A DNA stretch of 64,000 nt, taken from positions 18,485-82,484 of the forward strand of contig NZ_JAPSLH010000013.1 of NCBI RefSeq assembly GCF_031180965.1, in the 5' to 3' direction. Below are positions 1 through 64,000 of the stretch, one piece after another; within the stretch, counting starts at the first letter, position 1; each line of letters opens with the position of its first letter. The position numbers and the translations under genes are program-made. The notes beneath the pieces were generated by a model. It did not search any database, had not been told where the DNA came from, and saw only the letters and a list, made by a program, of their open reading frames with translations. Origin of the DNA: Chelativorans sp. GTDB taxonomy: Bacteria; Pseudomonadota; Alphaproteobacteria; Rhizobiales; Rhizobiaceae.

Positions 1-54
1 CCGGGGCCTTCTCTCGGCGTTGACCGCTTTCAGATTTGGCCGGGAGGGAAGACT

Positions 55-327
55 TTACTGGCCGTTCCCCTGGCTCGCGCCGCCGACAGCGGGAACATTG
101 ACGTCGACGTCGGGCGTCTCTACCTGCGGGGCCTCGACATTCACCTCCGGTGTCGTGATGCTGGACGTCATTTCGCCGTCCACGTCGCCACCGAATATGC
201 CGCCGCCGAAAAGGAACGCGACCACCACGATCGCTGCGATGGCGAGAATGATGCCGGCGATCATCCCAGCACCGGTCCCGCCGCCGTCGGTTTCAACGAT
301 AGTCGTCCTTTCTTCAGGTTCACGCAT
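55..327 (-). CDS. Small single-pass membrane protein of unknown function
   Basis: Encodes about 90 residues. A short charged N-terminus and a Gly-rich stretch lead into one hydrophobic segment (about residues 22-43, rich in Ile/Ala/Val), followed by a Gly-rich turn and an acidic Val/Pro-rich tail with repeats of the form PEVNVE/PDVDVN that is probably periplasmic. The ATG at 327 was chosen over one four codons upstream because GGAGAG lies six bases before it. An EcfG-like promoter precedes it, so a role in the general stress response is inferred. I do not recognise a named family. Confidence 0.6.
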   Translation of the reverse strand: MREPEERTTIVETDGGGTGAGMIAGIILAIAAIVVVAFLFGGGIFGGDVDGEMTSSITTPEVNVEAPQVETPDVDVNVPAVGGASQGNGQ

Positions 328-361
328 GTTTCTCTCCATGTCTTTGGATCATCGGTGATGC

Positions 362-387
362 AACATTGCTGTGCAGCCGATGGTTCC
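362..387 (-). promoter_or_regulatory. Possible EcfG (general stress sigma factor) promoter
   Basis: On the minus strand GGAAC is followed after 17 bases by TGTT, close to the alphaproteobacterial EcfG consensus GGAAC-N16/17-cGTT. It lies about 35 bases before the start codon of the small membrane protein. No convincing sigma-70 promoter is visible there. The first base of the second box deviates from consensus. Confidence 0.4.
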
Positions 388-715
388 GGAAGCCGATTAC
401 GCGAAACATTCGGAACAGCAGGGTTAATCATGAAGACTATCAAGTATTTCTCCCTGTCGCGGCTGCTGTACCAAGGAGCAACTTAGATATCGGCGGGTTT
501 CGGCGGCGCTTTTCTTCAGGAGAGGCTATGGAGCGTCTCTTTACCTGACCCCCGGGCGTCTGGTTCCGGTTTTCGGTCCCGGCATCATCGCAGGGGCCAT
601 CGGCATTCTCACGACTGAACCTGGTGCCAAGAGCTCGATCTGCACGAGGCGAGGTGGGGATAGAGCCTGGATGGAGAGGGGGCGCGTGGCGAGGCGGAGA
701 GGATCTCCGGGTTCC
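388..715. other. Intergenic stretch without a recognisable gene
   Basis: Between the small membrane protein and tRNA-Glu I see no supported gene. Two tiny open frames (17 codons from 430; 6 codons from 528, the latter behind AGGAGAGG) lack other support. A short GGAGA/TCTCC hairpin just beyond the 3' end of tRNA-Glu could help end that transcript but has no T-run. Confidence 0.4.
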
Positions 716-791
716 TGGTACGCCCAAGGGGAATCGAACCCCTGTTTCCGCCGTGAAAGGGCGGCGTCCTAGACCGCTAGACGATGGGCGC
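716..791 (-). tRNA. tRNA-Glu (anticodon TTC)
   Basis: A 76-base cloverleaf on the minus strand. The 7-bp acceptor stem closes with a terminal G-U pair, the anticodon stem GCCGC/GCGGC carries the loop CTTTCAC with anticodon TTC, the T arm contains GGTTCGATTCC, and CCA is encoded. It delivers glutamate for GAA/GAG codons. The gene stands alone with its own promoter. Confidence 0.95.
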
Positions 792-807
792 GCATGGAAC
801 GAGGCGC

Positions 808-836
808 GTTATAGTGGCCTTCATCGACCCGGGCAA
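808..836 (-). promoter_or_regulatory. Sigma-70 type promoter of tRNA-Glu
   Basis: On the minus strand TTGCCC and TATAAC are separated by exactly 17 bases. The -10 box ends 16 bases before the mature 5' end of tRNA-Glu, the right place for a short leader. Confidence 0.6.
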
Positions 837-871
837 CCCCGGCTGGCCGCGGGAGGCAAGATTTTTCCGGC

Positions 872-2230
872 TCAGCCACGCCGTCCGCAGCGCCAGTTCC
901 AGTCGCGCTCCGGACCGACATCCACATGCACCGCATTGGTATGGCAGTAGGTGCCGACGCCGCCGCGCCCCGGCAGCGAGCGGGCGAAACGCGCCAGTTC
1001 CCACTTGCTGACGCCTTCGACCACGATATCGGCTGCGGCGCAGTTCATGTGCTGCGACCTCGGCGCGCCGCGCACGCGCCGGTTATAGGCAGGGCTGCGA
1101 TAGCCGGAGGTGACGACGACCCGCTTGCCGAAGCGCCGTTCGATCGTCTTCAGCACATGGACCAGCCTGGGCTTGAAGCAGGAAACGTCCACGCTTTCGC
1201 GCTGCTTGAGCAGACCGTTCGGCGCCAGGCGGGCAAGACCGGCAGCGGAGGCGATCTCCACATAGCCCGCTTCCTGTTCATAGACGTCCACATCGCCCTC
1301 GTCGGTCAAGTTACCGAGCCGCACCTCGAAGAGCTGCTCGCCGGCGCGCACGCCGGGTAGCGCGTCGCCGCTGAATGCGGCGGCCTGCACCGGGGCGGTT
1401 TCTGCGGACGCCACGGCAATGACGGGCTTTTCAGCTTTCTCCGCCTTGGATCTCGCCGCCTCGGCCGCAGCCTTTGCCGCTTCGGCAGCTTGTGCGGCCT
1501 CGGCGGGCTTGGCCTTTTCGTCCGGGAAGGGCACCCTTCTCTCGGAGGGCGCAAAGAAGGCGGAAAGGAAGCTCCGCTTCTGCGGCAGCGTCTCGGCGGC
1601 TGCAGGGGCGGGTTCCGCCGCGGCTGGCGCGTCTTCGGTCTCGGCGGCTTGCGCAGCGGCTTGGATCCGCTCGGCCGGCGCTGCGGATTGAGCAGCGGCT
1701 TCGGCGGGCTCCTGCTGCTGCGCTGGAGCAGCGGCGACCTCCGGATCGGGCGCGCTTGCAGTGGATTGTTCGGCAGGGGGCGAACTATGTTGGGGCCCGG
1801 CTGCGAACAGCCCGGCAAGGAAGCCGCGCTTCTGGCGCTGGGACGGCGCGCTTTCCGCCTGGGCTGCCGGCTCTTCCTTCGGTTCCGCTGCGGCCGCTTC
1901 GGCCGACGCGACCTGATTGCCGGAGGCTGCGTCCGGCTTTGGCTGTGCCTCTTCAGCCTGCCTGTCTTCCCCCGCCGTGGGGCGGGTCGAGGGTTTAGCG
2001 TCGGCCGGCTCCGTTGCCGCCGGATCGAGGTTCAAGCCGTCGAGGGCCGGACTTCCATAGGAGGCAGGGGCAAGATTGAGCTGTGCGGCTGTGTCGGGGG
2101 CGGAGCATGATGCAGCCAGCGCACAGGCGAATACCGCGCCAGCTATGCTCCGCGTAGAGAATTGTGCCGCACTCGGTATTCCGGCCGAAGCCGATTTGTC
2201 CGCAGCCAAAAGCGATCCTCTCCGGCGCAA
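872..2230 (-). CDS. Putative M15-family peptidoglycan peptidase lipoprotein with long Ala/Pro/Glu linker
   Basis: The 452-residue product ends in a peptidase M15-type domain (about 320-452). The zinc-site pattern is visible as SQHMNCAAAD (H394, D401) and VHVDVG (H435, D437), as in D-Ala-D-Ala carboxypeptidases and the YcbK/M15A group, so it probably trims cell-wall peptides in the periplasm. The N-terminus is a signal peptide that may be lipidated at C42, although the lipobox AASC is imperfect. Residues 60-280 are a low-complexity linker that could reach from outer membrane to wall. Two copies of a short motif (KRGFLAGLFA near 134, KRSFLSAFFA near 218) sit in it. The TTG start is supported by GGAGG nine bases upstream; another TTG seven codons in also has a plausible site. 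Confidence 0.75.
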   Translation of the reverse strand: MRRRGSLLAADKSASAGIPSAAQFSTRSIAGAVFACALAASCSAPDTAAQLNLAPASYGSPALDGLNLDPAATEPADAKPSTRPTAGEDRQAEEAQPKPDAASGNQVASAEAAAAEPKEEPAAQAESAPSQRQKRGFLAGLFAAGPQHSSPPAEQSTASAPDPEVAAAPAQQQEPAEAAAQSAAPAERIQAAAQAAETEDAPAAAEPAPAAAETLPQKRSFLSAFFAPSERRVPFPDEKAKPAEAAQAAEAAKAAAEAARSKAEKAEKPVIAVASAETAPVQAAAFSGDALPGVRAGEQLFEVRLGNLTDEGDVDVYEQEAGYVEIASAAGLARLAPNGLLKQRESVDVSCFKPRLVHVLKTIERRFGKRVVVTSGYRSPAYNRRVRGAPRSQHMNCAAADIVVEGVSKWELARFARSLPGRGGVGTYCHTNAVHVDVGPERDWNWRCGRRG

Positions 2231-2387
2231 TAAATAACGCCTCCGCCCCTGCTCGTTGAAAAGATCCCGAGCGGCGAACGCGCCTCTTCGTAGCCAAATT
2301 ACGGATTCGTGGCAATATAGACCGGGTCGGCAGCCGGCGTGTGGTCTGCGGCGCCGTTCAAAAGAGATTTACGGCTGTAACAATGGC

Positions 2388-4205
2388 TCAGGCCCGGACA
2401 TACTCGCCGGGCGCGTCGGCCAGCCACTTCTTCCGCTTATCGAGCCTGCGGGCGGGAACCCGCTCGCCCTCCTGCCGTTCGACCCAGGCCTGCCAGTGCG
2501 GCCACCAGGACCCCGGCATTTCCTGCGCGCCCGAGAGCCAATCTTCCAAGCTTTCGGCCAGCCCTTGCCGGGTCCAGTACCGGTATTTGCCAAGCGCGGG
2601 AGGATTGATGACGCCAGCGATGTGGCCGGACCCGGAGAGCACGAATTCGACCGGCCCGCCGAACAGCTTGCTGCCTTGGAAGACCGATCTTGCCGGCGCG
2701 ATGTGGTCGTCCATGGCGGCGAGGTTGTAGACCGGAATTCTTATGTCGGAAAGGAAGAGGTTCTTCCCACGCAGCCGCGCCAGGCCGCGCGCAAGGTTGT
2801 TTTCCAGATAGCAGTTGCGCAGGTAATAGGAATGGTTCGCCGCCGACATGCGTGTCGAATCGGCGTTCCAGTGGAGGAGGTCGAAGGGCAGGGGCTCACG
2901 CCCGCGCAGATAATTGTTCACCACATAGGGCCAGATGAGGTCGCGCGCTCTGAGCATGTTGAAGGCGGTGGCCATGCGGTTGCCGTCCAAAAAACCTTTC
3001 TCCTTCATGGCCCGTTCCAGGGCTGCGATCTGCTCCTCGTCGACGAAGACCTTCAGATCGCCGGCATGGGTGAAGTCCACCTGGGTGGTGAAGAAGGTCG
3101 CCGAGGCGATGCGCTGGTCCTTCTCCTGCGCCATCAGGGCGAGGTCTGCGGCGAGGAGGGTGCCGCCGACGCAATAGCCGACCGCGTTGACCTTCTCCTC
3201 GCCCGTCTGCTTCGCGATCGTCGCGAGTGCGAATTCGATCCCTTCGGTCACATATTCGTCCCAGCCATGGGCGGCGTGCCGCTCGTCCGGGTTCACCCAG
3301 GAGATGACGAAGACGGTATGGCCCTGCTCGACGGCCCAGCGGATGAAGGAGCGCTGCGGGTTGAGATCGAGCACGTAGAACTTGTTGATCCAGGGAGGAA
3401 CGATGATGAGCGGCCGGCGCAGCACCCTGCGGGTCGAGGGCTCATACTGGATGATCTCCGCCAGATCGTTGCGCGCCACTACCTTGCCGGGAGTGGTGGC
3501 GAGGGTTTTTCCGAGTTCGAAATTGCGGCGGTCGGACTGGCGCAGCTTGAGCTCGCCATTGCCGGTCATCAGGTCCTCGGCCAGCATGCGCATGCCGCGA
3601 ACGAGGTTCTCGCCGTCCGATTCCATGGTCTCGCGCAGGAGCTGCGGGTTCGTCAGGATAAAGTTCGAAGGTGAGAGAGCCTCGGTCAGCTGACGCACAT
3701 AAAAGCGCGCCTTGTGGAGCGAATGCTCGTCCAGCCCCTCCGCATTCTCGACGAGATCGGCCGCCCAGCGGGTGGTCACGAGATAAGCCTGCTTCAGGAA
3801 ATCGAAGAAGGCGTTCCTCGCCCAGTCGGGATCGGCGAACCGCTTGTCGCCGGGCTCGGGCTCGATGCCGTTTTCGGTCGGCGCTCCGCTCAGGCGGCGG
3901 ACGGAACTGGCCCAGATCATCATGTAGCCGGAAAGGAGCCGCGTCTGCGCCTCGAGAGCGCGGGAGGGCTCCGCCAGCCAGTATTCGGTGAGCTTGGAGA
4001 AGGTCTTCACCATATCGGCGAAGGGTTCCGGCACCACGTCGCGCCTTTCGCCCGTCTCGCGCGGACGTGCCCAGGCAGCAGCCGCCCTGCCGGCCTCCTC
4101 CAGCGCACGGGCAAGGTTGAGGGCGAAGCGCTCGGGGTCGCGCACCAGATAGGGCTCGACCGGGGCGCCTTCCTCGCGCTCTTTTGGCTCTTCCGTGCCG
4201 GCCAT
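2388..4205 (-). CDS. phaC: Class I poly(3-hydroxyalkanoate) polymerase
   Basis: Polymerises (R)-3-hydroxyacyl-CoA into polyhydroxyalkanoate storage granules. The 605-residue protein has the N-terminal PhaC domain and an alpha/beta-hydrolase core. Its lipase-like box GYCVGG carries the catalytic Cys345; Asp500 (in MDDHIAP) and His528 (in GHIAGVINPP) complete the triad. An upstream in-frame ATG would add 44 residues, but the chosen start gives the usual class I length and has GGAAAGG before it. PhaA, PhaB and phasin genes are not adjacent. It is divergent from the small lipoprotein gene. Confidence 0.93.
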   Translation of the reverse strand: MAGTEEPKEREEGAPVEPYLVRDPERFALNLARALEEAGRAAAAWARPRETGERRDVVPEPFADMVKTFSKLTEYWLAEPSRALEAQTRLLSGYMMIWASSVRRLSGAPTENGIEPEPGDKRFADPDWARNAFFDFLKQAYLVTTRWAADLVENAEGLDEHSLHKARFYVRQLTEALSPSNFILTNPQLLRETMESDGENLVRGMRMLAEDLMTGNGELKLRQSDRRNFELGKTLATTPGKVVARNDLAEIIQYEPSTRRVLRRPLIIVPPWINKFYVLDLNPQRSFIRWAVEQGHTVFVISWVNPDERHAAHGWDEYVTEGIEFALATIAKQTGEEKVNAVGYCVGGTLLAADLALMAQEKDQRIASATFFTTQVDFTHAGDLKVFVDEEQIAALERAMKEKGFLDGNRMATAFNMLRARDLIWPYVVNNYLRGREPLPFDLLHWNADSTRMSAANHSYYLRNCYLENNLARGLARLRGKNLFLSDIRIPVYNLAAMDDHIAPARSVFQGSKLFGGPVEFVLSGSGHIAGVINPPALGKYRYWTRQGLAESLEDWLSGAQEMPGSWWPHWQAWVERQEGERVPARRLDKRKKWLADAPGEYVRA

Positions 4206-4282
4206 TCTTGCTGCTGGACCTTTCCCTCGCCGCTGTGTCAAATAGCGCCTGATCATCCTAGGACGATGTTTTAGAAGAACAT

Positions 4283-4732
4283 ATGAAAATCGCGGCCCCT
4301 GTTCGACAGTTTTCGGCCCTCGCCCTTGCGGCCGCATGTCTCATGCCGGGCCTGCTTTCGGGCTGCGCGCAGCGCGGCCAAGAGGCTGCGCCCGTCGCGG
4401 CCTCGCCCACCCAGCCCGACGGCTATCCCAATCTCAACCTGCCGGTCCGGCCGGCCGCGCCGCAGTTGACCAATGAGGAGCGCGCCGGCCTTGCGCAGGA
4501 GCTTTCCGCCAAGCGCCCCCAGGCAGGCGGCGCGGACGCCCCAGCGGCAACAGAGACGGAAAGCCTGCGGCAGCTCGCGCAGCGCCAACAGGACCTGCTC
4601 ACGGAGCTCTCCTCCGGCCGGCCGCAGGCCGGCAGCGGGGATGCCGCAGAGGCAGCCGAGGCGGAAAGGTTGCGCCGGCTGGCGCAACAGCGCCAGCAGG
4701 AAATGCTGGGCCAGATCGAGAGGGCGCAGTAG
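4283..4732 (+). CDS. Small putative lipoprotein with internal duplication
   Basis: A 149-residue protein with a classical type II signal peptide whose lipobox LLSGC places the modified cysteine near residue 28. The mature part contains two similar units of roughly 35-40 residues, each running from ELSAKRPQAG or ELSSGRPQAG to a Leu/Arg/Gln-rich helix (LRQLAQRQQDLL, LRRLAQQRQQEML). The helices could form a coiled coil. No enzymatic motif is present and I do not recognise a named family. It sits between phaC (divergent) and an aminotransferase gene on the same strand. Confidence 0.7.
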   Translation: MKIAAPVRQFSALALAAACLMPGLLSGCAQRGQEAAPVAASPTQPDGYPNLNLPVRPAAPQLTNEERAGLAQELSAKRPQAGGADAPAATETESLRQLAQRQQDLLTELSSGRPQAGSGDAAEAAEAERLRRLAQQRQQEMLGQIERAQ

Positions 4733-4828
4733 TTCTCGTCGCTTCCGATCCAGGGCTGCGGAAACTATCGACCGTCCCGGCGAAGCGGTGTATGAGGGCG
4801 GCAACCCACCACTCCGGAAACAATCGTC

Positions 4829-6046
4829 ATGGAAGAGTTCCACAAGGTTCGCCGGCTTCCGCCCTATGTGTTCGAGCAGGTCAACAGGCTGAAGGCCAGC
4901 GCCCGCTCGCGCGGCGCGGATATCATCGACCTTGGCATGGGCAATCCGGACCTGCCGACGCCGCAGGCGATCGTCAACAAGCTCTGCGAGGTGGCGCAGG
5001 ACCCCCGTACACACCGGTACTCCTCCTCGCGCGGCATTCCCGGTCTGCGCCGGGCGCAAGCTGCCTACTATGCGCGCCGCTTCGGGGTGAAGCTCAACCC
5101 CGAAACGCAGATTGTCGCCACACTCGGCTCCAAGGAGGGTTTCGCCAATATGGCGCAGGCCATCACGGCGCCCGGCGACGTGGTGCTCTGCCCCAACCCG
5201 ACCTACCCGATCCACGCCTTCGGCTTCATCATGTCGGGCGGCGTGGTCCGCTCCATCCCCGCCGAACCCGACCACAATTTCATCCCGGCGCTGGAGCGTG
5301 CGGTGCGCCATTCGATCCCCAAGCCGCTGGCACTCATCCTCAATTATCCTTCGAACCCGACCGCCTGCCTCGCAACCCTCGACTTCTACAAGGACGTGGT
5401 GGCCTTCGCGCGCAAGAACGACGTCATCATCCTGTCGGACCTCGCCTATGCCGAGATCTACTTCGAGGGCAGCCCGCCGCCTTCGGTCCTGGAAGTGCCT
5501 GGTGCAATGGATGTGACGGTCGAATTCACCTCCATCTCGAAGACCTTCTCCATGCCCGGCTGGCGCATGGGGTTTGCCGTCGGCAATGAGCGGCTGATCG
5601 CCGCCCTTGCCCGAGTGAAATCCTATCTCGACTACGGCGCATTCACGCCCATCCAGGTCGCGGCCGCCGCAGCCCTCAATTCGAATGGCGGCGAGATCGA
5701 GGAGGTGCGCAGCGTCTACCGCCGCCGGCGGGACGTGCTGGTCGATGCCTTCGGCCGGGCCGGCTGGCATGTGCCGCCGCCGCCGGCGACGATGTTCGCC
5801 TGGGCGCCGATCCCGGAGCCGTTCCGCCATCTGGGTTCGCTCGAATTTTCCAAGCTGCTGGTGGAGAAGGCCGATGTGGCCGTGGCGCCCGGCATCGGCT
5901 TCGGCGAGCACGGCGACGACTATGTGCGCATCGCCCTCGTGGAGAACGAACACCGGATCCGGCAGGCGGCGCGCAGCATAAAGCGCTTCCTGTCCACGGC
6001 CGCCGAACGGCCCGACAATGTGGTGTCGATCGCCGCCCATCGCTGA
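4829..6046 (+). CDS. Class I/II PLP-dependent aminotransferase (LL-DAP aminotransferase or alanine transaminase type)
   Basis: The 405-residue enzyme is a fold-type I aminotransferase. It shows the N-terminal LGMGNPD motif, the NYPSNPTA stretch that holds the cofactor-binding Asn, and the PLP lysine K238 in SISKTFSMPGWR. Rhizobial orthologues are often labelled LL-diaminopimelate aminotransferase, but alanine or other amino-donor specificity is equally possible. It lies 39 bases before homoserine dehydrogenase on the same strand, which fits a place in aspartate-family amino acid synthesis. The start is the ATG at 4829 by alignment of the N-terminus with the family. Confidence 0.85.
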   Translation: MEEFHKVRRLPPYVFEQVNRLKASARSRGADIIDLGMGNPDLPTPQAIVNKLCEVAQDPRTHRYSSSRGIPGLRRAQAAYYARRFGVKLNPETQIVATLGSKEGFANMAQAITAPGDVVLCPNPTYPIHAFGFIMSGGVVRSIPAEPDHNFIPALERAVRHSIPKPLALILNYPSNPTACLATLDFYKDVVAFARKNDVIILSDLAYAEIYFEGSPPPSVLEVPGAMDVTVEFTSISKTFSMPGWRMGFAVGNERLIAALARVKSYLDYGAFTPIQVAAAAALNSNGGEIEEVRSVYRRRRDVLVDAFGRAGWHVPPPPATMFAWAPIPEPFRHLGSLEFSKLLVEKADVAVAPGIGFGEHGDDYVRIALVENEHRIRQAARSIKRFLSTAAERPDNVVSIAAHR

Positions 6047-6085
6047 GCGGAACCGCAGGTATCGAGACAGAGGAAGGCTGCAGAC

Positions 6086-7396
6086 ATGGCCGATGCCTTG
6101 CGCATAGGAATTGCCGGACTTGGCACGGTGGGCGCGAGCGTCGTGCAGATGCTCGGGACAAAGGGCGCGGAGCTGACGCGGCAATGCGGACGCGAGATTG
6201 CGACCGTAGCGGTGTCGGCGCGCGACCGCGGGCGCGACCGCGGCATCGATCTCGGCAATGCGCAGTGGTTCGATGACCCGGTGGCGCTGGCGCGCTCGGC
6301 CGAGATCGACGTCTTTGTCGAACTGATCGGCGGCGAGGACGGGGCCGCGCTGGCCTCCGTGCGCACGGCGCTGGAGACGGGCCGCCATGTGGTGACAGCG
6401 AACAAGGCGCTGCTTTCCAAGCATGGGGTGCAGCTTGCCGCGATCGCCGAGAAGAAGGGCGTCTTGCTCAACTACGAGGCGGCGGTGGCCGGCGGCATCC
6501 CGGTTATCAAGACGATGCGCGAGGCGCTGGCGGGCAATCAAGTCTCCCGCGTCTTCGGCATCATGAACGGCACCTGCAACTACATCCTGACGCGCATGGA
6601 GGCGGAGGGGCTTTCCTTCGAGGAATGCCTGAAGGAGGCGCAGCGGCTCGGCTACGCGGAAGCCGACCCGACCTTCGATATTGAAGGGCACGACACGGCG
6701 CACAAGCTGTCTATCCTGACCAGCATCGCCTTCGGCTGCCGCATTTCGGCCGATGATATTTACCTCGAAGGCATCTCCAACATCACCCAAGCCGACATCC
6801 GCGCCGCAGCGGAGCTCGGCTATCGCATCAAGCTTCTTGGCGTCGCCCAGAAGACTGACAGCGGGATCGAGCAGCGCGTGCATCCCACCATGGTGCCGAC
6901 CAGCTCGGTGATCGCGCAGGTGCATGGGGTGACGAACGCGGTCGCCATCGAGACGGACATGCTGGGCGAGCTCCTGCTTTCCGGGCCCGGCGCCGGTGGC
7001 AATGCCACCGCTTCGGCCGTGATCGGCGACATCGCCGACATCGCCAAGAGCAGGCCGGGCTTCCAGCATGGCCCCGTCTTCGGGCGCCCGGCGAGGGAGC
7101 TTCAGCCCTATAAGCGCGCGCGGATGCGCTCCCATGCCGGCGGGTATTTCATCCGTCTTACCGTGCACGACCGCATCGGCGTCTTCGCCGCGATCGCCCG
7201 GCGCATGGCGGACAACGACATATCGCTGGAGTCCATCGTCCAGCATGGCGATGCGACGGAGACGGAGCACAAGACCGTCATCCTCGTGACGCACGAGACG
7301 ACAGAAGCGGCGGTGCGCAAGGCGGTGGAGGGCATCACCAGGGACGGCCATCTCGTCGACAAGCCCCAGGTGATCCGCATCGAGCGGGCGGCGTAG
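6086..7396 (+). CDS. hom: Homoserine dehydrogenase
   Basis: Reduces aspartate semialdehyde to homoserine, the branch point towards threonine, methionine and isoleucine. The 436-residue protein begins with the NAD(P)-binding glycine motif GIAGLGTVGAS, carries the catalytic core with NGTCNYILTRM and the DPTFDIEGHD segment, and ends in an ACT regulatory domain (about residues 350-430) that usually senses threonine. The length is normal for the monofunctional enzyme. It is probably cotranscribed with the aminotransferase gene just upstream. Confidence 0.95.
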   Translation: MADALRIGIAGLGTVGASVVQMLGTKGAELTRQCGREIATVAVSARDRGRDRGIDLGNAQWFDDPVALARSAEIDVFVELIGGEDGAALASVRTALETGRHVVTANKALLSKHGVQLAAIAEKKGVLLNYEAAVAGGIPVIKTMREALAGNQVSRVFGIMNGTCNYILTRMEAEGLSFEECLKEAQRLGYAEADPTFDIEGHDTAHKLSILTSIAFGCRISADDIYLEGISNITQADIRAAAELGYRIKLLGVAQKTDSGIEQRVHPTMVPTSSVIAQVHGVTNAVAIETDMLGELLLSGPGAGGNATASAVIGDIADIAKSRPGFQHGPVFGRPARELQPYKRARMRSHAGGYFIRLTVHDRIGVFAAIARRMADNDISLESIVQHGDATETEHKTVILVTHETTEAAVRKAVEGITRDGHLVDKPQVIRIERAA

Positions 7397-7474
7397 GCTA
7401 GATGTAGGAGCGCTGGCGAGGCTCCCTTAGATCTCGGAATACCAGCCAGGATCCGGCCGCGGCCGGATCGTCGT

Positions 7475-8101
7475 TCAGCGTTCCTGCAGCGCAAGGCGAA
7501 CTCCCAGCGCGCAGTAGATGCTGCCGACCACCTTGCCTTGCCATTTCAGCACGGTTGGATTGCGGCGCAGCAAGGTGCCGAGGCTTCCGGCCGACACGGC
7601 GAACACCACCGTGCTGATCAGGCCCAGCAGCACGAAGATCATTCCCAGGACGGTCAGCTGAAGAGAGACCGATCCGGCATCGGGGCGGACGAATTGCGGC
7701 AGGAAGGCCAGGAAGAAGAGCGCGGTCTTCGGATTGAGAACTTCTGCCAGGATCGCCTGCCGGAATGCCTGACGCGCCGTGATCGGGAGGGTGTGGGCGG
7801 TTGGCTCGGCAGGCGTCTTCGCAAGGATCGCTTGGATGCCGAGATAGAACAGGTAGGCCGCGCCAATATATTTGACGATGCTGAAGAGCGTTGTAGAGGC
7901 GGCAATGACGGCGGAGATGCCGATGATCGCCATGAAGGTGTGAATGACGTCGCCGGCGGCGATCCCTGCGCCGGTAGCGATGCCCACCTTCATGCCCGAA
8001 CTCGTCGCCCGCGCGACGGTCAGGAGCGTTGCAGGGCCGGGTATGAAGACGAAACCAACAACGATGGTGATGTAGGTAGCCAGTAAGGTCCAGTCGATCA
8101 T
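7475..8101 (-). CDS. LysE/RhtB-family amino acid exporter
   Basis: A 208-residue inner-membrane protein with about six hydrophobic segments. The N-terminal GFVFIPGPATLLTVARA matches the LysE/RhtB signature, and the family exports amino acids or their derivatives. The longer upstream reading frame was rejected because the ATG at 8101 has an excellent GGAGGAG site eight bases before it and starts with the normal family N-terminus. It converges with hom, which makes export of homoserine or threonine an attractive but unproven idea. The substrate cannot be read from the sequence. Confidence 0.85.
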   Translation of the reverse strand: MIDWTLLATYITIVVGFVFIPGPATLLTVARATSSGMKVGIATGAGIAAGDVIHTFMAIIGISAVIAASTTLFSIVKYIGAAYLFYLGIQAILAKTPAEPTAHTLPITARQAFRQAILAEVLNPKTALFFLAFLPQFVRPDAGSVSLQLTVLGMIFVLLGLISTVVFAVSAGSLGTLLRRNPTVLKWQGKVVGSIYCALGVRLALQER

Positions 8102-8386
8102 CCGGCGGCTCCTCCGCAGCAATCCTGGCCAAGAGGGCCACCCGCCTGCACGAAAAGCAATGGCTGATTTGCGCCCGACGCGGCAGCCGGCTGAGAGGAA
8201 GCGCCCGCTGCATCTAAGCTCGCTCTGACCGGCCACCGAAGAAAATGCTGGAGGGTCATATTTATTCAACCGATTCAAGTTAATAGCCGGAGCAGAGGGC
8301 CTCTTGCTGTCGAACCGTCTCTTTGCCACAAGAGGTCACCATTTAGCGGAACACAATGCTCGTCGCACTTCTTCCGGAGAACAGGG

Positions 8387-9373
8387 ATGAACTTCATGCC
8401 GAAATCCGCCCATGCCGGTCTCGACCGGATCCTCACGCTCGAGCTCGTCCGCGTGACGGAGCGCGCCGCCGTGGCGGCGGCCAGGTTGCGCGGGCGCGGC
8501 GACGAGAAGGCAGCCGACCAGGCGGCGGTGGACGCGATGCGTTCTGAGCTGAACCGGCTGCCGATCAAAGGCACGGTCGTGATCGGCGAGGGCGAGCGCG
8601 ACGAGGCGCCGATGCTTTACATCGGCGAGGAGGTCGGCCTGGGCGAGGGGCCGGAGGTCGATATCGCCCTTGATCCGCTCGAGGGCACGACCATTTGCGC
8701 CAAGAACCTTCCCAATTCGCTGGCTGTGATCGCCATCGCTGAGCGCGGAAGCCTGCTCTACGCGCCCGACGTCTATATGGAGAAGATCGCGGTCGGCCCG
8801 GGCTATCCCGACGGCATCGTCAATCTCGATGCGCCTGCGGCGGAGAACATCGAGAACCTTGCCAAAGCCAAGGGCGTGCCGGTGTCAGAGGTCACGGCTT
8901 GCATCCTCGACCGTCCGCGCCATGCGCGCCTGATCGAGGAGGTTCGGGCAACCGGCGCCGCCATCCGCCTGATCGGCGACGGCGACGTGGCCGGCGTGAT
9001 CCACACGACGGACCCGGACAACACGGGAATCGACATCTATTTGGGCATCGGCGGTGCTCCGGAAGGCGTGCTGGCGGCGGCGGCGCTGCGCTGCATCGGC
9101 GGGCAGATGCAGGGCCGGCTGCAGCTCAATACCGAGGAGAAGGTGGCCCGCGCGGCCAAGATGGGCATTTCCGAGCCGAACAAGGTCTACCGCATGGAGG
9201 AGATGGCGAAGGGCGACGTGCTCTTTGCTGCCACCGGCGTGACGGACGGCAATCTCCTCTCCGGCGTGAAGTTCGCGCGCGACTATATTCAGACCCACAC
9301 GATCGTCATGCGCTCGTCCTCGCGCACCGTGCGCGAGATCAAGGCGCGGCATCAGGATTTGGAAAAGTTTTAG
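8387..9373 (+). CDS. glpX: Class II fructose-1,6-bisphosphatase
   Basis: Dephosphorylates fructose-1,6-bisphosphate in gluconeogenesis and, in some relatives, sedoheptulose-1,7-bisphosphate. The 328-residue protein shows the metal-binding GEGERDEAPML and DPLEGTT motifs of the lithium-sensitive phosphatase superfamily and the usual GlpX length. GGAGA lies shortly before the ATG. It is divergent from the lysE-like gene and is followed 54 bases later by recJ, a neighbourhood (hom, glpX, recJ) common in Hyphomicrobiales. Confidence 0.94.
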   Translation: MNFMPKSAHAGLDRILTLELVRVTERAAVAAARLRGRGDEKAADQAAVDAMRSELNRLPIKGTVVIGEGERDEAPMLYIGEEVGLGEGPEVDIALDPLEGTTICAKNLPNSLAVIAIAERGSLLYAPDVYMEKIAVGPGYPDGIVNLDAPAAENIENLAKAKGVPVSEVTACILDRPRHARLIEEVRATGAAIRLIGDGDVAGVIHTTDPDNTGIDIYLGIGGAPEGVLAAAALRCIGGQMQGRLQLNTEEKVARAAKMGISEPNKVYRMEEMAKGDVLFAATGVTDGNLLSGVKFARDYIQTHTIVMRSSSRTVREIKARHQDLEKF

Positions 9374-9427
9374 ATTTTTTGCAATTCGGGGCGCCGAGCG
9401 TCTATCTTCGCCCGCAAGGTTGGGTGA

Positions 9428-11221
9428 ATGATGTTGAACGGCGAACGGCGGTATTTTCTCGGCGTGCAAAAATCGGCGCGCGGCGTCTCGTGGGAGCACC
9501 GTCTCGATGCGCGGGGCGAAAACCTGGCGCTCGGCATGGCCCAGAGCCACGGAATGCCGGAAATCGTCGCCCGCGTGCTGGCGGGCCGCGGCGTCCCGCA
9601 GGATGAGGCGGCGCGCTTTCTTGCGCCCTCCATCCGCGATTTGCTGCCCGACCCCTCAACCCTCACGGACATGGAGGAGGCCGCCCAGCGCATTGCCGGG
9701 GCGGTGCTTGCCGGAGAGAAGGTGGCCATCTTCGGCGACTATGACGTGGACGGCGCTGTCTCTTCCGCCATTTTGAAGCGGTTCTTGTCCCACTACGGCG
9801 TGACGGCGGATATCTACATCCCTGACCGGCTGTTCGAGGGCTATGGGCCAAATCCGGAAGCCATGCGCGAGCTGGTCCGACGCGGGGCCACTCTGATCGT
9901 GACGGTGGATTGCGGCACCAATAGCGCGCCATCGATTGCCGCGGCGAAGGAGTTGGGTGCGGACGTGGTCGTCCTCGACCACCATCAGGTGGGCGGTCCG
10001 CTGCCCGAGGCCGCCGCCGTCGTCAATCCCAACCGGGAGGACGACCTGTCGGGGCAGGGCCATCTATGCGCCGCGGGCGTCGTATTCCTGGCTCTGGTGC
10101 AGACGACGAGAATCCTGCGCAAGAAGCTCGCCGCCACGTCGCCGCCGGACTTGTTGATGATGCTCGACCTGGTGGCCCTTGCCACGATTTGCGACGTGGT
10201 GCCGCTCGTGGGGGTGAACCGTGCCTTTGTCGCGAAGGGGCTGGTGGCCGCGCGCCAGCTGAGGACCCCGGGGCTCTCGGCGCTCGCCCGCGTGTCGCGC
10301 ATCGGCGAGCCGCTCAACTGCCATCACCTGGGCTTTCTGCTCGGCCCGCGCATCAATGCCGGCGGGCGCATTGGCAACGCGGCGTTGGGCAGCCTCCTGC
10401 TCGCCACGCTCGAGCCGAGCGAAGCCGAAGCGATCGCCGACACGCTGGACCGGCTCAATCGCGAGAGGCAGGACATGGAAGCGGCCATGCTGGCCGAGGC
10501 CCGCGCGGAGGCCGACGCGGAGCTGATGAACGGCTCCGGCCCCGCCATAATGGTGACGGCGAGCGAGACCTGGCATCCCGGCATTGTCGGGCTGATCGCC
10601 TCGCGGCTGAAGGATCATGCCCGCCGCCCCGCCTTCGCCATCGCCTTCGATCAAAACGGAACGGGCACCGGCTCCGGCCGCTCGATCACCGGCTTCGATC
10701 TCGGCCGGCTGGTTCGCGAGGCGGTTTCCGAAGGGCTGCTGGTGAAGGGCGGCGGACATGCAATGGCCGCGGGCATCACGGTCGAGCGCGGGAAACTGGG
10801 CGCGCTCCGTGCCTTCTTCGAGGAGAATGCGGCTGGTGTGGTCGCCTCCCTGCGCGAGGCCGAAAGCCTGAAGATCGACGCCGCACTCTCGGCCGACGGC
10901 GCGACGCTCGACCTTCTGGAGACGCTGGAGGCCGCGGGGCCCTACGGCTCGGGCCATCCCGCCCCTGTCCTCGCATTGCCGCGCCATCGGCTGGTGGACG
11001 CCAAGCTGGTCGGCAACGGCCATGTGCGGGCTGATTTGCGCTCCCATTCGGGCGCGAAGCTGCAGGCGATCGCCTTCCGCGCCGCTGAGACGGAGCTCGG
11101 GAACTTCCTCTTCGCCCATCGCGGCGCGACGGTTCATATCGCGGGCAATCTCGCCGTCAACCACTGGAACGGCAGCCGCTCCGTGCAATTCCGCATCACC
11201 GATGCGGCAGCGGACGCATGA
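9428..11221 (+). CDS. recJ: Single-stranded-DNA-specific 5'-3' exonuclease RecJ
   Basis: Degrades single-stranded DNA 5' to 3' in recombination and repair. The 597-residue protein has the DHH-phosphoesterase motifs DYDVDGAVSS, VTVDCGT and LDHHQVGG in the first 200 residues and the DHHA1 motif KGGGHAMAAG near residue 440, followed by the OB-fold C-terminus. Its stop overlaps the ATG of the next gene in an ATGA junction, so the two are translationally coupled. Confidence 0.95.
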   Translation: MMLNGERRYFLGVQKSARGVSWEHRLDARGENLALGMAQSHGMPEIVARVLAGRGVPQDEAARFLAPSIRDLLPDPSTLTDMEEAAQRIAGAVLAGEKVAIFGDYDVDGAVSSAILKRFLSHYGVTADIYIPDRLFEGYGPNPEAMRELVRRGATLIVTVDCGTNSAPSIAAAKELGADVVVLDHHQVGGPLPEAAAVVNPNREDDLSGQGHLCAAGVVFLALVQTTRILRKKLAATSPPDLLMMLDLVALATICDVVPLVGVNRAFVAKGLVAARQLRTPGLSALARVSRIGEPLNCHHLGFLLGPRINAGGRIGNAALGSLLLATLEPSEAEAIADTLDRLNRERQDMEAAMLAEARAEADAELMNGSGPAIMVTASETWHPGIVGLIASRLKDHARRPAFAIAFDQNGTGTGSGRSITGFDLGRLVREAVSEGLLVKGGGHAMAAGITVERGKLGALRAFFEENAAGVVASLREAESLKIDAALSADGATLDLLETLEAAGPYGSGHPAPVLALPRHRLVDAKLVGNGHVRADLRSHSGAKLQAIAFRAAETELGNFLFAHRGATVHIAGNLAVNHWNGSRSVQFRITDAAADA

Positions 11222-11682
11222 CCGGGGATCTGCGGGGATACGAGCTCCGGCCGTCGACCGCGGCTGACCGTGATGCAATTGCCCATGTCTGGCACGCCAG
11301 CGCGAGCTTGCCTCGGGTGGGCCCGCCGGACATACCGACCGTTGAAGAGTTGCGAACACGTATCGATCTGGAGCTTGCAGCAGGTTGGAGCATAACGGTC
11401 GCCGTCCGTGACGGCGATGTGATCGGTTTTGTGGCTATCAAGCCGCAGGCACCGGTTCTCGACCAGCTGTTCGTTCGACCTGGATATCTCGGCATCGGCG
11501 TCGGCAGGGCGCTTCTGGAGCACGCCATGGCGGCGATGCCGGACGGGTTCACCCTGCATACGAGGTCGGGCAACTGGAGAGCGCGCCGGTTCTATGAGAA
11601 AGCCGGCCTGACCTTCCTCCGCGAAGACGTGCATCCCCGAACGGGTGATCCGGTGTCGCACTATGGTTGGAAGATTCGGTAG
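11218..11682 (+). CDS. GNAT-family N-acetyltransferase
   Basis: A 154-residue acetyltransferase. The central segment LDQLFVRPGYLGIGVGRALLEHA carries the acetyl-CoA-binding R-x-x-G-x-G/A pattern of the GNAT fold, and the C-terminus ends with the typical NWRARRFYEKAG motif. The substrate cannot be predicted. Its start overlaps the recJ stop, so it depends at least partly on recJ translation. It converges with the patatin gene. Confidence 0.85.
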   Translation: MTGDLRGYELRPSTAADRDAIAHVWHASASLPRVGPPDIPTVEELRTRIDLELAAGWSITVAVRDGDVIGFVAIKPQAPVLDQLFVRPGYLGIGVGRALLEHAMAAMPDGFTLHTRSGNWRARRFYEKAGLTFLREDVHPRTGDPVSHYGWKIR

Positions 11683-11737
11683 GGCGGCAGTCCCTGTTTC
11701 CAGCATTGCGCTGAGAAGACGGCCGCCCTTCTGTGAC

Positions 11738-12721
11738 TTACGCCAGCACCGTCAGCATGCGCTCGATCTCCGAGAGCTGCGCCTTGGTGGTGTCGTAACC
11801 GATCTGGATGGCCTCGCCGGCGCGATAGAACTCCGTGAGCCCGATATGCCCGAGCTTGGGCTGCAGCGACAGGTCGGGCGGGTCGCCGGCGAGCCGGGCG
11901 CGGGAGATGCGGTCCTGGATGATGTTGAAGGCTTCGACCATCACGCCGGTGATGCCGAGCCTCGAATCGTGCCGGTTCGGACCCCTTTCGACAATGAGAG
12001 GGGCCTTCACACCGTCGAGCTGCTGTCCCTCCCTTTCCGGGAGATCGGCGCTGTGCCGGATGACGGCGGCCCGGCCGAAGAGGTCGTAGTGCAGGTTGAC
12101 GGCCACGACGAGCGGCTGCTCGTAGGCCCGGCACACGGAGACGGGCACCGGATTGACCAGGGCGCCGTCCATCAGGACGCGGCCATTGCACACGACCGGC
12201 TCGAAGACGCCGGGCAGGGCGTAGGAAGCACGCATGGCCGTTATGAGGGAGCCGCTGGAGATCCAGATCTCGTGCCCGGTGCGGATCTCCGCCGCCACGC
12301 AGACGAAGGGCCGGCCGAGATCGGCAAATGTGAGGCCTTCCAGATGCTCCTGCATGCGGGTCGTGAGCTTCATGCCGCCGAACAGCCCGCTGCCGCCGAA
12401 ATTGAGATCGAGCAGGCCGAGGATGCGGCGGCGCGTCAAGGACCGAGCGAAATCTTCGAGCTGATCCAGCTTGCCGGCGAGATAGCACCCGCCGACCAAC
12501 GCGCCGATGGAGGTGCCGGCGACCATGGCGACGCGGATGCCAGCCTCGTCCAGCGCGCGGAGGACGCCGATATGGGCCCAGCCACGCGCCGCCCCGCCGC
12601 CGAGCGCGAGCGCAATGCCCGGACCGGCGCTTTCCCGAGGAGCGTGAGTGGAAGGAGGAGGTTTCAGACCCGCCGTGTCGGCGCTATCCGCCTTGGCGCG
12701 CAGCGGCCCCCAGTCGAGCAT
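11738..12721 (-). CDS. Patatin-like phospholipase (RssA/NTE type)
   Basis: A 327-residue patatin-domain protein, expected to be a serine lipid hydrolase. The oxyanion-hole motif GGGAARG, the nucleophile motif GTSIG and the Asp of the dyad in MDGALVNPVPV are all visible in order, so the Ser-Asp dyad is intact. There is no signal peptide, so it probably acts in the cytoplasm or at the inner membrane. It lies downstream of folE-hisI on the same strand, 94 bases after hisI in the minus direction reversed, that is upstream of neither; the two units are best treated as separate. Confidence 0.88.
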   Translation of the reverse strand: MLDWGPLRAKADSADTAGLKPPPSTHAPRESAGPGIALALGGGAARGWAHIGVLRALDEAGIRVAMVAGTSIGALVGGCYLAGKLDQLEDFARSLTRRRILGLLDLNFGGSGLFGGMKLTTRMQEHLEGLTFADLGRPFVCVAAEIRTGHEIWISSGSLITAMRASYALPGVFEPVVCNGRVLMDGALVNPVPVSVCRAYEQPLVVAVNLHYDLFGRAAVIRHSADLPEREGQQLDGVKAPLIVERGPNRHDSRLGITGVMVEAFNIIQDRISRARLAGDPPDLSLQPKLGHIGLTEFYRAGEAIQIGYDTTKAQLSEIERMLTVLA

Positions 12722-12815
12722 CGCAATCTCCTTGTCCCCGCCTAGAGGCTAAGGCGGTTTGGTAATGAATTCATGAACCGGGGAGGCAGGTTCGAAGGGT
12801 TTGGCAGTGGCAATA

Positions 12816-13232
12816 TCAACCGCTGTCGGCCAGAATTGGGCGACCGCCGACAAGGTTTACGTTTCGGTAGAAGCAGGAACGCCGCCCCGTGTGACAGGTG
12901 GCTCCCCGCCCTTCCACACGGACAATCAATTGCAGCGCGTCCTGGTCGCAGTCGGTGCGGATTGCCACCACGTGCTGCAGATTGCCGGAAGTCTCTCCCT
13001 TTTTCCAGAGGGCGCTTCGCGAGCGCGACCAGTAGTGAGCGATGCCGGTGTCGAGGGTGGTTGCCAGCGCCTCGGCATTCATATGCGCGACCATGAGGAG
13101 CGCACCGTCATCGGCGTCGGTCACCACGGCCGTGATCAGGCCGTTGGCGTCGAAACGGGGCGTGAAGGCGGTGCCTTCCTCCAGTTCGGACTTGTCCGAG
13201 GGTGGTGGGGAAAAGCGGGACTCCGACATCAC
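12816..13232 (-). CDS. hisI: Phosphoribosyl-AMP cyclohydrolase
   Basis: Opens the adenine ring of phosphoribosyl-AMP, the third step of histidine synthesis. The 138-residue protein has the metal-binding aspartates and cysteines in [10 protein letters not shown] and the signature [10 protein letters not shown] near the C-terminus. It is the stand-alone form, without the HisE pyrophosphohydrolase domain. It starts seven bases after the folE stop, so the two form an operon away from the main histidine genes, an arrangement seen in related alphaproteobacteria. Either of two adjacent ATGs could be the start. Confidence 0.93.
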
Positions 13233-13239
13233 CGCTCCC

Positions 13240-13908
13240 TCAGCCGTTGCGCGGGTCGCGCACCATGGTGATGAAGCGCACCTGCTCTTCCGGCTGCTCC
13301 TTGAAGGCGCCGGTGAAGGTGGTGGTGATGGTGTTGGAGCCTTGCTTGCGGATGCCGCGCATGGACATGCACATGTGCTCCGCCTCTATCATGACCGCTG
13401 CGCCGCGCGGCTTCAGGATCTCCTGGATCGCGCCGGCGATCTGCGCCGTCATCGACTCCTGCGTCTGCAGGCGTCGGGCGAAGATGTCGACCACGCGCGC
13501 GATCTTCGACAAGCCAACGACCTTCCCGTCGGGCAGATAGGCCACATGCGCCCTGCCGATGATCGGCACCATGTGGTGCTCGCAATGGGAGTGGAAGGAG
13601 ATGTCCTTGAGCACCACCATGTCGTCGAAGCCGGCCACCTCCTCGAAGGTGCGCCCGAGCTCGTCGGCGGGGCAGAGATCATATCCTGCGAACAGCTCGC
13701 GATAGGCCTTCACCACGCGCGCCGGCGTCTCCTTGAGCCCTTCGCGGTCCGGGTCGTCGCCGGCCCAGCGCAGAAGAATCCTAACCGCCGCTTCCGCCTC
13801 CTCGCGGCTCGGCCGGTTCGTGACCGGCTTGTCCATGTAGGCGGATTTTTCGGCCGGGACGGCAGTCTGGTCGGGACGAGGCGGAAAGCTCTTGATGATC
13901 GCGTCCAT
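13240..13908 (-). CDS. folE: GTP cyclohydrolase I
   Basis: Converts GTP to dihydroneopterin triphosphate, the first step of tetrahydrofolate synthesis. The 222-residue protein contains the zinc and catalytic motif HCEHHMVP and the [15 protein letters not shown] signature, both intact. The start was placed at the ATG at 13908; the much longer upstream frame codes for non-conserved sequence and overlaps the opposite promoter. It is divergent from the IscU-like gene and leads the folE-hisI operon. Confidence 0.95.
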
Positions 13909-14025
13909 GTTAAGGCGTCTCCCGTAGCCCCTGTCGCGGCAGAGGCGAGTTGAACGGTCACTGCCTTTCGCGGGTATCGGGGAGCTCTGTCCCGCCCGTA
14001 AGCGGCGTGGTCGGCGGACAGGTCC

Positions 14026-14054
14026 TTGCCGTCCGCCGGATACCCTCACTATAT
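14026..14054 (+). promoter_or_regulatory. Sigma-70 promoter of the IscU-like gene
   Basis: CTTGCCG is followed by CTATAT with exactly 17 bases between TTGCCG and CTATAT, an excellent match to the alphaproteobacterial housekeeping consensus. Transcription would start near 14061, leaving a leader of about 68 bases before the chosen ATG. Confidence 0.65.
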
Positions 14055-14129
14055 AGTTTTGGAACGGCGCAAATGAAAGATACATGCGCGACAAGCGATG
14101 CTTGGATCGCGCCGGCAGGCGGAAAATCC

Positions 14130-14576
14130 ATGATCGATGATGTCTACAACGCAAAAATTCTTGGCTTTGCCGGCAATATCCGTCGGATCGGCCGTCTCGC
14201 CGACGCGGACGCCACCGCCACGGCGCATTCGAAGCTGTGCGGATCGACGGTGACGGTCGATCTCAAAATGGCAGACGGCGTGGTAACGGATTTCGCGCAT
14301 GAGGTGCGCGCCTGTGCCCTCGGCCAGGCCTCTTCCTCGATCATGGCGCAGAATGTGGTGGGCGCCAGCGCCGAAGAACTGCGCGCCGTGCGCGAGGCCA
14401 TGCGCCGCATGCTCAAGGAAAACGCCGCGCCTCCGGAAGGCCGTTTCGCCGACCTGAAATATCTGGAACCCGTGCGCGACTACAAGGCGCGTCACGCCTC
14501 CACCATGCTGACGTTCGACGCAGTGGTGGACTGCATCGACCAGATCGAGCGCAAACGGGCCGGAAAGGCAGCCTGA
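14130..14576 (+). CDS. IscU/NifU-like iron-sulfur cluster scaffold protein
   Basis: A 148-residue protein of the IscU/NifU-N family, which holds nascent Fe-S clusters. It starts with the family's typical [11 protein letters not shown] and keeps three cysteines in the expected spacing ([18 protein letters not shown] and VVDCIDQ). An in-frame ATG at 14074 would add a non-conserved leader and is less likely. The other isc/suf genes are not nearby. It is followed 13 bases later by the MNT antitoxin gene. Confidence 0.85.
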
Positions 14577-14589
14577 GACCAGACGAGCC

Positions 14590-14874
14590 ATGCGCCCCTC
14601 CGAAGCCCTTGCAAAGCACCGCGAAGAGGTCCTGGAGATCCTTGCCCGCTACCCGGTGAGCAATCCTCGTGTCTTCGGCTCCGCAGCGAGGGGCGAGGAT
14701 ACGGAGGAAAGCGACCTGGACCTGCTAGTAGAGCGGGTCGGTCCAATGAGCTATTTCGATCTTTTCACGTTGGAGGACGAGCTCAAATCCGTGCTGGGGT
14801 GTGAAGTGGAAGTTTTTACCAATCTTAAGCCCCATGTAGCCGCTTCAGTCGCCCCCGAACTCCGTGCGCTCTGA
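14590..14874 (+). CDS. mntA: MNT-type minimal nucleotidyltransferase antitoxin (type VII TA)
   Basis: A 94-residue minimal nucleotidyltransferase. The family signature GS-x10-D-x-D is complete: G30-S31 in FGSAARGE and D42/D44 in SDLDLLV. In characterised MntA-HepT systems this enzyme neutralises the HEPN toxin by adenylylating a tyrosine in its active motif. The next gene is the matching HEPN protein, four bases downstream. The pair sits between an Fe-S scaffold gene and yidD, an otherwise housekeeping neighbourhood. Confidence 0.88.
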   Translation: MRPSEALAKHREEVLEILARYPVSNPRVFGSAARGEDTEESDLDLLVERVGPMSYFDLFTLEDELKSVLGCEVEVFTNLKPHVAASVAPELRAL

Positions 14875-14878
14875 CAGC

Positions 14879-15229
14879 ATGAACGATACATCGCGCCTGC
14901 TCTCGTCCGATATAGTGTTCTGGGGCGAAAGAGTCGCGGCCCACACCGAAGGGCTGACGGAGCAACAGTTCCTCAACGATGATCTCGCGGCTGATGTGGT
15001 GTGCTGGTGCTTACGTTGCATCGGCGAAGCGGCGGGAGCGCTATATCGCTCCAACGCGACGTTACGATCGTTCGATCCGGCGCTCGACCTGGTAAAGGCG
15101 TACGGGATGCGCAATCGCCTCGCACACGATTATGGAGGAATCGATCTCGGTGTCGTGTGGCAGGCGGCGACGGTATCGGTCCCCGCAATGGTCCTCGCCG
15201 CGCGGCAAGTTATCCAGCGGGGCACATGA
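14879..15229 (+). CDS. hepT: HEPN (DUF86/HepT-like) RNase toxin
   Basis: A 116-residue HEPN-domain protein with the RNase motif R-x4-H-x-Y intact in RNRLAHDY. HepT toxins cleave RNA and are silenced by their MntA partner, encoded immediately upstream. The ATG at 14879 gives the normal HepT N-terminus; a GTG at 14864, overlapping the mntA stop, is an alternative. The stop overlaps the yidD ATG in an ATGA junction, so toxin and membrane-insertion factor are translationally coupled. Confidence 0.88.
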   Translation: MNDTSRLLSSDIVFWGERVAAHTEGLTEQQFLNDDLAADVVCWCLRCIGEAAGALYRSNATLRSFDPALDLVKAYGMRNRLAHDYGGIDLGVVWQAATVSVPAMVLAARQVIQRGT

Positions 15230-15534
15230 AGCCCTCCCGAAACTGGTCCGGCGCCTGGCCGAAAACGCCGGGGCGTGTGCTCGGCACGTCGATGGTGCGG
15301 CTCTACCAACTCACGCTTTCCGGCTTCCTCGGCAATTCCTGCCGGCATTTTCCCACCTGCTCGGAATATGCCTATGAGGCGATTGCCCGCCATGGCCTAT
15401 GGGCTGGCGGTTGGATGGGGCTCTTCCGGTTCGCACGTTGCGGACCGGGCGGAACGCACGGTATCGATCCGGTGCCGGAGCGGCTTTCGACCGGCCATGC
15501 CTGGTGGGCGCCCTGGCGCTATTGGCGGCCGTAA
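15226..15534 (+). CDS. yidD: Membrane protein insertion efficiency factor YidD
   Basis: A 102-residue YidD homologue that assists YidC/Sec-dependent membrane protein insertion. The signature runs through YQLTLSGFLG, CRHFPTCSEYAYEAI and the RCGPGG-HGIDPVP segment. An amphipathic N-terminal part fits peripheral inner-membrane attachment. In this genome it is separated from the usual rpmH-rnpA-yidC locus and precedes thrS, an arrangement common in Hyphomicrobiales. Its start overlaps the HEPN toxin stop. Confidence 0.92.
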   Translation: MKPSRNWSGAWPKTPGRVLGTSMVRLYQLTLSGFLGNSCRHFPTCSEYAYEAIARHGLWAGGWMGLFRFARCGPGGTHGIDPVPERLSTGHAWWAPWRYWRP

Positions 15535-15639
15535 GCTTTCGGCAACCGGTCTTTACGCCGGGCGCGGATGCCGCTACATGCGGCAATCTCACCGTTCACC
15601 ACCCGCGCTCGTTGGCGGGACTGGATAAGGAGATATCGT

Positions 15640-17601
15640 ATGGCCGTTTCCCTGACATTTCCCGATGGCTCGGTGCGCGACTTCGACGCTGCGACGACCG
15701 GTGCCGCCATTGCCGAATCTATCTCCAAATCACTGGCCAAGAAGGCCGTGGCCTATGCGCTGGACGGCACGTTGCATGACCTTTCCGACCCGGTCGGACG
15801 CAACGGCAAGATAGAGATTATCACCCGCGAGGACCCGCGCGCTCTGGAGCTGATCCGCCATGACGCCGCGCATGTGATGGCCGAGGCGGTGCAGGAACTT
15901 TGGCCAGGCACCCAGGTGACCATCGGCCCGGTGATCGAAAACGGCTTCTACTACGATTTCGCCCGCAACGAGCCCTTCACGCCGGAGGATCTCCCCGTCA
16001 TCGAAAAAAAGATGCGGGAGATCGTTGAGCGCAACGAACGGTTCAGAAAGGAAGTATGGCCGCGCGAGAAGGCCAAGAAAGTCTTCGCCGAGAAGGGGGA
16101 GAACTACAAGGTCGAACTGCTCGACGCCATTCCCGGGGGTGAGGACGTCAAGATCTACTTCCAGGGGGATTGGTTCGACCTCTGCCGCGGGCCTCACATG
16201 GTCTCGACGGGGCAGATCGGAAAGGCGTTCAAGCTGATGAAGGTGGCGGGCGCCTATTGGCGCGGCGATGCAAGGAACGCCATGCTGACCCGCATCTACG
16301 GGACCGCCTGGGCGGATCAGGCGCAACTCGATACTTACCTCCAGATGCTGGAGGAGGCGGAAAAGCGCGACCATCGCCGCCTCGGCCGCGAGATGGACCT
16401 GTTCCACTTTCAGGAGGAGGGTCCGGGCGTCGTCTTCTGGCACGCCAAGGGCTGGCGCATGTTCCAAAACCTGGTCTCCTATATGCGCCGCCGGCTGGAC
16501 GGCGTCTATCAGGAGGTCAATGCCCCGCAGGTGCTCGATTCCTCCCTTTGGCAGACCTCGGGCCACTGGGGCTGGTACAAGGAGAACATGTTCAAGGTCG
16601 AGTGCGCGGACGAGGAGGCGGAGGATCAGCACGTTTTTGCGCTGAAGCCGATGAACTGCCCGGGCCACGTGCAGATCTTCAAGCACGGCTTGAAGTCATA
16701 CCGAGATCTACCTATTCGGCTTGCAGAATTTGGTGCCGTGCACCGCTACGAACCTTCGGGGGCGCTGCACGGCCTGATGCGCGTGCGCGGCTTCACCCAG
16801 GACGATGCGCATATCTTTTGCACCGAGGACCAACTGGCCGAGGAGTGCTTGAAGATCAACGATCTGATTCTGTCCACCTATGCTGATTTCGGGTTCCAGG
16901 AGATCAGGGTCCTGTTCTCGACCCGGCCCGAAAAGCGGGTGGGCTCGGACGCGCTTTGGGATCACGCCGAGGAGATCATGGGCGAGGTCCTGAAGCAGAT
17001 TCAGCGCTCCGACGATCGCATCAAGACGGCGATCAATCCCGGCGACGGCGCCTTCTACGGGCCGAAATTCGACTATGTGCTGAAAGACGCGATCGGCCGC
17101 GAATGGCAGTGCGGGACGACCCAGGTGGACTTCAACCTGCCCGAGCGCTTCGGCGCCTTCTACATAGACAAGGACTCGGAGAAGAAGCAGCCGGTCATGG
17201 TGCACCGCGCCATCTGCGGATCGATGGAGCGCTTCCTCGGCATCCTCATCGAGAACTATGCCGGGCATTTCCCTCTATGGTTCGCGCCTCTGCAGGTCGT
17301 CGTGGCGACGATCACCTCGGATGCCGATGACTATGCCCGGGATGTCGCGCGGCGGCTGAAGGGGGCTGGACTGACGGCGGAGACGGACCTGCGCAACGAG
17401 AAGATCAACTACAAGGTCCGCGAGCATTCTCTCGCCAAGGTTCCGGTTATCCTCGTCTGCGGCAAGCGCGAGGCGGAGGAGGGCACGGTGAACATGCGCC
17501 GGCTCGGCAGCCGCGACCAGGCTTCGCTTTCGCTGGAAGAGGCGGTTGCGCAGCTTTCCGCGGAGGCCACCCCGCCGGATCTTCGCCGCAACAGCGTTTA
17601 G
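15640..17601 (+). CDS. thrS: Threonine--tRNA ligase
   Basis: Charges tRNA-Thr with threonine. The 653-residue protein has an N-terminal TGS domain (1-64), the second-additional editing domain with CRGPHM (about 170-220), the class II catalytic core including MNCPGHV and the [14 protein letters not shown] motif 2 region, and a C-terminal anticodon-binding domain. The ATG at 15640 has AAGGAG nine bases upstream, which rules out the longer frame. The next gene converges on it. Confidence 0.97.
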
Positions 17602-17634
17602 CAGCCGCGCCGGCTTGCCGGAGCGATTGCAGAG

Positions 17635-18609
17635 CTAGTCGGAGCTGCCGTCCGTCAGCTGTACGAGGTCTTCGGGCAAGAGCTCGATTACCGTTTCGCC
17701 ATCCGCGGCGATGGTTTTGGGATCGACGGTGACCGTGAAGTCGCGTTGGTAGGTGCGGTCTCGGTTTATGGCAACCGCCGTATATTGGCCCTCCGGCAGC
17801 ACGATCGAGGCATGAGCGACGACCTCGTCAAAGACCACGCGGTCGCTTTCCGTCATGGCGATCTTCCACTGGGTGTCCGCTATGGCCTCGCCGCCCGGTT
17901 CCCGCACCAGCTTCAGCGTCACCTGGGCGGCTCGATGCTCGACCGTCGCCTCGGTTAGCTGGCCAGCTTCGACCCGGATATCGGAACGGATGGTGGCGAT
18001 GGGGCCGTAGTTGGAGATGACGTGATATGTGCCGGCATTGAGCCGCACCACCGCATCCGGCTTCACGTTCGGGACGATCAGCTGGCCCTCGCTGCTAGGT
18101 GCGTCCTTGGCTTCGTAGATGGAAAAGCGCAGTTGGTTGGGGTCGATCGGGATGTCGCCCGGAAGCACGGCATCCAGCTTGAGCCCTCCGGCATCGAGCA
18201 CCAGGCGCTCGCGCATGCTTTCGCGGCCGAGCCGGATGCGCTTCGTGACACCCGCGCGGCCATAGGCCGCGTGCACGAGGTAGCTTCCCGGCGCGAGCTT
18301 GAAGGAGCTGGTCCCGCCGCGCGCGCTCGCCACCAGCGGCAGTTTCCCGTCAGGGCCGGGTTCCGGGGCAAAGATGCGCCATGTCAGTCCAGCGGGAAGC
18401 TCAGGCGAGTCCTCCGTCAGCTTTGCCGCCAGCACCAGCTCCGCCTCCGCGGCAAGGGCGAGGGGCCCTTGGGTTCGCGGGGAGGCATACTCGGTGATGC
18501 CTTGCAGCCGCAGGCCGTCCAATGCGGGATTTTGCTCCTGGGCGATGGCCGCTCCCGAGACTGCGGCAACTAGAGGGATGAATATGAATCGTCTGACCAC
18601 CAACCACAT
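17635..18609 (-). CDS. Secreted protein of unknown function with beta-rich repeats
   Basis: A 324-residue protein with a clear Sec signal peptide (hydrophobic residues 3-20, cleavage near AIAQEQ). The mature part holds three related beta-rich segments with the pattern G-x-Y-x-V/A (SYLVHAAYGRAG, TYHVISNYGP, QYTAVAINRDR), each followed by a strand ending in a Val-rich run; this resembles PEGA or carboxypeptidase-regulatory-like repeats. A periplasmic or surface role is inferred. No catalytic motif is visible and I do not recognise a named family. It is convergent with thrS and divergent from the nitroreductase gene. Confidence 0.7.
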   Translation of the reverse strand: MWLVVRRFIFIPLVAAVSGAAIAQEQNPALDGLRLQGITEYASPRTQGPLALAAEAELVLAAKLTEDSPELPAGLTWRIFAPEPGPDGKLPLVASARGGTSSFKLAPGSYLVHAAYGRAGVTKRIRLGRESMRERLVLDAGGLKLDAVLPGDIPIDPNQLRFSIYEAKDAPSSEGQLIVPNVKPDAVVRLNAGTYHVISNYGPIATIRSDIRVEAGQLTEATVEHRAAQVTLKLVREPGGEAIADTQWKIAMTESDRVVFDEVVAHASIVLPEGQYTAVAINRDRTYQRDFTVTVDPKTIAADGETVIELLPEDLVQLTDGSSD

Positions 18610-18714
18610 GCCTTGCCTTGAAGCCCAGACCGGTGGCAATTTCAAGGCTCTACAACGACAGCGCCGTCGCTGCCATGAGCCGGTCGGCTGTTTCTTCCAT
18701 ACAGGAGCCTGTTC

Positions 18715-19299
18715 TTGAACACCGCTGTGATCGACCTTCTGCTTGCCCGCCGTTCCCCTCCGATCCATGAGCTGGCGCCGCCGGCCCCCTCTAGCGCCGA
18801 ACTCGACACCATCCTGAAGGCCGCGTCTCGGGTGCCCGATCACGGGCAGCTGACGCCGTGGCGCTTCATCCTCTATCGCGGCGAGGCACGGGAAAGGGTG
18901 GGCCGGCTGCTGGCCGACCTTGCCGAGAAGCGCGAGGGGCCGCTCACCGAAGCGCGGCGTCAGCAGGAACTGACGCGCTTCTCCCGCGCGCCGCTGGTGA
19001 TCGGCATCGTCTCCTGCCCGAGGGAGAGCATCAAGGTCCCGCAATGGGAGATGTTCCTGTCCGGCGGCATGGTGGCCATGAACCTGATTATCGCCGCCAA
19101 TGCGCTGGGCTACCAGACCAACATCATCACCAACTGGTACTCGGACGTAGAGGAAGGACGGCGCATCCTGGGCCTTGCACCGGAAGAGCGGGTCGTGGGC
19201 TTCGTGCATATCGGCAGACATCCAGGCGGCACGCCGGACCGGCCGCGGCCGGATGTGAAGAGCCTCGTCAGCGACTATGCCGGCCCGTGGGAGGGTTGA
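18715..19299 (+). CDS. Nitroreductase-family FMN oxidoreductase (YdjA-like)
   Basis: A 194-residue nitroreductase-fold protein with the FMN-contacting LLARRSPP near the N-terminus, ASRVPDHGQLTPWRF, and the C-terminal GFVHIGRHPG segment. The size and the truncated lid match the YdjA/RutE-like branch. The physiological substrate is unknown. The start appears to be TTG at 18715, with AGGAGCC upstream. A flavin reductase domain gene follows after five bases, so the two flavoproteins form a small operon. Confidence 0.82.
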   Translation: MNTAVIDLLLARRSPPIHELAPPAPSSAELDTILKAASRVPDHGQLTPWRFILYRGEARERVGRLLADLAEKREGPLTEARRQQELTRFSRAPLVIGIVSCPRESIKVPQWEMFLSGGMVAMNLIIAANALGYQTNIITNWYSDVEEGRRILGLAPEERVVGFVHIGRHPGGTPDRPRPDVKSLVSDYAGPWEG

Positions 19300-19304
19300 G
19301 CGCC

Positions 19305-19922
19305 ATGTTCTACCAGCCGCGCCAGGGGCATGGTCTGCCGCACGACCCTTTCAAGGCGATCGTGGCGCCGCGTCCGATCGGCTGGATATCGACGCGGCAG
19401 CCGGACGGGAGCACCAATCTCGCGCCCTATTCCTTTTTCAATGCGCTGTCCTCCAATCCGCATCTCGTGTGCTTTTCATCCGAGGGCGAGAAGGACAGCG
19501 CGCGAGTCGCGCAGGAGACGCGCGAGTTCGTAGTGAACATCGTCGGGCTTGCTTTGGCGGAGAAGATGAACGAGACGGCCATCGACGCTCCGCCCGGCGT
19601 GAGCGAATTTGAGCTTGCCGGGATCACTGCTGCCGATTGTGAACTGGTCTCTTGTCCGCGCGTGATGGAAGCGCCTGCCGCGCTGGAATGCAAGGTTACC
19701 GAGATCCTCAAGCCGCGTGATATCGAAGGGAATCCGTCCCGCTCAATCGTCGTCATAGGCGAAGTGGTGGGCGTGCATATCCGAGACGATATGTTGAGCG
19801 GAGGTTTGTTCGATATCGCCAGGGCGCGGAATCTCGCGCGTCTCGGCTATATGGACTATACGGCGGTCGAGGAAATCTTCTCCATGCGCCGGCCGCGCTG
19901 GAAAGATCGCAAGTCAGGCTAA
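19305..19922 (+). CDS. Flavin reductase-like / FMN-binding split-barrel protein
   Basis: A 205-residue protein of the flavin reductase (DIM6/NTAB) family. The N-terminal KAIVAPRPIGWIST, SFFNALSSNP and KDSARVAQETREFVVNI segments are the typical FMN-binding parts of the split barrel. It probably reduces flavin with NAD(P)H for a partner, and the adjacent nitroreductase-like protein is an obvious candidate. Its last nine bases overlap the end of the CoA-lyase gene on the other strand. Confidence 0.83.
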   Translation: MFYQPRQGHGLPHDPFKAIVAPRPIGWISTRQPDGSTNLAPYSFFNALSSNPHLVCFSSEGEKDSARVAQETREFVVNIVGLALAEKMNETAIDAPPGVSEFELAGITAADCELVSCPRVMEAPAALECKVTEILKPRDIEGNPSRSIVVIGEVVGVHIRDDMLSGGLFDIARARNLARLGYMDYTAVEEIFSMRRPRWKDRKSG

Positions 19923-20789
19923 TCCGGCCAGCCGCGCCCGCGCCAGGATGCGTTCGGCGCGGACGAGATGCGGCCGGTCGACCATTTCGCCGTCCACGCT
20001 TGCCACTCCGGAGCCCCCCGTTTCGCCGAAGGCGGCGACCACCCGCCGCGCATGATCGATCGCTTCTTCGGACGGTGTGAAGGCTGCATTGATGATGGGG
20101 ACCTGCGCCGGATGAATCGCCATCTTTGCCGTGAACCCGTCGCGTTCGGCCTCGGCGCAATCCCGGCAAAAACCTTCCATGTCCCGGAAAGCGGGAAAGA
20201 CCGTATCGATGGCCGGCACGTCCGCGGCGCCGGCCGCAAGCAGGGTAATGGAGCGGGCAAGGGAAAACGCGCCAGTGTAACGTCCAGCTTCGTCGCGCGT
20301 TGCGCGTGCGCCGATATCGGCCGAGAGGTCCTCCGCCCCCCAGGTGAGGCCGGAAAGCCGCTCCGTCGCGCCGGCAAAGGTGCCGGCCAGAAAGACGGCG
20401 CCGGCCGTTTCCGTGATGATGGGCAGGATGCGCGTGGCGCCATCCTCCAGGCCGTTTTCCGCCTCGTGGACCCGGAGCTTCGCTGACAGCACCGTCGCGT
20501 CCTTGCCGCCTTCCGCCTTCGGCAGCATGATGCCGTCCGGCCGAGCGGGCATCACGGCGGCAAGATCCTCGTCGGTGAGGCCGGTGCCAAGTGCGTTGAC
20601 GCGTATGTAGAGAAGGGCAGGGCCTGCGCGCGTCGCGAGGAAGTCGGCAGCGATCTTCCGCGCCTCCGCTTTCCGCGAGGAGGCGACCGAGTCTTCAAGA
20701 TCAAGGATCAGCGCATCGGCCCCCGCGTGAAGCGCCTTCTCAAGCTTCCTTTCCGAATCGGCCGGCACGAAGAGGAGCGAGCGCATCAA
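19914..20789 (-). CDS. CitE-like CoA ester lyase (HpcH/HpaI family)
   Basis: A 291-residue TIM-barrel protein of the citrate lyase beta/malyl-CoA lyase family, which cleaves 3-hydroxyacyl-CoA thioesters. The motifs SLLFVPADSERKLEKA, LDLEDSV, PIITETAGAV and GAEDLSADIGA (metal-binding acidic residues) are present, and the length matches stand-alone CitE-like enzymes. Its start overlaps the stop of a MaoC hydratase gene, so a hydrate-then-cleave sequence on a CoA ester such as citramalyl-, malyl- or methylmalyl-CoA is inferred. No CoA transferase is adjacent. Confidence 0.85.
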   Translation of the reverse strand: MMRSLLFVPADSERKLEKALHAGADALILDLEDSVASSRKAEARKIAADFLATRAGPALLYIRVNALGTGLTDEDLAAVMPARPDGIMLPKAEGGKDATVLSAKLRVHEAENGLEDGATRILPIITETAGAVFLAGTFAGATERLSGLTWGAEDLSADIGARATRDEAGRYTGAFSLARSITLLAAGAADVPAIDTVFPAFRDMEGFCRDCAEAERDGFTAKMAIHPAQVPIINAAFTPSEEAIDHARRVVAAFGETGGSGVASVDGEMVDRPHLVRAERILARARLAGLA

Positions 20790-21238
20790 GCCGGCCTCTT
20801 CATGATCATTGCCTGGCGCAGGCAGCGGGCAACCAGCACGTCGTCCTGGTTATAGGCGCGGTGCTCAAACTCGACGATGCCGCGGTCGGGCTTCGAGCGG
20901 GATTCGCGCACGCTCTTCACTTCAGTTTCGACGCGGATCGTGTCGCCGTGAAAGAGCGGGTGCGGAAAGGTCGTTTCCGTCATGCCCAGATTGGCGACGG
21001 TCGTCCCAAGCGTCGTATCATGCACGGAAATGCCGATCATGAGGCCCAAGGTGAAAAGCGAGTTGACGAGCGGCCTGCCCCATTCCGACTTTGCGGCGAA
21101 ATCGAAATCGATGTGAAGCGGCTGGGGATTGAGTGTCATCATCGAAAAGAGCACATTGTCGCTCTCAGTGATCGTCCGACGCAGCGCGTGCCTGACCACC
21201 TGTCCCGGTACGAATTCCTCCAGATAAAGACCCGCCAT
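20786..21238 (-). CDS. MaoC-family (R)-hydratase-like protein
   Basis: A 150-residue single hot-dog protein. In classical MaoC hydratases the active site is D-x4-H. Here the equivalent is N37-x4-H42 in LNPQPLH, an Asn form that I associate with MaoC proteins paired with CitE-like lyases. It is expected to hydrate an unsaturated CoA ester whose product the downstream lyase splits; the genes overlap by four bases. Possible substrates are itaconyl- or mesaconyl-type CoA esters, which is inference. It is divergent from the DUF2336 gene. Confidence 0.8.
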   Translation of the reverse strand: MAGLYLEEFVPGQVVRHALRRTITESDNVLFSMMTLNPQPLHIDFDFAAKSEWGRPLVNSLFTLGLMIGISVHDTTLGTTVANLGMTETTFPHPLFHGDTIRVETEVKSVRESRSKPDRGIVEFEHRAYNQDDVLVARCLRQAMIMKRPA

Positions 21239-21362
21239 CTCCGCTCCTCCCGGCCTTTTCGCTATCTATGCGCCGCAGACCCGGCTCGCAAGCGCGCTTA
21301 TGGTAAACGAATTCTATACGAAGGCGCGCTAGCTTGCGGCTCTCGGGGTATGGGGGCAGCAC

Positions 21363-22502
21363 GTGGCAGTCATAGAATATTTCCTGAAGTGGATCGAAAC
21401 GGCGAATGTTTCTCAACGCGCTGCCGCCGCGGAGGCGCTGGCGCGAGCCTATTTGCACAAGAACATATCCTTCGACGAGAGAATGGCGGCCGAGGCTGCT
21501 CTGACGCTGCTTCTGGACGACCCTTCGCCTCGGGTACGGCTTGCGCTCTCCGAGGCGCTGTCCCTCAGCCATCGCGCCCCGGTGCAGGTAGTGGCCGCGC
21601 TTGCGAACGATCAGGCCGAGATCGCGGCGCCCGTGCTGGTGCGCTCGCCGCTTCTGTCGGACGTGGACCTGAGGCAGCTGGTCGCCGCAGGCGAAGCAAG
21701 GACGCAGGTGCTGATTGCCTCCCGGCCACGCATCTCCATGGCGCTGTCGGCAGCGATCGCAGAGGTCGGAACGGCCGCCGCGTGCCTCGCGCTACTGCGC
21801 AACGGCGGCGCGCAGATCGCGGCTATCAGCTTCCGCCGCATCGTCGAGCGCCATGGCGCCCATCCAGAACTGCGCCATGCGCTGGCTACCGACCGCCGCT
21901 TGCCGCCAGATTGCCGGCATCTGCTCCTGGTGCAGGTAGGGGAGGCGCTTTCCTCGGCGCCGCTGGTCCGGGCGCTGATCGGGCCGGACCGCGCCGAAAC
22001 GCTGACGCGGGAGGCCTGCGTATGGGCGTCGATCGGGCTGTTGGACGCTACAGACGGCAGCGAACATGCGGCGCTCGTCGAGCATCTACGGCTGCGCGGC
22101 GACCTCACATCCGCCTTCCTTGTACGCGCGGTCGCGCATGGAAAGGTCGACTTTCTGGCTGCGGCACTGATAGCGCTGACCGGCCAAAGCGAAGCGAGGG
22201 TGCGCGCCCTCCTCGCGCGCGGGCGCACGGGCGCCGTACTGGGGCTTCTGTCACGAGCCGGGCTCGCATCGGTCACGCACGGCCCCATTCTCGCGGCGCT
22301 GGCAATCTGGCGCGAGGTGGCCAATGGCAGGCAGGTTGCCGGCGTGCAGGAAGTCTCCTGGCATATGCTGCAGGCGCTCGAAGCCGAGCAGACGGGCCGG
22401 GAGAGCACCGGCGGGATCGCGCTTGCCGGCCTCCTCAGGCGGATACACCTTCAAGCGCTGCGCGAGAACGCCCGGCTGCAGGCATTGGCGCTGGCAGCCT
22501 AG
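21363..22502 (+). CDS. DUF2336 domain protein
   Basis: A 379-residue, almost entirely helical protein rich in Ala, Leu and Arg, with HEAT-like repeats in the first 150 residues (LLLDDPSPRVRLALSEAL is typical). This matches the alphaproteobacterial DUF2336 family, whose function is not established. It has no signal peptide or membrane span. The start is GTG at 21363. Its stop overlaps the parE stop on the other strand within the four bases CTAG. Confidence 0.8.
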   Translation: MAVIEYFLKWIETANVSQRAAAAEALARAYLHKNISFDERMAAEAALTLLLDDPSPRVRLALSEALSLSHRAPVQVVAALANDQAEIAAPVLVRSPLLSDVDLRQLVAAGEARTQVLIASRPRISMALSAAIAEVGTAAACLALLRNGGAQIAAISFRRIVERHGAHPELRHALATDRRLPPDCRHLLLVQVGEALSSAPLVRALIGPDRAETLTREACVWASIGLLDATDGSEHAALVEHLRLRGDLTSAFLVRAVAHGKVDFLAAALIALTGQSEARVRALLARGRTGAVLGLLSRAGLASVTHGPILAALAIWREVANGRQVAGVQEVSWHMLQALEAEQTGRESTGGIALAGLLRRIHLQALRENARLQALALAA

Positions 22503-24547
22503 ATATCGATCTCCTCCACGAACTCGGCATTCTCTTGGATAAAGCGGAAGCGTGCCTCGGGCTTGGTGCCCATCAGCGCGTCAACGGCGCTGCTCGTCGC
22601 TTCGGCGCTGTCAATGATCTCCACACGGAGCAGCGCGCGGAAGCGCTTATCCATCGTCGTTTCCTTGAGCTGCGCGGGCATCATCTCGCCAAGACCCTTG
22701 AAGCGGCCGATCTCGACCTTGCCGCGGCCATTGAACTCCGTCTTGAGGAGCTCGTCCTTGTGGGCGTCGTCGCGCGCATACATGGTCTTGCCGCCCTGGC
22801 TGATGCGGTAGAGCGGCGGCACTGCAAGAAACAAATGGCCGTTGGCGATCAGCTGCGGCATTTCCTGGTAGAAGAAGGTGATGAGGAGCGAGGCGATGTG
22901 CGCTCCGTCCACATCCGCATCGGTCATGATGATCACGCGCTCGTAGCGCAGGTCCTCGTCCCGGTACTTTGAACGCGTGCCGCAGCCCAATGCCTGGACG
23001 AGATCGGCAATCTGCTGGTTGGCGGCGAGTTTCCCCGAGCCGGCGCTGGCGACGTTGAGGATCTTGCCGCGCAGAGGCAGTACGGCCTGGGTCGCGCGAT
23101 CGCGCGCCTGCTTTGCCGAGCCGCCGGCCGAATCGCCCTCCACGATGAAGATTTCTGCGCCAGCCGCTGCCCCGACCGTGCAGTCCGCCAGCTTTCCTGG
23201 CAGGCGCAGCTTTTGCACCGCCGATTTCCGGCTGACTTCCTTCTCCTGACGGCGCTTCAGCCGCTCGTCGGCGCGCGCGATCACCCAATCGAGCAGCTTT
23301 GACGCTTCCGACGGATTGTCCGCCAGCCAGTGATCGAAGGGATCGCGCACGGCATTTTCGACGATCCGCATGGCGGCTGCGGTAGCCAGCTTATCCTTGG
23401 TTTGGCCGACGAATTCCGGCTCGCGCACGAAGACGGAAAGCATGCCGGCGGCCGAGATCATGACATCTTCGGCCGTAATGATGGATGCGCGCTTGTTGCC
23501 GGTGAGATCGGCATAGCCGCGCAGGCCTTTCAGAAGCGCCGTGCGGAAGCCGAGCTCGTGCGTGCCGCCTTCCGGCGTGGGGATGGTATTGCAGTAGGAA
23601 TTGAGGAAGGCGTCGCCGCCATACCAGGTGACTGCCCATTCGACCGAGCCGTGGCCGCCCTGCTTCTCGCTGCGACCGGAAAACACCTCGCGGGTGACCT
23701 GGAACTCGCCTTCGATGGAGGCGGCGAGATAGTCCTTCAGCCCGCCGGGGAAATGGAAGGTCGCCTTCTCCGGCGTCTCGTCTTTTTCCTTGAGCAGAGA
23801 CGGCGCGCAGTTCCAGCGGATTTCGACGCCGCCAAAGAGATAGGCTTTCGAGCGCGTCATGCGGTAGAGGCGGGCGGGCTCGAACTTTGCGCCCTCGCCA
23901 AAAATCTGCGGGTCCGGCTTGAAGCGCGTGCGCGTGCCGCGCCGGTTGTGCACCTCGCCGAGATTCTCGAGCGGCCCGAGCGGGTGCCCGCGCGAAAAAC
24001 GCTGGCGATAGAGCTGACGCCCGCGCGCCACCTCGACCTCCAGCGATTCCGACAGCGCGTTGACGACCGAGACGCCGACGCCGTGCAGGCCGCCGGAGGT
24101 CTCATACACCTTGGAATCGAACTTGCCGCCCGAATGCAGCGTCGTCATGATGACTTCGAGAGCCGACTTGTTCTTGAATTTCGGGTGCGGATCGACAGGG
24201 ATGCCGCGGCCATTGTCCGTGACGGTGAGGAAGCCGTCTTCAGACAGCTCGACATCGATGAAGGTGGCGTGGCCGGCAACGGCCTCGTCCATCGAGTTGT
24301 CGATCACCTCGGCGAAGAGATGGTGCAGCGCCTTGTCGTCCGTGCCGCCGATATACATGCCCGGCCGGCGGCGCACCGGCTCCAGCCCCTCCAGCACCTC
24401 GATGTCAGCGGCGCTGTAGCTCTCGCTGGCGTCGCGCGAGGGCGCGGGCTTGACCGCCCTGCGGGCAGTAATGATCGGGTCGGGCTGCTTGACGCGCTCG
24501 ACATTGGCTGCGAATCCAGCAAAGAGGTCGTTGCTATCTTCCATCAA
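22499..24547 (-). CDS. parE: DNA topoisomerase IV subunit B
   Basis: The ATPase subunit of topoisomerase IV, which decatenates daughter chromosomes. The 682-residue protein has the GHKL ATP-binding motifs (EVIDNSMDEA, DNGRGIP, GGLHGVGVSVVNALS), the transducer domain and the TOPRIM domain with EGDSAGGSAKQARDR and the DADVDGAHI metal site. The length is normal for alphaproteobacteria. Two adjacent ATGs are possible starts, and GGAAAGAG precedes the first. parC is not in the window. Confidence 0.96.
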   Translation of the reverse strand: MMEDSNDLFAGFAANVERVKQPDPIITARRAVKPAPSRDASESYSAADIEVLEGLEPVRRRPGMYIGGTDDKALHHLFAEVIDNSMDEAVAGHATFIDVELSEDGFLTVTDNGRGIPVDPHPKFKNKSALEVIMTTLHSGGKFDSKVYETSGGLHGVGVSVVNALSESLEVEVARGRQLYRQRFSRGHPLGPLENLGEVHNRRGTRTRFKPDPQIFGEGAKFEPARLYRMTRSKAYLFGGVEIRWNCAPSLLKEKDETPEKATFHFPGGLKDYLAASIEGEFQVTREVFSGRSEKQGGHGSVEWAVTWYGGDAFLNSYCNTIPTPEGGTHELGFRTALLKGLRGYADLTGNKRASIITAEDVMISAAGMLSVFVREPEFVGQTKDKLATAAAMRIVENAVRDPFDHWLADNPSEASKLLDWVIARADERLKRRQEKEVSRKSAVQKLRLPGKLADCTVGAAAGAEIFIVEGDSAGGSAKQARDRATQAVLPLRGKILNVASAGSGKLAANQQIADLVQALGCGTRSKYRDEDLRYERVIIMTDADVDGAHIASLLITFFYQEMPQLIANGHLFLAVPPLYRISQGGKTMYARDDAHKDELLKTEFNGRGKVEIGRFKGLGEMMPAQLKETTMDKRFRALLRVEIIDSAEATSSAVDALMGTKPEARFRFIQENAEFVEEIDI

Positions 24548-24684
24548 GGACTCTTTCCGTACCCACGAATCACCGGCAAGTTTGCCACGTCTTTCGCGGC
24601 AAAGCGAAGGCCGTTCCGGTTCTGTTCAAAAGAATGAGCGAGGTCATACAGGAAGAACCGGTGCTCGCCAACCCGAGATGATGC

Positions 24685-24710
24685 GGTGCGCTCCTTAACG
24701 GGAGCACACC
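24685..24710 (-). terminator. Hairpin downstream of gcvP, possible terminator
   Basis: A 10-bp inverted repeat (GGTGCGCTCC and GGAGCACACC, one wobble pair, 6-base loop) lies 27 bases beyond the gcvP stop. It lacks a T-run on either strand, so it may end transcription with Rho or protect the mRNA 3' end. Confidence 0.4.
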
Positions 24711-24737
24711 GGTTTCGTTAACGGTCTTGTGGAGACG

Positions 24738-27530
24738 TCAGCTCGCCAGCGCTTCGATCGGGGGGCAAGCGCAAACGAGGTTGCGGTCACCAGCCACATT
24801 GTCGATGCGCGAGACCGGCGGCCAGTATTTTGCCGTCCAATCCATGCTGCCGGAAGGGAAGGCGGCCTCTGCGCGGGAATAAGGATGCACCCAGCTGTCG
24901 GCCATCAGCTCAGCTGCGGTATGCGGGGCGTTGACGAGAGGGTTGTCCTCCTTCGGCCATTCGCCTTTTTCCACGCGCTCGGCTTCCTTGGCGATGGAGA
25001 TCATCGCGTCACAGAATCGGTCGATCTCGCTCTTTGGCTCGGATTCCGTCGGCTCTACCATCAGCGTGCCCGCCACCGGCCAGGACATGGTCGGCGCATG
25101 GAAACCGTAGTCGATGAGGCGCTTGGCGATGTCCTCAACCGAGATGCCCGCGCGCTCCTTGAACACTCGGGTGTCGAGGATGCATTCATGCGCGACGCGC
25201 TCGTTGCGGCCCTTGTAGAGCACGGGATAATGCGCCTCCAGCCGCTCGGCGATGTAGTTGGCGTTGAGGATCGCCATTTCTGTCGCGCGCTTCAAGCCGG
25301 AGGCACCCATCATGCGGATATACATCCAGGTGATGGGCAGGATCGAGGCGCTGCCGAAGGGGGCGGCGGCCACCGCATGGCTGGAGCCGATCTCCACATG
25401 GCCGGGGAGGTAGAGCTTGAGGTGTTCCTTGACGCCGATGGGGCCGATGCCAGGCCCGCCGCCGCCGTGCGGGATGCAAAAGGTCTTGTGCAGGTTCATG
25501 TGGCAGACATCGGCGCCGAGATCGCCGGGCCGTGCGAGGCCGACGAGTGCATTCAAGTTGGCGCCGTCAAGATAGACCTGCCCGCCATGCTCGTGGATGA
25601 CCCCGCACATGTCGCGCACGCCTTCCTCGAACACGCCGTGCGTGGAGGGGTAGGTGATCATTAGGGCGGCAAGCCGGGGAGCATGCTCGGCGCCCTTGGC
25701 CTTCAAATCCTCCATGTCGATGTCGCCATCCTCCGTGCAGCGCACGACGACGACGCGCATGCCGGCCATGGCCGCGGATGCCGGGTTGGTGCCGTGGGCG
25801 GAGGAGGGGATGAGGCAGACGTCCCGGTGGCCTTCGCCGCGAGCGGCGAAAAAGCGGCGGATGGCAAGCAGCCCCGCATATTCGCCCTGGCTGCCGGCAT
25901 TGGGCTGCAGTGAGACGGCATGGAAGCCGGTGATTTCCGCCAGCCAGCCCTCGAGTTCCGAAATCATGCGACGGTAGCCCTTGGTGTGGCTTTCCGGAGC
26001 AAAGGGGTGCAGGCCGTTCACCTCCAGCCAGCTGACCGGCATCATCTCGGCCGCCGCGTTGAGCTTCATGGTGCAGGAGCCGAGCGGGATCATGGCGCGG
26101 TCGAGCGCCAGGTCCTTGTCCGAGAGCCGGCGCAGGAAGCGCATCATCTCCGTCTCCGAGCGGTGCTCGTGGAAGACCGGTTGGGTGAGGAAGCGCTTGT
26201 CGCGCGGACCTGCAGGAGTGATCGACGGGGCTTCGGCAGGGACCGATACGTTGAAGAGGCTGGCGATGGCGTCGAGGTCGGCCTCGGTAGAAGTCTCGTC
26301 GAAGGCGATGCCGATGCGGTCGGCGTCGATGACACGCAGGATGCGGCCGCCCCTTTCCGCCTCGGCGGCGATCGCCTCGGCACGGCCAGGAATGGAAACC
26401 GTGACCGTGTCGAAAATCTTCTCGCCGGCGAGCTTCAGGCCAGCGGCCGTGAGGCCGGCATGGAGCCGGGTGGCAAGGTTGTGGACGTGGGAGGCGATGG
26501 CCTTGAGCCCTTCTGGCCCGTGCCAGATCGCATAGGCCGCCGCCATGTTGGCGAGCAGCGCCTGCGCGGTGCAGATGTTGGAGGTGGCCTTGTCGCGGCG
26601 GATGTGCTGCTCGCGCGTCTGGAGCGCAAGGCGGTAGCCCGGCCGGCCATGTGCGTCGACGGACTGGCCGACAAGACGGCCGGGCATCAGGCGCGTCAGC
26701 CGGTCGGAAACGGCGCAATAAGCAGCGTGCGGGCCGCCGAAGCCCATCGGAACGCCGAAGCGCTGCATGGGGCCGACGGCGATTTCCGCACCGAGCGCGG
26801 CGGGGCTTTCGCTCAGGAGCAGGCCGAGCGGGTCGGCCACGAAGATGACGATGATATCCTTTGCTTTCGCCTCGCGGATGAGCGCTGAATGGTCATCATA
26901 GACGCCGCACGTATCGGCCCAGGGAACGACGAGAGCGAAGGTGCTGTCGTCCAGCTCTCTGGTGGCGATCTCGATACCGAGCGGCTCGGCACGGGTGGCG
27001 ACCACGTCGCGGGTTTGCGGGTTGAGTTCGCCCGCGAGCGCCAGCCTGTTTCGGCTGCTGCGGTGGTGGCGCCAAGCGATGCCGACAGCCTCGGCGACTG
27101 CGGAAGCTTCGTCCAGCAGCGAGGCAGAGGCAACAGGAAGCCCTGTCAGCTCCGTCACCAGGGTCTGGAAATGAAAAAGCATCTCCAGGCGGCCCTGGCT
27201 GATCTCCGCCTGATAGGGCGTGTAAGCCGTGTACCAAGCCGGGTTCTCGAACAGGTTCCGCTGGATGACGGGCGGCACATGGCAGCCGTGGTAGCCGGCG
27301 CCGATGAAGCTCTTAAGGACCTTGTTGTCGCGCATGTAGCTTTGCAGTTCGGAGAGGGCCTGCGCCTCGCTCGCAGGTTCCGGCAGGTTCAGCGGCCGGT
27401 CGAGGCGGATAGACTTCGGCACGGCCTGGCTGATCAGGGTTTCGAGCGAGGGCACGCCGAGGGCGGCGAGCATCGCCTTGGTGTCATTGCTGCCCGGACC
27501 GATGTGGCGGGCGGAAAAAGGTGCGGTCAT
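24738..27530 (-). CDS. gcvP: Glycine dehydrogenase (aminomethyl-transferring), P protein
   Basis: Decarboxylates glycine and passes the aminomethyl group to the lipoyl arm of GcvH. The 930-residue protein is the fused single-chain form. The PLP lysine is K682 in [15 protein letters not shown], in the C-terminal half. The N-terminus ARHIGP is typical, so the ATG at 27530 was preferred over the longer frame. It is the last gene of gcvT-gcvH-gcvP, 10 bases after gcvH, and is controlled by the glycine riboswitch upstream of gcvT. Confidence 0.97.
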
Positions 27531-27540
27531 GGGAAAACTC

Positions 27541-27909
27541 CTAGGCGATCGTCGCCTTGTACGCGGCTTCGTCCATAAGGCCGGAAAGCTGGCCCTCATC
27601 GGTAAGCTTCATCTTCCAGAGCCAGCCCTCGCCGGTCGGGGCGGTGTTGACGAGGGCGGGGTCGCTCTTCAGCGCCTCGTTGACTTCGGTAATCTCGCCA
27701 TCGACCGGGGCATAGACGTCCGAAGCGGCCTTCACCGATTCCACCACGACGGCCGAATCTCCCTTCTTCACCGCCTTGCCGGCCTCGGGAAGCTCGACGA
27801 AGACAAGGTCGCCCAACTGTTCCTGGGCATAGTCGGTGATGCCCACCGTGGCCGTCCCGCCCTCGACGCGGATCCATTCATGGTCTGCCGTGAAATAGGT
27901 CTTGCTCAT
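27541..27909 (-). CDS. gcvH: Glycine cleavage system H protein
   Basis: The 122-residue lipoyl carrier that shuttles the aminomethyl intermediate between the P, T and L proteins. The lipoylation site is K60 in [11 protein letters not shown], and the family start TADHEWI is intact. It lies between gcvT (4 bases upstream) and gcvP (10 bases downstream). LipB for octanoylation is encoded at 56.6 kb in this window. Confidence 0.97.
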
Positions 27910-27913
27910 GTCG

Positions 27914-29008
27914 TCATCCTCTGCGGTAGCGGTGGGGCGAGAAGGGAAGGGGGTGCACGTTCATCGGGATGCGGTTTCCCCGCACCTCGGCGAAGAGTGG
28001 AGTTCCAACGGCGCTTGCGTCCTCGGCCACGTAGCCCATGGCGATCGGGTGGTTCACGGATGGTCCAAAGCCACCGGAGGTGACGCGGCCGACCGTTCGG
28101 CCGTCCTCCGTCATCAGAACGGCGCCGGCACGTACCGGCTGGCGGCCTTCGGGCTTCAGGCCGATGCGGGTTTCCCTAGGACCTTCAGCGAGGATGCGGC
28201 GCAGGGCATCGGCCCCGATGAATCGGCCCTGCTCGCGCAGCGGTTTTGGAATCGCCCAGAGGATGGCGGCCGAAGCCGGATCGGTGATCTCGTCCAGATC
28301 CTGGCCGTGCAGGCAGAGGCCGGCTTCGAGCCTGAGACTGTCACGGGCGGCAAGGCCGATCCACATGGCGCGCTCGTCGGCGAGGATCTTTTCGGCGAAG
28401 GTCCGCGCCTCGTCCGGCGGCAGCGCGATCTCGAAACCGTCCTCGCCCGTATAGCCGGAGCGGGAAGCAAACCAGTTTTCGCGCGGCTCGACTGCCGTCA
28501 TGAAGGTGAGGTCGGAAAGATCGAGCCCCGCGCCGAGGAGCACGCTTTCGGCATCCGGCCCTTGGAGGGCCAGCAGGACACGTTTGAGCGGGGTGAAGCG
28601 GACGTCGAAATCCTCTGCGATCTTACGGAAATGCGCCTCGTCCTTGGCGGCATTGCCGGCATTCGCCACGACCATGAAGCGGTCGGGCCCGAGACGGGTG
28701 ACGATCAGATCGTCGATGATGCCGGCAGCGTCGGTAAGCAGGACCGTGTACTTGGACTTGCCCTCGCCGAGGGCGGCCGCGTCGAGCGGGCAGGCGCGGG
28801 CGAGGAAGGCCGCAGCACCTGGACCGTCGACGGCGAAAAGCTGCATGTGGGAGATGTCAAAGAGGCCGGCTTTTTCCCGCGTGTGGATGTGTTCCTTCAT
28901 CACCCCAGCAGGATAGGTCAGCGGCATGCGCCAGCCGGCGAAGGCGCCGAAGCGCGCACCGGCTTCCTCATGCATGGCCTCGAGGGGGAGGTGTTTCTCG
29001 CTCATCAT
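27914..29008 (-). CDS. gcvT: Aminomethyltransferase (glycine cleavage T protein)
   Basis: Transfers the methylene group from the H protein to tetrahydrofolate with release of ammonia. The 364-residue protein shows the folate-binding N-terminal domain ([25 protein letters not shown]), YTGEDGFEI in the middle, and a C-terminal barrel. It is the first gene of the operon; its leader carries a tandem glycine riboswitch. Two adjacent ATGs are possible starts. Confidence 0.96.
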
Positions 29009-29049
29009 TCCTCCAAAGTTGCACGCACGCCGCTTGCGCGACGTGTCCG

Positions 29050-29232
29050 TGCCCCTCTGTCGGAAGCCTGAGAGACTCGCGCCGCCGGAACCCTGTCGGC
29101 AACGCTTACACCTTCGGCGCGGGGGCGAAGCCCCGACTTTCCAGAGTGTCTAACCCATCCGCGGTTCTTTTGCCTGAGAGATTTCGGGCGATTTCCCCTT
29201 CGGCGGCAACTTGTGCTGCTCTCTCCCACGGA
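29050..29232 (-). promoter_or_regulatory. Tandem glycine riboswitch in the gcvT leader
   Basis: Read on the minus strand, two aptamers follow each other. The first (about 29232-29166) has GGGAGAG, GCCGCCGAAGGGG and CTCTCAGGCAAAAG, and the second (about 29155-29050) has ACTCTGGAAAG, GCCGAAGG, CTCTCAGGC and GACAGAGGGG. These are the conserved cores of the glycine riboswitch, which in other bacteria activates gcvTHP when glycine is abundant. The second aptamer ends about 40 bases before the gcvT start, so the expression platform must be short and may act on translation. Confidence 0.93.
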
Positions 29233-29261
29233 CGGGCAGGGCTTGGCCCTCGACAACTCCA

Positions 29262-29290
29262 TACCTAGCGCAGCCAGGCAGGCTTGTCAC
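29262..29290 (-). promoter_or_regulatory. Probable promoter of the riboswitch-gcvTHP unit
   Basis: On the minus strand GTGACA and TAGGTA are spaced by 17 bases, about 30 bases before the first riboswitch aptamer and beyond the end of the upstream YaiI gene. The -10 box is a weak match. Confidence 0.4.
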
Positions 29291-29313
29291 GTGCAGCCTT
29301 TGCTCTCCACAAG

Positions 29314-29823
29314 CTATGCATCATCGCATCGGCCAGCGCCGGAAGACGGCGCGAGCCACCATTCAAGCCGATCCGCCGCGCGCATCGCCCTCCGCACGGC
29401 GGCGTCGAAGGCCTGAAGGAAGGCGCTGCGGTCCTTTTGTGAAAAGCCAGGGTTGAAACCTTTGATCTCACCCGATTCGCGCAGATCCTGCTTCAGATTG
29501 CGCATCGCGACATCCATGCCGATCGTTTCGCGGGTGAAAGTGCGGCCCGTGGGCCCGAGCACCTGCAGTTCTTTCTCCACGAGCCGCGCCGCCAGGGGCA
29601 CATCTGCTGTGACGGCAATGTCGCCCTCCGTCGCGTGCTGGACGATCCAGTCGTCAGCCGCATCGGCTTTTCCAGGCACCACCACATGCCGCACCATTGG
29701 ATCGCGCGAGGGCCGGAGGCCTCCATTGGAGACGAAGACGACGGGCAGGCCGTGGCGCTCGGCCACGCGGGTGACCTCGTCCTTTACCGGGCAGGCGTCG
29801 GCATCGACGTAGATGGTGGGCAT
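29314..29823 (-). CDS. YaiI/YqxD family protein (DUF188, PIN-like)
   Basis: A 169-residue protein that matches the YaiI/YqxD family: it starts with IYVDADACPVKDE, contains DDWIVQHATEGDIAVTADVPLA and ends with FSQKDRSAFLQAFD. The acidic residues resemble those of PIN-type nucleases, but no activity is established for the family. It is divergent from pccA and upstream of the riboswitch-controlled gcv operon without obvious functional link. Confidence 0.88.
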   Translation of the reverse strand: MPTIYVDADACPVKDEVTRVAERHGLPVVFVSNGGLRPSRDPMVRHVVVPGKADAADDWIVQHATEGDIAVTADVPLAARLVEKELQVLGPTGRTFTRETIGMDVAMRNLKQDLRESGEIKGFNPGFSQKDRSAFLQAFDAAVRRAMRAADRLEWWLAPSSGAGRCDDA

Positions 29824-29963
29824 GATTCCTCGGCGTTCTTGAAGAGCGTCGCAACAGTCCGCTAGGGGAGCTAGCTGCGCTCTGAGTCAAGTACCTGTCG
29901 CCAAATTGCTTGAGCAGGTCAATCCGAGTTCATAAAAAGGGCTTCAGGAGGGGAAAACGGCGC

Positions 29964-31976
29964 ATGTTCAAAAAGATACTGATTGCCAACCGCGGCGAGA
30001 TCGCGTGCCGCGTCATCAAGACGGCGCGGAAGATGGGCATCGCCACCGTCGCAATCTATTCCGAAGCCGACGCGGATGCGGTGCATGTGGACATGGCCGA
30101 CGAGGCGGTGGCGATCGGCCCTGCGCCGGCCAGCCAGAGCTATCTCGCTGCCGACCGCATCATCGCCGCATGCAAGGAGACCGGCGCCGAGGCCGTGCAT
30201 CCAGGCTATGGTTTCCTGTCCGAGAACGCGGATTTCTGCGAGCGGCTCGAAGCGGAAGGTATCGTCTTCATCGGCCCAAAGCCCAAGGCGATCCGCGCCA
30301 TGGGCGACAAGATCACTTCCAAGAAGATCGCGGCTGAGGCCGGCGTTTCCACCGTACCCGGCCACATGGGCCTGATCGAGGATGCGGAGCATGCGACAAA
30401 GATTGCGGCCGAGATCGGGTATCCGGTAATGATCAAGGCTTCCGCTGGCGGCGGCGGTAAGGGCATGCGGATCGCCTGGAACGATGCGGAAGCGCGTGAA
30501 GGCTTCGAGCGCTCGCGCTCGGAGGCGGCATCCTCCTTCGGCGACGACCGCATTTTCATCGAGAAATTCATCGAAGAGCCGCGTCATATCGAGATACAGG
30601 TGCTGGCGGACGCTTTCGGTAACTGTGTTTATCTGGGCGAGCGCGAATGCTCCATCCAGCGCCGCAACCAGAAGATCGTCGAGGAGGCGCCTTCGCCCTT
30701 CCTTGACGAGGCGACGCGGAGCGCCATGGGGGAGCAGGCGGTGGCCCTGGCTAAGGCCGTGGACTACCAGAGCGCTGGCACTGTCGAGTTCATCGTCGAC
30801 AGGAACCGCAACTTCTTCTTCCTTGAGATGAACACGCGCCTGCAGGTGGAGCACCCGGTCACGGAACTCGTTACCGGGCTCGATCTGGTCGAGCAGATGA
30901 TCCGGATCGCAGCGGGCGAAAAGTTGGGGTTGGCGCAAGCCGATGTGAAATTCACCGGATGGGCCATCGAAAGCCGCATCTATGCCGAGGATCCCACTCG
31001 CAACTTCCTGCCCTCCATCGGTCGTCTCAAGCGATATCGTCCGCCGGAGGAGGGTCAGGGAGGCGATATCGTGGTGCGCAACGACACCGGCGTGGCCGAG
31101 GGGTCGGAGATATCCATGTTTTACGATCCGATGATCGCAAAACTCTGTACCTGGGCCCCGGACCGGATCAAGGCGATCAATGCCATGTCCGAGGCGCTCG
31201 ATCGTTTTGTGCTCGACGGGATCGAGCACAACATTCCGTTCCTCTCCGCCCTGATGCGCCATCCGCGCTGGCGCGAAGGCCGGCTCTCGACCGGCTTCAT
31301 CGCCGAGGAATATCCGGACGGGTTTTCCGTTTCCCCACCCGATGGGGAGGAGCGGATCCTCTTCTGCGCCGCAGCGCTTGCCGTAGAACTCGTGCGTGGC
31401 AAGCGGCTTGACCGTCTCCCGGGGCGCCTGGGGCCCCCCTCCGGCGACTTCAGGCGCGAGTGGGTGGTAAAGCTCCACGAGGACTATGTGGCAGTGCAGG
31501 TCGTGAGAGGCGCCGTCTCCGTCCCCCTGGAACTGGAACTCGCCGTTGAAGGAGCCGGCCCAGTGACGGTGGCTTCTTCCTGGCGGCCGGGCGAACCGAT
31601 TTGGCAAGGGCAGATCAATGGCAATCCGGTTGCGATCCAGATTCGCCCTGTCCTCAACGGGGTCCGGCTTTCCCGCAAAGGGCGTGCCGCCACGCTTCAT
31701 GTCCTGTCGCCGCGCGTGGCGGAACTGGACCGCCTGATGCCAGCCCGCAGGGTGGCAGATAGTTCTAAGAAGCTGCTCTGCCCGATGCCGGGGCTTGTCA
31801 TCTCGATTGGTGTGAAGGAGGGGCAGGAGGTGAAGGCAGGCGAGGTGCTGGCCGTTGTGGAAGCGATGAAGATGGAAAACGTGCTGCGCGCCGAGCGCGA
31901 CTGCACCATCGCCGCCGTCAACGCAGCGCCCGGGGACAGCCTCGCCGTTGACGCGGTCATCATGGAATTTGCTTAG
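29964..31976 (+). CDS. pccA: Propionyl/acetyl-CoA carboxylase alpha subunit (biotin carboxylase + biotin carrier)
   Basis: Carboxylates its own biotin with ATP and bicarbonate and then supplies CO2 for propionyl-CoA carboxylation. The 670-residue protein has the biotin carboxylase domain (ANRGEIACRV at the start, ATP-grasp loop ASAGGGGKGMRI, catalytic NTRLQVEHPVTE), a linker, and a C-terminal biotinyl domain with K636 in EAMKMEN. The ATG at 29964 has AGGAGGGG ten bases upstream; the longer frame lacks support. The beta subunit gene is not adjacent. Methylmalonyl-CoA epimerase at 51.2 kb and BirA at 48.7 kb serve the same pathway. Confidence 0.9.
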   Translation: MFKKILIANRGEIACRVIKTARKMGIATVAIYSEADADAVHVDMADEAVAIGPAPASQSYLAADRIIAACKETGAEAVHPGYGFLSENADFCERLEAEGIVFIGPKPKAIRAMGDKITSKKIAAEAGVSTVPGHMGLIEDAEHATKIAAEIGYPVMIKASAGGGGKGMRIAWNDAEAREGFERSRSEAASSFGDDRIFIEKFIEEPRHIEIQVLADAFGNCVYLGERECSIQRRNQKIVEEAPSPFLDEATRSAMGEQAVALAKAVDYQSAGTVEFIVDRNRNFFFLEMNTRLQVEHPVTELVTGLDLVEQMIRIAAGEKLGLAQADVKFTGWAIESRIYAEDPTRNFLPSIGRLKRYRPPEEGQGGDIVVRNDTGVAEGSEISMFYDPMIAKLCTWAPDRIKAINAMSEALDRFVLDGIEHNIPFLSALMRHPRWREGRLSTGFIAEEYPDGFSVSPPDGEERILFCAAALAVELVRGKRLDRLPGRLGPPSGDFRREWVVKLHEDYVAVQVVRGAVSVPLELELAVEGAGPVTVASSWRPGEPIWQGQINGNPVAIQIRPVLNGVRLSRKGRAATLHVLSPRVAELDRLMPARRVADSSKKLLCPMPGLVISIGVKEGQEVKAGEVLAVVEAMKMENVLRAERDCTIAAVNAAPGDSLAVDAVIMEFA

Positions 31977-32014
31977 CCGGACAGCCGATTCGGCTTGCGC
32001 ATCGGCGCGGCAAA

Positions 32015-33304
32015 CTACCTTTGCGCCTCGCCGAAGGTGGGTTCGGTTTCGGCCTCTTGCTCGGCTCTGGGCTCTTCCGGTCCGGGTTCGCGCATCTCGG
32101 TCTGTCCTGCCGCCGCAAGTGCGCGCGAGAAATCTCCCTTCCGCGCTACCTCTACCCGTTCCAGCCCCAGCCACGAAGCCATGATCTCGAGCGCCCTCCA
32201 GAGCTCTTCCGCCGTTTCCGGCGGCGCGCCGGGTTCGGAGTGGGCGGCCTGCACGCGCAGTGCACCAATCTGGCGGTCGGCCTTCAGATCGACGCGGGCG
32301 ACGATCCTTTCGCCAAGCAGGAACGGATAGACATAGTAGCCGTAGACCCGCTTGTGAGCGGGCGTATAGATCTCGATGCGGTAGTGGAAATCAAACAGCC
32401 GCTCGGTGCGCGAGCGCTCCCAGATCAGCGGGTCGAAGGGTGCGAGAAGCGCCCGCGCCTCCACTCTCCGTGGCATGCGGGCATCGCGATGCATGTAGGC
32501 CTTCTGCGGCCAGCCTTTCACTGCGACTGGGAGGAGAACGCCGTTCTCCACCAGTTCGTCGATGCGCGGATAGGCGTCCTCGGGCGACAGACGGAAATAG
32601 TCGCGCAGATCGCTTGGCGTCGCCACGCCAAGCGCCCGGGCGGAAATCTCGATGAGCGCGCGCTGCGCATCTTCGGGTGAGGGGGTCGGTGCGGCAACGA
32701 TAGCGGGCGGCAGCACGCGTTCGGGAAGGTCGTACAGGCGTTCGAAGCTCGGCCGACGGGAATGGGTCGTCACCAGGCCCGCCCAGAACAGCCATTCGAG
32801 CGCGCGCTTGGCGTCGCTCCACTGCCACCAGCCCGTAGTGCCCTTGTGACCGTCTATGTCGGAGGCGCCTAGGGGACCTCGCGCCGCCACCTCCGCGAGC
32901 ACTTGGTCGATAAAGGCGCGCTGCTCGCGGCCGAAACGAGCAAGTCCGCCATAGATGCCGCTCCCTTCTTGAGCACGGGCCATACGCCAGCGCAGGAGCG
33001 GCTGCGTTTCGACCGGCAAAAGCGAGGCCTCATGCGCCCAATACTCGAACAGCGAGCGCGGCTTTCGCGAGGAGGCGCGGTCGAGAAGCCCGGCATGATA
33101 AGGGCCGAGCCGGGAAAAGAGCGGCATGTAGTGGGCGCGCACCGCCACATTGACCGAGTCGATTTGAAAAAGGCCGGTGCGGGCAAGGACGCGACCGAGA
33201 TGGCGCCGCTCCACCGAGCCATCTGGCGCCCGGTCCGCAAAGCCTTGCGCAGCGAGGGCAATTCGCCGCACTTCTTTCAGCGTCAGCCTTTCCTTTGCCC
33301 TCAT
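32015..33304 (-). CDS. YcaQ/AlkX-like winged-helix DNA glycosylase family protein
   Basis: A 429-residue protein of the DUF1006/YcaQ group. E. coli YcaQ (AlkX) unhooks DNA interstrand crosslinks with a QxD catalytic motif; here Q47-I48-D49 in LFQIDSVNV is preserved, followed by the typical YMPLFSRLG and winged-helix segments. The C-terminal 40 residues are acidic and low in complexity, absent from the conserved core. It converges with pccA. Crosslink repair is inferred from the motif and family. Confidence 0.8.
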   Translation of the reverse strand: MRAKERLTLKEVRRIALAAQGFADRAPDGSVERRHLGRVLARTGLFQIDSVNVAVRAHYMPLFSRLGPYHAGLLDRASSRKPRSLFEYWAHEASLLPVETQPLLRWRMARAQEGSGIYGGLARFGREQRAFIDQVLAEVAARGPLGASDIDGHKGTTGWWQWSDAKRALEWLFWAGLVTTHSRRPSFERLYDLPERVLPPAIVAAPTPSPEDAQRALIEISARALGVATPSDLRDYFRLSPEDAYPRIDELVENGVLLPVAVKGWPQKAYMHRDARMPRRVEARALLAPFDPLIWERSRTERLFDFHYRIEIYTPAHKRVYGYYVYPFLLGERIVARVDLKADRQIGALRVQAAHSEPGAPPETAEELWRALEIMASWLGLERVEVARKGDFSRALAAAGQTEMREPGPEEPRAEQEAETEPTFGEAQR

Positions 33305-33679
33305 TGCTTGCTCCAGCTCCGGGAATCCGCGGGGAAATTAAGCGTTTGGCGCGCGCAGCACCACCCGTTTGCAGGATATCGGGTACACCATCCTGACAAA
33401 ATTTCGCTCCGGCGGCGCAGGGGCGCTTCAAATCGCGCCGAAACGACCTAGATGAGGCCTAGCCGCTGGAACGCGTGGCGGACGCCGCGGTCTTACCTCG
33501 AAAGCAGATGCCGGGTCGCGCTTGCCCGATTCTTGCCAAGATGGCTTGCGTCACCCGACCGCCTGCGCTAACCCTCGCCGCGTTGCAACATGGGCTTGCC
33601 TCGCTGCCGGTCTCGCCAGCCAGCGTAATTGCAATGCGCCCAGTACGGAGCCTGCCGGCCAGGCAACGGAAGTTGGAAA
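33305..33679. other. Regulatory gap upstream of the nuo operon
   Basis: The 375 bases between the divergent YcaQ-like and nuoA genes hold no convincing coding sequence. The nuo promoter must lie here or read through from it, but I could not pick a convincing -35/-10 pair. The best weak candidate is TTGCGT-N17-TAACCC near 33548. A weak GGA-containing site precedes the nuoA ATG. Confidence 0.4.
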
Positions 33680-34045
33680 ATGAACGATCTCTTGAGTTCG
33701 TATCTACCCATCATCATCTTCATCGGGGTGGCGCTGGGGCTCTGCCTCGTGCTGATCGCCGCGCCTTTCGTCGTGGCGTTCAGGAATCCCGATCCGGAGA
33801 AGCTCTCGGCCTATGAATGCGGCTTCAACGCGTTCGACGACGCGCGCATGAAGTTCGACGTGCGCTTCTACCTCGTCTCGATCCTGTTCATCATCTTCGA
33901 TCTGGAGGTGGCGTTCCTGTTTCCCTGGGCCGTTTCCTTTGGCGAGATTGGATGGTTCGGCTTTTGGTCGATGATGATCTTCCTGGGCGTGTTGACGGTT
34001 GGCTTCATCTACGAATGGAAAAAGGGAGCGCTGGAATGGGATTGA
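33680..34045 (+). CDS. nuoA: NADH-quinone oxidoreductase subunit A
   Basis: A 121-residue membrane subunit of complex I with three transmembrane helices and the conserved YECGF loop that contacts the quinone-site region. First gene of the 14-gene operon. It overlaps nuoB by 10 bases, which implies coupled translation. Confidence 0.96.
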
Positions 34046-34608
34046 ACCAGACCCTCGTTGCGCAACAACCCCGCGGCATCATCGACCCGAATACCGGCAA
34101 GCCGGTGGGCGCGAATGATCCGTTTTTTAACGACATCAACGAAGAGCTCACCGACAAGGGTTTTCTCGTCACTTCATCCGAGGCGCTGGTCACCTGGGCC
34201 CGCACCGGCTCGCTTATGTGGATGACCTTCGGCCTCGCCTGCTGCGCGGTGGAGATGATGCACATGTCCATGCCGCGCTATGACGCAGAGCGTTTCGGCA
34301 TCGCGCCGCGGGCGAGCCCACGCCAATCGGACGTGATGATCGTCGCCGGCACGCTAACGAACAAAATGGCGCCGGCGCTGCGCAAGGTCTATGACCAGAT
34401 GCCGGAGCCGCGCTACGTCATCTCCATGGGCTCCTGCGCAAATGGCGGCGGCTATTACCATTATTCCTACTCGGTGGTACGCGGCTGCGACCGCATCGTG
34501 CCGATCGACATCTATGTGCCCGGCTGCCCGCCCAGTGCGGAAGCGCTGCTCTACGGCATTCTTCTCCTGCAGAAGAAGATCCGCCGCACGGGTACGATAG
34601 AGCGCTAG
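34036..34608 (+). CDS. nuoB: NADH-quinone oxidoreductase subunit B
   Basis: A 190-residue peripheral subunit that holds Fe-S cluster N2, the last before quinone. The ligands are visible as the tandem cysteines in LACCAVEMM and single cysteines in GSCANGGG and PGCPPS. The ATG at 34036 lies inside the end of nuoA. A short variable N-terminus precedes the conserved core. Confidence 0.97.
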
Positions 34609-34616
34609 GAGGCACA

Positions 34617-35219
34617 ATGAGCGAAGCGCTGCGGGACCTTGCAGGATACATCAAGGAGAAGCTGGACGGGCGGGTTCAGGACTGGGCGGTCGCCTATGGC
34701 GAACTGACCCTCTTCGTGGAGCCGGGCGACATCATCGATGTGCTCACTTTCCTCAAGACGGATGTGCAGTGCCAGTTCTTCGCCTTCGTCGACATCTGCG
34801 GCGTGGACTATCCCGCACGCGAGAAACGCTTCGAGGTCGTCTATCATCTCCTCTCGCCGCGGCAGAACCAGCGCATCCGCGTAAAGGTCTCGACCGACGA
34901 AGAGACGCCGATCCCTTCCGTCATCGAAGTGTTCCCGGCGGCGAACTGGTACGAGCGCGAGGTCTACGATCTCTACGGCGTGCTCTTCACCGACCACCCG
35001 GACCTGCGCCGCATCCTGACGGACTATGGTTTCGAGGGGCATCCGCTGCGAAAGGACTTTCCGCTGACCGGCTTCGTCGAGGTCCGCTACGACGATGAGG
35101 CGAAGCGCGTGATTTACGAGCCTGTCGAACTCCGCCAGGAGTTCAGGAATTTCGATTTCCTTTCACCTTGGGAGGGGACGGAGTACGTCCTGCCCGGGGA
35201 TGAGAAGGCGAAGCAGTGA
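34617..35219 (+). CDS. nuoC: NADH-quinone oxidoreductase subunit C
   Basis: A 200-residue subunit of the connecting module (30-kDa homologue). The signature runs through [29 protein letters not shown] in parts, and the C-terminus is typical. It is separate from nuoD, unlike the NuoCD fusion of enterobacteria. An AGGAGG site precedes the ATG. Confidence 0.97.
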
Positions 35220-35234
35220 TCTGGAAGGTGTCGC

Positions 35235-36425
35235 GTGGCTGAAGCTACCGTCCGCAACTTCAACATCAATTTCGGCCCGCAGCATCCGGCTGCGCACGGC
35301 GTGCTGCGCCTCGTGCTGGAACTCGACGGCGAGATTGTCGAGCGGGTCGATCCGCATATCGGCCTGCTTCACCGCGGCACCGAGAAGTTGATCGAATACA
35401 AGACCTACCTGCAGGCGCTGCCCTATTTCGACCGGCTCGACTATGTCGCGCCGATGAATCAGGAGCATGCCTGGGCCTTGGCGATCGAGCGGCTGCTCGG
35501 CATCGAAGTGCCGATCCGCGGCCAGCTGATCCGCGTGCTCTATTCCGAGATCAGCCGCATCCTGAACCATCTCCTGAATGTCACCACCCAGGCGATGGAT
35601 GTCGGCGCGCTAACGCCGCCCCTCTGGGGCTTCGAAGAGCGCGAGAAGCTAATGGTTTTTTACGAGCGCGCGTCCGGCGCACGCATGCATGCGGCCTATT
35701 TCCGGCCCGGGGGCGTCCATCAGGACCTGCCCGAGAAACTGGTCGAGGATATCGGCAGGTGGATCGATCCTTTCCACAAGACGCTGAATGATCTGGACGA
35801 GCTCCTGACGGAGAACCGCATCTTCAAGCAGCGCAATGTCGATATCGGCGTGGTCAGCCTTGAGGACGCCTGGGCCTGGGGCTTTTCCGGTGTGATGGTG
35901 CGCGGTTCGGGCGCCGCTTGGGACCTGCGCAAGAGCCAGCCCTACGAATGCTATCCGGAGATGGATTTCGATATCCCGGTCGGCAAGAATGGCGACAATT
36001 ACGACCGTTACTTGATCCGCATGGAAGAGATGCGCCAGTCGGCGAAGATCATGCGGCAATGCGTGGAGCGCCTGCTCGGTAAGGATCGCGTCGGACCGTT
36101 CGCAAACCAGGACGGCAAGGTGGTCCCGCCGAAGCGCGGCGCGATGAAGCGCTCGATGGAAGCGCTCATCCATCACTTCAAGCTCTACACGGAAGGCTTC
36201 CACGTGCCGGCTGGCGAGGTTTACGCCGCCGTAGAGGCGCCGAAGGGCGAGTTCGGCGTCTATCTCGTCGCCGACGGTACAAACAAGCCCTACCGCTGCA
36301 AGCTGCGAGCGCCGGGCTTTGCGCATTTGCAGGCTATGGATTTTCTCTGCCGCGGTCACCTGCTCGCCGACGTCGCCGCCGTCCTGGGCAGTCTCGACAT
36401 CGTGTTTGGTGAGGTAGACAGATAA
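35235..36425 (+). CDS. nuoD: NADH-quinone oxidoreductase subunit D
   Basis: A 396-residue 49-kDa-type subunit that lines the quinone-binding cavity with NuoB. It shows [13 protein letters not shown] near the N-terminus, the HRGTEKL motif and a [12 protein letters not shown]-terminal segment. The start is GTG at 35235. The stop overlaps the nuoE ATG by one base. Confidence 0.97.
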
Positions 36426-37711
36426 TGGCAGTCCGCCGTCTCGCAGACGAAGCCGTCCAGCCTCGGGGCTTTGCCTTCACGGCCGAGAACGAGGCATGGG
36501 CGCATCAGACGATCCGGAAATATCCGCCGGGACGCCAGCATTCGGCGGTCATCCCGCTCTTGATGCGCGCCCAGGAGCAGGAAGGCTGGGTCACCCGTGC
36601 GGCCATCGAATATGTGGCGAAGATGCTCGACATGGCGCTGATCCGCGTCCTCGAGGTGGCTACTTTCTATACGCAATTCCAGCTGGCGCCCGTCGGCACG
36701 CGCGCTCATGTACAGGTCTGCGGCACCACCCCCTGCATGCTCAGGGGGGCGGGCGAGCTGATCGAGGTTTGCAAGAAGAAGATCCACCCGGAGCAGTTCC
36801 ACACCAATGAGGCGGGCACGCTCTCCTGGGAAGAAGTGGAATGTCAGGGCGCCTGCGTGAACGCGCCCATGATCATGATCTTCAAGGACACTTATGAGGA
36901 TCTGACGCCGGAGCGGCTCGAACAGATCATCGACGCTTTCGAAGCGGGCAGGGGGCACGAGGTCAAACCCGGCCCGCAGATCGATCGCTTCAATTCGGCT
37001 CCCGCCTCCGGCTTCACCACGCTTACCGACGAGAGCGTGGTCATCAAGTTCCCGCAAACCGAGGAGAAGGTGGGTCGCCGGGGCAAGGCGGAGGCGCCAG
37101 GTGTTGCCGTCCCGCCGACGCGTGCGGGCCGGCCGGTGACGGATGCGCTGGAAACCGATCCCGCGATCAAGTCGCCATCGCCGGTGAAGGCGCGCCAGAG
37201 GGGGGAGAAGGCCGAAAGCGTCGCCCCGCCGCAGGAGGATGCAATCCAGGCGGATCGCGTGGCCGAGGAGGCCGAAGTCGCTTCGCGCACCCGCCACCAC
37301 AGCGACAAGCCGCGCGAGGAATCGCCGTCCCTGCGCGCCGCGGAATTGAAGAAGCAGCGAGCGGCGCCGGGGATGGATCTCGGGCCAGAATCGCCCGAAA
37401 GGGAGAAGACCGTCGAGCCGGTTGCCGAGGGTGGAAAGCGCGCCCCGCAAGGGATCGAACGCCCCGCCCAGCCCGACGACCTGCAGATGATCGCCGGCAT
37501 CGGCCCGCGCGTCGAGGCGGTCCTGCATAGCCTGGGTGTGTACACCTTCGCCCAGATTGCCGCATGGGGGCCTGCTGAACGCGCATGGGTGAATTCCCAT
37601 CTGCGGTTCAACGGCCGCATCGAGCGTGAGGATTGGGTCCGCCAAGCGGAAGTGCTCGCCCGGGGCGGCGCCGAAGAATATGAGCGCGTCTTCGGCAGGA
37701 AGCCGCGCTAG
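36425..37711 (+). CDS. nuoE: NADH-quinone oxidoreductase subunit E with C-terminal helix-hairpin-helix-like extension
   Basis: Residues 1-185 form the normal 24-kDa-type subunit with a [2Fe-2S] cluster held by C99, C104, C140 and C144. The total of 428 residues is more than twice the usual size. Residues 215-345 are a charged, disordered linker, and 351-428 form a helix-hairpin-helix-like domain beginning DLQMIAGIGPRVEAVLHSLG, as seen in rhizobial NuoE and in some ribosomal or nuclease-associated proteins. The role of the extension in complex I is not known to me. There is no frameshift, and the junction is in frame without a start signal for a separate gene. Confidence 0.93.
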   Translation: MAVRRLADEAVQPRGFAFTAENEAWAHQTIRKYPPGRQHSAVIPLLMRAQEQEGWVTRAAIEYVAKMLDMALIRVLEVATFYTQFQLAPVGTRAHVQVCGTTPCMLRGAGELIEVCKKKIHPEQFHTNEAGTLSWEEVECQGACVNAPMIMIFKDTYEDLTPERLEQIIDAFEAGRGHEVKPGPQIDRFNSAPASGFTTLTDESVVIKFPQTEEKVGRRGKAEAPGVAVPPTRAGRPVTDALETDPAIKSPSPVKARQRGEKAESVAPPQEDAIQADRVAEEAEVASRTRHHSDKPREESPSLRAAELKKQRAAPGMDLGPESPEREKTVEPVAEGGKRAPQGIERPAQPDDLQMIAGIGPRVEAVLHSLGVYTFAQIAAWGPAERAWVNSHLRFNGRIEREDWVRQAEVLARGGAEEYERVFGRKPR

Positions 37712-37720
37712 GAGAAATAG

Positions 37721-39025
37721 ATGCTTCAGGACAAAGACCGCATCTTCACGAATATCTACGGACGCTTTGACCTCTCGCTCAAGGGCGCGATGGCGCGCGG
37801 CCACTGGGACGGCACGAAAGCGATCATCGAGAAGGGTCGGGACTGGATCATCAGCGAGATGAAGGCGTCCGGCCTGCGTGGGCGCGGCGGGGCGGGCTTC
37901 CCGACCGGCCTGAAGTGGTCCTTCATGCCCAAGGAGCCGGGCGACAGGCCGCATTACCTCGTCGTCAACGCCGATGAATCGGAGCCCGGCACCTGCAAGG
38001 ACCGCGACATCCTGCGCCACGATCCGCACACACTGGTGGAAGGGTGCCTGATCGCCGGCTTCGCCATGGGCGCGCATGCGGCCTATATCTATGTGCGCGG
38101 CGAGTTCATCCGTGAGCGCGAGGCGTTGCAGACGGCGATCGACGAAGCCTATGCCGCCGGCCTGCTCGGGAAGAACAACAAGAACGGCTGGGACATGGAC
38201 GTGTTCGTCCATCACGGCGCCGGCGCCTATATCTGCGGCGAGGAGACGGCGCTGCTCGAAAGCCTGGAAGGCAAGAAGGGTCAGCCGCGGCTAAAGCCCC
38301 CATTTCCAGCCAATATGGGCCTCTATGGCTGCCCGACCACGGTGAACAATGTGGAGAGTATCGCCGTGGCTCCGACCATCCTGCGCCGGGGTGCGGCCTG
38401 GTTCTCCTCCTTCGGGCGGCCGAACAATGCGGGGACGAAGCTTTTCTGCATCTCCGGCCACGTGAACAACCCCTGCACCGTGGAAGAGGAGATGTCGATC
38501 CCCTTCCGCGAGCTGATCGAGCGCCATTGCGGCGGCGTGCGCGGCGGGTGGGACAATCTGCTAGCGGTCATTCCAGGCGGCTCCTCCGTGCCGCTGGTCC
38601 CGGCCGAGCAGATAATGGACGTGCCCATGGACTTCGACTCCCTCCGCGACCTGAAGTCGGGCCTCGGCACGGCGGCGGTGATCGTCATGGACAAGTCCAT
38701 CGACATCGTGAAGGCGATCGCCCGGCTCTCTTATTTCTACAAGCACGAGAGCTGCGGCCAGTGCACGCCTTGCCGCGAGGGCACTGGCTGGATGTGGCGC
38801 GTGATGGAGCGGCTGGTGCGCGGCGAAGCGCAAAAGCACGAGATCGACATGCTGCTGGACGTGACCAAGCAGGTGGAAGGGCACACGATCTGCGCCTTGG
38901 GCGATGCGGCGGCGTGGCCGATCCAGGGCCTGATCCGGCATTTCCGGCCGGAGATCGAGCGGCGCATCGACGAATTTACCCGCAACGCGCATAGGGCGGA
39001 GCCCGCGCTTGTGGCGGCCGAATAA
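37721..39025 (+). CDS. nuoF: NADH-quinone oxidoreductase subunit F
   Basis: A 434-residue NADH-binding 51-kDa-type subunit. It has the FMN/NADH site ([39 protein letters not shown]) and the N3 [4Fe-4S] ligands in [13 protein letters not shown] plus a distal cysteine in HTICALGD. It is where NADH enters complex I. It lies nine bases after nuoE. Confidence 0.97.
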
Positions 39026-39043
39026 GCAGGCGGTGAGCGGATC

Positions 39044-41125
39044 ATGGCAAAGCTGAAAATCGACGGCATTGAGGTCGAGGTTCCCGATCACTACACGCTG
39101 CTGCAGGCTGCCGAAGAGGTGGGCGCGGTGATTCCGCGCTTCTGCTTCCACGAGCGGTTGTCCGTGGCCGGCAATTGCCGCATGTGTCTGGTCGAGGTGA
39201 AAGGCGGGCCGCCGAAGCCGCAGGCCTCCTGCGCCATGGGCGTGCGCGACCTGCGCCCCGGACCCAATGGCGAGCTGCCGGAAGTCTTCACCAAGACGCC
39301 CATGGTGAAGAAGGCGCGCGAAGGCGTGATGGAGTTCCTGCTTATCAACCATCCGCTGGACTGCCCGATCTGCGACCAGGGCGGCGAGTGCGACCTGCAA
39401 GACCAGGCCATGGCCTTCGGCGTGGATTCCTCGCGTTTCCACGAAAACAAGCGTGCCGTCGAGGACAAGTATATCGGCCCCCTCGTCAAGACGATCATGA
39501 CGCGCTGCATCCACTGCACGCGCTGTGTTCGCTTCACGACGGAAGTGGCTGGAATCTCTGAACTTGGCGCCACCGGCCGCGGCGAGGACATGGAGATCAC
39601 CACCTATTTGGAGCGGGCGATGACGTCCGAGCTTCAGGGCAATGTGATCGACCTTTGCCCCGTCGGCGCCCTGACCTCCAAGCCCTACGCCTTCCAGGCA
39701 CGGCCCTGGGAACTCGGCAAGACGCAGTCCATCGACGTGATGGACGCGGTCGGCTCGGCCATCCGTGTCGATACGCGCGGCCGCGAAGTGATGCGCATCC
39801 TGCCGATCGTCAACGAGGCTGTGAACGAGGAGTGGATTTCCGACAAGACCCGCTTCGTCTGGGACGGTCTTAGGACTCAGCGCCTCGACCGGCCGTATGT
39901 GCGCAAGGGCGGCCGCTTGCAGCCGGCGAGCTGGACCGAAGCGTTTCAGGCCATTGCGGCCGCGGTGAAGAATACCTCACCCGAAAAGATTGGCGCGATC
40001 GCCGGCGATCTCGCCAGCGTGGAAGAGATGTATGCGCTGAAGAAGCTCATGCAGTCGCTCGGCTCGACCAATATCGACTGCCGGCAGGACGGGACGGCGC
40101 TCGATCCGGCGCTGGGCCGCGCGAGCTACATCTTTAACCCGACCATCGAGGGCATCGAGCAGGCGGACGCGCTGCTCATCATCGGCGCCAACCCGCGCAT
40201 CGAGGCGGCGGTTTTGAACGCCCGCATCCGCAAGCGCTGGCGCATGGGCGCCTTCCCGATCAGCGTCATCGGCGAAGGCGGCGAGATGCGCTACGACCAT
40301 ACGCATCTGGGCACCGGAACCGAGACCCTGGCCGAGTTGGCCGAGGGTAGGGGCACCTTCCTTTCCGTGCTGAGGAACGCGCAGCGGCCCATGGTGATCG
40401 TAGGGCAGGGGGCGCTGGCGCGCGCGGATGGCCGGGCGGTGCTCGGCCGTGCAGCCAAGGTTGCCCATGCCATCGGCGCGGTGACGGCCGAGTGGAACGG
40501 CTTTGCCGTGCTGCACACGGCCGCCAGCCGCGTGGGCGGCCTAGATCTCGGTTTCGTGCCTGGCGAGGGCGGCAAGGACGTGGCCGGCATGATGGGCGCA
40601 ATGGACGTGCTCTTCCTGCTCGGCGCCGACGAGCTCGACATGAACCGGATCGGCAGCGCCTTCACGGTCTATATCGGCACCCATGGTGATGCCGGCGCGC
40701 ATCGCGCGGACGTGATCCTGCCGGGAGCGGCCTATACCGAGAAATCCGCCACCTACGTGAACACGGAAGGGCGCGTGCAGATGACCAACCGCGCCGGCTT
40801 CGCCCCGGGCGATGCCCGCGAGGACTGGGCGATCCTGCGCGCTCTGTCGGATGTGCTCGGCCACAAGCTGCCCTTCGATTCGCTCCAGCAACTGCGCGCG
40901 ATGCTCTACGCCGAGCATCCGCACTTCGCCGCTCTCGACAGCATCGAGCCGGGTATTGCCGGCCACGTCCTTGGGCTTGCCGATCTGGGGGGTACGCTTG
41001 ATCCGGCGCCGTTCCTGTCGCCGATCAAGGATTTTTATCTGACAAACCCGATCGCCCGCGCATCCGCCATCATGGCGGAATGCTCGGCGCTGGCGCGGGG
41101 CGAATTGAAACAGGCGGCTGAGTAG
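39044..41125 (+). CDS. nuoG: NADH-quinone oxidoreductase subunit G
   Basis: A 693-residue 75-kDa-type subunit. The N-terminal third carries the ferredoxin-like [2Fe-2S] site ([18 protein letters not shown]), the His-ligated cluster region ([16 protein letters not shown]) and the [4Fe-4S] motif [13 protein letters not shown]. The remainder is a molybdopterin-oxidoreductase-like domain without cofactor. It relays electrons from NuoF/E to NuoI. Confidence 0.97.
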
Positions 41126-41137
41126 AGGCGAGAATCT

Positions 41138-42181
41138 ATGGAATCCTTCTTCTCAGTCTACGTGGTGCCAGGCCTGATCGTCCTTCTCCAGTCGGTCGCG
41201 CTTGTCACCATCCTGCTGATCGGCGTTGCTTATCTGCTTTACGCCGACCGCAAAGTGTGGGCGGCGGTGCAGCTTCGCCGCGGCCCGAATGTGGTGGGCC
41301 CATGGGGCCTGCTGCAGGCATTCGCCGACCTATTTAAGTTCGTTTTCAAAGAGCCGGTGATTCCGTCCGGCGCCAACAAGGGTATTTTTCTTCTCGCGCC
41401 GCTGGTTGCCGCAGCCCTGGCGATCGCCGGCTGGGCTGTGATCCCTGTCAACGAAGGTTGGGCGATCGCCGACATCAATGTCGGCATCCTCTATGTCTTC
41501 GCCATCGCCTCGCTCGAGGTCTATGGCGTGATCATGGCCGGCTGGGCGTCCAACTCGAAATATCCCTTCCTGGGAGCGCTGCGTTCGGCAGCGCAGATGG
41601 TCTCCTACGAGGTCTCCATCGGCTTCGTGATCGTGACCGTGCTGCTCGCCGTCGGCTCGCTCAACCTGTCCGATATCGTGCTGTCGCAGCGCGACGGGCT
41701 CGGCACCATGGTTGGCCTGCCGAACTCCTTCCTCGACTGGCACTGGCTGGCCCTGTTCCCGATGTTCATCATCTTTTTCATCTCCGCGCTCGCGGAGACG
41801 AACCGCCCGCCGTTCGATCTGGTCGAGGCCGAGTCGGAGCTCGTGGCCGGGCATATGATTGAGTATTCCTCGACGCCGTTCCTGCTCTTCTTCCTCGGGG
41901 AATATGTCGCGATCGTGCTGATGTGCGCGCTCACCACCATCCTCTTCCTCGGCGGATGGCTGCCGCCCTTCGACTTCGCGCCCTTCACCTGGGTGCCGGG
42001 CGTGGTGTGGTTCGTGCTCAAGGTGGTGCTCGTCTTCTTTATGATCGCCTTGGTGAAGTCCTTCGTGCCGCGCTACCGCTATGATCAGCTGATGCGGCTT
42101 GGCTGGAAAGTGTTCCTGCCGATCTCGCTTTTCATGGTGGTCGCGACGGCGGCCTTCCTGAAATTCACTGGGCTGGCATGA
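41138..42181 (+). CDS. nuoH: NADH-quinone oxidoreductase subunit H
   Basis: A 347-residue, eight-helix membrane subunit that links the peripheral arm to the proton-pumping arm and forms part of the quinone channel. The conserved [26 protein letters not shown] and [19 protein letters not shown] segments (acidic E-channel residues) are present. Confidence 0.97.
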
Positions 42182-42214
42182 CCGCCAGTCCCAGAAAATT
42201 CTCCGGAGAATGAA

Positions 42215-42706
42215 ATGTCCGCCTTAGCCCATGCCGCAAAATCCCTTCTGCTGAAGGAATTTTTTGGCGCTGTCGTCCTGTCCATGCGGCAGTTCTTTGC
42301 GCCCAAGGCAACCATCAACTATCCGCATGAAAAGGGGCCGCTCAGCCCCCGCTTCCGCGGTGAGCATGCGCTGCGCCGCTATCCCAACGGCGAGGAGCGC
42401 TGCATAGCCTGCAAGCTCTGCGAGGCGATCTGCCCAGCGCAGGCCATCACCATCGAGGCCGGCCCCCGTCGCAATGACGGCACGCGCCGTACCGTGCGGT
42501 ACGACATCGACATGGTGAAATGCATCTATTGCGGCTTTTGCCAGGAGGCATGCCCGGTTGATGCCATTGTCGAGGGCCCGAATTTCGAATTCGCGACGGA
42601 AACGCGCGAGGAACTCTACTACGACAAGGACAAGCTCTTGGCGAATGGCGACCGCTGGGAGCGCGAGCTTGCGCGCAACATCGCGCTCGATGCGCCGTAT
42701 CGCTGA
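42215..42706 (+). CDS. nuoI: NADH-quinone oxidoreductase subunit I
   Basis: A 163-residue subunit with two [4Fe-4S] clusters, N6a and N6b, bound by [12 protein letters not shown] and [15 protein letters not shown]. An amphipathic N-terminus attaches it to the membrane arm. The following gap of 125 bases before nuoJ is the longest in the operon. Confidence 0.97.
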
Positions 42707-42831
42707 GCGGGCGGTAGCGAGAGTAGACGCGGGCGGGGTGCTCGTCTAAAGACACGGTCCAAAACGGCTGGCCAATAGCGGCCGGACAAGCTGGCGCGGC
42801 AGCACCGGCGGGGCAAATACCGAGGGAATCG

Positions 42832-43452
42832 ATGCTGACAGGACTCGAGGCGGTCTTTTTCTACCTCTTCGCCTTTGTTGCGGTGGCGGCGGCCTTCATG
42901 GTCATCTCCGCGCGCAATCCCGTGCATTCGGTTCTTTACCTGATCCTGACCTTCTTCAACGCGGCGGCGCTCTTCCTGCTTACCGGGGCGGAGTTCCTGG
43001 CGATGATCCTGCTCATCGTCTATGTCGGCGCGGTCGCGGTACTCTTTCTCTTCGTCGTGATGATGCTCGACGTCGATTTCGCCGAGTTGAAGCAGGGTGC
43101 GCTGCAATATGCGCCAATCGGCGCCACCGTCGGCATCATCCTGGCCGTGGAACTCGTGGTGGTGCTGGGCGGCTACGCCTTCACTCCCGAGATCGCGGCC
43201 GAGGTGGCGAAGCCCGCGCCGGCAAGCGCCGAGCGCCATAACACGGCTGCGCTCGGCGATATCCTCTACACCGACTATTTCTATTTCTTCCAGGTTGCAG
43301 GGCTGATCCTGCTCGTGGCCATGATCGGCGCCATCGTGCTCACCCTGCGCCACAAGCCGAATGTAAGGCGGCAGAACATTGCCGCGCAGGTGGCACGCAC
43401 GCCGGCGACCGCAATCGAGATCCGCAAGGTCGAAACGGGCGAGGGGATTTGA
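42832..43452 (+). CDS. nuoJ: NADH-quinone oxidoreductase subunit J
   Basis: A 206-residue membrane subunit with five predicted helices; the third contains the conserved [17 protein letters not shown] pi-bulge region that couples quinone reduction to pumping. It follows a 125-base gap after nuoI that holds small inverted repeats but no gene. nuoK begins directly after it. Confidence 0.96.
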
Positions 43453-43454
43453 GC

Positions 43455-43763
43455 ATGGAAGTCGGCATCGCGCACTATCTCACCGTCTCGGCCATCCTCT
43501 TCACGCTCGGCGTGTTCGGCATCTTTTTGAACCGCAAGAACGTGATCATCATCCTGATGTCGGTGGAGCTCATCCTGCTTTCGGTGAACCTAAATTTCAT
43601 CGCCTTCTCGGCGGTGTTGGGAGACCTTGTCGGCCAGGTCTTCGCGCTCTTCGTGCTCACCGTTGCTGCGGCGGAAGCCGCGATCGGCCTCGCCATCCTG
43701 GTGGTCTTCTTCCGCAACCGCGGCTCGATCGCGGTGGAAGACATCAATACGATGAAGGGCTGA
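43455..43763 (+). CDS. nuoK: NADH-quinone oxidoreductase subunit K
   Basis: A 102-residue subunit with three transmembrane helices and the two membrane glutamates of the proton path (in [14 protein letters not shown] and [11 protein letters not shown]). The ATG at 43455, two bases after the nuoJ stop, gives the family start MEVGIAHYL; a TTG two codons upstream is less likely. Confidence 0.97.
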
Positions 43764-43773
43764 AGAGGACATC

Positions 43774-45762
43774 ATGTATCAGGCGATCGTTTTCCTTCCC
43801 CTCATCGGCTTCCTGATTGCCGGGCTCTTCGGCCGCTCAATCGGCGCAAAGGGTGCGGAATATATCACGTCCGGCCTGCTGGTCGTCTCGGCCGTCCTTT
43901 CCTGGGTGGCTTTCTTCCAGGTGGCGCTCGGCGAAGGCGAAGCGTTCACCGTGCCTCTACTGCGCTTCATTTCCTCCGGCGCGCTGGATGTCGACTGGGC
44001 TCTCAGGATCGATACGCTCACCGTCGTGATGCTGGTGGTGGTCAACACCGTCTCCGCTTTGGTGCACATCTATTCGATCGGCTATATGCACCACGATCCG
44101 CACCGGCAGCGCTTCTTTGCCTATCTGTCGCTCTTCACCTTCGCCATGCTGATGCTGGTGACGTCCGACAATCTGGTGCAGATGTTCTTCGGCTGGGAGG
44201 GCGTGGGCCTCGCCTCCTATCTCCTGATCGGCTTCTGGTACAAGAAGCCTTCGGCCAACGCGGCGGCCATGAAGGCCTTCATCGTCAATCGCGTCGGCGA
44301 TTTCGGCTTCGCGCTCGGTATTTTCGGCGTGTTCGTCCTGTTCGGCTCGACCAGCTTCGATACGATCTTCGCCAATGCCGCCTCCTTCCTGCCCGCCGAA
44401 GGGGCGGGCGATGCGGGCGCGCCGGCGCTGAATTTCCTCGGCTACGCGCTCGATTCCCAGGCGGCGCTGACCGTCGTGTGCCTGCTCCTCTTCATGGGCG
44501 CCATGGGCAAGTCGGCGCAGGTGCCGCTGCACACCTGGCTGCCCGACGCCATGGAAGGTCCAACGCCGGTCTCCGCCCTCATCCATGCCGCCACGATGGT
44601 GACGGCCGGCGTCTTCATGGTGGCGCGGCTTTCCCCCATCTTCGAGCTGTCGACCACCGCGCTGACCGTGGTGACGGCGGTCGGCGCCTTCACCGCCTTC
44701 TTCGCGGCGACCGTCGGCCTCGTGCAGAACGACATCAAGCGCGTCATCGCCTATTCGACCTGCTCGCAGCTCGGCTACATGTTCGTGGCCTTGGGAACGG
44801 GCTTCTACAGCGCGGCGATCTTCCACCTCTTCACGCACGCCTTCTTCAAGGCGCTGCTCTTCCTCGGCGCCGGCTCGGTCATCCATGCGGTCTCCGACGA
44901 GCAGGACATGCGGAAGATGGGCGGCCTGCGCAGGCACATCCCCAAGACCTACTGGATGATGATCATCGGCACGCTGGCGCTGACGGGGGTCGGTATTCCC
45001 GGCACCATCATCGGCACCGCCGGCTTCTTCTCCAAGGACGCCATCGTCGAAGGCGCATTCGTGGCCCACAATGCCGTGGCGCCCATCGCATTCGTGTTGC
45101 TCGTGGTCGCCGCCGTCTTCACCAGCTTCTACTCCTGGCGCCTCATCTTCATGACCTTCCACGGCAAGCCGCGCGCGCCTGCCGATGTCATGCATCACGT
45201 GCATGAATCCCCATTGGTGATGCTCGTGCCGCTGGTCATCCTGGCTGTTGGCGCGCTATTCGCCGGTGCGCTGTTCGAGGGGTTCTTCGTCGGCCACGAA
45301 TACGAGCACTTCTGGAAAGGCGCGCTCTTCACTCTGCCGGACAACCATATGGTGGAGGAATTTCACCACGTTCCGCTGTGGGTGGCCTTCTCGCCCCTCG
45401 TCGCCATGCTGCTCGGCCTTGGCATCGCCTGGCGGTTCTATATTCGCTCGCCTGAGAGCCCCAGGAGGCTGGCGGAGCGGCACCGGCTTCTCTACGCCTT
45501 CCTGCTCAACAAGTGGTATTTCGACGAGCTCTACGATTTCCTATTCGTCAGGCCCGCGATGCGGCTCGGCCGCTTCCTCTGGAAGCGGGGTGACGTGTGG
45601 CTCATCGACGGCTTCGGCCCGGACGGCATTTCCGCGCGCGTGGTCGACGTGGCCAACAGAGTCGTCAAACTGCAGACCGGGTATCTCTACCACTACGCCT
45701 TCGCCATGCTGATAGGCGTCGCCGCCTTCGTGACCTGGATGATGCTCGGGAGCACCTTCTAA
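43774..45762 (+). CDS. nuoL: NADH-quinone oxidoreductase subunit L
   Basis: A 662-residue antiporter-like subunit at the distal end of the membrane arm, with about 16 helices including the long lateral helix at the C-terminus. [17 protein letters not shown], the [24 protein letters not shown] lysine/histidine region (in parts) and the transmembrane glutamate are as expected. It joins nuoM without a gap. Confidence 0.97.
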
Positions 45763-47268
45763 ATGACCGATTGGCCGATTCTTTCCACGGTCACCTTCCT
45801 ACCGCTGGTGGGCGCGTTCCTCATCCTGCTCATCCGGGATGACGGGCAGGGCGCGCGGCGCAACATCCGCAACGTGGCGCTGCTGACGACCGTCTTCACC
45901 TTCATCCTGTCGCTCTTCATCTGGATCGGCTTCGACTACTCGACGCCGGGATTCCAGATGGTCGAGAAGCGGGAGTGGATGGACGCCGGCACCTCCTATC
46001 ACATGGGCGTGGATGGCATTTCGATGCTGTTCGTGATCCTGACCACGTTCCTGATGCCGTTCTGCATCCTGGCAAGCTGGGAGTCGGTCGAGCACCGCGT
46101 GAAGGAATACATGATCGCGTTTCTGATCCTGGAAACGCTCATGATAGGCGTCTTCTGCGCGCTCGATATCGTGCTCTTCTACGTCTTCTTCGAGGCCGGC
46201 CTCATCCCGATGTTCATCATCATCGGCGTGTGGGGCGGCAAGCGCCGCGTCTACGCGAGCTTCAAGTTCTTCCTCTATACGCTCGCCGGCTCGGTCCTGA
46301 TGCTGCTCGCCATGATGGCCATGTACTGGCAGGCGGGCACGACGGACATCCCGACGCTGCTCACCCACGTCTTCCCGACGCCGATGCAGTACTGGCTGTG
46401 GTTGGCCTTCTTCGCCTCCTTCGCGGTCAAGATGCCCATGTGGCCCGTGCACACATGGCTGCCCGATGCCCACGTCGAGGCGCCCACGGCGGGCTCGGTC
46501 ATCCTGGCCGGCATCCTGTTGAAGATGGGCGGCTACGGCTTTCTGCGCTTCTCCTTGCCCATGTTCCCGGTCGCCTCGGTCGATCTGGCGCCGCTCGTCT
46601 TCACCCTGTCGATCGTCGCCATCATCTACACCTCCCTGGTGGCGCTGATGCAGGAGGACATCAAGAAGCTGATCGCTTATTCCTCGGTCGCCCATATGGG
46701 CTTCGTCACCATGGGAATCTTCGCGCTCAACGAGCAGGGCATCCAAGGGGCCATCTTCCAGATGCTCTCGCACGGCCTCATCTCGGGCGCGCTGTTCCTT
46801 TGCGTGGGCGTCATCTACGACCGCATGCATACCCGCGAGATCGCCGCCTATGGCGGCCTGGTCAACAATATGCCGAAATACGCCGTGGCATTCATGATCT
46901 TCACCATGGCGAATGTGGGCCTGCCGGGCACGAGCGGATTCGTCGGCGAGTTCCTGACCCTGCTCGCCGCCTTTGAGGTGAACACCTGGGTGGCGTTCTT
47001 CGCCACGACGGGGGTGATCCTGTCGGCCGCCTATATGCTGTGGCTTTACCGCCGGGTGATCTTCGGGGCGCTGACCAAGGAGAGCCTGAAAGGCCTTACC
47101 GATCTTTCCTTGCGCGAGAAGACGATCCTCTATCCGCTGGCGGTACTGGTCATCTTCTTTGGCGTCTATCCGGCGCCGCTGCTCGACGCGACCGCGGCTT
47201 CCGTCAGCGCGCTGCTCGACCAGGTGAACGCCTCGCTGCAAACCGCGCAGGCCGCGGCATCCAATTGA
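45763..47268 (+). CDS. nuoM: NADH-quinone oxidoreductase subunit M
   Basis: A 501-residue antiporter-like, proton-translocating subunit with about 14 helices. [18 protein letters not shown] carries the key glutamate, and [21 protein letters not shown] and [11 protein letters not shown] are canonical. Its ATG follows the nuoL stop directly. Confidence 0.97.
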
Positions 47269-47283
47269 ACGGGAAGACTTCGC

Positions 47284-48720
47284 ATGACGTTTGATCTCGC
47301 ATCGAGCCTGGCTCTCGCGGTTCCCGAGGTGGCGCTTGCCGTCGGCGCGATGGTGCTGTTGATGATCGGCGTCTTTTCCGGCGAGCGCGGCAACACAACC
47401 GTGATGGGCCTCTCGGTCGCGCTGTTCCTCGCAGCCATCGCCTGGATCGTCATCTTTCCCGCTGACGGCGAAGCCTTCGACGGCGCCTTCATCAGCGACC
47501 CCTTTTCCCGTTTCATGAAGCTGCTGACCCTCGTGGGCTCCGTCGTCACGCTTGTGATGTCAGTGGGTTTCGCAAAGGCGGAAAAGTTCGACAAGTTCGA
47601 ATACCCCGTCCTCATCATGCTTTCGACCCTCGGCATGATGCTGATGGTGTCGGCCAATGACATGATCTCGCTTTATCTCGGGCTGGAGCTCACCTCGCTC
47701 GCGCTCTATGTCGTGGCCGCGATCAACCGCGACAGCGTGCGTGCGACAGAGGCCGGACTCAAATATTTCGTCCTGGGCGCACTCTCCTCCGGAATGCTGC
47801 TCTATGGCGTCTCACTGGTCTACGGCTTCACCGGCAATACGAGCTTCGATGCGATCGCCGCGGCTCTGGCTGATGGCGAGCGGCAGCTTGGCCTTGTCTT
47901 CGGTCTTGTCTTCGTGCTGGCCGGCCTCGCCTTCAAGATCTCGGCCGTGCCCTTCCATATGTGGACGCCGGACGTCTATGAGGGCGCGCCGACCCCGGTG
48001 ACCGCCTTCTTCGCCGCCGCGCCGAAAATGGCGGCCGTCGCGCTGCTCGTCCGCGTCACGATGCAGGCCTTCGAGCCGATCGCCGCCGACTGGCAGCAGA
48101 TCATTGTCTTCATCTCGATTGCATCCATGGCGCTCGGCTCCTTCGCCGCGATCGGCCAGCGCAACATAAAGCGGCTGATGGCCTATTCCTCCATCGGCCA
48201 TATGGGATTTGCGCTGGTGGGACTCGCTTCCAATTCGCAGGCCGGCGTCCGCGGCGTCATCATCTATATGCTGATCTATCTCGCGATGACGCTCGGCACC
48301 TTCGCGTTCATCCTAGCGATGCGGCGCAACGACACCAATGTTGAGCAGGTAGATGATCTGGCGGGGCTTTCAGCCACCAATCCGATGATGGCGACCGTCA
48401 TGACCATCCTGATGTTCTCGATGGCCGGCATTCCGCCGCTCGCCGGCTTCTGGGCAAAATGGTACGTCTTCCTGGCCGCTATCGATGCCGGTCTCGTGCC
48501 GCTCGCCGTGATCGGCGTCCTCACTTCGGTGGTCGCTGCATACTACTATCTGCGCATTATCAAGGTGATGTGGTTCGACGAGTCCGTCGGCGCGTTCCAG
48601 CCAATGGCCGGCGAGTTGCGCTTCGTCCTCTCCCTCTCCGGCGCCTTCGTGCTTCTCTACGTGTTCTTTGGCGGCCCGGTCGGCCGGCTGGCGGAAGCCG
48701 CGGCAATGACGTTCTTCTGA
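47284..48720 (+). CDS. nuoN: NADH-quinone oxidoreductase subunit N
   Basis: A 478-residue antiporter-like subunit with about 14 helices, containing [35 protein letters not shown] and [13 protein letters not shown] segments. It ends the complex I genes; birA begins one base after its stop, so the transcript probably continues into birA and rnj. Confidence 0.97.
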
Positions 48721-48721
48721 G

Positions 48722-49540
48722 ATGTTCGCGCTTGCGCCTTCCGCTCTGGCGGCCGGTTACCGGCTGGAGGCGCATGGAAGCGTCGGCTCTACGAATGCGC
48801 TGGCGCTTGAGCGCGCCACAGAAGGCGATACCGGAAAGCTTTGGATCGTCTCCAAGAACCAGACGAGCGGGCGGGGCAGGCGCGGCCGGCCCTGGGCGAC
48901 ACCACCAGGCAATCTCGCCGCAACGCTGCTGCTCGCCGACCGGATAGAGCTGGGAATGGCGGCCACACTTGGTTTCGTAGCGGGTCTTTCTCTTGCCGAC
49001 GCGTTGCGCGAAGTCGCGCCCGAGGCGCGGCTCGGGGTAGGCTTGGATGGCGGTGAGGGCACCCGCAGCCGGTTCGAGCTGAAATGGCCGAACGACCTGC
49101 TAGCCGACGGGGCAAAGCTTGCCGGCATCCTGCTCGAGTCCTCGGTGCTGGGCGATGACCGCTTCGCCGTCGCGATCGGCATCGGCGTCAATGTCGTCTC
49201 GCACCCGGGTGATGTGCCTTATCCCGCCACCTCGCTCGCCGCGCTTGGGAATGATTGCAGCGCGGAGCGGCTTTTCACGGCCCTCTCCGCCGCCTGGATC
49301 GAAAATTTCACACTTTGGCAGGGGCCGCGCGGGACCTCGATTATTCGCGACCGCTGGTTGTCGCAGGCAGCCGGCCTCGGCTCCCAGGTCGCCGTCCGTG
49401 CCGAGGGGCGCGTGGTGCGCGGGGTGTTCGAAACAATCGACGAAGCCTGCAGGTTCGTCATTCGCGGGGATGACGGCTCGCAGCTTCTGATCGCCGCGGG
49501 CGACGTGCATTTCGGCGCCGTCGCCTCGGTGCGAGACTGA
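48722..49540 (+). CDS. birA: Biotin--[acetyl-CoA-carboxylase] ligase
   Basis: Attaches biotin to carrier domains such as the one on PccA. The 272-residue protein has the GRGRRGRPW biotinyl-AMP loop and the FELKWPNDLL lysine motif of the catalytic domain plus a C-terminal SH3-like domain. It lacks the N-terminal winged helix of E. coli BirA, so it cannot act as the classical biotin operon repressor. It is cotranscribed with nuoN and precedes rnj by 16 bases. Confidence 0.93.
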   Translation: MFALAPSALAAGYRLEAHGSVGSTNALALERATEGDTGKLWIVSKNQTSGRGRRGRPWATPPGNLAATLLLADRIELGMAATLGFVAGLSLADALREVAPEARLGVGLDGGEGTRSRFELKWPNDLLADGAKLAGILLESSVLGDDRFAVAIGIGVNVVSHPGDVPYPATSLAALGNDCSAERLFTALSAAWIENFTLWQGPRGTSIIRDRWLSQAAGLGSQVAVRAEGRVVRGVFETIDEACRFVIRGDDGSQLLIAAGDVHFGAVASVRD

Positions 49541-49556
49541 CGGAAAGGTAGAAGGC

Positions 49557-51224
49557 GTGGCGTCGCAGCAAGCGGAACTGGTTTTCTGCCCCCTGGGAGG
49601 GGTTGGCGAAATCGGCATGAATTTCGCCCTTTATGGCTATGGCCCGCGCGAGAAGCGCAGCTGGATCGTGGTCGATTGCGGCGTCACTTTTCCGGGCCCC
49701 GACCTCCCCGGCGTGGACCTCGTGCTGCCCGATACGCGCTTCATCGAGGAGCAGTTGGAGAACCTCGCCGGCATCGTGATCACGCATGCCCATGAAGACC
49801 ACTACGGCGCGCTGCTGGACCTCTGGCCCCGGCTGAAGGTCAATGTGTGGATGACGCCCTTCACCGCGGGACTGCTCGAGGCAAAGCGCGAGGGGGAGGC
49901 GAATGCTCCAAAGGTGCCGGTTACGATCTTCCGTCCCGGCGAGACTTTTTCCGTCGGACCCTTCTTGATTGAGGCGATCGCTGTCAGCCACTCCATTCCC
50001 GAGCCGGTCTCGCTCGCCATCACCACGCCTGCGGGCACTGTCATCCACACGGGTGACTGGAAGATCGATCCGGCGCCGGCGCTCGGACCGAAGATCGATG
50101 AAGCGCGGTTCCGTGCGCTGGGCGAAAAGGGTGTGCTCGCCCTGATCTGCGATTCCACCAATGCGCTGCGCGAGGGCATCTCGCCTTCCGAGCAGGCAGT
50201 GGCCGAGGGGCTGAGGGAGGTGATCGACAAGGCGCCGGGGCGCGTTGCCGTCACCACCTTCTCCTCCAATGTCGGGCGCATCCGAGCCATCGCGGAAGCG
50301 GCGCGCGATACGGGGAGGCAGGTGCTTGTGCTGGGTCGATCGCTGCAACGCGTTATCGACGTCGCCACTGAACTCGGCTATCTCGACGGCCTGCCGCCTT
50401 TCCTCTCCGAGGAGGATTTCGGCTTCATTCCGCGCGAGAACGCGGTGATCCTCTGCACGGGAAGCCAGGGCGAGCCGCGGGCGGCGCTTGCCAAGCTCGC
50501 GCGCGACGAGATGCGCAACGTGGCGCTCTCTCCGGGCGACACGGTCGTCTATTCCTCGCGCGTCATCCCCGGCAATGAGAAGGCCATCCTGATCACGAAA
50601 AACCTGCTGATCGAGCAGGGCGTGCAGATCATCGAGGATGGCGATGCGCTCGTCCATGTCTCCGGGCACCCGCGCCGCAGCGAACTGAAGCAGATGTATG
50701 AATGGGTGAAGCCGCGCATCCTGGTGCCGGTGCATGGCGAGGCGGCGCATCTGGTCGGGCATGGCTCGCTCGCCGCGACGGCGGGCATCCCTGAGGTGGT
50801 GCAGGTGCGCAACGGCGATGTGCTGCGCCTAGCGCCCGGACCCGCCGAGATCATCGACCAGGTGCCGTTCGGCCGCATCTTCAAGGACGGCAGGGTGATC
50901 GGCACGGACGAAGAGGTGGGCGTGCGCGACCGCCGCAAGCTCTCCTTCGCGGGCCATGTCGCGATCAATGTTGTACTCGACGACCGCTATGACCTGGCGG
51001 GCGATCCGGACCTGGTTGCGATCGGCCTGCCGCAGGCGGATTCTTCCGGTGAGCCCTTCGAGGAGATCATGCTGGATGCCGCCATTGGCGCCGTGACCAG
51101 CATCCCGCGCGCCAACCGCAGGGATCTCGATTTAGTGGGGGAGGCGGTGCGCCGGGCTGTGCGTTCCGCCGCCAATGATGCCTGGGGCAAGAAACCCATC
51201 GTCACCGTCTTCGTGACCCAGTGA
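49557..51224 (+). CDS. rnj: Ribonuclease J
   Basis: A 555-residue metallo-beta-lactamase/beta-CASP ribonuclease with endo- and 5'-3' exonuclease activity in RNA maturation. The zinc motif H77-A-H79-E-D81-H82 is intact, as are CDSTNALR, a beta-CASP domain, and the C-terminal VPVHGEAAHL motif. The start is GTG at 49557. RNase J is widespread in alphaproteobacteria. Its place behind nuo and birA is conserved in the group. Confidence 0.93.
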   Translation: MASQQAELVFCPLGGVGEIGMNFALYGYGPREKRSWIVVDCGVTFPGPDLPGVDLVLPDTRFIEEQLENLAGIVITHAHEDHYGALLDLWPRLKVNVWMTPFTAGLLEAKREGEANAPKVPVTIFRPGETFSVGPFLIEAIAVSHSIPEPVSLAITTPAGTVIHTGDWKIDPAPALGPKIDEARFRALGEKGVLALICDSTNALREGISPSEQAVAEGLREVIDKAPGRVAVTTFSSNVGRIRAIAEAARDTGRQVLVLGRSLQRVIDVATELGYLDGLPPFLSEEDFGFIPRENAVILCTGSQGEPRAALAKLARDEMRNVALSPGDTVVYSSRVIPGNEKAILITKNLLIEQGVQIIEDGDALVHVSGHPRRSELKQMYEWVKPRILVPVHGEAAHLVGHGSLAATAGIPEVVQVRNGDVLRLAPGPAEIIDQVPFGRIFKDGRVIGTDEEVGVRDRRKLSFAGHVAINVVLDDRYDLAGDPDLVAIGLPQADSSGEPFEEIMLDAAIGAVTSIPRANRRDLDLVGEAVRRAVRSAANDAWGKKPIVTVFVTQ

Positions 51225-51231
51225 GGCAAAA

Positions 51232-51636
51232 ATGCTGGGCAGGCTGAATCACGTCGCCATCGCCGTGCCGGACCTTGCGGCGGCAGCGGCTGCCTATCGC
51301 GACGTGCTGGGCGCCCGCGTCTCGCGGCCCCAGGCCTTACCCGAGCATGGCGTGACGGTGGTCTTCATCGATCTCGGCAACAGCAAGATCGAACTCCTTG
51401 AGCCGCTGGGAGAAAACTCCCCCATCGCCGCGTTCCTCGAAAGGAATCCCGCAGGGGGCATGCATCATATCTGCTACGAAGTGGCGGATATCCGCACTGC
51501 CCGCGATAGGCTCACCGCGGCCGGCGCGCGCGTGCTGGGCGACGGCGACCCCAAGATCGGCGCGCACGGCAAGCCGGTGCTCTTCCTGCACCCGAAGGAT
51601 TTCAGCGGCACGCTCATCGAGCTGGAAGAGGTGTGA
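51232..51636 (+). CDS. mce: Methylmalonyl-CoA epimerase
   Basis: Interconverts (S)- and (R)-methylmalonyl-CoA between propionyl-CoA carboxylase and the mutase. The 134-residue VOC-fold protein shows the metal ligands in LNHVAIAV, GGMHHICYEV and the C-terminal TLIELEEV, and the length is canonical. It starts seven bases after rnj. It forms a pathway link with pccA at 30 kb, although the two are 20 kb apart. Confidence 0.92.
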   Translation: MLGRLNHVAIAVPDLAAAAAAYRDVLGARVSRPQALPEHGVTVVFIDLGNSKIELLEPLGENSPIAAFLERNPAGGMHHICYEVADIRTARDRLTAAGARVLGDGDPKIGAHGKPVLFLHPKDFSGTLIELEEV

Positions 51637-51851
51637 CGGCGCGCCGCGGCGGCGGCCGTTCTATTGTGTTGGCCGAACGGCTATCTAGCCGTGATGAACT
51701 GCATGAAGCCGGGGTGGCGCGGCGCCACATGGCAGGCCGCAGGTGGTGAGGTGATGCAAGTGGCCTCGGGCTTGAGCCCTGGGACCATGCCCGGACGGTG
51801 GTCGCGAAGGTCGGGCGCATGGCCAGCCGCGCCGGCACTGGAGCAAGTGGA

Positions 51852-52121
51852 ATGAACTGGATATCCCTCGCGGCGGTCTTCTTCATCATCTGGTGGCTGA
51901 TGCTGTTCGTCTCGCTGCCATTCGGCTTGCGCACCCAGGATGACGAGAACGAACTGGTTCTGGGCACCACCTCCAGCGCGCCGCGCGGACCGCACATGCT
52001 GCGCGCGGTGATCCGCACAACCCTGCTCACGGCGGCCATCTTCGCCCTGTTCTATGTGCTGACGCGCGTGCTGGGATACTCGATCGACGACATCCCGCGC
52101 GTGGTTCCGGAGTTCCGCTGA
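51852..52121 (+). CDS. DUF1467 family small membrane protein
   Basis: An 89-residue inner-membrane protein with two transmembrane helices (about 5-24 and 57-75) separated by a loop with FGLRTQDDENE, the pattern of the alphaproteobacterial DUF1467 family. Its function is unknown. It lies in the conserved mce-DUF1467-proS-lol order. A 215-base stretch upstream shows no further gene. Confidence 0.85.
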   Translation: MNWISLAAVFFIIWWLMLFVSLPFGLRTQDDENELVLGTTSSAPRGPHMLRAVIRTTLLTAAIFALFYVLTRVLGYSIDDIPRVVPEFR

Positions 52122-52135
52122 GGAAGAGGCTGCGC

Positions 52136-52162
52136 AAAAAAAAAGCAAGGCGCAAGCCTTGC
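52136..52162 (-). terminator. Strong Rho-independent terminator for a minus-strand transcript
   Basis: GCAAGGC and GCCTTGC form a perfect 7-bp stem with a 4-base loop. On the minus strand this is followed by nine T residues. On the plus strand the hairpin is not followed by T, so it does not serve the upstream DUF1467 gene. No annotated minus-strand gene lies within the 389-base gap that it could end. Confidence 0.8.
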
Positions 52163-52300
52163 AACTAGAACGCGTCGGTCCGATTCCGTTCTCTTAAACG
52201 GCGGCTGCGAGAGACCGCGCCAGGACCGTATCCTCCCAAGACTTTTGACCGCGTAATGAGAACGGATTGCCTTCCGCCCTCTTGTTTTTGTGAAAAACAC
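52145..52300 (-). ncRNA. Candidate small RNA ending at the minus-strand terminator
   Basis: This stretch between DUF1467 and proS has no supported open frame. It contains 9-bp complementary arms (TCCGTTCTC at 52185-52193, GAGAACGGA at 52258-52266) and a competing 6-bp pair (CGGTCC at 52176, GGACCG at 52223). A weak promoter-like pair on the minus strand (GTGACA, 18 bases, TAGTGT) ends near 52300. Together with the terminator this suggests a small RNA of about 150 bases. No known RNA family was recognised, and the 5' end is a guess. Confidence 0.3.
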
Positions 52301-52422
52301 ACTAGACCAAGTTTTGACTCAATGTCACGTGAAATCTTGCGTCTCGATGGTCGGATTGCTCGGTATGGTTGACGCGACGGGGGTAGCTTCTGGCTGGACG
52401 GAGCGTTGGGCGAGCGCCGGGT

Positions 52423-52489
52423 TTTCAAGCTACCTTGAAATCGATATGAAGCCTTGCCACTGCCGCCGGGCGGAGTGATTCCGCCCGGC
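52423..52489 (+). promoter_or_regulatory. Inverted repeat and GC-rich hairpin directly before proS
   Basis: TTTCAAG-N4-CTTGAAA (52423-52440) is followed by a perfect 10-bp stem GCCGGGCGGA/TCCGCCCGGC (52465-52489) and CTTTCC. A ten-codon frame beginning ATGAAGCCT (52446-52478) ends in the hairpin loop. The hairpin is only 22 bases before the proS ATG and no Shine-Dalgarno sequence lies between, so it may be a terminator or an attenuator. Confidence 0.4.
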
Positions 52490-52510
52490 CTTTCCTCACG
52501 GGTCTTTTCC

Positions 52511-53839
52511 ATGCGAATGTCGCGTTTCTTCCTGCCCATCCTAAAGGAGAATCCCCGTGAGGCGGAGATCGTCTCACACCGGCTGATGCTGCGCGCCGGC
52601 ATGATCCGGCAGCAGGCGGCCGGCAGCTTCTCCTGGCTCCCACTTGGAAAGCGCGTCCTCGACAAGGTCTGTCAGATCATTCGCGAGGAGCAGAACCGGG
52701 CAGGGGCGCAGGAGATCCTGATGCCGACAATCCAGTCCGCCGACCTCTGGATCGAAAGCGGGCGCTACAATGACTACGGCAAGGAGATGCTGCGCATCCG
52801 TGACCGGCAGGATCGCGCCATGCTGTATGGCCCGACCAACGAGGAGATGGTGACGGACATCTTCAGGGCCTATGTGAGGTCCTATAAGGACCTGCCGCTG
52901 AACCTCTATCACATACAATGGAAGTTCCGCGACGAGGTACGTCCGCGCTTTGGCGTAATGCGCAGCAGAGAATTCCTGATGAAGGACGCCTACAGCTTCG
53001 ATCTGGACTACGAGGGCGCACGGGCGGCCTATAATCGCATGTTCGTCGCCTATCTGCGAACGTTTGAGCGCATGGGCCTGAAGGCGATCCCGATGCGGGC
53101 CGATACCGGCCCTATCGGCGGTGATCTGAGCCACGAATTCATCATCCTTGCTTCGACCGGCGAGAGCGCCGTCTTCTGCCACAAGGATTTCCTCGACCTG
53201 CCGGTGCCTCCGGCCGGCATCGATTTCGACAATGATGAGGAGATCGGCGGTGTGGTCGCCCAATGGACCGAGCCCTACGCCGCGACGGACGAGATGCATG
53301 ATGAGGCGGCTTGGGCAGGTGTGCCGGAAGACAAGCGTCTGGCCGCGCGCGGCATCGAAGTGGGCCACATCTTCCACTTCGGTACAAAGTATTCAAAGCC
53401 GATGAAGGCGGCCGTGACCGGCCCTGACAGGCAGGAGCATTTCGTCTCCATGGGTTCGTACGGCATTGGCCCGAGCCGTCTTGCGGCCGCGATCATCGAG
53501 GCCAGTCATGACGAGAACGGCATCATCTGGCCAGAGGGCGTCGCTCCCTTCGAGATTGCCCTGATCAACATGAAGCCGGGCGATCGCGACTGCGACCGGG
53601 TCTGCGAGGAACTCTACGCGGGCATGACCTCCGCCGGCCGCGAGGTGCTTTACGACGATACCGATAGCCGTGCGGGCGCGAAATTTGCGACCGCCGATCT
53701 TATCGGCCTGCCTTGGCAGGTGATCGTCGGGCCGCGCGGCGTGGCCGCCGGGGAGGTGGAGGTGAAGAGCCGCGCAACCGGCGAACGGGAAAACCTACCC
53801 GTTTCGGCCCTTGCCGAGAGGTTCGGCGCGCGCCGATGA
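52511..53839 (+). CDS. proS: Proline--tRNA ligase (short, prokaryote type 2 form)
   Basis: Charges tRNA-Pro. The 442-residue protein is the short bacterial type without the editing insertion. It shows the class II motifs [21 protein letters not shown] in parts, GSYGIGPSR and a C-terminal anticodon-binding domain. The start [15 protein letters not shown] matches the family N-terminus, although no Shine-Dalgarno site precedes it. An in-frame upstream extension would be Pro-rich and non-conserved. Its stop overlaps the lolE start (ATGA). Confidence 0.95.
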
Positions 53840-55119
53840 GCAAAGCCGCCGCGGCAAATGGGGGGATAAGGCCCTTTTCCTATTTCGAGCGCCTGGTCGC
53901 CTGGCGCTATCTGCGGTCGCGGCGCAAGGAAACGGTCGTTTCCATCATTGCCCTGATCTCCTTCCTAGGCATCATGCTGGGCGTGGCCACACTTATCGTC
54001 GTCATGGCAGTGATGAACGGGTTCCGCGCCGAACTCATGTCCCGCATTCTCGGCGTCAACGGCCATATCATTGTGCAACCTTTGGATTCGCCGATGGACG
54101 ACTATGAGGCGGTTGCCGGACGGATTGCGGAAGTGCCGGGCATCCGCTTCGCGATGCCGCTGGTGGAGGGGCAGGTTCTTGCATCCGGCCACAGCGGCGC
54201 CGGCACCGGCGCTCTCGTCCGGGGCATGCGGGCGGAAGACCTGACGAAGCTCGACATGGTCGCCGAGAATGTGCGCGTGGGCACGCTCGTAGATTTCGCC
54301 GCCGGGCAAGGGGTGGTGGTCGGCTCCCGCTTGGCGCAGAGCTTGGGGCTTGCTGTGGGGGATTCGATCACGCTCGTCGCCCCGGAAGGAGACGTGACGC
54401 CCTTCGGCACGACGCCGCGGGTGAAGGGATATCCGGTCACCGCCATCTTCGAGATCGGCATGTCCGAATACGACGCCTCCATCATCTTCATGCCGCTCGA
54501 GCAGGCGCAACTCTTCTTCAACGCGTCGGGGCTGGCGCAGGCGATAGAGGTCTTCGTCGACGCGCCGGACGAGGTGGGCGCGCTGCGGCCTCTGATTGAG
54601 CAGGCTGCGCAACGCCCCGTCTCCATCACGGACTGGCGCCAGCGCAACCAGGCGCTCTTTTCCGCACTCGAGGTAGAGCGCAATGTGATGTTCATGATCC
54701 TGACGCTGATCGTGCTGGTCGCGGCGCTCAACATCATCTCCGGCATGATCATGCTGGTGAAGGACAAGGGGCATGACATAGCCATCCTGCGCACGATGGG
54801 CGCGACGAGCGGCGCAATCATGCGCATTTTCATGATGGCCGGGGCTTCGATCGGCGTTGCCGGAACTCTTGCCGGCTTCATCCTTGGCACGCTGCTCTGC
54901 CTCAACGTGGAATCCATCCGTGAATTCTTCACCTGGCTGTCGGGGACAGTCATTTTCGATCCGGAAGTCTATTTCCTAAGCCAGCTGCCGGCGGAGATGG
55001 AGACCGGAGAGACGATCTCGGTCGTGCTGATGGCGCTCGTCCTTTCCTTCCTGGCCACGATCATTCCCGCATGGCGTGCCTCGCGCCTCGATCCCGTCGA
55101 CGCATTGAGATACGAATGA
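53836..55119 (+). CDS. lolE: Lipoprotein-releasing ABC transporter permease (LolC/E)
   Basis: Inner-membrane component of the Lol system that extracts lipoproteins destined for the outer membrane. The 427-residue protein has an N-terminal helix (about 40-65), a large periplasmic domain and three C-terminal helices, with the FtsX-like permease domain at the end. Alphaproteobacteria have one such permease, so it presumably acts as a homodimer; the gene could equally be called lolC. It overlaps both proS and lolD by four bases. Confidence 0.92.
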
Positions 55120-55802
55120 CGCAGAGCGTATTGGAGCTGAGTTCCGTGGACCGGCACTATGTCCAGGGGCCGAATACGCTAACGATCCTGAAGGGCGCGG
55201 ATTTTGCGCTCCGGTCGGGCGAGATCGTGGCGCTGGTGGCGCCCTCCGGCACCGGCAAGTCGACGCTGCTGCATGTGGCCGGCCTGCTCGAATATCCCGA
55301 CAGTGGCGACGTGATCCTCAACGGCCAGTCCTGCGCGTCGCTGTCCGACGACCGGCGCACGGCCATCCGGCGCAAGGAAATCGGCTTCGTCTACCAGTTT
55401 CATCACCTCCTGCCGGAGTTCACGGCACTGGAGAATGTGATGATGCCGCAGCTTATCGCCGGCCTCGGCGTGGCGGAGGCGAGGGAGCGCGCATCGCAGC
55501 TCCTCGCCTACATGAAGATCGGCCCGCGTGCGGAGCACCGCCCGTCCGAGCTTTCCGGCGGCGAGCAGCAGCGCGTGGCTATCGCCCGCGCCGTGGCCAA
55601 CGCGCCCCTCGTGCTCCTGGCGGACGAGCCAACCGGCAATCTCGACCCCGCGACGGCTGGCTATGTCTTCGAGGCGCTGGAGGCGCTTGTACGCCATTCG
55701 GGCCTGGCCGCCCTCATCGCGACGCACAACGAGGAGCTGGCCTCGCGAATGGACCGCCGCATCACGCTTGTGGAAGGCCGCGTGGTCGAGTTGCCTCGCT
55801 AG
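55116..55802 (+). CDS. lolD: Lipoprotein-releasing ABC transporter ATPase LolD
   Basis: The ATPase that powers LolE. The 228-residue protein has Walker A as APSGTGKST (residues 42-50, the first Gly replaced by Ala as is usual in this group), the signature LSGGEQQRV, and Walker [10 protein letters not shown]. It is translationally coupled to lolE by an ATGA overlap. The lipoproteins it helps sort may include the M15-like and small lipoproteins at the start of this window. Confidence 0.94.
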
Positions 55803-55824
55803 GCGTATTCTTCCTTTACCAGTT

Positions 55825-56190
55825 TCAGGGACTGCTCTTGTCCTGGTGGACGAGAATATTGACAAGCTTCCCGAAGGGGTCGCGGACATAGAAGCGCCGA
55901 ACCCCCCAAGGCTCCTCGACCGGCCCATATTCGATCGGCACGCCCGCGTTGCTCATCCGCTCCAGCGCAGCATCAAGATCGTCCACCTCGACCGACAGGT
56001 CTGGCACCGTGGTGCCTGAACCTCCCTCCGACGCGAAGCTGATCTGTGTCTGCATCATCTCGCCAGACCCATAGGTGGCAATCCAGCCGAGATCCATCAG
56101 CAGATCGAGGCCAAGCACGTCCCGGTAAAAGCTCTCCGCTGCTGCGACCTGCTGCGTCGCGATATTTGCTACGACTCTCTTCACCCTCAT
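55825..56190 (-). CDS. VOC (glyoxalase/bleomycin resistance) family protein
   Basis: A 121-residue VOC-fold protein with two beta-alpha-beta units. The N-terminus begins VKRVVANIATQQVAAAESFYRDVLGL and the C-terminal RRFYVRDPFGKLVNILVH is typical, shown here in parts. The family includes glyoxalases, dioxygenases and antibiotic-binding proteins; the specific role is unknown. It converges with lolD and is divergent from the small membrane peptide. Confidence 0.8.
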   Translation of the reverse strand: MRVKRVVANIATQQVAAAESFYRDVLGLDLLMDLGWIATYGSGEMMQTQISFASEGGSGTTVPDLSVEVDDLDAALERMSNAGVPIEYGPVEEPWGVRRFYVRDPFGKLVNILVHQDKSSP

Positions 56191-56275
56191 CGCAACTCTC
56201 CCATAAAGGCCCGCCCCAAAGCTTCACCGACCGTTAACCCTTCGGCAAGCCTCCACCCCCTCTCCGATTCGACAC

Positions 56276-56304
56276 TTGACGCGAACAATACCGGAACATA
56301 TAGA
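56276..56304 (+). promoter_or_regulatory. Sigma-70 promoter of the 28-residue membrane peptide gene
   Basis: TTGACG and TATAGA are spaced by exactly 17 bases, with C before the -35 box, as in the alphaproteobacterial consensus. Transcription would begin near 56311, giving a leader of about 34 bases with AAGGAG eight bases before the ATG. Confidence 0.65.
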
Positions 56305-56344
56305 GATCACATAAAGACCGATGGAATTGATCAAGGAGAAGACA

Positions 56345-56431
56345 ATGTCCCAAATCGCGCAAGATCTTGCTTCGCTGGTCGCCATGGGCTCGTTCCTTCT
56401 GGCGGTGTCCGCCTGGATCGCGGCCTTCTGA
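56345..56431 (+). CDS. 28-residue membrane peptide with its own promoter
   Basis: A 29-codon open frame, too short for most gene finders. A polar N-terminus (MSQIAQD) leads into one hydrophobic helix (residues 8-28, rich in Leu, Ala, Val and ending WIAAF). The AAGGAG site is optimally placed and a good sigma-70 promoter lies upstream, so expression is likely. I do not recognise the peptide. Small single-span proteins of this sort often modulate larger membrane complexes, but no partner can be named from context. Confidence 0.6.
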   Translation: MSQIAQDLASLVAMGSFLLAVSAWIAAF

Positions 56432-56587
56432 GTACCGTCGGGAAGGATGAAGCGCCATCACCGAATTCGTGTGAGCCGGACGGGCTACTATTCTCTACCA
56501 AAGCCGCCTCGAGTGACCGCAAGCGATAGCGTGGGCGTCAAAATCCATACCGCCGGCTCGCCGGCACTACTTCCAAGCGTCATCGCG

Positions 56588-57319
56588 TCAGGCAGTCGCC
56601 TCCAGGAGACTTTCGCGCACCGTCTGCACCGGGCCGAAGATTTCCTCGAACGCTTGCTTCAGCGCTATGTCGAAATCGGCCATGGTCACAGGCAGGCCGA
56701 GATCGACCAGGCTGGTGACGCCGAAACCGGGTATGCCGCAGGGCACGATACCCGAAAAATGCGCCAGCTCCGGCTCCACATTGACTGCAATGCCGTGAAA
56801 CGACACCCACCGCCGCAGGCGGATGCCTATGGCGGCGATCTTGTCCTCCATGGGTGCGCCGTCCGGGAAAGGCGGCTTGTCCGGACGCACGACCCAGACG
56901 CCGACGCGGCCAGCTCGACGCTCGCCCTTTATGTTAAAGCGGGCCAGAGCGGCGATGATCCAGTCCTCGAGTGCGGTAACGAAGGCGCGCACATCTTCGG
57001 TGCGGCGCTTCAGGTCAAGCATGACATAGGCGACGCGCTGTCCGGGACCGTGATAGGTGTATTCGCCACCCCGGCCGGTCTGGTGGACCGGAAAGCGGCC
57101 GGGGTCCAACAGGTCCCGGGGATCGGCGCTTGTTCCCGCCGTATAGAGGGGAGGGTGCTCCACCAGCCAGATGAGCTCGCTCTCCGTGCCTGCCCGAATC
57201 GTCTCCGCGCGGCTTTCCATCAGGGCTGTCGCCACCTCGTATGCGGTCAGCCCCGGCTCCACGCGCCATTCCACCGGCTCGGCAGCGGATTTGGGCAAGA
57301 AGGTGGCTGCTTTAATCAT
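56588..57319 (-). CDS. lipB: Octanoyl-[acyl-carrier-protein]-protein N-octanoyltransferase
   Basis: Transfers octanoate from acyl carrier protein to lipoyl domains such as GcvH. The 243-residue protein has [10 protein letters not shown], the [11 protein letters not shown] motif, the catalytic lysine in [19 protein letters not shown] (in parts) and the catalytic cysteine in [13 protein letters not shown]. The ATG at 57319 gives the normal length; the longer frame runs into the tRNA-Leu region. lipA is not adjacent. Confidence 0.95.
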
Positions 57320-57419
57320 GATCCATGCTCCGGCACATTGAGTTTCCGACCCTGCGTCGGGCGCGCGGACGGAGGTTAGCAGGCGCCAGCGCTTTTCAGC
57401 ATATTTGCGCTCGGCAGGC

Positions 57420-57448
57420 TTGTTTCGCCAGGGGTGATTTGCTACATG
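57420..57448 (+). promoter_or_regulatory. Possible promoter of tRNA-Leu
   Basis: TTGTTT and TACATG (or CTACAT) with 17 (or 16) bases between them lie about 36 bases before the mature tRNA 5' end. The match is moderate. Confidence 0.4.
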
Positions 57449-57483
57449 CGCCGTGGCCGGTCTGACCCGGCCTTTCGTTGCGT

Positions 57484-57568
57484 GCGGTCGTGGCGGAATT
57501 GGTAGACGCGCAGCGTTGAGGTCGCTGTGGGGCAACCCGTGGAAGTTCGAGTCTTCTCGACCGCACCA
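57484..57568 (+). tRNA. tRNA-Leu (anticodon GAG)
   Basis: An 85-base class II tRNA. The acceptor stem GCGGTCG/CGACCGC, anticodon stem CAGCG/CGCTG with loop TTGAGGT, a long variable arm and an encoded CCA are all present. It reads CUC/CUU codons. A tyrosine-recombinase remnant directed towards it begins 23 bases downstream, so its 3' end is a likely attachment site of an integrated element. Confidence 0.95.
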
Positions 57569-57591
57569 GCTAATTTCCATGGCCATTGATA

Positions 57592-58245
57592 TTACTGCTC
57601 TTTAGGCTTTTCCCCGCACCTGATGGTCAGGGTGCGGGCGTTGGGCGTTCTTGATCTTTCCGCCGCGAGTTTTGCAAGCCGCTTCCGGTCTGCTGTCCTG
57701 GTGTAGTGGCTCGCCATGGCGCCACCAGACCAGCCGAAGAGAGCTTCAAGCTCCGCCACCGTTGCTCCGGCCTCTGCTGCCCTCGTCGCACCGATCTTCC
57801 TCACGCCGTGTGCTGATTTCCCATTGAGCCCCCACTTCATTGCAGGCCCGGCGGAAGTGTTACCAAATGTCTCTTGGTCAGCGGCCGACCATTCTCTCCG
57901 ACAATGAGGGCTAGATCTGCAGTTGGGCTGGCCGCAAAGTCTCCTCCACGGCGGGCAGGATGGGAATGCTGACTCCGTCCCTGTCTTCTCTGTCCGAATG
58001 GTCGCCACCCCGTCCTTCATGTGCTGCCTGCCAAGCGTACAGCATCGCCGCGATTGAGTCCGGTGTATAGAAGGAGTGCAGCCAAACGCGCTCCTTGGTG
58101 CCCTCTGGCCACCGCTCGTCGAAGTCTGAACGTCATCCTCGCTCCGGGCCTCGAGCCCTCCGCTCTTGGGTCCCGCCGGGTTCTTCACGCCGGCAGTCGG
58201 ATGGCCTGCGACCCAGTTCCGTCTCGGGCACGAGGACGGCATAAA
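57592..58245 (-). pseudogene. Frameshifted tyrosine recombinase (phage/island integrase) remnant
   Basis: The minus strand encodes pieces of an integrase in different frames. In order they are the core-binding end (GHPTAGVKNP, PKSGGLEARSEDDVQ), a shifted FDERWPEGTKERV, GRQHMKDGVATIRTEKTGTE, then another shift, and the C-terminal catalytic part with HGVRK (H-x-x-R), ELEALFGWSGG and the tyrosine in ASHYTRTADR. At least three frame breaks and a missing N-terminus make it inactive. It sits next to tRNA-Leu and reads towards it, the usual placement for island integrases. Confidence 0.8.
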
Positions 58246-58261
58246 CCCGCAACCACGAACG

Positions 58262-58620
58262 AAATACACGGCGTGTTCTACTCCGCCGCCACTCCGGCGG
58301 GCGCCGTGCACCACGCGATCTTAGCGGCACATTGCAAGCCGCTGCTTGCGGAGAGCTGCCACGGCATCGGCATGCTCGGCGCTACCGGCGAGGCAAACTC
58401 CTTCGGCCTCGCTGAGCGCCAACCGATGTTGAATGACGCCTTCGAAGCGGGAATTGAACCTTCCAGGGTGCTGCCCGGCGCGGCCCAGACGGGCGTTGCC
58501 GACACACTGGTACTCACTCGGCACGCCGTCATCGCGGGGTGGGGGGTGGTGCTGCTGCCGCCATTCTACTGCAAGGGCGTGAGCGAAGAAGGCATGTTCC
58601 GCTTCTATGGTCAAACGGCT
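58262..58620 (+). pseudogene. Truncated dihydrodipicolinate synthase-family fragment
   Basis: About 120 residues match the N-terminal part of DapA-like (DHDPS/N-acetylneuraminate lyase) aldolases: FYSAATPAG, CHGIGMLGATGEANSFGLAERQ and VVLLPPFYCKGVSEEG (in parts). After FRFYGQ the similarity stops, so the Schiff-base lysine and the rest of the barrel are missing. No proper start is visible. It abuts the integrase remnant at a junction near 58250, evidence of a past deletion or rearrangement. Confidence 0.7.
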
Positions 58621-58841
58621 ATGCCGGCATTGGCATCGCGCGCTGGTGGGACGCAATCTTGTGCGCGCTGTTGGATGGCACGAAACAGCTCGAGCTTGAT
58701 GGCGATCTGTCGACGGGAGGAATTTCCGGACGGACTATCTCCCATACGCCCTATCTGCGGTACCGAGACTCTCGTAGATTCATTTGACGCCGCCCCGATG
58801 ATTTGTAGGGGCGGCGTGGGGTTGCATCGTGTTGGTGTCCG
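58621..58841. other. Degenerate sequence between the DapA fragment and the M28 gene
   Basis: A short plus-strand frame contains GIGIARWWDAILCALLDGTKQLELDGD in parts, which looks protein-like but was not recognised; it may be another gene fragment. A GGGGCGGCGT/GACGCCGCCCC complementary pair lies around 58788-58817, just past the M28-family stop on the minus strand, and could help terminate that gene. Confidence 0.35.
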
Positions 58842-60569
58842 CTAGCTGGCCACGAGCTCGATGTGACGGCAGGCCTGCCGCAGCGCTGAGACAAGGCGGT
58901 TCTGGCCGCGCACGAGCTGCGTCTTGGCAAAGCCGAGCGTCGTTTCGTCGAAGCGGTCGAGGTCTGCGGCCGCGGCGATCGAGGGCAGGGGCGGGATCGT
59001 GAGCGCCGGGTCGTGCCGGAAGCGGTTCACGCGTGTGAAGTTGATTGGCACCAGGATGCGTGCCAGATCCTGGATCACCTGGTTCGCCGCCTTGGGCTCG
59101 ATCTGTCCTGACTTCACGCGGGCATAAAAGCCTTCGAGCGCTGTCGAAAGCTCTTCGACGGCCTTTTTCGAGAGCGACAGGTCGAAGCGGCTCCCCGCCT
59201 TGGCCTGGTAATCGGCCACGGTCTCAGCAAACTCGCGCGCCGTCGCGCGCCAGTCGAAGGGCAGGATCTCGGCATTGGCGTTGCGCAGCACGGCGAGCAG
59301 GTAGACCTTGATGTCGCGCAGGAGGACCTCCTTGTCGGCGATCTCCAGCGTGTCGTTCTCCGTGTGCCAGGCGATGTTCCCGCCGCAGCCGCCGACCGTG
59401 TAGTAGCCCTTCTCCTCGCGCAGAGCGTTGGTCATGGTCGAGGACAGCATCAGATAGCTGGAGATGCCGATATTGTTGAAGGAGTAGTCGCCCGCCCGAT
59501 GCGGCCGCTCGCACTCGATCGACTTGCCGGTGACATCGCGGATGACCTGAGCCAGGAAGCCCTCGGTCTCGGTCATGACCGACAGGTTGATGAACTCGGT
59601 CGCCCAGCGGCAGCCGGGGCTGTCGCAGTTCACCTGTGCTACCGCGTTCTGCTCCAGATTGAGCGCGAAAGTGTCGGAGAACCAGGTGGAGCCGGCATAG
59701 CGGCCGGTGGAATGGCCCGGCCACCAGCAGATGCGCACGGAGCGCTTGAGCTTGTCGCGGTTCTGCCAGAGCACGCGGGCGATTTCCAGGAGCGTTGCGT
59801 CGCCCGTGGCGTTGTCGCCCACGCCCACGTCCCAGCTGTCGAGATGCCCGTGCAGGAGCACGTATTTCTCGGGCTCCTCCGTGCCGGGGATGAAGACTTC
59901 CGGCAGCTTGGAGGTGTACCAGCCTTCCTCCATCTCGGTGAAGATCGTGACGCTTCCGCCGCGATCGGCGATGTCGGCCAGCGCCTCGCCGTCGGGCTTG
60001 TTGACGGCCACCGCCGGGATCTTCGGCTTGCGCGGCAGGTCGTCCAGATCGGGCGTGCCCCAGATGGTCGTGCAGATGCCCCAGTGGATGTCCACGCCGG
60101 GATTGATGCCGATCACGCCGATGGCGCCGATCTCCTCGAACTGGGAAACGAGTCCGGGGCTCGCGAAACCTTCGGAGATGACGATCTTGCCGCGCACGCG
60201 GTCGGCCAGCTCCTGCGTAGTCTCGATCTTCTGCTCGAACATGTCGGTAATCATCGCGTTGTGGCGCGCGCCGACATAGACAAGCTGGCCCTTGAGCCCG
60301 TTGCGAGCATCCGCGCTGTAGGCCGGCGGCTTGGCGCGGAAGGTCTTGCCGTCGGCTTCAACCCGCGCCTGGCCGGGAAGGCTGAGATAGAGGCTCGGCT
60401 CGTGGACCTTCACCTCCACGCCATGCTTGCGCAGGCGAGAGACGACCTCATCCATGCCGCGGTTCACGTCCGTCGGGTGCTCGCGCTTGAAGGTGGAAAA
60501 GCTTTCGACCAGCCCCCACGGCTCATCCAGCGAAACCGCAGCAAGAATTTCCTTCTCGATGTTTTCCAT
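58842..60569 (-). CDS. M28-family metallopeptidase-like protein with altered active site
   Basis: A 575-residue cytoplasmic protein (no signal peptide) with a PA domain inserted (about 100-215) in an M28 peptidase fold. The metal-site residues H242 and D252 (GHLDSWDVGVGDNATG), D316 (NCDSPG) and H402 (AWHTEND) are conserved. The position that normally carries the catalytic Glu-Glu pair reads WWPGHSTGRYAGS, with H286-S287 instead. It may therefore have a different chemistry, use His as a ligand, or bind rather than cleave peptides or amides. The shared operator upstream links it to the racemase and transporter genes. Confidence 0.8.
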   Translation of the reverse strand: MENIEKEILAAVSLDEPWGLVESFSTFKREHPTDVNRGMDEVVSRLRKHGVEVKVHEPSLYLSLPGQARVEADGKTFRAKPPAYSADARNGLKGQLVYVGARHNAMITDMFEQKIETTQELADRVRGKIVISEGFASPGLVSQFEEIGAIGVIGINPGVDIHWGICTTIWGTPDLDDLPRKPKIPAVAVNKPDGEALADIADRGGSVTIFTEMEEGWYTSKLPEVFIPGTEEPEKYVLLHGHLDSWDVGVGDNATGDATLLEIARVLWQNRDKLKRSVRICWWPGHSTGRYAGSTWFSDTFALNLEQNAVAQVNCDSPGCRWATEFINLSVMTETEGFLAQVIRDVTGKSIECERPHRAGDYSFNNIGISSYLMLSSTMTNALREEKGYYTVGGCGGNIAWHTENDTLEIADKEVLLRDIKVYLLAVLRNANAEILPFDWRATAREFAETVADYQAKAGSRFDLSLSKKAVEELSTALEGFYARVKSGQIEPKAANQVIQDLARILVPINFTRVNRFRHDPALTIPPLPSIAAAADLDRFDETTLGFAKTQLVRGQNRLVSALRQACRHIELVAS

Positions 60570-60585
60570 TCGCGAAGCTCCGTCC

Positions 60586-60610
60586 GTTTCGGTGAGTAAA
60601 ACACCGTTTC
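60586..60610 (-). promoter_or_regulatory. Three-arm palindromic element before the M28-family gene
   Basis: Read on the minus strand: GAAAC, 3 bases, GTTTT, 7 bases, GAAAC. It ends 16 bases before the M28-family start codon. The same arrangement with identical spacing precedes the racemase gene (61621-61645). The core GAAAC-N3-GTTT resembles IclR-family operators such as the KdgR box. Confidence 0.55.
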
Positions 60611-60681
60611 TAGTTGGCTCTGGAGGCTAGCAGAGGCATTTCCGGCTCGCAAGTGTCAGCCGGGAGCGGCGCCAAGAGCGA

Positions 60682-60699
60682 AGCACCCGAACGGGTGCT
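60682..60699 (-). terminator. Possible terminator after iclR
   Basis: AGCACCCG and CGGGTGCT are perfectly complementary over 8 bp around two bases. The hairpin lies about 33 bases beyond the iclR stop and is followed on the minus strand by TCGCTCTT, a poor T-tract. Confidence 0.4.
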
Positions 60700-60731
60700 G
60701 CGGCTTCAGTTGGGAGGAGGGCGAGAAAGAG

Positions 60732-61544
60732 TCAGGCGATGGAGCGCAGGGCGGCGGACCGGGTTTCCGCCTCGGTCCGGTGCAGCGACAGTTTTTCGGA
60801 GATCTCGCTCGCGGCTTCCATCGCGGCCCGGATGTAGGTCTCGCGCCGCTCCTCGTCGAAGCGGACCATGGCGCCTGCCACGGAGATGGCCGCGATCACC
60901 TCCTCATTGGCGCCGATGATGGGGGCGGCCACCGAGAAGGCGCCCTCGTCGAGATCGTTGAGGGCGATGTTGTAGCCGTTGGCGCGGATGCGGGCCAAGG
61001 TCTGGCGCAGCTTGTCACGGTCGGTGATCGTGTACGGCGTGAACGCCTCGAGCGGGCTTGCGAGCACGGCATCAATGACGGGCTCGCCGCTGAAGGCCAG
61101 GATGCAGAGTGAGCCGCCGCCGGCATGAAGGGGCCCGTGGCGGCCCGCCTGCGCAAAGAGGCGGATGGAATGGCGTCCGGGGCGGGTGGCGAGCACGAGC
61201 GACCGCAACCCCTCGCGCACCACGAGGTTGATGGTTTCGGAGGTGCGGTCACGCAGGGCTTCCATCACGGGACGGGCGGCAAAGAGCAGGCTGCCGTCGC
61301 GGCCGACGCGCTCGCCGAGCACGCCGATGCGGTAGCCCAGCGAATAGACAGCCTGGTCGGGATCGCGAAAGACAAAGCCGCGCTCCTCCAGCGTCTGCAG
61401 CAGGCGAAACACGATCGTCTTGGTGAGCCCGAGGGACTTTGCGAGCGCCGTGACCCCTTGGCCCGGTTTTTCCGCGAGTGCCTCCAGCACGAGCAGCGCC
61501 CGGTCGACGGCGGCGATCCTATAGTTCTTCTGGCTCTCGTTCAT
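60732..61544 (-). CDS. IclR-family transcriptional regulator
   Basis: A 270-residue regulator with an N-terminal winged helix-turn-helix (about 8-65; VTALAKSLGLTKTIVFRLLQTLEE in parts) and a C-terminal effector-binding domain (about 80-255). It is divergent from the racemase-transporter unit and lies between that unit and the M28-family gene. Paired palindromes in front of both target genes suggest that it controls them and probably itself. The effector is unknown. Confidence 0.9.
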   Translation of the reverse strand: MNESQKNYRIAAVDRALLVLEALAEKPGQGVTALAKSLGLTKTIVFRLLQTLEERGFVFRDPDQAVYSLGYRIGVLGERVGRDGSLLFAARPVMEALRDRTSETINLVVREGLRSLVLATRPGRHSIRLFAQAGRHGPLHAGGGSLCILAFSGEPVIDAVLASPLEAFTPYTITDRDKLRQTLARIRANGYNIALNDLDEGAFSVAAPIIGANEEVIAAISVAGAMVRFDEERRETYIRAAMEAASEISEKLSLHRTEAETRSAALRSIA

Positions 61545-61582
61545 CGGCCCGTCTCTCCGACTCTCGCGCTCTGCGAGCCTGT

Positions 61583-61616
61583 TGCAATATTGCAGAATTG
61601 TGATTTACTCAATTCT
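61583..61616. promoter_or_regulatory. Inverted repeats in the iclR-racemase intergenic region
   Basis: A perfect 12-bp palindrome TGCAATATTGCA (61583-61594) is followed by AGAATTG-N9-CAATTCT (61594-61616). Both lie between the divergent start codons, where the iclR promoter and the racemase promoter must overlap, so they may be further operators. Confidence 0.45.
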
Positions 61617-61620
61617 ACCA

Positions 61621-61645
61621 GAAACGCTGTTTCGGTCAATGAAAC
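61621..61645 (+). promoter_or_regulatory. Three-arm palindromic element before the racemase gene
   Basis: GAAAC, 3 bases, GTTTC, 7 bases, GAAAC, ending 17 bases before the chosen ATG. It matches the element before the M28-family gene at 19 of 25 positions in the same orientation relative to the gene. GAAACGCTGTTTC is a perfect 5-3-5 palindrome of the kind bound by IclR-family proteins. Confidence 0.6.
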
Positions 61646-61662
61646 AAGAGGGGCCTTGCTCG

Positions 61663-62418
61663 ATGCGTATAGCGTATGTGGTTCCCGGTCCGATGTCGAA
61701 GGGCCCCATGGGGCTGAAGGAGATGCGCAGGCGCGAGGCGCTGCTCAATTCCTGGGCTTTTCAGGGAACAGAGGTCGCGGTTGTTGATGTGCCGGAGGGA
61801 CCGGCTTCCATCGAATCCGCCTATGAGGAAGCGCTCTGCGTTCCCGCCACCATCGAGCTGATCCTGAAATGCGAGCGCGACGGTTTCGATGCCGCGATCA
61901 TTGGCTGCTTCGGCGACCCGGGACTGGAGGCAGCGCGGGAGCTTGCCCGCATCCCCGTGGTCGGTCCCTGCGAGAGCTCGATGCTGCTTGCCGCAAGCCT
62001 CGGCCACAAGTTCTCGATCCTTACCATCTTCGACAGCATGGCCGCCGGCCAGGAACTGCTCGCCTACAAGGCCGGCGTGCGCGACAAGCTTGCTTCCGTG
62101 CGCGCCACCGGCATCCCGGTGCTGGAGCTCATGAAGGACGTGGAGAAGACGAAGGCGCGGATGATCGAGGTGGCCGGGCGTTGCGTCCGGGAAGACCGGG
62201 CGGACGCGTTTCTGTTCGGCTGCATGACCATGTCGTTCCTTGACATGGCAGAGGAGATTTCCGCCGCCGTCGGCGCGCCGGCTGTCAACGCCGGCAAGGC
62301 CGCGCTCAAGCACGCGGAGACGCTTGTTTCCATGGGCCTTTCCCAGTCCAAGACCGCATACCCAATGCCGGCGAAGATGCAGGCCGGCCAATCATTCGAG
62401 GCTCTGCGGGTGGCTTGA
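61663..62418 (+). CDS. Asp/Glu/hydantoin racemase-family protein
   Basis: A 251-residue protein of the aspartate/glutamate/hydantoin racemase family. The two catalytic cysteines are visible as C82 in IIGCFGDPGL and C187 in LFGCMTMS, so cofactor-independent racemisation or a related reaction (for example maleate isomerase chemistry) is likely. The length fits hydantoin racemases. The ATG at 61663 has AGAGGGG upstream; an ATG eight codons earlier has no site and lies inside the putative operator. The solute-binding protein gene follows after 48 bases. Confidence 0.82.
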   Translation: MRIAYVVPGPMSKGPMGLKEMRRREALLNSWAFQGTEVAVVDVPEGPASIESAYEEALCVPATIELILKCERDGFDAAIIGCFGDPGLEAARELARIPVVGPCESSMLLAASLGHKFSILTIFDSMAAGQELLAYKAGVRDKLASVRATGIPVLELMKDVEKTKARMIEVAGRCVREDRADAFLFGCMTMSFLDMAEEISAAVGAPAVNAGKAALKHAETLVSMGLSQSKTAYPMPAKMQAGQSFEALRVA

Positions 62419-62466
62419 AGGCCACGCGCAGGAGAACAATCGATGCCCTTCAGAGGAGAACCTAAC

Positions 62467-64000
62467 ATGATGTCGTTCAGGAAGGCGGTCACGTCGACCG
62501 CGCTACTGCTTGTTCTTTCCGCGGCACCGGCCCTTGCCGGTGATCCGATCCGCACCATCGAGATCCTGACCCGTCCGCAGGCTGCCCAGCCGCAGGAGTT
62601 CCAGTCCGTGCAGCTCATCGCCCAGGAGTGGCGCAAGCTGGGGCTGGACGTGAACGTCAAGGTGATGCCCTGGGAGCAGATGTCAGACGTGGTGTGGTAC
62701 CAGCGCGACGCATGGGACGCGACGGCCTGGCAGATGGTCGGCCGTCCGGAGCGCTCCGACCCCGACGAGATCGTCTACAATCTCTTCCACTCCTCGACGG
62801 CCGAAAAGGGCTACAACTTCATCGGCTATGTCAGCCCGGAATATGATGCCGTGGCCGAGGCGCAGCGCAAGGAAGTCGACGAGGCGAAGCGCAAGGAACT
62901 GGTCTTCCAGGCGCAGGAGCTGCTTGCGAAGGACCAGCCGAACATGATGCTGGTGCATCCGAAGCAATCCTTCGCCTTCGACAAGACGGTGTGGGATCCG
63001 GCTTCGGTGGTGAACCAGAGCGGCATCGGCATCCGCAACACCTGGACCTTCCTGTCGCTGACGCCGCTTGGCGAGAAGAAGGACATCGTCCTTAACTCCG
63101 CCGACAACGTGCAGGCGATCAATCCGCTGTACATTTCCGGCGGTGTCGACAGCTGGGTCTTCGAGCTCGTCTACGACCGTCTCGCCCGCGTCGGGCCGGA
63201 TGGCCTGCCCAAGCCGTGGGCTGCCGAAAGCATCGAGTGGACAGGCGACAAGACCGTCACCGTAAAGCTGCGCGAGGGCATGAAGTGGCATGACGGCCAG
63301 CCGGTGACGCCGGAAGACGTGAAATTCTCCTTCGAGACGGCTGTGAGCGGCGAGGCACCGATGTACGCGCCCTTCGCCAGCAATATCGAGAAGATCGATA
63401 TTGACGGCTCGAACATCACCTTCACGCTGAAGGAGCCTTCCGCTTCCTTCGTCACCTCGAGCCTAGCCAAGATCAACCTCATCCCCAGGCATGTCTGGGA
63501 GCCCATCATCGAGGATCTGAAGACCAAGGAAGAAAACGCCGAAAGCCACCAGGAGCAGACGCCGATCGGCTCCGGCCCGTACAAGTTCGAGCGCTGGCTC
63601 ACGAACGAGGAAATCGTGCTTTCCGCCAACAAGGAGCATTTCAATGCGCCCAAGGCGGACCGCTGGATCCTGCGCATCGTGCCCAACGTCGAGGCCGCGC
63701 TCGGCATGCTGCGTTCAGGCGAGATCAACTTCCTGGCCGAGTTCGGCGGCGACCCGCAGGTGCTGATCGATGCGGCTGCGCAGGATGGCGACTTGGAAGT
63801 GGTCTCGACGGTCGAAATGGGCTTCCGCTACATCGCCTTCAACAACCGCCGGCCGCCTTTCAATGATCCGGCCTTCCGCCGCGCGCTTTCGGCTGCGGTC
63901 GACCGCCGGCTCATCGTCAAGGCTGCCTTCCGCGGCTTTGCGGAGCCGTCGAACTCCATCGTCTCGCCGGCGCTCAGCTTCTGGCACAATGAAGCGGTCG
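62467..64000 (+). CDS. Family 5 ABC transporter solute-binding protein, lobe order permuted; 3' end outside window
   Basis: The first 511 residues are visible. A Sec signal peptide (cleavage near ALAGD) is followed at residues 30-198 by sequence typical of the C-terminal lobe of DppA/OppA-like proteins (AQEWRKLGLDVNVKVMPWEQM, DPDEIVYNLF, YVSPEYD, KRKELVFQAQELLAKDQPNMMLVHP in parts). Only then comes the normal N-terminal lobe (205 onwards: NPLYISGG, KPWAAESIEW, LREGMKWHDGQPVTPEDVKFSFE in parts) and the middle lobe (GSGPYKFERW, FRRALSAAVDRRLI). It should bind a peptide- or amino-acid-like ligand for an ABC importer encoded downstream. AGGAGA precedes the ATG. Confidence 0.85.
   Translation, partial: MMSFRKAVTSTALLLVLSAAPALAGDPIRTIEILTRPQAAQPQEFQSVQLIAQEWRKLGLDVNVKVMPWEQMSDVVWYQRDAWDATAWQMVGRPERSDPDEIVYNLFHSSTAEKGYNFIGYVSPEYDAVAEAQRKEVDEAKRKELVFQAQELLAKDQPNMMLVHPKQSFAFDKTVWDPASVVNQSGIGIRNTWTFLSLTPLGEKKDIVLNSADNVQAINPLYISGGVDSWVFELVYDRLARVGPDGLPKPWAAESIEWTGDKTVTVKLREGMKWHDGQPVTPEDVKFSFETAVSGEAPMYAPFASNIEKIDIDGSNITFTLKEPSASFVTSSLAKINLIPRHVWEPIIEDLKTKEENAESHQEQTPIGSGPYKFERWLTNEEIVLSANKEHFNAPKADRWILRIVPNVEAALGMLRSGEINFLAEFGGDPQVLIDAAAQDGDLEVVSTVEMGFRYIAFNNRRPPFNDPAFRRALSAAVDRRLIVKAAFRGFAEPSNSIVSPALSFWHNEAV

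Follow-up and report, generated by a model that had tools for sequence, protein, structure and literature searches.

Evidence for a conserved, circularly permuted family 5 solute-binding protein at the head of a DppBCDF-type operon in Chelativorans sp.

Sequence comparison and a predicted structure make it very probable that a gene of Chelativorans sp. encodes an exported solute-binding protein of the SBP_bac_5 family (cluster C, DppA/OppA), whose chain is circularly permuted and which works with its new ends as the Venus-flytrap subunit of an importer. Binding proteins of family 5 occur very commonly among bacteria, and it is on them that models of peptide import are based. The sequences indicate that the change is a conserved rearrangement of such a very common protein and not a sequencing error, and we consider it a real conserved redesign because dozens of relatives in other bacteria carry the same rearrangement.

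The gene lies at the end of the stretch of DNA that was analysed (hereafter, the window; 64,000 nucleotides, G000:C12:18485-82484, on a contig of 122,656 bases). It is a single open frame there, from ATG 62467 to the window end, as judged from the open reading frame. In the numbering of the extended locus L021 (window position minus 60000) the full gene occupies L021:2443-4122, with 559 codons if counted from ATG 62443 and 551 from ATG 62467; a third in-frame ATG is found at 62470. The N-termini of relatives align with the later start, ATG 62467, and a purine-rich stretch lies 5' of both ATGs 62443 and 62467 (AGAGGAG before 62467, by eye). The gene and its parts, all on the + strand, are as follows.

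62467..64000 and on to L021:4122 (122 bases past the window), +, circularly permuted family 5 solute-binding protein, from the open reading frame and profile and sequence matches
62467..62538, +, signal peptide MMSFRKAVTSTALLLVLSAAPALA, cleavage expected before GDPIRT, by eye and from the aligned N-termini of 23 relatives
62578..63003, +, old C-terminal part (ORF residues 46-187, ordinary-profile positions 361-500), now near the N-terminus
63004..63078, +, 25-residue junction that links the old C- and N-ends and fills the gap between the profile matches, ending ...IGIRNTWTFLSLTPLGEK
63079..64000, +, old N-terminal part (ORF residues 213-541, ordinary-profile positions 28-348), running past the window

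The only Pfam family detected in the protein was PF00496, at 242.7 bits against a curated cut-off of 32.4 and in two stretches. The best stretch placed residues 256-546 on profile positions 2-285 of 368, and in the genome profile search positions 290-366 of the profile matched farther upstream, at C12:81047-81286 (residues 41-120). The earlier note on this DNA had placed the C-terminal segment of a DppA/OppA-type protein right after the signal peptide and the usual first lobe only from about residue 205, and both claims were borne out by two reversed matches to each of three reference proteins and by the start of the old N-terminal part at residue 213. When solved structures were searched with phmmer, query residues 213-544 of the protein fell on chain positions 22-350 of AppA (1xoc) and residues 58-180 on 379-496 (i-E 9.3e-8); for 5u4o, residues 219-542 fell on 53-362 and 56-165 on 379-484 (i-E 1.4e-9). 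With blastp, residues 211-538 aligned to positions 27-367 of E. coli DppA and residues 50-172 to 387-505 (E 9.8e-8 for the second), and a rotated copy of the protein gave a single alignment, 7-494 on 27-505. Similarity of the leading segment to the C-terminal part of family 5 proteins, which the note had proposed to check by alignment, was thus present in phmmer, blastp and profile comparisons.

The protein was also rotated in 10-residue steps and scored with a clean profile built from the ordinary family 5 proteins of this genome (18 sequences). In native order it gave 226.3 bits (profile 28-348) and 65.7 bits (profile 362-500), reversed, and when rotated at residue 204 it gave a single match of 301.7 bits over profile positions 29-499. 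Among the controls, OppA scored best unrotated (337.3 bits), and DppA scored 458.1 bits in native order and 458.7 bits at a 7-residue shift. The phmmer and blastp matches in reversed order are far beyond chance. The break corresponds to about residue 369 of the DppA precursor, which we take to lie inside the second lobe. It is therefore more exact to say that the first part of lobe 2 stays C-terminal and that the moved piece comprises the later part of lobe 2 and the return to lobe 1. The protein passed the cut-off of the family profile, but the usual order of N-terminal part followed by C-terminal part was absent from it and from the 51 permuted proteins described below. On these matches the window protein is placed in a permuted branch of SBP_bac_5 and is not an ordinary member.

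Homologues with the same order, for which the note had suggested a search, were found in large number. A contig scan yielded 28 loci, of which 24 aligned over the full permuted length with 50-87% identity and four were ordinary. These loci came from Chelativorans, Nitratireductor, Mesorhizobium, Rhizobium, Sulfitobacter, Gemmobacter and Reyranella, and also from metagenome bins, some of the last labelled Anaerolineales, Anaerolineae, Thermomicrobiaceae or Halanaerobiales. The permuted protein of the Halanaerobiales-labelled bin (L038, genome G934) grouped with those of Chloroflexota-labelled bins, which may reflect misbinning or transfer. In a Rhodospirillales metagenome contig (L044:7983-9675) the permuted gene was split after about 113 codons by a frameshift, either real or an assembly error.

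Genome draws at several ranks gave counts that are lower bounds, with three candidates scored per genome in the class and phylum draws and seven in the family draw and the draw from the phylum of the L041 genome. Matches were detected in at least 13 of 385 genomes of the class at E <= 1e-80 (12 at whole length and G122 cut by a contig start) and in at least 28 of 199 genomes of the family at E <= 1e-50. Fifteen of these 28 held the whole permuted length (19 genes), and the other 13 matched only from profile position 139 or later, as ordinary proteins do. The phylum draw gave at least one of 398 genomes at E <= 1e-60, namely that of the window, and at least two of 201 genomes matched in the phylum of L041. 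The N-terminal part alone, used as query, gave matches at 1e-40 in 10 of 240 genomes. Nine of these have the full permuted gene in the class draw, and the tenth match is the cut gene of G122. The permease as query matched 13 genes in 12 of 240 genomes and led to two distant permuted loci (L097 and L098) and an ordinary one (L099). The distant pair (L097:8480-9958 and L098:5632-7494) forms a very distant permuted subgroup with 28-30% identity and longer C-terminal tails, and in L098 about 45 additional residues follow the signal peptide (by eye). Two members of the window's own genus, G474 and G551, had no match at 1e-50 in the family draw, so the spread of the permuted gene looks patchy. Each of six genomes that were looked at carried one full-length permuted gene together with ordinary family 5 matches.

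To define the rearrangement across relatives, frames were sorted by their coverage of the permuted and ordinary profiles, those in neither class being cut, partial or on the wrong strand. We kept 51 distinct permuted proteins, the window's included; as they were picked by permuted-profile coverage, counts among them speak to consistency and not to frequency. Repeats of one gene, pieces below 500 residues, L044 (frameshift) and L057 (contig beginning inside the gene) were left out; L097 was kept with its N-terminus cut in the sequence used, and L062 was one codon short in alignment A2. With the clean ordinary profile, all 51 showed the reversed order. The N-terminal part ended at model positions 347-355 in every one of them, which puts the break in a single region, and the C-terminal part started at 343-400 (at 361-366 in 34), its match being weak in a few, such as L097 (20.0 bits) and L126 (29.8 bits).

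In a tree of whole proteins with 91 rows (51 permuted and 40 ordinary), the permuted proteins fell on one side of a branch with an SH-aLRT support of 99; the support was 98 for the N-terminal part alone and 93 for the C-terminal part alone. The nearest ordinary rows for both parts were L111 and L121 (genomes of L041 and L040), with support of 73 (N-terminal part) and 88 (C-terminal part). Their position as sister of the permuted branch is tentative, because the tree was a quick one with several long branches and a sample of ordinary proteins collected by hand. The permutation probably has a single origin, in which an ordinary gene was duplicated in tandem and then lost the outer parts, with a signal peptide kept. 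A short junction links the old chain ends in the permuted protein, whose new ends lie between the '..AGY' helix and the strand that usually comes next. No repeats at the new ends were readable as scars of such an event. By tandem duplication and truncation not only copies but also paralogues can become joined, and the support for a common sister is modest, so the two parts might in principle descend from different parent binding proteins. We regard such a chimera as improbable, since the separate trees put both parts beside the same two ordinary proteins.

Downstream of the permuted gene come genes for two permeases and two ATPases, whose Pfam domains are those of Dpp/Opp transporters, and this arrangement indicates that it heads a DppBCDF-type operon. 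Permease B was downstream in 23 of the 24 loci, and all four subunits were present in 19, the other five lying at contig ends. The pairing is not universal, because the permease matched in L103 and in L104 lies several kb off, in the opposite direction; in L104 another ATPase pair is found just upstream of the permuted gene. The permuted protein would capture a ligand between its lobes and pass it to the DppBC-like channel, powered by the DppDF-like ATPases. It might instead have lost its import role and act as a periplasmic sensor or sink within the operon, given that the six genomes mentioned above also hold ordinary family 5 proteins able to serve the same permease. We consider such a role quite unlikely: the position ahead of permease B is widely kept, and the only other family 5 frame found in the 24 loci is part of a separate transporter in L027.

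Two further explanations of the reversed order are weaker still. The earlier note had left the choice between a permutation and an extra copy of the last lobe, placed at the N-terminus of a protein with a normal C-terminal copy, to be decided by extending the sequence past position 64000, as the gene is cut by the window end and the window alone could not exclude a second copy. In the extended sequence the product ended soon, with a stop at codon 559 (L021:4122), 18 residues past the last residue matched by the ordinary profile. We conclude that the rearrangement is a permutation and not a duplication, because just one C-terminal segment was matched and the complete gene reaches its stop with no second one; the relatives likewise lack a second one, and the duplication is left with hardly any probability. 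An assembly or annotation artefact that wrongly joined pieces of two tandem genes is just as implausible in spite of the 19 genes with a PF00496 match in the genome (permuted gene included), as the contig continues for 40 kb past the gene, the same order occurs in the 24 loci (23 intact and one frameshifted) and further genomes at 28-88% identity, and independent genomes carry the same junction.

The surroundings of the permuted gene may bear on what its transporter imports. Upstream of it we annotated three genes, given below with the number of the 24 loci in which a relative lies near the permuted gene where counted, loci cut short being scored as misses.

61582..62418, +, Asp/Glu/hydantoin racemase family gene (PF01177), just upstream; relative in 10 of 24 loci
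60732..61544, -, IclR-type regulator, divergent
58842..60569, -, M28-family peptidase; relative in 14 of 24 loci

Past the window and downstream of the transporter, L021:8091-14352 holds a gene for a zinc-type oxidoreductase, a HyuB/HyuA pair and an M20 dipeptidase-like gene, and is likely, from its domain content, a catabolic cluster for a lactam- or hydantoin-like compound. HyuA and HyuB match Pfam Hydantoinase A and B, and their best NCBIfam matches are caprolactamase subunits, below the curated cut-offs. Relatives of both were near the permuted gene in 13 of the 24 loci (cut loci again counting as misses). On the far side of the M28 peptidase gene, 57484-58842 holds a tRNA-Leu (gag), then a - strand frame matching the final part of a phage-type integrase (21.0 bits against a Pfam cut-off of 27.1) and a + strand frame with a partial DHDPS-family domain (positions 13-121 of 289). 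This segment, which adjoins the permuted-protein cluster, may be what is left of an element that had inserted at the tRNA.

To obtain a structural view, AlphaFold2 was run on the orthologue from L022, which is 88% identical to the window protein over 525 columns, with a 23-row alignment, and the model was confident, with a pLDDT of 89.2 and a pTM of 0.85. The best 50 listed Foldseek matches to the model in the PDB had 342-406 aligned columns and TMq values of 0.38-0.51, which are uncalibrated; the matched chains are binding proteins of the DppA/OppA type. Such short alignments fit what is expected if just one sequential piece of the permuted chain aligns. The window protein probably folds as the usual two-lobed Venus flytrap. 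Among 60 of the 101 PDB chains matched by the permuted profile, no solved permuted member was seen and no best match started before profile position 200.

In E. coli DppA, according to PMC12136057, R383 and D436 in the cleft hold the carboxyl and amino ends of the dipeptide. The position of R383 is gapped in all 51 permuted and 38 of 40 ordinary rows and is uninformative. At the position of D436, 36 of the 51 permuted proteins have E and 4 have D, with an acidic residue in the window protein too, and D is found in 6 of 40 ordinary rows. Directly after it, Arg occurs in 51/51 permuted and in 1/40 ordinary rows. We also asked whether the DppB scoop loop (E41, R42) had changed together with the new Arg, but dropped this idea, as the loop varies among ordinary permeases too. 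As a tentative suggestion from these residues and the gene neighbours, the ligand could be an acidic cyclic amide, an N-acyl amino acid or similar, subsequently processed by neighbouring enzymes; the hydantoinase/lactamase-like pair, the racemase and the peptidases would act on it after import. Regarding export, the 24 N-termini that were compared included Tat-like ones in L033, L035, L038 and L039 and a lipobox in L039 (simple motif search) and L040 (by eye). In such lipoprotein members lobe 2, and not lobe 1, would carry the tether.

Permuted binding proteins are already known in other classes, the closest parallel being Tp0684/TpMglB-2 of Treponema pallidum, described in PMC4990184 as a circularly permuted type I cluster B sugar-binding protein. 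It is likewise a natural permutation of the binding protein of an ABC importer, keeps ligand binding and has homologues of the same topology, but it differs in fold class and in the site of the break (PMC4990184). Membership in its type (Type Ic, TpMglB-2-like) is not indicated here, the listed sequence and fold matches being of the family 5 type. Membrane tethering was raised there as a possible reason for the permutation (PMC4990184), whereas most of the 24 N-termini of the permuted family 5 proteins have no lipobox. Another case, in PMC2395249, links glycine betaine-binding proteins with molybdate-binding proteins and CysB as a circular permutation family of CPSARST, at <24% identity between families; the permutation here, in contrast, lies inside one recognisable sequence family. 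Within the literature on natural permutation, the terms searched for were absent from the OpuA paper (PMC2861598). No permuted family 5 protein was among the open-access literature matches listed, which lie mostly outside subscription journals and are weak evidence of absence.

Compared with DppA, OppA and AppA (SBP_bac_5, PF00496), the permuted protein shares both sequence parts and the operon type, in which two permeases are joined by two ATPases, but it is rotated, with the break near DppA residue 369, and has an invariant Arg beside the D436 position. A doubtful but far-reaching extension would be that selection favoured the permutation, that its carriers make up a branch of the cluster C importers that is separate and anciently derived ('cluster Cc'), and that the invariant Arg anchors a new ligand class in them. 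If this were true, the ligand-contacting segment would come first and both ends, with the lipoprotein tether, would move from lobe 1 to lobe 2, changing folding, tethering and docking.

An apparent single origin within one family, with both forms in the same genomes, makes these proteins a rare test bed for questions of chain order in folding, export, tethering and docking. Profile-based annotation may name such proteins while hiding that part of the chain sits elsewhere. As native permuted scaffolds, they may also be of use to biosensor makers.
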